From contig CAMWMN010000011.1 in the NCBI GenBank assembly GCA_947175385.1, positions 1 to 36,409 of the forward strand: a stretch of DNA of 36,409 nucleotides. Direction: 5' to 3'. Below the pieces are notes generated by a model. The model searched no databases. It worked only from the letters and a program-made list of their open reading frames with translations, and had not been told where the DNA came from. Source of the stretch: an uncultured Clostridia bacterium. GTDB lineage: Bacteria > Bacillota > Clostridia > Oscillospirales > Ruminococcaceae. Below are positions 1 through 36,409 of this stretch, one piece after another. A program made the position numbers and the translations under genes. How positions within the stretch are numbered: position 1 is the stretch's first letter; the number at the start of each line of letters is the position of its first letter.

Positions 1-212
1 GTTAGTTGTTTGAGCTATAACCATAATCTGCTATTCCGAGAGAAGTTATGGCGCGTTATAACTCAAAGCAACCTATGGGTGACCAGTGCAAATCCGAAAT
101 GTGAGCGGCGCGGCATACCGCGAAGCGGTGTGCCGTGACGCTCAGCAAGCACAAATGAAATAGCTTTGCTATTTCATTTGTGCGGTTTCGGATTTGCCAT
201 TAAAATAAGGAG
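1..212 (+). promoter_or_regulatory. Structured leader element, copy 1 (before PH-domain gene)
   Basis: Two-domain inverted-repeat structure ending in the ribosome site. The 5' domain pairs TTGAG (10-14) with CTCAA (62-66) and CCATAA (21-26) with TTATGG (46-51). The 3' domain is a three-way junction: a perfect 12-bp outer stem starts GCAAATCCGAAA at 88 and closes at 197. It encloses a GAGCG...CGCTC hairpin with a GAA loop and a perfect 16-bp hairpin beginning GCACAAATGAAATAGC with a TTT loop. ATTAAAATAAGGAG follows at once, and the SD (207-212) serves the ATG at 218. The element may start left of the window. I do not recognise it as a named RNA family. Confidence 0.75.
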
Positions 213-217
213 ACATT

Positions 218-625
218 ATGAAACCGATTCCCGGGCAAGTTTGGACGGATAAAAAACGCACGTTTCTGGGATTGCCGTGGTCGTTTACGCGGTATATCCT
301 CACGGAGAAAAAGCTGATTACACGCAAGGGATTCCTCAGTATCACCGAGGACGAGGTGGAACTGTATCGGATTCTGGACAAGAGCCTGAGAATCTCGTTC
401 GGGCAGCGGTTGGACGGCACTGGTACGGTGATCCTCAACTGCAAGGACGTGGACACGCCCGTTAAGGAGATACAGTCCATAAAGAAACCGCGCGAGTTTA
501 TGGAGATTCTCGAGAAATATGTGGACGAACAGCGCGACAAATACGGCACGCGCGGGCGGGATATTATGGGATTCACTCCGCATGACCATAACGATGATAT
601 TTGCGGAGAGAGTCACGATGTGTAA
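218..625 (+). CDS. PH-domain-like small protein
   Basis: A 135-residue soluble protein with no signal peptide or membrane segment. The N-terminal two thirds (W-x-D-x-K, T-F-L-G-L-P-W-S-F-T-R-Y, alternating strands, then a closing helix about 98-120) match the layout of short bacterial pleckstrin-homology proteins, which often begin with a statement of how a setting is read out at the membrane. The tail is charged and His/Asp-rich and unlikely to be part of the fold. The start is fixed by an AAGGAG ribosome site five bases upstream. It is a single gene between two copies of the leader element. Function unknown; the PH assignment rests on pattern recognition only. Confidence 0.6.
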   Translation: MKPIPGQVWTDKKRTFLGLPWSFTRYILTEKKLITRKGFLSITEDEVELYRILDKSLRISFGQRLDGTGTVILNCKDVDTPVKEIQSIKKPREFMEILEKYVDEQRDKYGTRGRDIMGFTPHDHNDDICGESHDV

Positions 626-654
626 TAATAGTTGCTGGAGAATAACTGTTAGCA

Positions 655-864
655 GTTAGTTGTTTGGACTATAACCATAATCTGCTATTCCGAGAGAAGT
701 TATGGCGCGCTATAATTCCAAGCAGCCTATAGTCGACCGGTGCAAATCCGAAATGCGAGCAGCTCGGCTCACGCGTAGCGTGAACCGGGTCGCTCAGCAA
801 GCACAAACGAAATAGCAAAGCTATTTCGTTTGTGCGTTTTCGGATTTGCTATTAAAATAAGGGG
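655..864 (+). promoter_or_regulatory. Structured leader element, copy 2 (before 222-aa gene/tatD operon)
   Basis: Nearly identical to copy 1 over the first 86 bases, with covarying changes. The distal pair is TTGGA (664-668) with TCCAA (717-721) instead of TTGAG/CTCAA. The outer stem runs from 742 to 849 and has the same sequence as in copy 1. The first inner hairpin has a different sequence (GGCTCACGC, GTA loop) but the same fold. The second is again 16 bp, with a compensatory T-A to C-G change (GCACAAACG/CGTTTGTGC) and an AAA loop. AAGGGG at 859-864 is the SD for the ATG at 871. A TATAAT lies inside the 5' domain (about 711-716), so a built-in promoter is possible. Confidence 0.75.
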
Positions 865-870
865 TAATTT

Positions 871-1539
871 ATGGACATTTCAAGAATAGCCGATATAGGC
901 ACGATAAGTCAAACCAGTCAGACGCGCTCGGTAGAACGGCGGACGGAGGATAAAGCCTCCACGCTTGCAACGGAGCACACCGACAGCTTTGTGAAGTCCG
1001 AGGCGGCGTTTATGCCCGCGTATACCAAGAAGTCCGCGCAAAAGCAGACCGCGGACAACAATCTGCTGCAAAAGGAGAACTCCGAGCGAACGATTGATAA
1101 GGTTGAGGAGAGCGGTGAGCAGGTTTCGCGCGGCGAGCTTATGACAAAAGGAATAAGCCACATAATCCGTGCGATGTTCGTCAAGCAAGGCGAGGTGCTG
1201 TTGGGCAGCGTTCCGTCTATTGGTGCGAAAATGTATGCCGAAGAGCTGTTGTCGCAGTTACGCGCGCTGTACGGAAACTCCGCTGCCGAGGAGAACACAC
1301 CCGAGTATTGGCAGCCCGATGAAACCGCCGCGCGTATGTTGATGTTCTTTGACAGCGTGGAATTGGGCGAGGGTACCACCCAGGCTCTGGGCAACAGGGA
1401 AAATACGCTGGAGCGTTCGTTCCTCAGCGCGTTCAACGAAACCGAACAGCTTTTCGGCGGTCGCGGTCGATTGCCGTTGGAGAGCTACGAAACCAAGAGG
1501 TTGGTTCTGGAAAGCTATTTTGCAAAGGCGGTTTTGTAA
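871..1539 (+). CDS. Uncharacterised 222-aa protein, first gene of the tatD operon
   Basis: Not recognised. The first ~90 residues are polar, Ser/Thr/Lys/Glu-rich and probably disordered. Residues ~95-222 are predicted helical (GISHIIRAMFVKQGEV, then helices around SFLSAFNETEQLFGGRG). No signal peptide, membrane segment or metal motif is seen. The last 40 residues, with a Gly-rich FGGRGRLP turn, recall the ends of clostridial DUF5610-like proteins, but this is only an impression. Translation is coupled to tatD: the stop TAA overlaps the tatD ATG by one base (TAATG). The start follows the leader element's AAGGGG ribosome site. Confidence 0.8.
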   Translation: MDISRIADIGTISQTSQTRSVERRTEDKASTLATEHTDSFVKSEAAFMPAYTKKSAQKQTADNNLLQKENSERTIDKVEESGEQVSRGELMTKGISHIIRAMFVKQGEVLLGSVPSIGAKMYAEELLSQLRALYGNSAAEENTPEYWQPDETAARMLMFFDSVELGEGTTQALGNRENTLERSFLSAFNETEQLFGGRGRLPLESYETKRLVLESYFAKAVL

Positions 1540-2309
1540 TGCCTATTTTTGACACTCACGCGCACTATTGGCGCGCGGACTTCGGTGATGAACTGGACGC
1601 AGTTCTGGAGCGGCTTCCGAGCCAAGGTGTGGAGCGCGTTCTGGCGATTGGCTGCGATATTCCCACAAGTGTTGAGGAAATCGAGCTTGCAGAAAGATAC
1701 GATTATATCTATGCCGCCGTGGGATTCCACCCAGAGAACGCGGCGGAGTTGCCCGATGATTGGGAATCCAAACTGACGGAGCTGCTGAAACACGACAAGG
1801 CAGTGGCAGTGGGTGAAATCGGGTTGGATTATCACTACCCGGACGGCGCGCCCAAAGAGGTTCAGCGAGAGGTGTTTATCCGACAGCTTGAGATTGCTGA
1901 GCGGCTGAACTTGCCCGTGGTTATTCACTCGCGTGACGCAAGCGGAGATACGCTCGAAATTCTCAAGAAGTATAAGCCGCGCGGAGTGCTGCACTGCTTT
2001 TCCGGGAGTGCGGAAATCGCACGGGAGGTCGTAAAGCTCGGAATGTATGTCGGGTTTACGGGAGTATTGACGTTCAAGAACTCCAAAAAGGCTTGGGCGG
2101 CTTGCGAGGCTGTACCCATTGAGCGGCTGCTGTTGGAAACGGATTGTCCGTATATGGCACCCGTGCCGCATAGGGGCGAACGCTGCGACAGCTCGATGAT
2201 TAAGTTCACCGCCGCGAAAATGGCGGAGATAAAAGGGGTAGACACCGAAGAAATGATTGAGATAGCGCGTGAGAACGGGGAAAGGTTGTTTTTTGATGAT
2301 AACATATGA
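1539..2309 (+). CDS. tatD: TatD family metal-dependent deoxyribonuclease
   Basis: A 256-residue amidohydrolase-fold TIM barrel of normal TatD length. The metal-binding set is complete: D-T-H-A-H (His7, His9), G-E-I-G-L-D-Y (Glu93), V-I-H-S-R (His130), L-H-C-F-S-G (His152) and E-T-D-C-P (Asp202), followed by the family's P-Y-M-A-P-V-P-H-R-G signature. TatD enzymes are cytoplasmic Mg-dependent 3'-5' exonucleases implicated in DNA repair and turnover. The gene overlaps its upstream neighbour by one base and its downstream neighbour by 14 bases, so all three are probably translated from one message. The housekeeping assignment is firm; substrate preference is not visible. Confidence 0.95.
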   Translation: MPIFDTHAHYWRADFGDELDAVLERLPSQGVERVLAIGCDIPTSVEEIELAERYDYIYAAVGFHPENAAELPDDWESKLTELLKHDKAVAVGEIGLDYHYPDGAPKEVQREVFIRQLEIAERLNLPVVIHSRDASGDTLEILKKYKPRGVLHCFSGSAEIAREVVKLGMYVGFTGVLTFKNSKKAWAACEAVPIERLLLETDCPYMAPVPHRGERCDSSMIKFTAAKMAEIKGVDTEEMIEIARENGERLFFDDNI

Positions 2310-2763
2310 AAAAGCCGCTCCGGCAATGCTTGATATGGTTTTGAAAATGCGCCGCGAATGCTGCGCGTGCGTTTTCGGGAAGGACGAAAGCGCGTTTGAT
2401 GGCGAATTTATGCGGATTTCCCGAGAGTACTTTGCCAATTCCGACCAGACTACGGTTCTCGCGTTTGACGGCGAGCGGGCGAAAGCCGCCTCCAAAGCTG
2501 TCGGCTGCGCGACAATGTGCTATATCACGCTTATGCCGACACTCGACCATCCGACAGGAAAACGCGGTCACGTAATGAATGTCTACACTGATCCGAATTA
2601 TCGGCGGCAGGGAATCGGGCGGAAGATGATGGAAATGCTGATCAACGAGGCGAGGGAGCGCGGAGTTACGCATATTTCGTTGGACGCTACTCCCGATGGA
2701 GCAAAGCTGTATAAATCGTTGGGGTTTAAGTACTCAAACGAAAATATGGAGATTATACTTTAA
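2296..2763 (+). CDS. GNAT family N-acetyltransferase
   Basis: A 155-residue GNAT domain. Motif A is clear: V-Y-T-D-P-N-Y-R-R-Q-G-I-G-R-K-M-M contains the acetyl-CoA loop R-R-x-G-I-G-R. Motif B follows in ISLDATPDGAKLYKSLGF. I chose the ATG at 2296 (MITYEKAAP) over an upstream in-frame GTG at 2269 because GGGGAAAGG sits about 10 bases before it and MITYxKA is a typical GNAT N-terminus. It overlaps tatD by 14 bases. The acceptor (protein, small amine or drug) cannot be read from sequence. Confidence 0.88.
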   Translation: MITYEKAAPAMLDMVLKMRRECCACVFGKDESAFDGEFMRISREYFANSDQTTVLAFDGERAKAASKAVGCATMCYITLMPTLDHPTGKRGHVMNVYTDPNYRRQGIGRKMMEMLINEARERGVTHISLDATPDGAKLYKSLGFKYSNENMEIIL

Positions 2764-2776
2764 TGTGTTGCAACCT

Positions 2777-3004
2777 ATCGAGGTGTAATCCAAACGCGTT
2801 ATAATTCACGCCAACAAATCGGCGATGCAATTTAAGCGCGTTATAACCCTAAACAAGTGTTTGGTAACTAATGCAAATTCAAAACGCGAGCGGCGCGTTG
2901 CACTTTGCAAAGCAAAGTGAAGCGTGCCGCTCAGGCGAGTACAGACGGAAAATGCGAAGCATTTTTCGTCTGTACGGTTTTGAATTTGCCATTTAGATAA
3001 GGAG
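2777..3004 (+). promoter_or_regulatory. Structured leader element, copy 3 (before CBS gene)
   Basis: A more divergent copy. The outer stem is GCAAATTCAAAAC (from 2873) with its perfect complement ending at 2989. Relative to copies 1 and 2 it carries two double compensatory changes (C-G to T-A, G-C to A-T). The first inner hairpin has a 7-bp base GAGCGGC/GCCGCTC and a CACTTTGC/GCAAAGTG tip. The second is a 17-bp GTACAGACG...CGTCTGTAC hairpin with a GAA loop. The upstream part contains GCGCGTTATAA twice (about 2795 and 2837), so the 5' domain may be partly duplicated. The SD AAGGAG at 2999-3004 serves the ATG at 3010. Confidence 0.72.
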
Positions 3005-3009
3005 TTTAT

Positions 3010-3954
3010 ATGGATAGTGATGGCGGTCGAAGTGTAAATGAAAAGGAACACAAGGTGGCGAGGTTTTTCCTCGCGCCGCTTATCGGGCTTAACAAGGGGA
3101 TCTCCGCGCTGCTGAAAAGGGCATTGGGCGCGAATTACGCGGACGTTTCCGAGGAGGAGGTCCGCGATTTGGTGGACGCGCTCGCCAAGGACGAGGACGA
3201 GGACGGAATAGAGGAGAAGTCCGCAGAGATGATAAACAACATCTTTGAATTTGACGACCTCACCGCCGGAGACGTTATGACACACCGCACGTCTGTTGTC
3301 GGTGTGGACGTGAAGTCCATCACGCTCGATGATTTGATTTATCTCGCGCTGGAGATGGGCTTTTCGCGAATCCCCGCGTATGAGGAGAGCGTGGATAAAA
3401 TCGTCGGAATCGTTATCGTCAAGGACTTACTGTGCCTTATCGGTAAAGAGGATTTGTCCGATTTTAATATCGTGGATTTTCTGCGTGACGTGCAGTTTAT
3501 TCCCGAGGCTTGCAGCGCGTCCGATATTTTCAGGATCCTCACCGAAAACCGCGCGGGTATGGCGGTGGTGGTGGACGAATACGGCGGCACGGCGGGAATC
3601 GTTACGTTGGAGGACATAATCGAGGCGGTTATGGGCAATATCCAGGACGAGTATGATGACGAACAGCAGTTGATTACCAAAATCGGAAACCAAGTGTATG
3701 AGGTTTTGGGCGAGGCAGATCCCGATGAGGTGTTTGCGCTGTTTGGCGTGGAGCTGCCCGAGGATCACGAGTATGAAACCGTCGCGGGATTTGTTGCGGA
3801 TAAGCTCGGCTATATCCCCGAGGATACGGACGGAACACACCGCGCGTCGGTTCTGCCGTCCGTGGATTATGAGGGAGTAAAGCTGGTAGTTATGCGGGTC
3901 GAGGACAGAACAATGCGGAAAATCCGCGTGATTAAAATGCCCGAAAAGTCATAA
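3010..3954 (+). CDS. CBS-pair / CorC_HlyC domain protein, soluble form
   Basis: A 314-residue protein with the HlyC/CorC layout but no DUF21 membrane domain: residues 12-38 are an amphipathic helical lead-in, CBS 1 is ~88-150 (VMTHRTSVV...FSRIPAY), CBS 2 is ~160-212 (MAVVVDEYGGTAGIVTLEDI), and the CorC_HlyC transporter-associated domain is ~222-312. The DEYGGTxGIVTxEDI signature is diagnostic. Membrane-anchored relatives bind nucleotides through the CBS pair and take part in Mg/Co homeostasis; the short soluble form is known from CorC-like proteins. It lies behind leader copy 3 and ends six bases inside the convergent carboxypeptidase gene. Confidence 0.9.
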   Translation: MDSDGGRSVNEKEHKVARFFLAPLIGLNKGISALLKRALGANYADVSEEEVRDLVDALAKDEDEDGIEEKSAEMINNIFEFDDLTAGDVMTHRTSVVGVDVKSITLDDLIYLALEMGFSRIPAYEESVDKIVGIVIVKDLLCLIGKEDLSDFNIVDFLRDVQFIPEACSASDIFRILTENRAGMAVVVDEYGGTAGIVTLEDIIEAVMGNIQDEYDDEQQLITKIGNQVYEVLGEADPDEVFALFGVELPEDHEYETVAGFVADKLGYIPEDTDGTHRASVLPSVDYEGVKLVVMRVEDRTMRKIRVIKMPEKS

Positions 3955-4833
3955 TCCCGCATATTCCGAAACAAGCGAAAGAGTGGAGCTGTACCGCTCA
4001 TCGTCCGTATCGCAGCCCGTCACCACCGAAATGTATGTATCGCTATCTTTGACAAATGCCGAGATAAGGCAGCAGCCCGCTTTTGAGGTCGTTCCCGTTT
4101 TCAGACCGATTGCGTCTTTGCGGTAAAATTCGTCATCGGGATTCAGAAGGCGGTTTGTGTTCGTCCAGTTGATGTTCTCGCCCGACTCAAAAACAACGTA
4201 TTTTTGGTACTCCGTGACGATTTCCCGTATTTCGGGAACAGACAGCGCATATTTCGCCAGAACGCTCAAGTCGCGCGCGGTGGAATATTGTCCGCGGCTG
4301 TCGCTGCCATCGGGAGTGGTAAACCGGCTGTTGTTCATTCCGAGTTGTTTCGCGGATTCGTTCATAAGTTCGCAGAAATGTTCCACGGCGGCAGAATTGG
4401 ACAACTCTTCGTTCGGATTCTCCGCCCTCGCGACAGAAACCGCGACCGTATAAGCCGCGTCATTCCCCGACACCATCAGCATTCCGCGAATCAAATCGCG
4501 CAATGTGAGTTGATGTCCGGGCGCAATCAGGCAGACGCTGGACTCGGGCGGCAGCATTTGCAGCTCACTCCCGACGGTAATCACCTCATCGGGACGCATA
4601 CTCTTCAGTGCAACCGAGGCAGTCAGCAGCTTTGTAAGGCTTGCCGGAGCAACGCGCATATCAGCGTTGTATTCAAACAGTGTTTCGGCGTTGCCTTCTC
4701 GGCATACTATCGCTGCCATTCCGTCAAATTCCTTGTTATTTGGCTTTTTGTACTCGCAAATCAGTATTGCCAACACCGTGACAAGCAAAAGCAACGGAAT
4801 GGCGCACTTAATGATCCGTATAAATTTATTCAT
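3949..4833 (-). CDS. Serine-type D-alanyl-D-alanine carboxypeptidase (S11)
   Basis: A 294-residue penicillin-binding-protein-fold enzyme. It has an N-terminal membrane anchor (~9-27, IKCAIPLLLLVTVLAIL) without a clear cleavage site. The active-site triad of motifs is complete: S-L-T-K (65-68, Ser65 nucleophile), S-G-N (122-124) and K-T-G (245-247, in GLKTGTTSKAG). These enzymes trim the terminal D-Ala of peptidoglycan stem peptides outside the membrane. It lacks the C-terminal beta domain of PBP5-like enzymes, as in many short clostridial S11 proteins. A -10 TATAAT (minus strand, 4930-4935) and a GAAGGGAG ribosome site lie upstream. It is convergent with the CBS gene. Confidence 0.93.
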   Translation of the reverse strand: MNKFIRIIKCAIPLLLLVTVLAILICEYKKPNNKEFDGMAAIVCREGNAETLFEYNADMRVAPASLTKLLTASVALKSMRPDEVITVGSELQMLPPESSVCLIAPGHQLTLRDLIRGMLMVSGNDAAYTVAVSVARAENPNEELSNSAAVEHFCELMNESAKQLGMNNSRFTTPDGSDSRGQYSTARDLSVLAKYALSVPEIREIVTEYQKYVVFESGENINWTNTNRLLNPDDEFYRKDAIGLKTGTTSKAGCCLISAFVKDSDTYISVVTGCDTDDERYSSTLSLVSEYAGL

Positions 4834-4870
4834 AATGATTCTCCCTTCTGTTCAAACAGCATATTAGCTT

Positions 4871-4901
4871 GCATTTTCCCTACCTGCGGCAGGGGAAACG
4901 C
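4871..4901. repeat. Intergenic hairpin in the carboxypeptidase leader
   Basis: An imperfect inverted repeat, GCATTTTCCCTACCTG against CAGGGGAAACGC with a CGG loop. It lies in the 5' untranslated region of the minus-strand carboxypeptidase gene, downstream of its TATAAT. Its CCTGCGGC core is shared with the hairpin at 8449-8476. It has no T-run of terminator type on the minus strand. Confidence 0.4.
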
Positions 4902-5022
4902 AAAAAAAACCAAGTCTGTTTATGTGTACATTATAACACAAAAGAGGACGGAGTTTCTGAAGATTTTCTTACGATTTTATTATGATTTTATTAATTTACA
5001 AAACGCATAGGAGTGGTAAATT

Positions 5023-5658
5023 ATGACAAAAAAACAACTTGCCGCCGAGGTTATCGCGCGACTGAAAGAGGAATACCCCGAGGTGAAATGCGCGCTTGTC
5101 TACTCAAAGCCGTATGAGCTGCTTATCGCCACACGGCTTTCGGCGCAATGCACGGATGTACGCGTGAATAAGGTTACCCCCGCGCTGTTTGAGCGTTTCC
5201 CGAGTGTGGAGAAGTTCGCGGACGCGGAGGTCAGCGATGTGGAGGAATACATAAAGTCCTGCGGACTGTTCCATACAAAGGCGCGGGATATTGTGGAGAT
5301 GTGCCGCGTTTTGCGCGATGTTCATGGCGGGGAAGTTCCCGATTCGATTGAGGAACTTGTAAAGCTCCCCGGGGTAGGACGCAAAACCGCGAACCTGATT
5401 GTCGGGGATCTGTACGGAAAGCCCGCGATGGTGTGCGATACTCACGTGATTCGGCTTACAAATCGACTGGGACTGTCCACAGGTACGGACGCGGCAAAGG
5501 TGGAAAAGCAGCTCCGCGCGGTCGTTCCACCCAAGGAGGGTCTGATGCTGTGCCATAGACTGGTGTGGCACGGGCGTGGCGTTTGCTCCGCGAGAGCACC
5601 GAAATGCGGAGAGTGTACGTTGGCGGGGATTTGCAAGTCAAATAAGCCCGATAAATAA
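5023..5658 (+). CDS. nth: Endonuclease III (DNA glycosylase/AP lyase)
   Basis: A 211-residue base-excision repair enzyme of normal length. The helix-hairpin-helix and catalytic lysine are in KLPGVGRKTANLI (114-126, Lys121). The catalytic aspartate is Asp139 in V-C-D-T-H-V. The C-terminal [4Fe-4S] loop C-x6-C-x2-C-x5-C is at Cys188, 195, 198 and 204. It removes oxidised pyrimidines and cleaves the abasic strand. The start has GGAGTGG eight bases upstream. It is monocistronic and closed by an intrinsic terminator just after the stop. Confidence 0.96.
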   Translation: MTKKQLAAEVIARLKEEYPEVKCALVYSKPYELLIATRLSAQCTDVRVNKVTPALFERFPSVEKFADAEVSDVEEYIKSCGLFHTKARDIVEMCRVLRDVHGGEVPDSIEELVKLPGVGRKTANLIVGDLYGKPAMVCDTHVIRLTNRLGLSTGTDAAKVEKQLRAVVPPKEGLMLCHRLVWHGRGVCSARAPKCGECTLAGICKSNKPDK

Positions 5659-5660
5659 AA

Positions 5661-5686
5661 GACCGCTCCCGAAAGCGGGAGCGGTC
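5661..5686 (+). terminator. Hairpin terminator after nth
   Basis: A perfect 11-bp stem GACCGCTCCCG/CGGGAGCGGTC with a four-base AAAG-type loop, three bases after the nth stop. No T-run follows directly, because a palindromic repeat element begins at its last base. It may end transcripts jointly with that element. Confidence 0.65.
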
Positions 5687-5791
5687 AGACTGTCGATAAA
5701 CCCTCATCTGCGTCGTCAGGGGTTTGTCGGCAGCCATAAAGGCTAGCCGACAAGCCGCTTCCTAGCATCTGAGGGCTTCTCGACAGTCTGA
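5685..5791. repeat. MITE-like imperfect palindrome, 107 bp
   Basis: Terminal inverted repeats TCAGACTGTCGA (5685-5696) and TCGACAGTCTGA (5780-5791) are perfect. The complementarity continues inward as ATAAACCCTCA against TGAGGGCTTC. An inner hairpin GGTTTGTCGGCAGCC/GGCTAGCCGACAAGCC follows with an ATAAA loop. No open reading frame fits inside. The size, terminal repeats and near full-length self-complementarity fit a non-autonomous miniature element sitting between two convergent genes. No clear target-site duplication is visible. Confidence 0.6.
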
Positions 5792-5821
5792 AAGGTGACT
5801 TTTTATACAAGCGGGTTTGGT

Positions 5822-6730
5822 TTATTCGCCATAGATCTCAATACGAAGATCATCAAGATGGTCATAGTCAAAGACTTTGCCCTTGTAGGTGATTTTTATT
5901 TTTTTGCAGTATTCAAAGGTATGGATGTTGTTGCATCCATTTAATTCGATAACACTGTCGGGTAACTTAAGGTCTGTAAGACTGGCGCAGTATTGGAAAG
6001 CATAGGTCTGGATTGTGGTCACCCCGTCGGGGACATCAAGGCTTTCCAGATTTGTACAGCTCGCAAATGTCTCTCTGCCGATTACGGTTATGCCGGCGGG
6101 CAATTTAACACTTTTAAGACCTGTGCAGCTCTTAAATACCAAGTCGCCCATAGTGGTGGCTCCGTCGGGTATTTCAATGCTTGTCAGACTTTCGCAGCCG
6201 CAGAAAGCAGCATTGTCTATCGTAGTTACGCTGTCGGGAATATCAATGCTTGTGATACCTGCGCAGTTGTAAAAAGCCTGGATTCCGATTACGGTTACAG
6301 TATCGGGAATCGTGATGCTTTTGATGCCCGTATTGTTCACAAAGTCCTGCTTAAAGGCGCTGTCGCCGATTTTGACTACCGGCTTGTCCTCAATTGTATC
6401 GGGAATCACAATGTCGGTTGGATCCCCCTCATAACCGGCGATTACAATGCCGTTAAGAGCGTCATCGTAGAAGTACTTAAATTCGCCGTTGCTCTTGATT
6501 TCGGGTTTAATATCCTGTGGAGTGCTGACATCTCCGCCCACTTGTGAATCCTCGCTTGTATCTGTGGAGCTGTCGTTTCCAACCGTTGACGAGGGTTCGC
6601 TTGTCTGAGAGGAGTTATTTGTCTGCGTGGAGTTGTTGTTCCCGATGGGGGTTTTGTCGTTGTTTCCGCTGCACGCCGTCAGGGTAAGAAGAATAGCCGC
6701 GCTTGCTAAAATCGGTATAATCTTTTTCAT
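5822..6730 (-). CDS. BspA-type leucine-rich-repeat (LRR_5) lipoprotein
   Basis: A 302-residue lipoprotein. The signal peptide ends in lipobox L-T-A-C (Cys20), followed by a ~60-residue Ser/Thr/Asn-rich spacer and then about six 23-residue LRR_5 repeats of the form SITIPDxVTxIGxxAFxxCxxL (~135-275). LRR_5 proteins are surface-exposed binding proteins in gut Firmicutes and Bacteroidetes. It is a paralogue of the lipoprotein at 7500-8156, sharing the FKYKFDSxLNGxVIxxYEG lead-in and the repeats. The promoter lies at 6786-6814. Ligand unknown. Confidence 0.9.
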   Translation of the reverse strand: MKKIIPILASAAILLTLTACSGNNDKTPIGNNNSTQTNNSSQTSEPSSTVGNDSSTDTSEDSQVGGDVSTPQDIKPEIKSNGEFKYFYDDALNGIVIAGYEGDPTDIVIPDTIEDKPVVKIGDSAFKQDFVNNTGIKSITIPDTVTVIGIQAFYNCAGITSIDIPDSVTTIDNAAFCGCESLTSIEIPDGATTMGDLVFKSCTGLKSVKLPAGITVIGRETFASCTNLESLDVPDGVTTIQTYAFQYCASLTDLKLPDSVIELNGCNNIHTFEYCKKIKITYKGKVFDYDHLDDLRIEIYGE

Positions 6731-6785
6731 ATTCGTTTTCCTTTCTTAACATCTTTGGGGTGATGTATGTAATACAATTTAATAT

Positions 6786-6814
6786 ATTATATCACAAATT
6801 TAATGTGGTTTCAA
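6786..6814 (-). promoter_or_regulatory. Sigma-A promoter of LRR lipoprotein 1
   Basis: On the minus strand the -35 TTGAAA (6809-6814), a 17-base spacer ending GTGA, and the -10 TATAAT (6786-6791) lie about 55 bases upstream of the start codon. The spacer resembles those before the genes at 8156 and 9561. Confidence 0.75.
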
Positions 6815-6891
6815 GATATATGTTACACAAATTCTGAAATTTCGTATTTGCGGAATTTGTTGATATTACCAAAATTTAAGGAGATGATTTT

Positions 6892-7461
6892 ATGGATTTC
6901 GTCACCGAAGTAAAATCCCTTGCGGTGAAGGCTCGTGAACGCGACACGAAATTCCACAGATTCGGTGCGTTGGGGCACAGGTATGAATTTAATCCGCCGA
7001 TTTTAATTGACAAGGTGCACGAATTTGAGGCGGCAAGCGGCTTGACGCTCCCGGAAGCGTATGTTCTCTACCTTACACAAATCGGAAACGGCGGCGCGGG
7101 ACCGGATTACGGACTGTTCCCGTTAGAGAAAATCAAAGCGATTTACGACCCCAATGAGGAGATTTTCCTTGATAAAAAGGATTATGACGAGGAGTGGGTG
7201 GAGATATGCCGCGCGTATGATGAATCGCTTGAAAATGATGACGGCGAGTATCTGCGAATCGAGAGCCGTGCGTTTAACGGCTCGGTGATTATCGGTACAC
7301 CCGGCTGTACAATGTACACGATTCTGATGTGTAAGGGTGAGAATTACGGAAAAATCGGCGTAATTGATTCCGATATGGTCGAGGAGTACGTTCCGCAAAT
7401 CTCAGACAAGACCTTTGAGGAGTGGATCCTTGAATATTTTCGGAAAGCGGCGGAAGGATAA
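6892..7461 (+). CDS. SMI1/KNR4 family protein
   Basis: A 189-residue soluble protein. It has the SMI1/KNR4 (SUKH) signature: a helix IDKVHEFEAASGLTLPEAY (~35-55), L-x-x-I-G-N-G-G-A-G-P-x-Y-G-L-F-P-L (~62-80), and later G-x-x-x-I-G-T-P-G-C and W-I-L-E-Y-F at the end. Many bacterial SUKH proteins are immunity proteins of contact-dependent or polymorphic toxins, but no toxin gene is adjacent, so this one may be an orphan or serve another role. AAGGAG lies eight bases before the ATG, and an intrinsic terminator follows the stop. It separates the two paralogous LRR lipoprotein genes. Confidence 0.85.
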   Translation: MDFVTEVKSLAVKARERDTKFHRFGALGHRYEFNPPILIDKVHEFEAASGLTLPEAYVLYLTQIGNGGAGPDYGLFPLEKIKAIYDPNEEIFLDKKDYDEEWVEICRAYDESLENDDGEYLRIESRAFNGSVIIGTPGCTMYTILMCKGENYGKIGVIDSDMVEEYVPQISDKTFEEWILEYFRKAAEG

Positions 7462-7462
7462 A

Positions 7463-7491
7463 AAATCCGCGCTCGGGGAGAGCGCGGATTT
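7463..7491. terminator. Bidirectional intrinsic terminator
   Basis: The stem AAATCCGCGCT/AGCGCGGATTT (11 bp) has a CGGGG-type loop. It follows the SMI1/KNR4 stop and precedes the convergent LRR lipoprotein stop. T-rich sequence on both sides (TTGATTTTT on plus, A-run on the other) makes it usable in both directions. Confidence 0.85.
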
Positions 7492-7499
7492 GATTTTTA

Positions 7500-8156
7500 T
7501 CATCCGTTGATTGCTTTGTACAGATCTTCTATGTGTTGATAGTCATAGGAAGTTCCCTTGTATGTTGCGTTTATGCTTTCACAATGAGCAAAGGCGTCAT
7601 AGCCGATTTCGGTCACGCTGTCGGGAATGGTTATATTCGTAAGGCTTGAGCAATTATCAAAGGCATAGTCGCCGATTTTGGTAACGTTGCTCGGGATAGT
7701 TATGCTTGTAAGGTTCATACAGTTGACGAACGTACTTACACCGATTTCTGTCAGACCACTGCCGATAGTCACGCTTGCAAGCCCCGTGCAGTAATCAAAA
7801 ACGTGGTCGCCCATCTTAATTACACTATTGGGAATAGTTATGCTTGTAATGTCCGTAAGCCCCGCAAACGCTCCGTCTTCGAGCTTAACAACGGGACTCC
7901 CCTCCAGAGTATCGGGAATTATTACTCTTCTTGTTTCTCCCTCATAAACGGTTATCACCATACCGTTTAATTCGCTGTCAAATTTATATTTGAACCTGCT
8001 TTTGAACCCGCTGTCGGGCGTGCTGTTGTTTATAAGTCCGGACGAGGGCGAGTTGTTCGGTTTTTTGGTAGTTCCCGTGTTCCCGTTGTTTCCGCTGCAC
8101 GCTGTGAGAAGCATAATGCCAACCAAAGCCGCCGTCGTGAAGTTTTTTGCTTTCAT
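7500..8156 (-). CDS. BspA-type leucine-rich-repeat (LRR_5) lipoprotein, paralogue
   Basis: A 218-residue lipoprotein with lipobox L-T-A-C (Cys20), a short Asn/Ser/Thr-rich spacer, the lead-in YKFDSELNGMVITVYEG (~57-73), and about four LRR_5 repeats (~88-200). It is shorter than its paralogue at 5822-6730 by roughly two repeats and part of the spacer. The same ending (YKGxSYDYxHxxDL) is kept in both, so repeat number, not the frame, differs. The two probably arose by local duplication with the SMI1/KNR4 gene between them. AGGAGG lies before the start. Confidence 0.9.
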   Translation of the reverse strand: MKAKNFTTAALVGIMLLTACSGNNGNTGTTKKPNNSPSSGLINNSTPDSGFKSRFKYKFDSELNGMVITVYEGETRRVIIPDTLEGSPVVKLEDGAFAGLTDITSITIPNSVIKMGDHVFDYCTGLASVTIGSGLTEIGVSTFVNCMNLTSITIPSNVTKIGDYAFDNCSSLTNITIPDSVTEIGYDAFAHCESINATYKGTSYDYQHIEDLYKAING

Positions 8157-8240
8157 AAAAAGTTCCTCCTAAAATGATTTTGCAAGTCCCTCGTATATTT
8201 TGAGGGGGTGTTGCATACCTGCGCTGTAAAGTATATCGAT

Positions 8241-8269
8241 ATTATATCACATTGTATTGCGTTTTGCGA
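8241..8269 (-). promoter_or_regulatory. Promoter of LRR lipoprotein 2
   Basis: The minus strand shows -35 TCGCAA (8264-8269), a 17-base spacer and -10 TATAAT (8241-8246). The segment 8248-8279 matches 9615-9646 at 27 of 32 positions, so this promoter and that of the hydrolase share a common box. Confidence 0.65.
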
Positions 8270-8393
8270 TATACATAATTAACAAATTGTCGGGAAATTA
8301 TACGAAAAAATGTGAATTATGTGCAAAATATTAATGCGTGTACAGTTCTGTGTGCTTTTCCCCGACAAACTGAAAATTGAAATTATAAAGCTA

Positions 8394-8500
8394 TTAAGGA
8401 ATCGCTGATTAAATGGTTTTTACAAAATCTTAAGCCTTGTTTTATACAGTTCTCCCCGCCTGCGGCGAGGAGAACCGCAATTAAACCAGTGTTTCCTTAA
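8394..8500. repeat. Small palindromic element overlapping the hydrolase stop
   Basis: Ends TTAAGGAA...CGCTGATTAAATGGTTT and AAACCAGTGTTTCCTTAA are imperfectly complementary. A central hairpin GTTCTCC-CCGC/GAGGAGAAC lies at about 8449-8476. The right end supplies the TAA stop of the minus-strand hydrolase (8497-8499). No coding content. It resembles a MITE or REP-like unit; the preceding ~140 bases (8250-8393) hold nothing else I can identify. Confidence 0.5.
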
Positions 8501-9561
8501 TTTTGATGCTCCCCCTGTGCAATTTCATGCAATATATCTGAAAATTCCTCTGATTTTGACTCTAACAAACCATGTGTAGTATCTTTCATAATATACATTT
8601 TTTTACGTGGAGCATTTACCGATTCAAAATAATCTTGTGCAATCAGATAATTAGTCTGATAATCTTTATCGCCGTTTATATTATAAAATGGCATTTGATA
8701 ATCGGTTTTGCCAAGTAATGAGAATTTGTTAAATTCATCCGACCTCAAAAATTCAACATATACGCTATAATCTGAATTGATATAATTATAAAAATCTCCA
8801 AGTGAGTAGTATGGATTAAATACCTGTGCGGCAATCAGGTTATAATCTGTTCCATCAACAAGCATGTTATAGCCATATTTTTCCATTAGTGCATTTCTGG
8901 CCGCAAAATATTCTATTGAAAAACCACCAACATCCAATTTCTCAATGAGTCTCTTACTCTCTTCGTCGTTTCCCGACCATTTGATGGCTTCTTCCTTAAA
9001 GGCAATTTCATTCTGATAGAAGTCAACAAGCTGTCCTGTCCCTATATAACATTCGTAATATTCGGGATATTCAAGAGCAAGATTACACCCGAAATACGTT
9101 CCCCACGAATGACCAAGCAATGTTATCTTATCCTTGCCAAGATAGTCTAATAGAAATTTTGTCATTTCCACGCCGTCGCTCATCATGAGGTCATATGTCA
9201 ATGCGGTGTCATTCTGGTCAGAAGAATAGCTTTTTCCGCAATTTCTTTGATCCCACGTAACAACCGTGTACACATCAGACCATTTTCTGGTGAAGGCATA
9301 ATCATAAAGGCTTGTAGACGAGCCCGGCCCGCCATGCAGATATAATAAAACGGGGTTGTCTTTATCTTGTCCGTAAATACTTATCCACTGCTTTGTGCCG
9401 TTTATATCTACATATACTGTCTCATTTATACCGCCCTCAGGTGTTTGACCATAAATCCTCTGCCCGATAAATCGAACAATTAGAAAAAGTACAATGACAG
9501 CAGCAAGTACAATGAATATCCATTTCAGTATTTTGAAAATAACTTTCAAGAACTTTTTCAT
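8497..9561 (-). CDS. Membrane-anchored alpha/beta hydrolase (prolyl-iminopeptidase-like)
   Basis: A 354-residue S33-type hydrolase. An N-terminal membrane helix (~12-30) is followed by the fold: oxyanion motif H-G-G-P-G-S-S (76-82), a D-Q-R-N-x-G-x-S segment (~104-111), and nucleophile elbow G-H-S-W-G (150-154, Ser152). A C-terminal catalytic His lies in KDTTHGLL. The HGGPG and DQRxxGxS motifs are those of proline iminopeptidases and relatives, but acyl esters or other amides are possible. I start at the ATG at 9561 because GGGAGG lies just before it. An in-frame upstream start at 9636 has no ribosome site and would fall inside the promoter. Confidence 0.88.
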   Translation of the reverse strand: MKKFLKVIFKILKWIFIVLAAVIVLFLIVRFIGQRIYGQTPEGGINETVYVDINGTKQWISIYGQDKDNPVLLYLHGGPGSSTSLYDYAFTRKWSDVYTVVTWDQRNCGKSYSSDQNDTALTYDLMMSDGVEMTKFLLDYLGKDKITLLGHSWGTYFGCNLALEYPEYYECYIGTGQLVDFYQNEIAFKEEAIKWSGNDEESKRLIEKLDVGGFSIEYFAARNALMEKYGYNMLVDGTDYNLIAAQVFNPYYSLGDFYNYINSDYSVYVEFLRSDEFNKFSLLGKTDYQMPFYNINGDKDYQTNYLIAQDYFESVNAPRKKMYIMKDTTHGLLESKSEEFSDILHEIAQGEHQN

Positions 9562-9607
9562 TATATACCTCCCACAAAATTGATTTGTTGAATTGTTCGT
9601 CATTACC

Positions 9608-9636
9608 ATTATACCACATTGTATTGTGCTTTGCAA
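9608..9636 (-). promoter_or_regulatory. Promoter of the alpha/beta hydrolase
   Basis: Minus-strand -35 TTGCAA (9631-9636), a 17-base spacer and -10 TATAAT (9608-9613). The box contains the inverted repeat ACATTG...CAATGT, a possible operator. It is divergent to the XRE regulator gene 130 bases away. Confidence 0.75.
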
Positions 9637-9739
9637 TGTACATAACCCACAAATCGACGCGTTTTATTTTGGATTGTTTGTGCATATTTCATAAATTATT
9701 TGTATGAGGCTCCATAAATTGAAAGCAACAACGGGTTGC

Positions 9740-9768
9740 TTGATTTTTCAAAATCGCGGTGGTATAAT
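9740..9768 (+). promoter_or_regulatory. Promoter of the XRE/zinc-ribbon regulator
   Basis: TTGATT (9740-9745), a 17-base spacer and TATAAT (9763-9768). GAGGTGATG provides the ribosome site before the ATG at 9786. Confidence 0.75.
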
Positions 9769-9785
9769 ATCTATGAGGTGATGAT

Positions 9786-10235
9786 ATGGATACAAAAGAT
9801 GTTATACTTAAACTCCGAACCCAAAACGGATTATCCCAAGAAGAGCTTGCGGAAAAGGTTTATGTTACCCGTCAAGCTGTATCCCGCTGGGAAAACGGTG
9901 AAACCGTTCCGAACACGGAAACCTTGAAGCTGCTGTCAAAGCTGTTTGATGTGTCTATCAATACGCTTTTGGGGTCTCCGAGAAAGCTGATTTGCCAATG
10001 CTGCGGTATGCCGCTTGATGATTCCTCCATCAGCAAAGAGCCTGATGGCACATACAACGAGGAGTACTGCACATGGTGCTATGCCGATGGGAAATTCGTT
10101 TATACAAGTCTTGAGGAGCTGACCGATTTTCTTGTCGGACATATGTCAAATGATAATTTCTCCCCGGAACAGGCGCGGGAGTATTTTAACAAGATGCTGC
10201 CAACGCTTAATCATTGGAAACAGACGGAGGATTGA
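9786..10235 (+). CDS. XRE-family HTH regulator with C-terminal zinc ribbon
   Basis: A 149-residue protein. Residues 6-60 are a Cro/C1-type helix-turn-helix (LSQEELAEKVYVTRQAVSRWENG, then the common VPNTETLKLLSKLFDVSINTLLG). Residues 68-148 match the putative zinc-ribbon domain found fused to such regulators: C70-x2-C73-G-M-P-L, D-G-T-Y-N-E-E-Y-C95-x2-C98, then F-x-P-x-x-x-R-x-Y-F-N-x-x-L-P near the end. The gene is divergent from the hydrolase and may control it. The inducing signal is unknown. An inverted repeat but no clear terminator lies downstream (10335-10361). Confidence 0.88.
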   Translation: MDTKDVILKLRTQNGLSQEELAEKVYVTRQAVSRWENGETVPNTETLKLLSKLFDVSINTLLGSPRKLICQCCGMPLDDSSISKEPDGTYNEEYCTWCYADGKFVYTSLEELTDFLVGHMSNDNFSPEQAREYFNKMLPTLNHWKQTED

Positions 10236-10334
10236 GTTACAGTAAGACTGCGCAAAGGTGGGGATTATTCGCACTCGTATAGGACACGGTCTTGCACGAA
10301 AAATCTTCAAATTGTTTTTATTTTGTCAAATTCC

Positions 10335-10361
10335 GCAAAACGGCTGTACAAGCCGTTTTGC
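10335..10361. repeat. Perfect intergenic inverted repeat
   Basis: GCAAAACGGCT and AGCCGTTTTGC flank a five-base loop in the 180-base gap before the tRNA promoter. No T-run follows, so a terminator role is weak. Nothing else is recognised in 10236-10416. Confidence 0.5.
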
Positions 10362-10416
10362 GCTGCGTTGTTCCGCCTCTGCACGCCTTTTGCACAAAAT
10401 TTTTTCAAAAAACCCC

Positions 10417-10445
10417 TTGACAAATCCGAAAAGACGTGTTATAAT
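10417..10445 (+). promoter_or_regulatory. Strong promoter of the tRNA pair
   Basis: Consensus TTGACA (10417-10422), a 17-base spacer and TATAAT (10440-10445). It is preceded by an A/T-tract (AAAATTTTTTCAAAAAACCCC) of UP-element type. It sits 55 bases before tRNA-Thr. Confidence 0.9.
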
Positions 10446-10499
10446 GTAATAGTCACGAAGCGTGTCTGCGTTATCGCTTAAATGTGGCACGGAGCAAAT

Positions 10500-10575
10500 G
10501 CTGGTGTAGCTCAGTTGGTAGAGCAGCTGATTTGTAATCAGCAGGTCAGGGGTTCGAGTCCGTTCACCAGCTCCA
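10500..10575 (+). tRNA. tRNA-Thr (anticodon TGT)
   Basis: A 76-base cloverleaf. Acceptor GCTGGTG/CACCAGC, D-arm AGCTCAGTTGGTAGAGC, anticodon stem CTGAT-TTGTAAT-ATCAG with TGT, T-arm GGGGTTCGAGTCC, discriminator T, and an encoded CCA at 10573-10575. Confidence 0.95.
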
Positions 10576-10607
10576 CTTTGTTCGGATTTCGATCTGAACT
10601 TATATTA

Positions 10608-10693
10608 GGATGCGTTCCCGAGTGGCCAAAGGGGACAGACTGTAAATCTGTTGCGTTTTCGCTTCGGTGGTCCGAATCCACCCGCATCCACCA
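10608..10693 (+). tRNA. tRNA-Tyr (anticodon GTA), integration target
   Basis: An 86-base class II tRNA with a long variable arm. Acceptor GGATGCG/CGCATCC, anticodon stem CAGACTGTAAATCTG with GTA, T-arm GGTCCGAATCC, and an encoded CCA. Its 3' 50 bases (10644-10693) are repeated at 23849-23898, so the gene marks the left end of an integrated island. The intact copy is restored or retained at this end. Confidence 0.95.
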
Positions 10694-10695
10694 AT

Positions 10696-10747
10696 ATGAT
10701 TTAGAAAGTGCACATTTCTGAAAAGAAATGTGCACTTTCTAAATCAT
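10696..10747. repeat. Perfect 24-bp hairpin at the island's left edge
   Basis: ATGATTTAGAAAGTGCACAT (then TTCT) is followed by a GAAA loop and its full complement, three bases after tRNA-Tyr. It could end tRNA read-through or the minus-strand transcript entering from 11128, though the T-run is poor. Confidence 0.7.
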
Positions 10748-11128
10748 AAGGTATATATAACATGAAACGGTCGCCGCCCCGTGAGTTATAAATGCCGGTA
10801 GTGTTTCCATCTATGCGCACATTGGCATAACCTCTCGTCACAGGCAGTGAAATCTGAGGGATTCGTGTCGGTCTTCTCCTTCCTGCTTCTGCGGTTGATG
10901 TGGCTGCTTTGTGTAGATGCCTCACAGCGGCTACTCGCAGAATGCGTAGGTCCCAGACGGCAGGAGATCATCTGTTGTTGCGTGATGGGATTCAATTTGT
11001 AAGGTAAATACTCAAGGCTCAAAGCAGCACAATAAAGACGTTCGTAAAAGCCATTCAGAAATTGCAGTTTCTGTCTGCCTTGTGGAGTGTTCAAGCACCC
11101 CGCTAGGTTGCGGGCTTTTTTATTTACC
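10748..11128 (-). ncRNA. Possible noncoding RNA at the island's left end
   Basis: This 380-base stretch has no credible gene: minus-strand frames of 74 and 145 codons exist but overlap each other in different frames and have Cys/Arg/Ser-rich composition. A consensus minus-strand promoter (11135-11162) with a tRNA-promoter-like A-tract upstream would start a transcript at about 11128. That transcript would open with a CCCGC...GCGGG hairpin and run to the perfect hairpin at 10696-10747. I do not recognise RNase P RNA, tmRNA or SRP RNA in it. A plus-strand terminator in the same hairpin leaves the direction open. Confidence 0.35.
11094..11122 (+). terminator. Plus-strand intrinsic terminator
   Basis: The CCCGC/GCGGG stem with a TAGGTT loop is followed by CTTTTTTATTT. 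It would stop plus-strand transcription coming from the tRNA side before the DUF2726 gene. Confidence 0.6.
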
Positions 11129-11134
11129 TTTTTC

Positions 11135-11162
11135 GTTATACCATATTTTGGAGGATTGTCAA
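11135..11162 (-). promoter_or_regulatory. Strong minus-strand promoter
   Basis: TTGACA (11157-11162), a 16-base spacer and TATAAC (11135-11140). Upstream lies AAAATTTTGAAAAAACTTC then GGGGG, the same layout as the tRNA promoter and the promoter at 14387-14415. Confidence 0.7.
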
Positions 11163-11286
11163 GCCCCCTTTGAAGTTTTTTCAAAATTTTTCCTTTGGGG
11201 TTTTCGTGATATATGTAGCACAATCTCTTTTCAGGACTGAAAAAGAAAACTTGTTATAATTTAAGACAACTTTCAGGAGGTAAATT

Positions 11287-12798
11287 ATGAGCATTTTTGG
11301 ACGTAAGGAAATCGCACAACTTAAGAAAGAGCTTGAAACAAGTAATAAGAGGAATGAGGTCTTGCAATCAGAAGTTGCGGAATTTAAGGAGAAATACAGT
11401 CGATATTTTTCTGCTTTGAATCAATCTAACAAGGAGATTGAGAATTATAAATCGGAACTTTTGAAAGCTAATACAGAGGCTCATGATTACAAGAGAAAAT
11501 ATGCGGAACTTCTGGCTAACACTCCTGAATTTACGATTCCGGGGCAAATCTCGGCAGACGCAGCAGTTGAGGAATTAGCAAGACTGAAAGAAAAATGTGC
11601 GGATTATGAAAAAAGTTTGAACAATGTAAACCGTGAGAATGCGAAATACAGGCAGGATATATCCGTCCTTCGGGATAAGGTGAAGAAATTAGAAGACGAT
11701 TATAATGACCTTTTTAATTCCATAGAATTCGATGACGAGTGCAGAAACAATTCCTCCAAAACTAAGGATCCCTTTTATGAGATTGTAAACGATGTACGAG
11801 ACGAACCAAAACTGATGGCGTCAATATATCTGAGCAAAAAGGACTTTTTTTCGCCATATGAGTATAGAATGTATAATCTTTTGGAAAATATGATATACGA
11901 TTTTCGTGATGAGTTTGGTGATTTGGCTGTATTTTCGAAGATGAGGTTGGCTGATATAGTCGGACTTTTTGAGCAAAATTATAATACAGGAGAGCGTTCT
12001 TTTTGTGATTGCATTGGAAAAAATCCAAACAAAAAAGGTGTTTGCGAATTGATAGATAGATTTATGTCCAATTTTAACAATAACGATTATAAAAGGGCTT
12101 TTCTATTTCCGTTACTTCGTTCACACATTGATTTTCTTATATGTGATCACAACGAAGGCAAATCCAATCCGATTTTAGCCATAGAGGTACACGGTTCGGA
12201 ACACGATAGAAATTCGACCAATCCCGATTGGAAGCGTATACATAATGATAGCTTTAAGATATCACTGTTTAACCCTCAAAATAATGCAATGAAAATAAGG
12301 CTGTTGATAGTAAAAAACCAAGAGTTGAACAACGCAGAAAAATTGCGCAATAAAGTATATAAAGCAATTAAATTGTGCTTAGACTGTGAAAATATTATTG
12401 ATTTTGTCAAGGGAAAAAAGTGGAATAATGTAATATATAATAATCCTAAACGTATTTATGTTAATAACGAAGAAATTTTACTTACTGATAGTCAAGCAGA
12501 GGCACTTGAATCAATGGGTGCAATTCTGTCAAAATCGAAAGGGAATATTAGGCATTACGAATACAAGGGAGTGAAGTATGTGGAATTGGGAGAAAATCCA
12601 GTAAGTTCCTCATTACTACATAACAAATTCGCGGATAAGCTGATGGAGGAGTTAGATAAGGCGGGGATTAAATATCAAGCGAAATGTGCGAAAGAAACCG
12701 TGATTTCTGTTGCGACGGCCGATAAGCAGTCGTTTGACACAATCAAAAAAGACCTTACCAACAGTTTGAACAACAAGGGCAAACAAACCCAAACCTAA
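11287..12798 (+). CDS. Coiled-coil DUF2726 (restriction-endonuclease-like) protein
   Basis: A 503-residue protein. Residues ~5-150 are an extended coiled coil (KKELETSNKRNEVLQSEVAE and onward). Residues ~180-380 match DUF2726, a PD-(D/E)xK-like fold: KKDFFSPYEYRMYNLLENMI, then R-S-H-I-D-F-L-I and I-L-A-I-E-V-H-G (D and E-x-H as candidate metal ligands). A small C-terminal domain spans ~400-490. DUF2726 proteins are found in mobile elements and in defence or DNA-processing settings. AT-rich compared with the flanks. It is the only large plus-strand gene of the island. An extended -10 (TGTTATAAT, ending 11260) and CAGGAGG precede the ATG; a terminator follows. Nuclease activity is inferred only. 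Confidence 0.8.
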   Translation: MSIFGRKEIAQLKKELETSNKRNEVLQSEVAEFKEKYSRYFSALNQSNKEIENYKSELLKANTEAHDYKRKYAELLANTPEFTIPGQISADAAVEELARLKEKCADYEKSLNNVNRENAKYRQDISVLRDKVKKLEDDYNDLFNSIEFDDECRNNSSKTKDPFYEIVNDVRDEPKLMASIYLSKKDFFSPYEYRMYNLLENMIYDFRDEFGDLAVFSKMRLADIVGLFEQNYNTGERSFCDCIGKNPNKKGVCELIDRFMSNFNNNDYKRAFLFPLLRSHIDFLICDHNEGKSNPILAIEVHGSEHDRNSTNPDWKRIHNDSFKISLFNPQNNAMKIRLLIVKNQELNNAEKLRNKVYKAIKLCLDCENIIDFVKGKKWNNVIYNNPKRIYVNNEEILLTDSQAEALESMGAILSKSKGNIRHYEYKGVKYVELGENPVSSSLLHNKFADKLMEELDKAGIKYQAKCAKETVISVATADKQSFDTIKKDLTNSLNNKGKQTQT

Positions 12799-12827
12799 AC
12801 CTATGTCAAGTCAAATACTACATTCAC

Positions 12828-12926
12828 GTGTCACCAGCGACACAATTTCCAGAAGATTCCCCGCTTTCACAAGAGGGGGAATCTTTTTATTTTCAGTCCT
12901 GAAATTTTGTGTGTCACGGGTGACAC
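12828..12926. repeat. Two GTGTCAC...GTGACAC palindromes
   Basis: GTGTCACGGGTGACAC (12911-12926) is a perfect 7-bp inverted repeat with a two-base centre. GTGTCACCAGCGACAC (12828-12843) is the same site with one arm imperfect. They flank the terminator between two convergent genes. They could be protein-binding sites of the element. Confidence 0.45.
12855..12890 (+). terminator. Intrinsic terminator after the DUF2726 gene
   Basis: GATTCCCC...GGGGGAATC stem followed by TTTTTATTTT. Confidence 0.85.
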
Positions 12927-12967
12927 AAAAAATGCGGGGCAAACGCTCCGCTTTTTATACTTATGTA

Positions 12968-14182
12968 TCACCGCTTGTGACGATTTTGATTCGGCGGATT
13001 GCGGTGAGGCGGATTCTGAGCATTCCGTTCGCGGCACTTCTTTCTTGCTTCATCAAGCTTCTGCGACAGGGTTTTGGGCGGATTGGCTGCTTGAATGAAC
13101 TTCCTTTGTTCGTACATCTCCACTGTAAGTGCTGTGTTCTGCTTATGTAAAACCGCTATTTCATCGTCTTTCGCGTTGAGTTGTTCGTCTTTTTGGGCGA
13201 GCTGTTCATCACGTTCGGAAAGGGCTTGTTTCAATTCGGAAATCTCTCTTTTCGCGGATTTAAGCTCGCGGCGGCGATTTTCTACTCCCTCCTTGATTTT
13301 ATCAGCCCAGTTGTTAATGAGATTCGCGAGGGCTTGTCCGAACGAGAAACGCGGGGCGGTGAGGACGGCCGTGTTTCCAATTCCATCGGGGAGCGCGGAA
13401 AATTTGACAATATTGATGTTGTTTTGTGTGCCGCGTGTAGATGTGTAATTTGGGTGTACATACAAATTCTCTGTTTGTTTTGTTTTAAGGTTTATTTTGT
13501 CTTCCGTCAAAATTTTATATGGTCGTTCCTGCCCTATGTACAATTCCACTCCGTCTTGGAAAGCTGAGAAAATTTTCAAATGAATAGATGTTTTATCCTT
13601 ATTGTATCTGTCACAATACATAAAGAAATACATTTTTTCATTTGAATTACCTGTTGGAGTTGTGAGCAAATAATCGGCATTAATATCTACTTGTCTGTAT
13701 TTCCCATCAGGTGTTTTAATGAGAGTATTTGGTTTCTTCCATTTGTAGAAATCCCCTTTATAGGCTTCGGACAAAATTGATTCTATATTCTTTAATCTCT
13801 CAATGCGATTATTAATTGTATAACACTGTTGCGATTGGGGATTAAACGTTTTATTAATCGGCGACTCCAGAATCTTTCTATCCTCGGTGGTAAAATCCGA
13901 ATATTTTAACTTGCCGCTTAGTATACTCTCTAAAGCAGCACGTTTCAAACTGTTTTTATTTCTTACAAGCGTTTGGACTGTTGGAATATGGTCTAATCCG
14001 ACAACATGTGTAAATTCTGCCGGATTGACCGATATTACAAAAGATAACGCTTTGTTATTTTTTCCAACTGTAATTTTGAAACAGAAGTTTGAAACATTCT
14101 TAAATGATTGGGCAACCTCCAGAAAAGTTTGATTATCCGACGAAAACCACCCCCAATTATCAAAAAAGCCTTGATTTCTCAA
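12968..14182 (-). CDS. PBECR4-like nuclease domain protein with coiled-coil tail
   Basis: Up to 404 residues. Residues ~15-190 resemble the PBECR4 (phage barnase-EndoU-colicin-RelE-like) domain: F-C-F-K-I-T-V-G-K-x-x-K, F-T-H-V-V-G-L-D-H-I near 55, then Y-K-G-D-F-Y-K-W around 145. These are predicted RNases encoded by mobile elements and phages. Residues ~290-370 form a coiled coil (REISELKQALSERDEQLAQK). The last 30 residues are basic and Asn/Pro-rich. The start is unsatisfactory: the only in-frame start is a TTG at 14182, without a ribosome site and inside a terminator hairpin. The 5' end may therefore be lost or the gene silent. Confidence 0.6.
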   Translation of the reverse strand: MRNQGFFDNWGWFSSDNQTFLEVAQSFKNVSNFCFKITVGKNNKALSFVISVNPAEFTHVVGLDHIPTVQTLVRNKNSLKRAALESILSGKLKYSDFTTEDRKILESPINKTFNPQSQQCYTINNRIERLKNIESILSEAYKGDFYKWKKPNTLIKTPDGKYRQVDINADYLLTTPTGNSNEKMYFFMYCDRYNKDKTSIHLKIFSAFQDGVELYIGQERPYKILTEDKINLKTKQTENLYVHPNYTSTRGTQNNINIVKFSALPDGIGNTAVLTAPRFSFGQALANLINNWADKIKEGVENRRRELKSAKREISELKQALSERDEQLAQKDEQLNAKDDEIAVLHKQNTALTVEMYEQRKFIQAANPPKTLSQKLDEARKKCRERNAQNPPHRNPPNQNRHKR

Positions 14183-14380
14183 GGCTTTTTGGCATATTTT
14201 CTTTTCAGCATTTCCGCCTAGTAGGACTACGGTTCTTATGCAACCTCACAATAAGCTCCGCTTCGCCTTTGCCTACCCAAATTCGAAGTTTCATCACTTG
14301 CTCCCATCGCTACGACTGTTAAGTTTCGTCGTTGAGAGTCAGCTGCTTTCGCTGCCTGCATAACAGCTTTCACTGTTTCT
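14160..14380 (-). ncRNA. Stand-alone structured RNA, about 220 nt, family uncertain
   Basis: A complete small transcription unit on the minus strand: a consensus promoter (14387-14415), about 200 noncoding bases, and an intrinsic terminator AAGCCTTGA-GAAA-TCAAGGCTT followed by TTTTTG (14161-14188). The RNA contains several short GAAA-capped hairpins (AACAGTGAAAGCTGTT, GCAGCGAAAGCAGC), an ACGAC...GTCGT stem, GGCAAAGGCGAAGC and GTAGTCCTAC. GNRA-rich, multi-hairpin structure is typical of large structured bacterial RNAs; a raiA-type RNA is one guess, not a match I can prove. It sits between the phosphoesterase and PBECR4 genes of the island. Confidence 0.55.
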
Positions 14381-14386
14381 AAGTAT

Positions 14387-14415
14387 ATTATATGCTACTT
14401 TTTTGCGTTTGTCAA
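14387..14415 (-). promoter_or_regulatory. Strong promoter of the structured RNA
   Basis: Minus-strand TTGACA (14410-14415), a 17-base spacer and TATAAT (14387-14392), preceded by AAAATTTTGAAAAAGGGG of UP-element type. Confidence 0.85.
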
Positions 14416-14491
14416 CCCCTTTTTCAAAATTTTCTTGAAATTTTTTTCCATTCTGAAAAAGAAAAATCTGCGCGGATACACATAGCACCAT

Positions 14492-15073
14492 CTAGAAGAT
14501 GATTTCCGTCGTGTTCTCCGGGAACTTCACCAGAGCGCACCTATACACGCATAAAATATCGCACCCCTTGTACAATCGGCGTTTGGAGTCGCTGATGTGA
14601 TAATGCCCGCAGATGTTCAATCCCGGTTTGTTTTTCACGATGTATTTTGAAATGCCTTTAAGTCCGCAATGTGCGTTGTCAAGCCGTTCCATAGCGTGAT
14701 ACACGGTATCGTGAGAAATCAGAATATCCGCTTTTGGGCAGAGCTTTGCGGCGATAATACTCTCCCTCTGCGTGAGCATCGGATAATCACCGTTCTTGTA
14801 TCGATGAGAGCCGCCGAATCCCGCGATGGTTACGCCGTTCACCGTGACGGACTTTCCGTCAAGATTTTGGATTCCGCAGCGGGACAATGTACTCGGCTCG
14901 TCGTGATTTCCCAGAACGCCGAATAACGGCTTTTGCACAAGCCGCTTAATGATTTTCAGTGCTGCGTCGGGAATATCTCCGAGCAGACAGCAGCAGTCAT
15001 ATTCCAACTCGCGGATAAGCTCAAGCTCGTCCACGCTCCAATCGTGCAGGTCGGCTATTGCAAGAATTATCAT
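14492..15073 (-). CDS. Calcineurin-like metallophosphoesterase
   Basis: A 193-residue single-domain phosphoesterase of the YfcE/MJ0936-like size class. The metal-binding motifs are in order: A-D-L-H-D near the N-terminus, G-D-I-P-D (~32), G-N-H-D (~55), S-H-D-T-V-Y-H (~122) and G-H-Y-H (~156). It probably hydrolyses phosphodiesters or nucleotides; the substrate is not visible. The start at 15073 (MIILAIADLHD) is supported by GGAGGAGAAAA and by a four-base ATGA overlap with the upstream replication gene, so translation is coupled. It belongs to the island operon. Confidence 0.88.
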   Translation of the reverse strand: MIILAIADLHDWSVDELELIRELEYDCCCLLGDIPDAALKIIKRLVQKPLFGVLGNHDEPSTLSRCGIQNLDGKSVTVNGVTIAGFGGSHRYKNGDYPMLTQRESIIAAKLCPKADILISHDTVYHAMERLDNAHCGLKGISKYIVKNKPGLNICGHYHISDSKRRLYKGCDILCVYRCALVKFPENTTEIIF

Positions 15074-16200
15074 TTTTCTTCTCCTCCGTACAAATCGTGA
15101 TTCACCCACGCTTGGTAATAGCTGCCGATTGTTTCCGGAGCGTTATACAGTGTGGTTATCAAATACGCGCGGATATTGCGCACATTGGTCTTGTTCTTTT
15201 TCAGCGCGGTCAGAACGTAATCAATATGCCCCTCGTCAAGCTTCAGAAATACGGACTTTACCAGTTCCTTTGGATACTCCTCACCGTTTGCGCGGATTGT
15301 CGGTTTCGTTGAGCAAATCACGTCCAACATTATCGAGAGAAGCTCATCAATTTGTGCTTTCTCACCGGAATTATTCGCGCATAAATCCTCGTAGGAAATA
15401 TTTTCTTTCAGGATTGAAAAATAAAATTCTCGTTTGGATTGCGAATCAATCCCATCAATCACATCAGCCGAATCCTCGCGCGTATGCGCGATTGATGGAT
15501 TGATTATCTCAGGATTATTATATTTAGATTTTATAAAGTGCTGCTCCGACGTTTCGGCGGAGCTTGCTCCTACCTTTTGTCGAACCTTGCTCCGCCCTTT
15601 TGTCGGAGCAATGGAAGAATGCGGGTTTGCGGGCATTTTTTCGCGATTTTCATCAATATTTTCGGACATTTCGGGATTAATTTCCTCGGCAATTTCCGTG
15701 TAATGGTCCTCACAATTTTCGGAATCACTTTCGGGCATAATTGTCCCCAATCCTTCTGACAGAAAATTAATCAAGTTCTGAGTTTCGGGATTCGGAGTGG
15801 TCGGACGCTTTTTCTCGTAACGCTCGGCAGCGGCGGGTTTAATCTCACGCATTTTCGCCTCTCCCGCAGCAATTAAATCCTGCAGCACAGTAACGTCCTC
15901 GACTATGTAAAAGCTCCGTTTTGCGGGCATTCCGCGCAGTTCTGAGCGAATCAATCCTGCGCTTACGAGATTATCCACAGCGCGTTTTTGCTGTTTTTCG
16001 GAGAGCGCGGTACTCTCGGCGAGGTCGGGAGCGGTGGAGTAGAACCACCCGTCCTCACGCATTCCGCGCTCGGAATAGTAGTAAAATTTCGAGATTAACG
16101 CGCCATAAATTACCGCCTCATTCAATCCCAGAGCGTGCGCCAACGGACGGTTTACCGTAACCGTGTTCGCGGGATTTACCAGTTGAAAAATCGCATTCAT
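15070..16200 (-). CDS. Replication initiator-like protein (winged helix plus DUF6017)
   Basis: A 376-residue protein. The N-terminal ~110 residues (LAHALGLNEAVIYGALISKF, GWFYSTAPDLAESTALSEKQ, LVSAGLIRSELRGMPAKR) are the winged-helix DNA-binding module found in replication-organiser proteins of plasmids, phages and ICEs. The middle ~130-260 is low-complexity and acidic. The C-terminal ~290-372 (EYPKELVKSVFLKLDEGHIDYV...RNIRAYLITTLYNAPETIGSYY) matches DUF6017. Together these indicate an initiator or accessory protein for replication of the excised element. AAGGAGG lies before the ATG. It is upstream-coupled to the phosphoesterase. Confidence 0.8.
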   Translation of the reverse strand: MNAIFQLVNPANTVTVNRPLAHALGLNEAVIYGALISKFYYYSERGMREDGWFYSTAPDLAESTALSEKQQKRAVDNLVSAGLIRSELRGMPAKRSFYIVEDVTVLQDLIAAGEAKMREIKPAAAERYEKKRPTTPNPETQNLINFLSEGLGTIMPESDSENCEDHYTEIAEEINPEMSENIDENREKMPANPHSSIAPTKGRSKVRQKVGASSAETSEQHFIKSKYNNPEIINPSIAHTREDSADVIDGIDSQSKREFYFSILKENISYEDLCANNSGEKAQIDELLSIMLDVICSTKPTIRANGEEYPKELVKSVFLKLDEGHIDYVLTALKKNKTNVRNIRAYLITTLYNAPETIGSYYQAWVNHDLYGGEEK

Positions 16201-16269
16201 ACTTTTGTCCTCCTTAGTTTTTGGGGATTATATCACATTCCCAACTGCAAAAAAATGAAATTCTTTGCA

Positions 16270-16297
16270 ACAAAAAATCCCGAAATTAATCGGGATT
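16270..16297 (-). terminator. Intrinsic terminator after the relaxase gene
   Basis: On the minus strand AATCCCGATTAATTTCGGGATT is followed by a T-run (TTTTTTG). It overlaps the last base of the relaxase stop codon. Confidence 0.75.
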
Positions 16298-17925
16298 CAA
16301 ATTATTTTATCGGGAGCTTGCTTTTGCTGCTCCGGCTCTTGTTTCGATTTGTTTTCCTGCTCGTTTTGCGCCTTTAGAAGATTGTCGATGTAGTTGCCCT
16401 CGACAATTTCCTCGTATGCGCTGATGAGCGTTTTTACGCGAGCGAGCTTGAGCTGTTCCTCAATCAATTCCGATTTCAAATTCTGAACATACATTGGAAT
16501 CAATTTCAAACGCCGCTCCAGATTTTCAATATCCTCCTCGGATTTAATTCCGTATTTCCCCGCCTTTTCACGAGCCGTCGAAATTTTCATCTGCGCCATC
16601 GTGTCCTTGGAATTTTTCAAGTCTGAAAATAAAAGTTTTATCTGCGCAATATCGGATTTCAATGTGGGAATTTCGGTATTAAGCCGATTAATTTCCGCAT
16701 TTTTCTCCGAGATATTTTTCGTGAAATCCTCAGCGGCAGCGTAAATTTTATCGCGGGAATCCAAATTCAAGTCGTGCATTGTAAGCAACTGTTCCGAAAG
16801 AAAATTGATGTCGCGGTCGTTGTCAAACGTGTAAATCTTTTTCGGATTTGTTTTGCGCGGACTGTAACGCAGCGTGCGGATCTCGATGATTGTATGCGTA
16901 ATTGTCGCGTAAAACGGTTGTTCGATTTCGGTTGATGTTTTAGATTTTGCCGCGACAGCTTTCGGGAATTTTTCTTTTTCGGTGATGCGTTTCTCCAGAT
17001 TTTTCGGAGAATATTCTTCGCCGAGAGATTTCAAACGCACAAATCGCTGCGCCTTTGGCGACTTCACCGCGATGTATTTTGCGTCAGATTTTATTTCATA
17101 ACCGAGCTTGGTTTTCAATTTTTGGAGCAAATCCGCGAGATTCTCCGAGGAATAAATCAAGCGGTCAATATCAAGCGCGATTTCCGCGCGGATTCCAATA
17201 TTTTTCTGCGGAATAAATTTCGCCGCGACCGCCGCGCAAGTCTTTTGCGCGTATTCTTTGTATTCATCGACCTTCATATAATCACGGTGAATATTTTTAT
17301 TGTCGCGGGAAAATCCGTGCTTTTTCAAAATTGCTTCAAGATGATCCTTTTCTTTTTCCGCCCAGATGGTTTGCTCATTTGCGGATCGGTTTACAGAATA
17401 AAATCCTTGTTCAAGCAATGCGCCCTTTAACGAAACGGCAGTCGACAATCCCTGTTTGTGACTGTGACAAATCGGAATGAAATCAATGTGAAGATGAGGC
17501 GTTGCCTCGTCCAGATGCATAACCGCATTGAAAACTTTCAGATTGGGATTTCTTTTTTCAAATTCCAGCATATACTCATCAAGCATTTCCTTTGCGGCTT
17601 CCTCATTAATTGTTCCAATGCCGCGGTTATCCTTGTCGCCGATTTGCACGATTATCTCACGAAAAAGTTTTTCCTTTTTTGATTTCATAATCTCGTGGAG
17701 ATAGTCGGACTTTTTTCTGTCAGCGCGTTTCTGTTTCGCGTTATATCCCTCGACAGCCTTGTCAAAAAGCTCGTGATATTTATCAGCGAGATTTTCCTTT
17801 TTGTATGCAATATTCAATGAAATTCTATCGCAGTTAACGTTCTTTGCAATGAAGTCGCGGTTATTGTGTTCAACCACTCCATCGTCAATTCGGAACGAAA
17901 GTGAAACATTTTTTGAATTGCTCAT
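16297..17925 (-). CDS. MOBV-family relaxase (MobA/MobL, Mob_Pre type)
   Basis: A 542-residue mobilization protein. Motif I H-N-N-R is at 20-23, and the metal-binding motif III H-L-D-E-A-T-P-H-L-H is at 137-146, the MOBV hallmark. The C-terminal half has long coiled coils (~430-520). Such relaxases nick one strand at oriT, stay covalently attached and lead transfer through a conjugation channel of a helper element. I chose the ATG at 17925 because ACGGAGGTAAC lies just before it; an upstream in-frame start at 18144 would add 73 residues running through the oriT-like repeats. No type IV secretion genes are present. Confidence 0.92.
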   Translation of the reverse strand: MSNSKNVSLSFRIDDGVVEHNNRDFIAKNVNCDRISLNIAYKKENLADKYHELFDKAVEGYNAKQKRADRKKSDYLHEIMKSKKEKLFREIIVQIGDKDNRGIGTINEEAAKEMLDEYMLEFEKRNPNLKVFNAVMHLDEATPHLHIDFIPICHSHKQGLSTAVSLKGALLEQGFYSVNRSANEQTIWAEKEKDHLEAILKKHGFSRDNKNIHRDYMKVDEYKEYAQKTCAAVAAKFIPQKNIGIRAEIALDIDRLIYSSENLADLLQKLKTKLGYEIKSDAKYIAVKSPKAQRFVRLKSLGEEYSPKNLEKRITEKEKFPKAVAAKSKTSTEIEQPFYATITHTIIEIRTLRYSPRKTNPKKIYTFDNDRDINFLSEQLLTMHDLNLDSRDKIYAAAEDFTKNISEKNAEINRLNTEIPTLKSDIAQIKLLFSDLKNSKDTMAQMKISTAREKAGKYGIKSEEDIENLERRLKLIPMYVQNLKSELIEEQLKLARVKTLISAYEEIVEGNYIDNLLKAQNEQENKSKQEPEQQKQAPDKII

Positions 17926-18382
17926 CTTGTTACCTCCGTAAGATTTTGAAAATACTTTTTCGCGGAAATTGAAAAAATCCGTACAAAAATTGGATTCTTT
18001 TTCAGCATTGAAACGATTTCGCCGAAACCGATTTTCGCGGCATTTTCCAACACAAAATACAGGGGGTGCGCCAAAGTTGCTATACTCTATAGCAATCTTG
18101 GCAAAACTCCGTTTTGCTAAGATTTGCCATATCGCTAGGGACACCCTAGAACCCGTGGATTTTCTTGAAAAAATTTTCTCGTTTTCGCTTTCGCTTTTCG
18201 GGAAAATTTTTTCAAAAAAATCAAAAAACCTCGCCTAAAATATTTCACATTCTGTGAAAACTTTTTCGGATTTTTATTTCAAAAATATTTTCGATTCTCG
18301 AAAAATTTTTGAAAAAATCCGCGCTATCGCGGCGAGGTTTTTTGCCGACCTAGGGGCTTCGCCCCTAAAACCCTTTTTCAAA
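17926..18382 (-). other. Noncoding region with candidate oriT
   Basis: A 457-base gap upstream of the relaxase gene, the usual oriT site in MOBV elements. Three adjacent inverted repeats stand out: GCCAAAGTTGCTATA/TATAGCAATCTTGGC (18070-18102, 13 of 15 pairs), GCAAAAC-TCC-GTTTTGC (18101-18117) and perfect CTAGGG-ACA-CCCTAG (18135-18149). The rest is strongly A/T-rich with repeated TTTTTCAAAA-like runs and holds no gene. The nick site cannot be fixed from sequence alone. Confidence 0.5.
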
Positions 18383-19294
18383 TTACCGATGAGAATGCGT
18401 AGATTTTGGCGGCGATTTTTGCTGCGTTTGCGCTAAATTCCGTGTGGATTTTTGAAGCAGTTCATTGTAATCTTTAACATTGTTTTCCTCTAAAATTCTG
18501 CGGCACGGAATCAAATTATTTGTTTCCGTGAATTTAATTCCCTTCTCGTCATTGTCCACACACGAGTAAATTTTCATTCCGCTTTCTGCGATTTTTTTGA
18601 GCGAATTTTGTTTCAATCCTGCCATTGAAACCAACACGGAATTTTGAATTTTATCTTGATTCGCAAGCTGTTTGAAACTCAGCAAATCAATCGCGGATTC
18701 AAAAACATAACACTTTTGCGGGATTCCAATAGTCACGGCGAACACGCTTTCGCCGGTTCCCTCCGCAACTCCTTTGAAGCGTTTTTCGGAATTTGTGCCT
18801 TGAATTTCCGCGCCGACTATTTTTCCGTTCTCGTCACGGTGGACGAAAACCGCGTTTCCGCGCGTGTCTTGATACAGGAGTTTATCGCGCGCCAATTGCG
18901 AAACAATTTCGGAATTTATTCCGCGCGTTTTGCAAAGATACGCGAAAACTTTTTTCATATTATCCGCTTTTTCGGGCATAACCAATTCTTTTTTCTGTGC
19001 CGAAAAAGAATTGGTTTCGTGGCGCGGAGTGTGTGAAATTTCGCTGCCTGTCAATTCGCGGACGGCGGTTTTGAAATCCATTTCCAACATTTCCGTCAAG
19101 CAGTTTATCGCGTTGCTTCCGCCCTTGTTCGCGGAAAAACACGTCCACTGATTCGTATTGACATTGATGTAAAATCCGCCGAATCCCTTGACGTGCAGCT
19201 CGTCTTTTTTTAACTCGCAATCATACCCGTGCGTCTGAAAGTACTCCGCGAGGTTTGCACCGCGCGACGTTTCCACCTGCTCTTTCCATTCCAT
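18383..19294 (-). CDS. DUF3991/Toprim primase-like protein
   Basis: A 303-residue protein. The N-terminal ~75 residues (RGANLAEYFQTHGYDCELKK, FGGFYINVNTNQWTCFSANKGG) look like a CHC2-type primase zinc-finger remnant in which the cysteines are largely lost. DUF3991 follows (~105-190, AYLCKTRGINSEIVSQLARD) and a Toprim core (~195-285, with V-F-E-S-A-I-D-L-L-S and C-V-D-N-D-E-K-G). Such proteins are accessory replication factors in ICEs and mobilizable elements. The start at 19294 (MEWKEQ) has a GAAGGGA site; an in-frame start at 19333 would lie in the terminator. It sits just downstream of the helicase remnant. Confidence 0.82.
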   Translation of the reverse strand: MEWKEQVETSRGANLAEYFQTHGYDCELKKDELHVKGFGGFYINVNTNQWTCFSANKGGSNAINCLTEMLEMDFKTAVRELTGSEISHTPRHETNSFSAQKKELVMPEKADNMKKVFAYLCKTRGINSEIVSQLARDKLLYQDTRGNAVFVHRDENGKIVGAEIQGTNSEKRFKGVAEGTGESVFAVTIGIPQKCYVFESAIDLLSFKQLANQDKIQNSVLVSMAGLKQNSLKKIAESGMKIYSCVDNDEKGIKFTETNNLIPCRRILEENNVKDYNELLQKSTRNLAQTQQKSPPKSTHSHR

Positions 19295-19317
19295 AAAATC
19301 AGTCCCTTCATAAAAAA

Positions 19318-19340
19318 TGCCCCGACTTTTCATCGGGGCA
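19318..19340 (-). terminator. Intrinsic terminator between helicase remnant and primase gene
   Basis: Minus-strand TGCCCCGA-TGAAAAG-TCGGGGCA followed by TTTTTTA, directly after the helicase remnant stop at 19352. Confidence 0.8.
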
Positions 19341-19351
19341 TTATAAAATTA

Positions 19352-20345
19352 TCATCTGCCGCGTTTCGGCGGATTTGGTTTTTTCGGAGGAATTTCGCCA
19401 TCGTGTCCGTTAAGATTTTCGCTATCGTCAATCGCGACTTCATCAACTTTCTCGATGTTGAGTTCCTTGTTCAACTTCTCCAGACGCGCGGATTTTTCGC
19501 GCAGCTCGTCTGCGTACTCGAACGGTGCGTCCTTGGTGCGTTCCGCTTCGGTGAGATTTCTTTGCGCGTACTCAAGCTCATTTTGCAGACTCGAAATTTT
19601 CTTGTCAATACCGATTTTCAGAATGTTTTCAAGCCGCGTTATATTTCCCATATCACTGTCGAGATTTGTTTCCGAATCGTAAGTCAGACCGTCATCTCGA
19701 TGCAGAAAAAGATTTGGAGCAGCCGCAAAATTCACTGTCAGTGAGAGCTTAAATCCGCAGTATTCGCCGATTTCCGTATTGGTTTTAGACTTTCATAACT
19801 GCCATTATTTCACGCCTTAGAGCTTCTCCCGCTTTGGCGCGTTCGGTGTAGATTTTTCCGCCGATTTGCACGGAAAATTCACCGTCCGGCAGCACGTTTT
19901 TCTCTGCAGTCTCTTTGTCGGCTTTTGCTTTAGGCAGCGCGATTTCCGTAATCCTTTGAATGCTCGCGCTATATCCCGCGATTCTGTCTTGCAATTCGAA
20001 TCTATGTTTTTGATGTTTGCTTTCAAGCAGCCGCAGCCGCGCAACATTATTATCCAATTCGATTTTCTCCTTGATTCGCGGGTCGCCGCTTGCGATAGCT
20101 TGCATCTCGGAATAATTCAGAACCATCTCGTCAACGTCGCTGCACGTTCTCACTGGGCAGAAGCTGCCTCCAAGAGTTTTCCCGGTCATAATCTGAGAAA
20201 TAAATTTCTGCTTGTTGACGATGATGGACATCATATACGAATCGAACGTCTTTTCAGTCAGATAGTTGAACACCCGAACGCTTTTATTTTCGTTGCCGCG
20301 CCGGACAATTCGTCCTAAACGCTGCTCCAAATCTGTTGAACATAC
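19352..20345 (-). pseudogene. C-terminal remnant of SNF2-type helicase/methylase gene
   Basis: Two frames in order give the end of the large helicase/N6-methylase protein of ICEs. Frame one, 19785-20345, holds helicase motif VI (DLEQRLGRIVRRGNEN) then NKQKFISQIMTGK. Frame two, 19352-19784, continues KTNTEIGEYCGFKLSLTVNF and the final coiled coil ending PPKRGR. A one-base insertion near 19787 (AAAGTC-T-AAAACC) puts a TAA into the first frame. The remnant begins abruptly at about 20345, where the helicase core should precede it; the core is replaced by the cassette 20346-21925. Confidence 0.8.
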
Positions 20346-20380
20346 TTTACGGTACATCTGGATAATCGAGTGTATGACAT

Positions 20381-20466
20381 CACAACAAAAAAGAACCCCG
20401 CCGATTTGTAATCGGCGGGGGTTCAAGCAAATACAGAAAGGCTGCGCAGAAAACTACGCAGCCTTT
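20381..20466 (-). terminator. Two consecutive intrinsic terminators
   Basis: Minus strand, first AAAGGCTGCG/CGCAGCCTTT (20437-20466). Then GAACCCCCGCCGATT/AATCGGCGGGGTTC (20393-20424) followed by TTTTTTG. Both follow the 4Fe-4S pseudogene. Confidence 0.75.
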
Positions 20467-20555
20467 CTTGTCATATTCGTTGGGGTTTGAAATCAATGCA
20501 GAGGCAATGATATTAGAAAAAATACAAATTAGCCTAATAAAATTGGAGCTTGTTA

Positions 20556-21208
20556 TTATGTTCCAAACGGACAAGCGACCATGCAAAGACCGCAAGCATT
20601 TTTTCTTCCATGTGTTTTAATATATAAACTTCTTTTTTCGTTACATAACCTATAATCTATTATATCACTTCTTAATGAATTGATATTCCATTGTACATCA
20701 TGCAATGCTTTATATGGGCAAACATCAACACATTTATTGCAATTTTCAGGACAATTACTCTTTAAGATTTTGTTACCATAAACAAATTGTTCATTTATTA
20801 AGATTACAGATAGCCTTATTCTTGGTCCATATTTTTTTGTAATAACAACATCATTTTTTCCAATCCAACCTAATCCAACATTTACTGCCGCAAACTTGAA
20901 AGAAAAAGGAGCTATCAAATCTACCTCGTTGTTTTGCGCAACAGATGGAATATAATATTTCGCTTTATTTTCATCAAGCATTTTTGCAGTTGTGCTAAAA
21001 TTTTTTCCAATACTTTTTTAGCATCTTGAATACCCTTTTCAAACTTTTCTTCAGAATATGTTTCAATTGTAAGTTGTTCCCCGTAAGGGACTGCAAATAC
21101 TAAAGCAGATTTATATGTATTTGCATATTCACTGTATGCAATATTTGTTAATCCATAAATAACTTCCGGATATTCTAAAAATATATTGCGAATATTCTTT
21201 TCAACCAT
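20556..21208 (-). pseudogene. QueG-like 4Fe-4S protein, frameshifted
   Basis: Two overlapping frames make one ~217-residue protein resembling the short clostridial epoxyqueuosine-reductase-like family. The first part starts at 21208 (MVEKNIRNIFLEYPEVIYGL). The second holds G-L-G-W-I-G-K-N-D, C-x3-C-x2-C-x3-C-P (NCPENCNKCVDVCP) and C-G-L-C-M-V-A-C-P. The frame breaks in GAAAAAATTTTAGC near 21003, where one base is missing relative to VLEKI-FSTTAKM. Otherwise length and clusters are normal. Promoter, ribosome site (GAGGTGG) and terminators are intact. A sequencing error in the homopolymer is an alternative to true inactivation. Confidence 0.75.
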
Positions 21209-21260
21209 GTAAACCACCTCAAAAAACTTCCTATTTATCTGTGAGTTCTTCGATATACAA

Positions 21261-21289
21261 ATTATACCACATTATCCGCTATTTGTCAA
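21261..21289 (-). promoter_or_regulatory. Consensus promoter of the 4Fe-4S gene
   Basis: Minus-strand TTGACA (21284-21289), a 17-base spacer ending TGTGG, and TATAAT (21261-21266). Confidence 0.85.
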
Positions 21290-21309
21290 AAAATTTTGCA
21301 GATTTATTC

Positions 21310-21915
21310 CTAAAATTCACTATCAAATATCATTGCTGAGTTCCTCTCCAAGTCCTTCAAAGCGTCAACCGCCTGATTAAGCACAAGCTGATACATCGCG
21401 TTGCGGATCGAGCTTGTAATGCTGGCATCGGAGCTTGACGTGACCTCCGCGATATATTCATCAACCGTTCTATAGCGGTCTAAATAACGGCACACGGCAT
21501 TCAGAAAACTTCCCTCGTATTTCCCCGAAAGCTTGTAATCGTCCTCTATATTGCTGTCGGCTTGTTCAAGCAGCAAGTTGATGATCCGCAGCCGATTGTT
21601 ATTTTCTTTTATCGGACTTATAAGCATATGTACCGCTATGTCCGAAATTCCTAATTTGTCGCAAATGCTTTTTAATTTCGGCTCTTACGTCCGAGCGTTG
21701 TTGCCCCCGATAAGATAATCCGCTGAAACGTCCAAAACGTCTGCCGTTTCCCCCGCAACTATGATGTCGGGTACTCTGTTCTGGCTCTCGTAATACCCCA
21801 CCGAGCTTTTGGAGAAACCGACCTTGTTCGCAAATTCCCCAATGGTAAGACCGCGCTCCAGCCGCAGTTCCTTTAATCTTTTAATGAAAATTTCTCGATA
21901 ATAATCACGTGTCAT
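21310..21915 (-). pseudogene. XRE-family regulator interrupted by an in-frame stop
   Basis: From the ATG at 21915: MTRDYYREIFIKRLKELRLE, then a Cro/C1 helix-turn-helix (LTIGEFANKVGFSKSSVGYYESQNRVP) and VLDVSADYLIGGNNART. After that a TAA (21685-21687) is followed in the same frame by EPKLKSICDKLGISDIAVHM and 105 more residues of helical C-terminal domain to 21310. Clostridial regulators of this type normally run straight through this point (YLLG-x-T...ICDYLGLSE-x-AV), so one 201-residue protein has acquired a nonsense codon. The DNA-binding half alone could still be made. No own promoter is visible upstream of the junction. Confidence 0.75.
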
Positions 21916-21925
21916 AATTTCCCAA

Positions 21926-23848
21926 AGCGCAGAGCAGATTATAATCGTTATCATCGCTGAAAACGGAAGAATTTTCGCGGAAATTTACATCCCCGTACTG
22001 CTTGACAAAACTGTCGTACTGCTCGTTAAGCGCGGTCTGGAGCGTGGAAAGCTCCTCATCGGAGCAGCGGTTCTCTTGTGCGGTAATCACTCCGCGCTCC
22101 TCGGCGCGCTTTTCCTCGCGCCGCGACTTGACAATATCCCGCTGCAGACGCATTACCGCGCGGTCGAGCTGTTCTGCTAGCCCGGCTCGGGTTGCCAAAT
22201 ACGCTCCGGGAACTGGTTCGCAGGTTGCCTCTTGCCCGATTCTCCCGGACGTCATTTGCATTTTTCCGAGAATCATTTCGGGGTGGTCAACAAAATACTG
22301 ATTCACGGAAATTCCCTCGGAAATTTCGGCAGTGTAGCACCAATCGGGATTTTCCACCGCCATTTTCTCGCGCTTTGCAGAAAAATAATATCGCTCGTGA
22401 CTTCCGTTCCCGCGTTCGCGAACGCGTTATTCGGCAGACGAATCGCACCCACCAAATTCGCGCGTTTCGCCAGATATTCGCGCACCTTGGAATTGGCTTT
22501 ATCAAGCGTTCCTTTGGACGGTTACAAACGCGACAATTCCTCCCGATGCAACCTTGTCGAGCGTTTTCGCAAAGAAGTAGTCGTGAATCAGAAAATGTTC
22601 CTTGTCGTAACGTTTATCCGCAACGGAATAATTTCCAAACGGCACATTTCCGACCGCGAGGTCGAAAAAATTGTCCGGAAAATCTGTGCTTTCAAAGCCG
22701 TTGATTTGGATTTCCGCGTTTGGGTAGAGCTGCTGCGCGATTCTCCCGGTTATGCTGTCAAGCTCCATGCCGAACAGCTTGCTGTCGCTCATTTTATCGG
22801 GAATGCAGCCGAAAAAGTTCCCGATTAGGACATTTCCCGACTTAAATCCCATATTCCCGACCGCCTTGTAAATCACGTTTATCACGGTCGTGGAGGTGTA
22901 ATGCGCGTTCAGAGTGCTGCTGCGCGCCGCCGTGTATTCCTCGTCTGTCAGCAGCTCCTTCAGCTTCGAGAATCCCTTTGTCCACGCGGAGTTTTCGCTG
23001 TCAAACACCTGCGAAATTCCGCCCCAACCGACATACTGCGCAAGGATTTTCTGCTCGTCGGGAGTCGCAGTTCTACCCTCGGATTCAATGGATTTCAGCG
23101 TTTTTATCGCGTTAACGTTTGCGCGAAATTTTGCCTTTGCTCCACCCTCGATGGTGCTTTCGTCAGTAATCGTGAAGTTCCTGCTGATTTCGGGAAAGTC
23201 ATCAGACCGCTCCATTGTGACGTTTTCGGAGGTTAATTGTTGCTCAACAATTTTCGGAACAGCCACCAGATACTCGCCCCCGTCCTTTGTCAAATGCTCT
23301 TTCCAATGCCCGAAAATGCTGCTCACGGACTGAATTGAATCCTTGTCTGCGTTCTCAAAATCAATCGAAAAATCACCGCCTATTTCAGTGATTATCCACA
23401 CATTTCCGTCGTATCTTACATAGTCGCCGACCTGCAATTCATCAACACTTTTGGGATTTTCGGACGGCAGAAATTCCGGGGAAATCTCGGAGGATTTGCG
23501 CAGCGTGGGAGTTTGTTCCGCGTCAATAAGGTCGTGCATACGGTCGTAGTCCTCCTTGCTCATTCGGTTGGGGTCGTATGCGTAAGGGTCGAAATTCTCC
23601 TCCGGGGCGTAGGTATACTCATCATACGGGATTCCGTTTTCGTGCGCAAATTCCGCGCGCGAGGAATTTAGGAATGCCTCACGGATTTCTGCATTATAGT
23701 ACAAAATTGTACTACGCGCGTCTACCGCCTTTGCCAATTCGGGATTTTCGATTTCGCACTCAATAGGAGCTTTTTGCAACGCTTCGCGAACGTTCTCGTT
23801 CTCGGCAGTCAGCTTGTAAACATAATCTTTCCAAGATTCATCTCTATA
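21926..23848 (-). pseudogene. N6-methylase half of the SNF2/methylase gene, broken
   Basis: Open from the right tRNA repeat (23848) leftward. Recognisable parts: FSKLKELLTDEEYTAARSST, LNAHYTSTTVI, SAM-binding/catalytic region GNVLIGNFFGCIP and D-L-A-V-G-N-V-P-F-G. One extra base near 22517 (ACC-G-TCC) shifts the frame; the correct sequence resumes as VREYLAKRANLVGAIRLPNN. One base missing near 22379 (CTGCAAAGCGC) shifts it back at KREKMAVENPDWCY. The protein then runs to D-Y-N-L-L-C-A-L and ends at the cassette. The N-terminus is cut by the att repeat, so neither end is native. Confidence 0.85.
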
Positions 23849-23898
23849 AAATCTGTTGCGTTTTCACTTCGGTGGTCCGAATCCACCCGCATCCATCA
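23849..23898 (+). repeat. Right-end attachment repeat (tRNA-Tyr 3' fragment)
   Basis: Fifty bases matching tRNA-Tyr 10644-10693 except at 23866 (A for G) and 23896 (T for C). It starts inside the anticodon stem and runs to the CCA end, now TCA. It is not a functional tRNA. This is the direct repeat expected from site-specific integration at a tRNA 3' end. Confidence 0.9.
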
Positions 23899-23918
23899 GC
23901 GCGGTATCCGCGCAGTCG

Positions 23919-24037
23919 ATTCCCAATGAAACGCTCATTGGGAATTTTTTGTTTTCGCTGTAAGGTTGAAGCGATAATCTTATTTGTCGGCGAATCGCAG
24001 TTGAGGAAAAAGTCCTTGCTTTCGCAAGGGCTTTTTT
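23919..24037 (+). terminator. Two terminator-like hairpins beyond the att repeat
   Basis: ATTCCCAATGA/TCATTGGGAAT with a run of six T (23919-23950), then AGTCCTTGC/GCAAGGGCT with six T (24011-24037). The first probably was the original tRNA operon terminator before the island came in. The stretch 23899-24199 holds no other recognisable feature; its overlapping minus-strand frames are Arg/Ala-rich and not credible. Confidence 0.65.
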
Positions 24038-24167
24038 GCTCAGCGCAAAGGCATTTGCGGCTCGCCTTTGTCGAACCGCGAATGCTCTTTGCCGGCGCAC
24101 TTTTTCCTTTGCGAACCACTTCGCGAAACCTGAAAAACTGCGCGGAGTAGTTCCTCTCAAATAAGGT

Positions 24168-24197
24168 AACCCCCCCACTCCGGCGGGGAGGGTTTTT
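24168..24197. terminator. GC-rich hairpin with T-run
   Basis: ACCCCCCC...GGGGAGGGT with TTTTTG on the plus side, three bases from the stop of the minus-strand gene ending at 24200. Confidence 0.6.
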
Positions 24198-24199
24198 GT

Positions 24200-24785
24200 T
24201 TATCCCGAATAGCCCTCTTTATACCAAGTGCGCCATTTATCGGCAAAAGGCTCTTTTTCAACTTTACCCGATCTGTCAATATTTATGGAAGAAGGTTTTC
24301 CGGTGTAATTTTCATCGGCATAGACCAGATAAATATTAAAGGCGCGGTCTTCATTGAATTTCAGGGATTCCAAATACGCGTTCATAACCAACAGCATATC
24401 TCCGTCCTCGTCATAGTAAGCCTCAATGTATGAAAAAAACGGGATATATATGTTCTCCGTCATTTTGATATTTATCCCGCAGTCCTGCCAGTGCCGACAC
24501 AAATTCCTCACCGATAATGTCCTTTTCCGACGGTGCGGACAATAGGCTGCCATTTTCGGCATTGAACTTGGCGATATACAGTCCGTCAATGTACAAACCC
24601 TTAAAATAAGACGTTATCTCATCAAAGCTCTCCCTGTTGGAATAATAGTAGTTTTCCACCATGCGATGTTTGGATTTAGCCTTGTCGAATGATATTTTCA
24701 ACAATATAGCCGGAATAACCATTGTCAACAGAATCCATATACAAACCGAAATAAGAACCTTGTATCTTAATTTAACATTTGACAT
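24200..24785 (-). pseudogene. Membrane-anchored unknown protein, frameshifted at a T7 tract
   Basis: The frame from 24785 encodes a short cytoplasmic tail, one membrane helix (~8-30, VLISVCIWILLTMVIPAILL) and an extracytoplasmic part ending HIYPVFFIH. The overlapping frame to 24200 continues SYIEAYYDEDGDMLLVMNAY to the end (KEGYSG). Removing one base of the seven-T tract (minus strand, 24434-24440) joins them into a ~194-residue protein. Not recognised. It could be a true frameshift, a phase-variable homopolymer or a sequencing error. It is followed by a terminator hairpin and preceded by a gene of similar layout. Confidence 0.65.
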
Positions 24786-24830
24786 AAATTCCTCCGATAT
24801 TCTTATTATATATTATACTTTCTCTATTCC

Positions 24831-25403
24831 TCACTGAAGAATGATTTCAAAGGAGTAGTCGTTCTGAATTGACTTCAAATGCTCCTGCTGTTCCAAAGTA
24901 AAGTTTGAAACAACAACCGTAAGGTGACATTTACCCTTAAACTTTTCGATTGTGGAATAGTCTTTCATATACACGTTGGTTCTGAATCCCCAACTTGATC
25001 GATCAAAGGAGAAAAACGATTTATCCGTAAATGAAAAGTAAAGAACATCGCCCAGGCGATATTGAGTGCTCTTTGTCGCTGTATTGCAAAAACAAACACA
25101 ATCCAAAATATAATTTTCAGGATCTCCATGATAAGAAAAGTAATATCTTGTTGTTCCACATGTGCGGTCATCCACGGACTCTGCGGTGAACAAGCCGTCA
25201 TACTCTCTCAATGCGTCGGCGAAGTATTCCTTCATATATTCAAATGCCTGTCAATTACCGGCTTCATTATGCATAGCTATAATACATACCGCTCCGCACC
25301 CCGCGCACGAAACGACATAACCAATCGCCGCAAATATTAACGATATAACGCACAAAACCACAACAATTGCTGTACGGACTTTAGACATCGGATTATTTTT
25401 CAT
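24831..25403 (-). pseudogene. Membrane-anchored unknown protein with in-frame TGA
   Basis: From the ATG at 25403: MKNNPMSKVRTAIVVVLCVI, a membrane helix to ~residue 40, then a TGA at codon 51 (25251-25253). The same frame continues open with QAFEYMKEYFADALREYDGL and 134 further residues to 24831. The size and the single N-terminal helix match the neighbouring gene at 24200-24785, so one 190-residue protein with a nonsense codon is more likely than two genes. The internal ATG at 25235 could start a soluble 134-residue product, but no good ribosome site precedes it. Function unknown. Confidence 0.6.
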
Positions 25404-25423
25404 ACCAAAGCACCGCCCATTCT

Positions 25424-25516
25424 GTTACATATGTTATAGCTTTTATTTTACCGAATGTCAACATTTATGTTACCTCTGTTACCGAATTGTAAATTATTTG
25501 TAACCGTATTGTAACC
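25424..25516. promoter_or_regulatory. Cluster of GTTAC/GTAAC half-sites before the lipoprotein operon
   Basis: Five copies: GTTAC at 25424, GTTACC at 25469 and 25478, GTAACC at 25500 and 25511 (11 bases apart, one helical turn). TTAC-CGAATT-GTAA (25479-25492) forms an inverted pair. They lie 80-170 bases before the ATG of the operon and between two divergent transcription units, so they suggest a regulator-binding array. No clean -35/-10 could be assigned in this gap. Confidence 0.5.
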
Positions 25517-25594
25517 TTTTTGATGTAATATCCCCGCGTGAAAAGCGTTATTTAGTATAGGAGCTTAAATTTTACCAATAGGGGAGGAATACAT

Positions 25595-26902
25595 ATGAAA
25601 AAACATTACATAATAATCGCTTTAGCTCTTGCCATATCGCTTACGGGCTGCAGGGAAAATAATGCCGCTCAAACTTTGGGAGCGTTAAACGAACACAACG
25701 CGGAATCCCTCGTTCAGCCAATAAAGCCCGAACCCGCAGAATCAACGGAATCCGAAGAACCCGTTGATTCTGCGAAAGGAGTGGATTCCGAGCCGATAAC
25801 ACCCGTACATATTGAGGACATTCACGATTGGGACGAAAATAACCGCCTTTACAATATTGACGGCATTTATGACAATGTGGAACGTTACGAATCCGAATTT
25901 GAAATGGTTGATGGTCGTAAAGTTCTTTGGAGTGGACTGAACGATCCTTTGGACGAGAAATACGACCCCAACGTTGCAGTGGAGTTTGCAAAAGCGCACT
26001 GGAATGACGGTCTGGACGTCTGCGCGCCGTTCGTTTCGCGCTGCCTGAAAGCGGGCGGGTTGTCCATCGGTTCGCACAGCTCCACGCTGCTGAGTATGCA
26101 GCTCCTGAACTCGGGTCTGGGTTTCGGGCAGTTTGTTCCCGTGAACAGTGACCGCACCGTAACTCTCCCGGACTATGCCGCTCCGGGTGATGTGGTTCAG
26201 GTCTATTGCCCCTACGAGGGAACAATGAATCATTCGCTGTTGTTTGTCGGCAATGACGAGGACGGGCATATGAAGGTGTGCTGTCACAATCTTGCGAACA
26301 GCGGAAAATACGCGTTTAAGGTGGACAGAAGATGTTATGACTGCTCCACTCCGATAACGCAGGTGTTCTTTTATCACTTTTACGGTGAGAACGAAGCGCT
26401 CCCGGACGGGATTTCCCAAGACACGATTCTGTTTGAGGATTCGGGCTATGTGATTCCGAACGAAACCTATGACCGCGAAAAGGCAGCCGCATACGCGCGT
26501 GAAAATCCGTATGACGGATTGGGGCAGCTCGGCGCTGAGCATTTGTGGGCGGCGATTTCCGAGGGAGGAATCAAAGAGGGATACCCGATTCAGACCGCCA
26601 CATTTATGCAGCTTGTCAAGTCGCGGCTTGGCACAATGTATTCCGTGGACATAAACCCCGACCGAACGATTACGCTGCCGAAGTTCGTTCAAGGTGGCGA
26701 CGTCTGTCTGCTCTATTGCCCCGGAGAGGGAATGATTTACAGCTCGTTTATCATCAAGGGTACGGACGAAAAAGGCAGAATGCTCGCGTATTCGTATGAC
26801 AAGGTGAACGATGGCGCTATGCCGTTTCTCGTAGAGAGCGTCTGTCCGTCTGTTGTCTGCGATGGGAATATTACAAGGGCTATGATTTATCATTTTGACT
26901 AA
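25595..26902 (+). CDS. Lipoprotein with tandem amidase-like (Amidase_6) domains
   Basis: A 435-residue lipoprotein with lipobox L-T-G-C (Cys19) and an acidic Pro/Ser/Glu spacer (~45-75). A papain-like amidase domain of Amidase_6 type spans ~125-260: A-K-A-H-W-N-D-G-L-D-V-C (Cys143, candidate nucleophile), S-R-C-L-K-A-G-G, and M-N-H-S-L-L-F-V-G (His213). A second copy spans ~298-435 (AAAYARENPYDGLGQLGAEH, AAISEGG) and lacks both the Cys and the His. Probably exported and acting on peptidoglycan or peptides, with the second domain structural. GGGGAGGAA precedes the start. First gene of a three-gene operon. Confidence 0.75.
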   Translation: MKKHYIIIALALAISLTGCRENNAAQTLGALNEHNAESLVQPIKPEPAESTESEEPVDSAKGVDSEPITPVHIEDIHDWDENNRLYNIDGIYDNVERYESEFEMVDGRKVLWSGLNDPLDEKYDPNVAVEFAKAHWNDGLDVCAPFVSRCLKAGGLSIGSHSSTLLSMQLLNSGLGFGQFVPVNSDRTVTLPDYAAPGDVVQVYCPYEGTMNHSLLFVGNDEDGHMKVCCHNLANSGKYAFKVDRRCYDCSTPITQVFFYHFYGENEALPDGISQDTILFEDSGYVIPNETYDREKAAAYARENPYDGLGQLGAEHLWAAISEGGIKEGYPIQTATFMQLVKSRLGTMYSVDINPDRTITLPKFVQGGDVCLLYCPGEGMIYSSFIIKGTDEKGRMLAYSYDKVNDGAMPFLVESVCPSVVCDGNITRAMIYHFD

Positions 26903-26914
26903 GGAGGAAATATT

Positions 26915-27901
26915 ATGAAATCAAGCAATACAATCAACATTTTAGGATTATCGGTAATTCTCGGAATGTCGTTTTTGGGGTGCGCGGACAAGAGCACCGA
27001 AAGCGCGGACAATCCGCAAAGCACTGCGGAAAACAGCTCTATAAATTTGTCGGTTTCCGAAGACTTTGAAAGTTCTGAAGATACCGAAAACTCCGAGCCG
27101 AAAATACCCGATGGAGAGCCGACAAATCTTATCGGGCTGGACGGGAAACCGATTTACACGGGCGAAATCAACACAAACATAACCGACCCGGAAATTATTG
27201 AGCGGCTTTCCGATGATATGTTTTACGAGCAGCCCATAAAGCCCAACGCGATGGTGGATTCGTTCCTGTTTTTCAAGCCCTCAACGGGAATTTCGTACAA
27301 TATCTACGACAATCCCGAGATGTTCGGCGAGGAGGACGGTTTCAGGCATTTTATCGGTGAGAAACCCGAAAATCAGAATGAATGGCAGCGCGTTTACGTT
27401 GGCGATAAAATCTGCGGGCTTACCCTTAAAATCGCCGAAATGGGCTTAGTGAAAAGCGAAGCGGGCAATTACAGTCCAACCAATCGGTATTATTGCGAAT
27501 TTGACGGAACGATTACCTTAACGGGGTATTTGTACGTCAACTCCCCCGCAGAGTGGTACGGTATGCCCGGTGGGGAAATGACGCTGTATTTCTGCGAGGG
27601 AGCGATTCCGATGATTCCAAGCTCGGCAGTGGAAAATATTCCGCCCGAGGAACAGGGATTTACGGATAGCATCATTTTCAATCACGTTGATTTTATGGGG
27701 ACTTCCGAGATTACAAGTCTGGCTCTTGATGAAACGATTGACGAAACCACCGCAGATATGTCGGGAATTTCCCGCGGCGATGTGGTAAAGGTCAAGGCGA
27801 CCTTAAGCAATTTCAAGTACTATGTCAGACCCGATATTACAACATACACAGCGCACCTTGAAAATATCGAAATGATTTCCGATGTAATTGAGAATGGTTA
27901 A
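26915..27901 (+). CDS. Secreted lipoprotein of unknown function, paralogue A
   Basis: A 328-residue lipoprotein with lipobox F-L-G-C (Cys23-24 region) and a Ser/Glu-rich spacer to ~70. The folded part begins G-L-D-G-K-P-I-Y-T-G-E-I, followed by R-V-Y-V-G-D-K-I-C-G-L-T-L-K (~165) and F-D-G-T-I-T-L-T-G (~203). The same blocks, in the same order, occur in the next gene, so the two are tandem paralogues. No enzyme motif is seen. AAGGAGG lies 12 bases after the previous stop, so it is in one operon with the amidase-like lipoprotein. Confidence 0.85.
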   Translation: MKSSNTINILGLSVILGMSFLGCADKSTESADNPQSTAENSSINLSVSEDFESSEDTENSEPKIPDGEPTNLIGLDGKPIYTGEINTNITDPEIIERLSDDMFYEQPIKPNAMVDSFLFFKPSTGISYNIYDNPEMFGEEDGFRHFIGEKPENQNEWQRVYVGDKICGLTLKIAEMGLVKSEAGNYSPTNRYYCEFDGTITLTGYLYVNSPAEWYGMPGGEMTLYFCEGAIPMIPSSAVENIPPEEQGFTDSIIFNHVDFMGTSEITSLALDETIDETTADMSGISRGDVVKVKATLSNFKYYVRPDITTYTAHLENIEMISDVIENG

Positions 27902-27913
27902 GGGGGTTTGTTT

Positions 27914-28774
27914 ATGAAGAGATTTGCATCAATTATTGTCACGACGATTTTTATCGCGGGACTGGCGGGGTGCAATAAGTCCGCAGATTCGGGTGATTCT
28001 TCGGATACAGTGTCCGAATCGGTATTTGTCGGAGAAGTCATCTATAACGGCTCGACTACCGCAGAAACGTTCCTTACGGGGCTTGACGGCAAGGCGATAA
28101 CAGCAGCGGAAATCACGCGGCTTGCCGTCAAGGATTCCAAGATGGACGGAGTTCTTGATCAAATCAGCTTTGAACGCGCCGAATGTGACGGGTTCGCCTA
28201 TGCATTCAAGCCGAGTGTCTATTTTGACAAATCCGCGAACTCAGAGATGTTCAACGAAGATGTGTTTATCGGAGAAGGTGTCAATTCAACGGAGTTTACA
28301 CGCGTCAATGTCGGGGACAAATTCGGCGGATTAACCGTTAAATCCGCGCGGACGGTATTCAGCGCGGTTAATATGAACGATGAATCATATTACGAGGGCA
28401 GCGAAATAGAGTTTGAGGGAGAAATCACACTCACAGGTGTTATGCATATTCCACAGGTGGACGATAAGTATCAAAATGTGTATCTTGATATGGAGTTCTC
28501 GCCCGACAGCACGACAAAGTTTCCTCTTTCGGTAATTTTTTTTGCCACAGACGGAAAAATCACGCGCTCCACGTATTGTAGGGGTGGGTATTATACCGAT
28601 ATTCCCACAATTTATCTCGGAAAGTTCTCAGACTATGATATCAACTTTGACGGAATCTCCCAAGGAGAATCCCAAGCCGCCGAGATAACTGTGGATAATG
28701 TGAAGATGGTCTGCGGAATACAAGGCGACTGTGGTCATGTCACTGCGGATTTGGTTAGTGTGAAAAAACTGTAA
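27914..28774 (+). CDS. Secreted lipoprotein of unknown function, paralogue B
   Basis: A 286-residue lipoprotein with lipobox L-A-G-C and a short Ser/Asp spacer. Shared with paralogue A: G-L-D-G-K-A-I-T-x-x-E-I, R-V-N-V-G-D-K-F-G-G-L-T-V-K, F-E-G-E-I-T-L-T-G. I use the ATG at 27914 (MKRFASI) behind AGGGGG; a TTG two codons upstream is possible. It closes the operon, with a strong terminator following. The three genes presumably act together at the cell surface, but their substrate is unknown. Confidence 0.85.
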   Translation: MKRFASIIVTTIFIAGLAGCNKSADSGDSSDTVSESVFVGEVIYNGSTTAETFLTGLDGKAITAAEITRLAVKDSKMDGVLDQISFERAECDGFAYAFKPSVYFDKSANSEMFNEDVFIGEGVNSTEFTRVNVGDKFGGLTVKSARTVFSAVNMNDESYYEGSEIEFEGEITLTGVMHIPQVDDKYQNVYLDMEFSPDSTTKFPLSVIFFATDGKITRSTYCRGGYYTDIPTIYLGKFSDYDINFDGISQGESQAAEITVDNVKMVCGIQGDCGHVTADLVSVKKL

Positions 28775-28782
28775 ATACAAAA

Positions 28783-28810
28783 AATCTCCCCGAAGAGATT
28801 CGGGGAGATT
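28783..28810. terminator. Bidirectional terminator between lipoprotein and hyd operons
   Basis: A perfect 12-bp stem AATCTCCCCGAA/TTCGGGGAGATT with a GAGA loop. T-rich sequence (CGTTTTAT) follows on plus and TTTTTGTATTT on minus. Confidence 0.9.
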
Positions 28811-28821
28811 CGTTTTATCTG

Positions 28822-30561
28822 TTATCTGTACAGATCCTGCGCCTTGTAGCTTGTATGCAGAATCTCGTGCGCCTTGTGTGAGTTCGGCTCGCCGAGGAAC
28901 TCCTTGTACAGAGCCTGAACATCGGGGTTCTCGTGCGACCGCCGCAAGGTCTTGCTCTCGTCAATGCCGTACAGAACCTTTGCGCGGTCTGCGCGTATAT
29001 CCGTGAAGTTGCGCACGGACGCGGGCTGGATAATCTGTCCTCCGCCGTTTACGCAGCCGCCGGGACAAGCCATAATCTCGATGAAGTCGTAGCTTGCTTC
29101 GCCCGCCTTAATGCGTTTGAGCAGAGCCTTTGCGTTCGCAAGACCGCTTGCAACCGCCACACGAACTTTCTTGCCCGCAACATCGTACTCGGCTTCCTTG
29201 ATGCCCTCAACACCGCGAACCTCCTTGAACTCAATGGGGGAATCGTTATTTTCGCCCGTGAGCTTCCATACTGCAGTACGCAGAGCGGCTTCCATAACAC
29301 CGCCGGTCGCGCCGAATATAACCGCCGCGCCTGTGCCCTCGCCAAGCGGAGAATCGGGCTGCTCGTCAGGAAGGTCATTGAACATAATGCCCTCTTTCTT
29401 GATGAGTCGAGCCAGCTCGCGCGTGGTAATCGTGATGTCCACATCGGGGATTCCCGCCGCCGACTGATCCTCGCGGTTGATTTCATATTTCTTCGCGGTA
29501 CACGGCATTACCGATACGGAAACAATATCCTCGGGGTTCTTGCCGAGCTTCTGCGCGTAATAGGTCTTTACGATCGCGCCGAACATCTGCTGCGGCGACT
29601 TGCAGGTAGACAGATTCGGGATAAACTCGGGGAAGTAGTTCTCGCAGTAGCGAATCCAACCCGGCGAACAAGAGGTGATCATCGGCAGTGTTCCGCCGTT
29701 CTGAACGCGTCCGAGGAACTCGTGCGCCTCTTCCATAATCGTCAGATCCGCCGAGAAATTGGTATCGAATACCTTATCGAATCCCAATCTGCGCAGTGCG
29801 GCAATCATCTTGCCCTCTACGTTAGTTCCAACGGGGTAGCCGAACGCTTCACCCAAAGAAGCGCGGACTGCGGGCGCGGGCTGAACAACCACGATCTTTT
29901 CGGGGTCTGCAATCGCGTCCATAACCTTGTCGGTATCGTCCTTTTCGTGCAGTGCGCCTGTTGGGCACGCGGTGATGCACTGTCCGCACGATACGCACGC
30001 GGTATCCGCGAGGTTCATATCAAATGCCGAGGCAATCTGGGTTGCGAATCCGCGCTCGTTCGCGCCGATAACGCCGATTCCCTGAGTTACCGCGCAAGCG
30101 GCCACACAACGGCGGCAGAGGATACATTTCGAGTTGTCGCGAACCATATGCGCTGCAGAGTCGTCAATATCCACTGCGGGATTCTCGCCCAGGAACTTGT
30201 TCTCATCGATTCCATACTCGTAGCACAGTTCCTGAAGCTCACAGCTTCCGCTGCGGACGCAGGACAGGCACTCGCGCTTGTGATTCGAGATGATAAGCTC
30301 CAATGTTGTCTTGCGGCTTTCAATTACCTTGGGGGAATTGGTGATGATCTCCATTCCCTCGTTTACGGGGTATACGCAGGACGCAACCAGAGATCTCGCT
30401 CCTTTAACCTCAACCACGCAGATTCGGCACGCGCCGATTGCGTTGATGTCTTTTAAGTAACACAGCGTCGGGATTTTGATTCCCGCAAGACGAGCAGCCT
30501 CCAGAATCGTGCTGCCCTCGGGAACGGAATAATCCCTGCCGTTAATCTTTATATTAACCAT
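28822..30561 (-). CDS. hydA: [FeFe] hydrogenase catalytic subunit
   Basis: A 579-residue group A hydrogenase. An N-terminal [2Fe-2S] plant-ferredoxin fold has Cys34, 45, 48 and 62. The His/Cys [4Fe-4S] has His94, Cys98, 101 and 107. Two bacterial-ferredoxin clusters have Cys146/149/152/156 and Cys189/192/195/199. The H-cluster domain has all three signatures: T-S-C-S-P-G-W (Cys298), M-P-C-T-A-K-K (Cys354) and M-A-C-P-G-G-C-V-N-G-G (Cys499, Cys503). A C-terminal small-subunit-like helix follows. With hydB and hydC it forms the soluble trimeric NAD(P)- and ferredoxin-linked hydrogenase that makes or uses H2 in fermentation, probably by electron bifurcation. It is preceded inside the operon by leader copy 4. 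Confidence 0.97.
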   Translation of the reverse strand: MVNIKINGRDYSVPEGSTILEAARLAGIKIPTLCYLKDINAIGACRICVVEVKGARSLVASCVYPVNEGMEIITNSPKVIESRKTTLELIISNHKRECLSCVRSGSCELQELCYEYGIDENKFLGENPAVDIDDSAAHMVRDNSKCILCRRCVAACAVTQGIGVIGANERGFATQIASAFDMNLADTACVSCGQCITACPTGALHEKDDTDKVMDAIADPEKIVVVQPAPAVRASLGEAFGYPVGTNVEGKMIAALRRLGFDKVFDTNFSADLTIMEEAHEFLGRVQNGGTLPMITSCSPGWIRYCENYFPEFIPNLSTCKSPQQMFGAIVKTYYAQKLGKNPEDIVSVSVMPCTAKKYEINREDQSAAGIPDVDITITTRELARLIKKEGIMFNDLPDEQPDSPLGEGTGAAVIFGATGGVMEAALRTAVWKLTGENNDSPIEFKEVRGVEGIKEAEYDVAGKKVRVAVASGLANAKALLKRIKAGEASYDFIEIMACPGGCVNGGGQIIQPASVRNFTDIRADRAKVLYGIDESKTLRRSHENPDVQALYKEFLGEPNSHKAHEILHTSYKAQDLYR

Positions 30562-30570
30562 AATAGTTTA

Positions 30571-30717
30571 CTCCTTATTTTAATGGCAAATTCAAAAACA
30601 CGCTCTTGAAATGCTGCGCAGCGGCATTTCAAGACCGTTCGCTGAGCGACACGTTACACCGCTTCGCGTTTTGAATTTGCATTTCACCCCTAAGACTTGA
30701 CGTGAGTTATAGAGTGC
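30571..30717 (-). promoter_or_regulatory. Structured leader element, copy 4 (hydB-hydA intergenic)
   Basis: On the minus strand the element fills the whole gap between hydB and hydA. It has a TATAACTCA block (about 30702-30711), an outer stem GCAAATTCAAAA paired with TTTTGAATTTGC (30681 down to 30584), a short AGCG...CGCT hairpin and a 10-bp CTTGAAATGC/GCATTTCAAG hairpin. CATTAAAATAAGGAG then provides the hydA ribosome site. The outer stem has the copy 3 sequence. Its position inside an operon argues for a post-transcriptional role or an extra internal promoter. Confidence 0.7.
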
Positions 30718-32592
30718 TTAGCTCTTGCTGATCGCGCCGAACTTACAATTAGACGCGCAGACGCCGCACTTGATACACTTGTTGGTGTCAATTTTGAACG
30801 GGGATTTGATTTCGCCGCTGATAGCTCCAACGGGGCACTTCTTTGCACACAGCGAACAGCCCTTGCAGAGCGCGGGATCGATCTTGTATGCCAACAGGCT
30901 CTTGCAGACGCCTGCGGGACAGCGCTTGTCCTTAACGTGCGCCACATACTCATCTCTGAAATATCTCAGCGTGGACAAAACGGGGTTGGGTGCGGTCTGT
31001 CCGAGTCCGCACAGAGCGTTGTCCTTTATGTAGTAGCAGAGCTTTTCGAGCTTGTCGAGATCCTCCATTGTCGCCTTGCCCTCGGTGATTTTCGTGAGTA
31101 TCTCGTACATTCTCTTTGTGCCGATTCGACAAGGAGTACACTTTCCGCAGCTCTCGTCAACGGTAAATTCGAGGAAGAACTTGGCAATGTCTACCATACA
31201 GTTGTCCTCGTCCATTACGATAAGTCCGCCCGAACCCATCATAGAGCCAATGGAAATCAAGTTGTCGTAGTCAATCGGAATATCCAGATGCTGAGGAGGA
31301 ATACAGCCGCCGGATGGTCCGCCCGTCTGAGCTGCCTTAAACTTCTTTCCGTTCGGGATTCCGCCGCCGATGTCCTCAATAACCGTGCGGAGGGTCGTTC
31401 CCATCGGAACCTCAACAAGTCCCGTGTTGTGGATCTTACCGCCCAACGCGAATACCTTTGTACCCTTAGATTTCTCCGTACCCATTGACGCGAACCACTC
31501 TGGTCCCTTCAGGATAATCTGGCACACGTTCGCGTAGGTTTCAACGTTGTTCAGAATCGTGGGCTTCGCGAACAGACCCTTAACAGCCGGGAACGGCGGA
31601 CGGCATCTCGGCTCGCCGCGGTTGCCCTCGATAGAGGTCATCAGCGCGGTTTCCTCGCCGCAGACGAACGCGCCCGCGCCAAGTCTGAGCCCCAGACGGA
31701 AACTGAATCCCGTGCCGAAGATGTTATCTCCGAGCATTCCTGCCTCTTCAGCCTGCTTGATAGCGATTTCCAGACGCTCAACGGCAATCGGATACTCCGC
31801 TCTTACATAGATATATCCTTGGTTCGCGCCGATTGCGTAACCCGCGATAGCCATTGCCTCGATTACGGAATGGGGGTCGCCCTCCAAAACGGAGCGGTCC
31901 ATAAACGCGCCGGGGTCGCCCTCGTCCGCGTTGCAGCAAACATACTTCTGCTCGTTTTGCGAAGCCTTGGCAAACTGCCACTTGCGCCCGGTGGGGAATC
32001 CCGCGCCGCCGCGTCCGCGCAGTCCCGACTTCAGCAGGACATCGATTACATCGTCCTGCGACATTGATGTCAGAACCTTATTCAGTGCCTGATAGCCGTC
32101 ACGCGCGATGTACTCCTCGATGTGCTCCGGGGAGATAAGTCCGCAGTTGCGCAGCGCAACACGGTGCTGGTGCGCGTAGAACGATGTATCGTTCAGCGAC
32201 TTGATTGTGTCACCGTCAACGGTTTCCGCATAGAGGTACTTCTTTACGGGAATACCGTTCTTGAGGTGCGATTCCACGATTTCGGGAATGTGTGCCAGCT
32301 CTGTCTTGGAGTAGAATGTACCCTCGGGATACACGATCATAATCGGACCGAGCGCACACAGACCAAAGCAGCCCGTCTTTATGATATTTACCTTGCCCTC
32401 TAAGCCCTGAAGCTTGATTTCCTCTTCGAGTTTCTCTATGATTTTCATAGATCCGCTGGAGGTACAGCCCGTACCGCCGCAGACCAGAACGTCCTTAACG
32501 CCGTTATCCTTGCCCTCGACGCGGACGTTTACGACCTCCGCCGCCTTGGACTTAATGGCATTAAGCTCATCTAAATTTCTAATTTTATCCAT
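30718..32592 (-). CDS. hydB: NADH/flavin subunit of trimeric [FeFe] hydrogenase (NuoF-like)
   Basis: A 624-residue protein. The N-terminal thioredoxin-like [2Fe-2S] domain has Cys38, 43, 75 and 79. The NuoF core has the FMN/NADH site G-R-G-G-A-G-F-P-T-G-R-K-W (193-205) and C-N-A-D-E-G-D-P-G-A-F (~220). The SLBB domain and the [4Fe-4S] motif E-S-C-G-K-C-T-P-C-R-I-G (~480) follow. A C-terminal 2[4Fe-4S] ferredoxin (~568-622, C-x2-C-x2-C-x3-C-P twice) is the extension typical of bifurcating HydB/HndC. It passes electrons between NAD(H), ferredoxin and HydA. AGGAAGG precedes the ATG, 29 bases after hydC. Confidence 0.97.
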   Translation of the reverse strand: MDKIRNLDELNAIKSKAAEVVNVRVEGKDNGVKDVLVCGGTGCTSSGSMKIIEKLEEEIKLQGLEGKVNIIKTGCFGLCALGPIMIVYPEGTFYSKTELAHIPEIVESHLKNGIPVKKYLYAETVDGDTIKSLNDTSFYAHQHRVALRNCGLISPEHIEEYIARDGYQALNKVLTSMSQDDVIDVLLKSGLRGRGGAGFPTGRKWQFAKASQNEQKYVCCNADEGDPGAFMDRSVLEGDPHSVIEAMAIAGYAIGANQGYIYVRAEYPIAVERLEIAIKQAEEAGMLGDNIFGTGFSFRLGLRLGAGAFVCGEETALMTSIEGNRGEPRCRPPFPAVKGLFAKPTILNNVETYANVCQIILKGPEWFASMGTEKSKGTKVFALGGKIHNTGLVEVPMGTTLRTVIEDIGGGIPNGKKFKAAQTGGPSGGCIPPQHLDIPIDYDNLISIGSMMGSGGLIVMDEDNCMVDIAKFFLEFTVDESCGKCTPCRIGTKRMYEILTKITEGKATMEDLDKLEKLCYYIKDNALCGLGQTAPNPVLSTLRYFRDEYVAHVKDKRCPAGVCKSLLAYKIDPALCKGCSLCAKKCPVGAISGEIKSPFKIDTNKCIKCGVCASNCKFGAISKS

Positions 32593-32621
32593 ATAACGAT
32601 ATCCTTCCTATGTAATCAGTA

Positions 32622-33116
32622 TCAATTATACTTCTCGAGTATCTTGTCCACATCGTCAACAGTAAGGCGTCCGTAAACGTCCTCGTTGACTGTCAGCACG
32701 GGAGCAAGTCCGCACGCGCCGATACAGCGGCAAGCGTCCAGTGAGAACTTCCCGTCGGGGGTGATCTCGCCGCTGCCTATGCCCAGCTTTTCCTGCAGCT
32801 TGTTGAAAATATCGCCCGAACCTTTTACATAGCAAGCCGTGCCAAGGCACACGGAAATCTTGTACTGCCCCTTGGGGTTGATGGAGAACTGCGCGTAGAA
32901 CGTTACTACTCCATACACCTTTTCAAGCGGTATCTCCATTGCGTCCGCTATCATCGTCTGCACCTCAATGGGGAGGTAGCCGTAAATCTCCTGAGCTTTC
33001 TGGAGTATCGGCATCAGCGCGCCGGGGTCGTCCTTGTGCTCCGCGATAACCGCGCGCAGCCGCTCCTCTTGCTCGGCAGTTCCCGAAAACGGAACCGCGC
33101 TCTTCTTAAAAGCCAT
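32622..33116 (-). CDS. hydC: [2Fe-2S] subunit of trimeric [FeFe] hydrogenase (NuoE-like)
   Basis: A 164-residue thioredoxin-like ferredoxin. An N-terminal helical bundle (LMPILQKAQEIYGYLPIEVQ) is followed by the 2Fe-2S cluster ligands in C-L-G-T-A-C and C-R-C-I-G-A-C-G-L-A-P-V. NuoE-type subunits relay electrons to the flavin subunit. The ATG at 33116 (MAFKKSAV) is preferred to an in-frame start at 33158 because AAGGAGG sits 10 bases before it. First gene of hydC-hydB-hydA. Confidence 0.96.
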   Translation of the reverse strand: MAFKKSAVPFSGTAEQEERLRAVIAEHKDDPGALMPILQKAQEIYGYLPIEVQTMIADAMEIPLEKVYGVVTFYAQFSINPKGQYKISVCLGTACYVKGSGDIFNKLQEKLGIGSGEITPDGKFSLDACRCIGACGLAPVLTVNEDVYGRLTVDDVDKILEKYN

Positions 33117-33230
33117 GTGGTATAGCCTCCTTATTTTTATTTGCAATTCCCGCGCCACCGGCGGGAATCTACAATCTGTATATCGTTTTATACTATTTAT
33201 GCCAAACCCGATATATCACTATGTATTATA
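33117..33230 (-). promoter_or_regulatory. hydC leader with promoter -10 and hairpin
   Basis: Minus-strand TATAAT (33225-33230) preceded by a weak -35 (TAGATT-like). The ~110-base leader contains ATTCCCGCC-GGTG-GCGCGGGAAT followed by TGCAAATAAAAATAAGGAGG. The tail resembles the end of the four leader elements (TTTGCCATTAAAATAAGGAG), so this may be a reduced relative. Bases 33231-33409 hold no recognised feature. Confidence 0.5.
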
Positions 33231-33409
33231 CCACATATTCGACAAAAAATCTATATCTATCCCCGATTTTGTGAATTTTTTCATTGTAGAATTTACATCG
33301 CATTTATTGTGCAAATTGCACAAAAGGCGCTTGATGTCAAGAAAATATTGGTATAAGTTAGCTAAAACTAACTTCTTTTCGATAAAACAAAAAAACTAAT
33401 AAATTCCTC

Positions 33410-33438
33410 TTGACAAACGGAATCCGATGTGCTATAAT
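33410..33438 (+). promoter_or_regulatory. Consensus promoter of the dockerin protein gene
   Basis: TTGACA (33410-33415), a 17-base spacer and TATAAT (33433-33438), about 65 bases before the start codon. The ribosome site is CAGGAGG. Confidence 0.9.
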
Positions 33439-33507
33439 TTATTTAACGGGGGCACAAACATATAAACCCCTAGTAAAAATTTTTTCTATACAGGAGGATT
33501 TTGGGAA

Positions 33508-35388
33508 ATGAAATCAAAAAAACAAGCAATTTTTGCCGCTGTGATGTCATCGATCATTGCGGTGAACTCCTTTGGTGTATCGGCGTTTGCAGTCGAGCCT
33601 GAAGACTGTGAGCACACACTTACTAAGACTGAAGCAAAAACGGCAACTTGCAAGGAAGATGGAACTAATGCATATTGGACTTGCACCACTGCCGATGGCT
33701 GTGGTAAAGTTTTCTCTGATGAGGAGGCAACAAATGAAACCACTGTTGAGGACATGAAAATTGCTAAAGAAACTGTGGCTCACACAAAGGGAACCAAGGT
33801 TGAGGCTAAAGATTCTAATTGCACAGAAACCGGTAATGTAGAGTATTGGCCTTGCACAGTATGCGAAAAGAAATTTTCTGATGAAGCTATGACAACAGTA
33901 ATAGCGGATGCGGATGTAACGGTGGCTATAAATGCAAACGCGCATGTATACAGCGCAGAAAAGGTTGCGGAAGTAGCTGCTACTTGCACTGCCGATGGTA
34001 CAAAAGCACACTATACATGCACAAAATGCTCCAAGAAGTTTTTGGAGAAAAACGGTACTGAAGCCACAGCTACTGACCTCAAAATTGCTGCAACCGGTCA
34101 TACATATGCTGATACTTGGACCAGTGATGAAACCAACCACTGGCATGCAGCAACCTGCTCTCATACAGATCAGAAAGATGGCAATGCAGCACACACTTGG
34201 GTTGCCGGTTCAGCTAGTGACAAGAAAAAGTGCTCTGTATGTGAAAAGGAAGTAACAGTTACACTTTCTGATGCTGAGTGTACTCACACTCGTGTTAAGC
34301 ATGATGCAGTAGATGCGACTTCTTGCCAAGCTGGCGGCACTATCGAGTACTGGACTTGCGAAGATGCTGGCTGCTCTGGCAAAAAGTTTGACGCAGCAAC
34401 CGGCGGACACGAGATTGATATTATTGATACTGCACCTTTGGCTCACAATTTTGGCGAGTGGACAGTTAAAACACCGGCAACAACAGAAGCTGCCGGCGTA
34501 GAAGAGCGCGCATGCACATACGAGGGATGCACTGAAAAGGAAACTCGTGCAATTGCTCAACTGACACCCACACCCACTCCTACACCTACTCCCACCCCCA
34601 CACCTACTCCTACACCCGATCCCGATCCGACTCCCGCTCCCGTACCCACCGAGGCGGTAAAGGTTGAGGTTGAGGAAAAGGAAATCACCGAGGACAACAA
34701 CGCTATTAAGGAAGATGTTACCGTAGCAGTTGAGCCCGGCAAACCCGCAACCGATGAAGAAACAGGAGTTTCCGTAACCGTATCCGAGACCGATACAGCA
34801 GCAAAGGAAACAACCCTTAAGGTTGAAGCTCCGACTTCCACCACAGATATTGCAACTTGGGCAGAGGAAGTTCTTACAAACGTTGAAAGCGCAAAGGCTG
34901 CAGACGTTAAGAAGTCCGTTGAAGAGGCTATCAATGCTGTTGCCGACGGAAAGGGCTTCGCACTGAATTTCACACTTGTTAACAGCGATAACGAGTCTGT
35001 TCAGCCCGACAAAACGGTTCAGATTACCATTCCTGTTCCCGAAGCATACAAGACCGCTGAGAAGCTGTATGTTTACCACATCACCGAGCGCGGCGCGGTT
35101 GAGGTTCTCTCGAAGATGGTTGACGGCAATGTCGTAATCAACGCAGGCAGCTTCAGCCCCTACATCATCACCACCGAGAAGCTCGCTAATGTAAAGACCT
35201 ACGATACCGGCGATGCAGACCTTGATGAAAGGTTGAGCGCAAGAGACGCAACAGCAGTTCTGAAGCACTGTGTAGAAATCGCGATCCTTAAGGATGAGGG
35301 ATTGTTCTACGCGGATATGAACGGCGATGGCGTTGTCAGCGCTGCGGACGCTACTCTGATTCTCAAGAATCTTGTTGAAACCGCATAA
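33508..35388 (+). CDS. Secreted Cys-rich repeat protein with Pro-Thr linker and dockerin
   Basis: A 626-residue protein. The signal peptide has an A-F-A-type cleavage site near residue 28. Residues ~35-350 carry about five imperfect ~55-residue repeats with paired cysteines (T-A-T-C-K-E-D-G-T-N-A-Y-W-T-C, C-x2-C-x-K-x-F), resembling treble-clef/zinc-ribbon-like surface repeats. A (Thr-Pro)n linker covers ~352-380 (34558-34650), a beta-rich domain ~385-560, and a C-terminal type I dockerin ~565-625 (F-Y-A-D-M-N-G-D-G-V-V-S-A-A-D-A-T). The first dockerin loop (D-A-D-L-D-E-R-L-S-A-R-D-A-T) has lost canonical Ca ligands. It probably docks to a cohesin scaffold. Strong own promoter. Confidence 0.88.
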   Translation: MKSKKQAIFAAVMSSIIAVNSFGVSAFAVEPEDCEHTLTKTEAKTATCKEDGTNAYWTCTTADGCGKVFSDEEATNETTVEDMKIAKETVAHTKGTKVEAKDSNCTETGNVEYWPCTVCEKKFSDEAMTTVIADADVTVAINANAHVYSAEKVAEVAATCTADGTKAHYTCTKCSKKFLEKNGTEATATDLKIAATGHTYADTWTSDETNHWHAATCSHTDQKDGNAAHTWVAGSASDKKKCSVCEKEVTVTLSDAECTHTRVKHDAVDATSCQAGGTIEYWTCEDAGCSGKKFDAATGGHEIDIIDTAPLAHNFGEWTVKTPATTEAAGVEERACTYEGCTEKETRAIAQLTPTPTPTPTPTPTPTPTPDPDPTPAPVPTEAVKVEVEEKEITEDNNAIKEDVTVAVEPGKPATDEETGVSVTVSETDTAAKETTLKVEAPTSTTDIATWAEEVLTNVESAKAADVKKSVEEAINAVADGKGFALNFTLVNSDNESVQPDKTVQITIPVPEAYKTAEKLYVYHITERGAVEVLSKMVDGNVVINAGSFSPYIITTEKLANVKTYDTGDADLDERLSARDATAVLKHCVEIAILKDEGLFYADMNGDGVVSAADATLILKNLVETA

Positions 35389-35408
35389 AATCCACGCATA
35401 AACAAATT

Positions 35409-35436
35409 TCGCTCCCCGGAGAGGGGAGCGATTTTT
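35409..35436. terminator. Intrinsic terminator between convergent genes
   Basis: CGCTCCCC-GGAGA-GGGGAGCG followed by ATTTTTTATA on plus, with an A/T-rich reverse side (GAAATTTGTTT). Confidence 0.88.
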
Positions 35437-35449
35437 TATACCAAATTTG

Positions 35450-36085
35450 TTATTTTCTCTTTCTCGCCGCGACAACGATTGCCGCGCCCGTCAGAACCAG
35501 CGGGACAATCGTGATTGCCGCGCCCGTAGCGGGGCTGCCTGTTGTGCCGCCGGAATTTCCGCTGTTTACAGCAGAGCTGTTGCCGGAGGTGGTGCTGCTT
35601 GTTGTGGGGGTGCTCGAAGTGCTGCTTGTGGAAGTGCCCTCAGTTACAAGTCCTGTTACGGGAATGGGGTCGACCGCTCCGGGATAATCCGCGTGTTCGG
35701 AAATCGCAAACCGCACGTTTTCACCCGTTTTCGCGATGACTTTATATGTGAATGTCGCGACAACGCTGTCCTTAGCGTAAGAATCGCCGGTGAATGTCGC
35801 CGCGCCGCTTTCCGCGGTAAATTCTCCGCCCTCAACATTGGAGCTTACAAACTCCAGACCCTCGGTTTTGACCATAAATCCACCTCTTGTAATGCCGCTT
35901 TGCGTAACCTTTACGGAGAATGTCACGTTCGCGCCGTTTACGTAGTCGCCGGCAGTCTTGGCGGCGGTGAGGTACGTTCCCTGAACAGACTCCTCAGCAT
36001 TCGAGGGATCCGCCGATTCTGCGAATGCCGCCGATGTAAGCGACATAGCCGCAAGTACCATTCCAATGGAAATTGCCTTTTTCAT
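35450..36085 (-). CDS. Cohesin-like surface protein with sortase-type C-terminus
   Basis: A 211-residue exported protein. The signal peptide has S-A-A-F-A cleavage near residue 22. A single beta-sandwich domain ~35-140 is cohesin-like (NVTFSVKVTQSGITRGGFMV, L-E-F-V-S-S-N-V-E-G-G-E-F, VATFTYKVIAKTGENV). A Ser/Thr/Gly-rich linker covers ~150-180. The C-terminus has S-P-A-T-G-A, a membrane helix and A-R-K-R-K, the layout of a sortase substrate with a variant LPxTG motif. It lies between two dockerin genes, so it is a plausible wall anchor for them. Cohesin identity is by pattern; binding is inferred. Confidence 0.72.
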   Translation of the reverse strand: MKKAISIGMVLAAMSLTSAAFAESADPSNAEESVQGTYLTAAKTAGDYVNGANVTFSVKVTQSGITRGGFMVKTEGLEFVSSNVEGGEFTAESGAATFTGDSYAKDSVVATFTYKVIAKTGENVRFAISEHADYPGAVDPIPVTGLVTEGTSTSSTSSTPTTSSTTSGNSSAVNSGNSGGTTGSPATGAAITIVPLVLTGAAIVVAARKRK

Positions 36086-36106
36086 TCTGAATCACTCCTA
36101 TAATAA

Positions 36107-36136
36107 AATCCCGATGTAAAGTTTCACATCGGGATT
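36107..36136 (-). terminator. Intrinsic terminator
   Basis: AATCCCGATGT/ACATCGGGATT perfect stem upstream of the cohesin-like gene and downstream of the partial dockerin gene; on the minus strand TTATTATAG follows. It separates the two. Confidence 0.7.
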
Positions 36137-36182
36137 ATTATTACCTGAAATATACGATTTAACCGGGGATTGGAAAAAATCT

Positions 36183-36409
36183 TTACGCGCGCTCAACCAA
36201 GGTCTTGAGGATTTCGGTGGCATCTTGGGCATTGATGCGGTCATCGCCGTTTACGTTGGCATTTATGTAACTCTGACCGCTCAGGGTTATTTCTCCTACG
36301 GAATACTTCAAAATTAGAGTAGCGTCGGCAGCGTTAACCTTTCCGTCAAGATTCACATCGCCCCTTTTCCAAGTAGTTTCGGGAATTAATTCGGGGGTCG
36401 AGCCGGACG
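36183..36409 (-). CDS. C-terminal dockerin domain of a protein running off the window
   Basis: Seventy-four residues, open at the window edge and ending in TAA (36183-36185). It contains a complete type I dockerin: G-D-V-N-L-D-G-K-V-N-A-A-D-A-T-L-I-L-K, then N-A-N-V-N-G-D-D-R-I-N-A-Q-D-A-T-E-I-L-K. Both calcium loops keep D-x-N-x-D/G-x-x-x-x-x-D spacing. The visible N-terminal part (SGSTPELIPETTWKR) is a linker. The catalytic or binding module lies outside the window. It is divergent from nothing visible and reads toward the cohesin-like gene. Confidence 0.92.
   Translation of the reverse strand, partial: SGSTPELIPETTWKRGDVNLDGKVNAADATLILKYSVGEITLSGQSYINANVNGDDRINAQDATEILKTLVERA

Follow-up and report, generated by a model that had tools for sequence, protein, structure and literature searches.

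How a predicted nuclease gene is expressed when its reading frame runs back into a transcription terminator, and what ties it to the structured RNA that precedes it, are questions raised by a locus on a contig from an uncultured Clostridia bacterium of the family Ruminococcaceae (GenBank assembly GCA_947175385.1, contig CAMWMN010000011.1; all 36,409 nucleotides of the analysed stretch are referred to here as the window). A first-pass annotation had observed that this PBECR4-like gene offers a single start codon, a TTG inside the terminator, and had proposed either that translation depends on terminator read-through, with the RNA and the nuclease acting as regulatory partners, or that the gene is truncated at its 5′ end. 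In the window, an RNA gene, an intrinsic terminator, and a toxin-like gene follow one another behind one promoter, and the locus comprises these parts:

14386 to 14415, minus strand: sigma-70-type promoter of the RNA (TTGACA ... TATAAT), identified from sequence and lying in a region of 95% identity to locus L088
14300 to 14380, minus strand: 5′ segment of the transcript, not covered by the Rfam model; other drum loci of the family carry a similar sequence (ACGAAACTTAACAGTCGTAGC)
14189 to 14299, minus strand: drum RNA, RF02958 (cmscan, 55.1 bits, E = 8e-8)
14163 to 14190, minus strand: intrinsic terminator between RNA and gene, containing TTG 14182; found in this position in all 24 homologous loci
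14147 to 14154, minus strand: Shine-Dalgarno-like remnant GGGGGTGG, identified from sequence
14132 to 14140, minus strand: site of the missing start codon, located by alignments with L013, L015, L088, and L089 and by profile comparison
13403 to 14140, minus strand: PBECR4 domain (predicted RNase) retaining the conserved His and Ser (PF18813, 42.6 bits; alignment A3)
12968 to 13402, minus strand: C-terminal coiled-coil tail, nearly unchanged relative to L088 (DNA 88-100% identical over 12941-13300; dN/dS 0.27)

The RNA belongs to the drum class, which Rfam lists as a stand-alone sRNA gene (RF02958); its score lies above the gathering cut-off of 43 bits, and the match covers the whole model. The k-turn within drum folds in vitro (PMC8191799). 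Comparison of 31 drum sequences revealed covariation in two helices that lie outside the first hairpin, one of them a loop pseudoknot and the other a helix at the 3′ end. The pseudoknot joins alignment columns 23-28 with 82-87, exhibits two-sided changes in six of six pairs, and is 90.8% paired, and in the 3′ helix all five pairs covary (88.4% paired). The structure as a whole is 91.4% paired, compared with 70% in shuffled and 30-41% in slid versions. By the evidence of covariation, drum is a pseudoknot. The structure line in Rfam does not include the loop pseudoknot; the candidate pairing in the window is between GUAGG (14276-14272) and CCUAC (14225-14221). As would be expected of pseudoknots, minimum-energy z-scores are uninformative even for true drums (0.13 for the window copy and -0.48 for that of L041). 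No tandem repeat was found in the RNA region of the window (14150-14420). The literature that we searched, which did not extend to the original 2017 drum paper (10.1093/nar/gkx699), states no function for this RNA.

The PBECR4 label given in the first-pass annotation proved correct. The PF18813 score exceeds the cut-off of 27 bits, with a match spanning profile positions 3-185; a default hmmscan of the window protein did not list the family. Residues H59 and S206 (window ORF numbering) are invariant in alignment A3, and active-site roles for His and Ser in this family come from published work (PMC5512222); in L041 the counterpart of the conserved histidine falls in a predicted helix. Structure models for two PBECR4 clades (pLDDT 88.8 and 77.0) yielded no significant PDB fold match; one unnamed viral protein did match. 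The predicted role of PBECR4 as an endoribonuclease therefore draws on the published profile (PMC5512222) together with these two conserved residues. Close pairs of PBECR4 genes have dN/dS ratios of 0.07-0.10, which places the genes under purifying selection; no close relative of the window domain was available for a test of decay. The queries used recovered no PBECR4 relatives from a phage collection and viral contigs. PADLOC and NCBIfam searches gave no match, and patterns back-translated from the window protein found no relatives. In the literature searched we encountered neither the name PBECR4 nor any report of toxicity, RNase activity, or RNA-protein binding for a member of the family.

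The proposed partnership of RNA and nuclease is strongly supported by synteny that is conserved not only in Clostridia but also in another class and on plasmids. In all 24 drum-PBECR4 loci checked, the RNA is followed by a terminator, a ribosome site, and, at a distance of 38-61 nt, a start codon (ATG in 23, GTG in one), with spacing and strand fixed, and a promoter-like match lies 5′ of 22 of these 24 homologous units. Among 299 genomes of the same family, 11 carry drum in a total of 21 copies, with PBECR4 directly after it in L008, L013, L015, L016 (the window), and L019, and in truncated form in L021. Among 391 genomes of the same class, drum was found in 19 and PBECR4 in 29, and about half of the PBECR4 genes follow a recognized drum. 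Twelve of these same-class units have a drum at or above the gathering score, to which G478 (41.6 bits) and L076 (43.0 bits) add one each, giving 14 adjacent units where rough arithmetic predicts fewer than 1e-4 by chance. The RNAs upstream of PBECR4 in L070 and L071 are weak drum matches (34 bits), and in L039 and L040 a further drum lies before a PBECR4 remnant or a frameshifted copy.

The same arrangement extends to a PBECR4 gene from another class (L090; drum at 52.3 bits) and to all three PBECR4 loci read on Enterococcus and Streptococcus plasmids (46-52 bits). On an E. faecalis plasmid (L083), the unit adjoins genes for an AbiH-family protein and a single-strand binding protein. In a second collection, a covariance model built in this analysis placed drum upstream of 13 of 15 PBECR4 loci, 12 of these matches being independent, as the protein of L092 is the same as that of model member L029; hosts include Hungatella hathewayi, [Clostridium] symbiosum, Enterocloster, and Roseburia. 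The remaining two loci are one that ends at a contig end and a pseudogene (L106). Our literature search, again exclusive of the 2017 drum paper, found no publication joining drum with PBECR4 or with a toxin.

The association is asymmetric. RNA copies lacking an intact PBECR4 gene are common, and the two PBECR4 genes found without an upstream RNA (L062 and L106) are broken. Many orphan drums reside in genomes without any PBECR4, so drum may have further roles. Two genomes from the window's genus (G144 and G269; L011, L012, L020, L022, and L024-L028) each contain four or five drums and no PBECR4, and some of these copies stop at contig ends with common sequence. In G536 and G314 (L045 and L047-L050), orphan drums occupy repeated sequence, each just past the 3′ end of a gene whose product ends in ...VNDRAGIYGE and before a long hairpin. 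Other neighbors were also observed: in L010 (307-1807), drum and a terminator directly precede a small gene and a gene for a HipA-like kinase, and in L017 the drum at 1501-1605 is followed, on the minus strand, by a DUF3990 (ADP-ribosyltransferase-like) gene.

Drum is one of several RNAs found in front of PBECR4. A second kind without an Rfam match, which we call type B, precedes the gene in L054, L059, L061, L065, L066, and L078, and, as judged by eye, in L064. Its members have the common core GTTGGCRGACAAC...AAAAATC, and the copy in L061 (2107-2219) contains a tandem repeat of 53 nt in 2.1 copies that are 85% alike. A drum-like RNA, type C, precedes PBECR4 in L070-L073, and a third unlisted kind (GGATATCGAGGCTGACARCCAGC) is common to L060 and L086; for L074, L075, L077, and L091, each a single case, the RNA was assessed by eye alone. 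On a tree of 35 PBECR4 proteins, in which the window protein groups with that of L013 (97/97), each RNA type lies on one side of a branch. The RNA types change seven times on this tree, the fewest possible, compared with a mean of 15.2 after shuffling.

Further support for the partnership, beyond this agreement between RNA type and protein clade, comes from L088, which represents the same element in a genome of the same genus. Measured per 60 bases, identity ranges over 67-98% in the flank upstream of the promoter (15640-14441), exceeding 82% for the most part, and is 95% in the promoter stretch (14440-14381). From 14380 to approximately 13361, the span of the transcript and the PBECR4 domain, identity is 30-62%, and it returns to 88-100% in the tail (13300-12941). 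This profile indicates that the RNA and the catalytic domain differ together, as a single block with shared sequence on either side, a joint exchange of the kind that cognate partners would be expected to show.

We consider it probable that these loci are mobile modules composed of a promoter, drum, a leaky terminator, and PBECR4, in which the RNA would inhibit the predicted nuclease, and that the window holds a copy whose start codon has been lost. Most transcripts would end at the terminator and supply drum RNA in excess, and the few that read through would give rise to PBECR4. The folded drum would then bind the protein and keep it inactive until the supply of RNA stops, as might occur upon shut-off by a phage or loss of the element, whereupon the nuclease would be freed. 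Binding of a toxin by an RNA antitoxin, as in AbiF/RCd22 (PMC12373285), fits the layout, the asymmetry in which RNA occurs without toxin but not the reverse in intact form, and the joint exchange. A broader reading, to which we also lean, is that PBECR4 proteins may be the toxins of an undescribed, mobile superfamily of type III-like toxin-antitoxin or abortive-infection systems with clade-specific RNA antitoxins (drum, type B, and others), RNA and nuclease domain being swapped as specificity cassettes. If true, this would explain what the orphan drum RNA does. Drum is conserved and structurally studied, and its conserved protein partner makes its function directly testable, in a pair that gut bacteria and enterococci carry on plasmids and integrative elements.

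A possible but unlikely alternative is that drum is a cis-acting leader that senses a ligand or PBECR4 itself and decides passage through the terminator, thereby controlling the gene in cis only. An attenuator would have the identical layout, as RNA, terminator, and gene follow one another on one strand in every unit, and a leader would likewise travel together with its protein. Such a leader is at odds with the existence of well-conserved orphan drums that have a promoter and a terminator and no PBECR4, and with the Rfam entry type, that of an sRNA gene. Moreover, terminator stems are no more complementary to their own drum than to others (P = 0.34 and 0.38); a drum-terminator switch was rejected, as no locus-specific complementarity between the two was seen.

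As for the window gene itself, several sequence observations of the first-pass annotation were borne out. The ORF (12968-14182, minus strand) comprises 404 codons without a stop or frameshift, and its frame is open through the terminator hairpin AAAAAGCCTTGAGAAATCAAGGCTTTTT (14190-14163) back to 14245, following a stop at 14248-14246. TTG 14182, in the 5′ arm of this hairpin, is the lone start candidate, no other in-frame ATG, GTG, or TTG occurring before 13948, and no ribosome site precedes it. Use of this TTG as a start, however, is unsupported and was rejected in light of the homologues, all of which begin 3′ of the terminator with a ribosome site of their own. What had been missed is a Shine-Dalgarno-like GGGGGTG 3′ of the window terminator (~14154-14148), at the right distance to serve a start at 14140-14132. 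The span in which the starts of homologues would fall, 38-61 nt past the end of the drum in homologous loci, corresponds to 14151-14128 and contains no start codon; where one would be expected, the sequence reads TCG (14140), GAT (14137), and AAT (14134). The approximately 35 open codons 5′ of this site are unremarkable alone; the homologues L002 and L004 carry an in-frame stop in this stretch, and L003/L015 does not.

The homologues have no longer N-terminus and start at the very position expected for the window gene. Those of the same family begin MNDLLFDCAQ (L002/L013), MNDILLDAAQ (L003/L015), and MDDLLFKAAE (L004), against which the window reads DNQTFLEVAQ; those of the same genus, with the same order of parts and a start after the terminator, begin MSTIYDAAIE (L088) and MDTLYDAALQ (L089). 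The idea that the gene had lost its 5′ end therefore holds in a narrower form: the start codon itself is gone, at 14140-14132, and loss of a longer N-terminus is rejected, as the starts of the homologues coincide with this site.

We regard as improbable that a non-standard start still allows expression of the gene, whether at TTG 14182 in transcripts that pass the terminator or at a rare codon close to 14140. The 404 open codons, free of stops and frameshifts, and the preserved active-site residues would fit continued expression, but no homologue begins in the terminator, the TTG is buried in a stable stem and lacks a ribosome site, TCG, GAT, and AAT occupy the expected place, and CTG 14122 is too distant from GGGGGTG. 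Still more doubtful is an error in assembly, to which a draft genome of metagenome type in 171 contigs might be prone; two or more substitutions would be needed to turn ATG into the observed codon, and the surrounding DNA is otherwise regular and matches L088. That mobile elements merely carry drum and PBECR4 side by side as unrelated cargo is very improbable: both do occur on such elements and drum is also found alone, but spacing and strand are fixed in 24 of 24 units, RNA type matches protein clade perfectly, the two share an exchange block, and the 14 units observed far exceed the chance expectation given above.

The simplest reading is that the start codon was lost from an otherwise open and probably recently silenced gene. 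By analogy with type III and AbiF systems, transcription of the window gene by terminator read-through is plausible; the copy is probably translationally dead, with an RNA that is intact as judged by its score. Under the RNA-inhibited module that we favor, a copy in which the nuclease is probably no longer made would be antitoxin-only. Nearby, the region 14960-24800 contains remnants of a mobilizable or conjugative element, including a DUF6017 protein, a MobV-type relaxase, and a DUF3991/Toprim primase; a large protein (19785-24785) is apparently split into several ORFs, with a ferredoxin-like gene inside the span.

With respect to described families, the window RNA is a member of Rfam drum (RF02958), to which the tie with PBECR4 and the covarying loop pseudoknot are added here, and the window protein is a member of Pfam PBECR4 (PF18813), among the BECR-type nucleases of polyvalent proteins (PMC5512222). 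The PF18813 members here are encoded by stand-alone genes that an RNA precedes, instead of within phage polyvalent proteins. With the type III systems ToxIN, CptIN, TenpIN, and AbiQ, the loci share an RNA, a terminator, and then an endoribonuclease gene (predicted here), a pseudoknotted RNA (as is ToxI), and residence on plasmids and other mobile elements. However, PBECR4 is not of the ToxN/AbiQ family by Pfam, and no ToxN match to PBECR4 was found among PDB sequences or folds. Drum also has no tandem repeats, unlike the type B RNA of the L061 clade. Because the toxin family differs and drum has no repeats, we do not file drum-PBECR4 as type III.

The AbiF/RCd22 system of Clostridioides difficile combines an Abi_2 protein with the abiF RNA (RF03085), a proven RNA antitoxin (PMC12373285). 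Both arrangements place a SigA promoter, a structured RNA of ~100-130 nt, an intrinsic terminator, a ribosome site, and a toxin gene on one strand, with an RNA drawn from a published RNA-motif set and read-through (presumed here) as the source of the toxin mRNA. They differ in that the toxin there is an Abi_2/Cas13-ancestor protein rather than PBECR4, and in that two abiF motifs are present there, compared with a single drum bearing a pseudoknot and a k-turn here; neither an Abi_2 (Pfam) nor an abiF RNA (Rfam) match occurs in the window. Binding and toxicity are proven for AbiF/RCd22 and are predicted for drum-PBECR4. By these analogies, drum-PBECR4 resembles type III and AbiF systems in its likely working, with a different RNA and a different toxin. 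It would represent a second RNA-motif/toxin pair beside AbiF, and one in which several RNA families serve a single toxin family.
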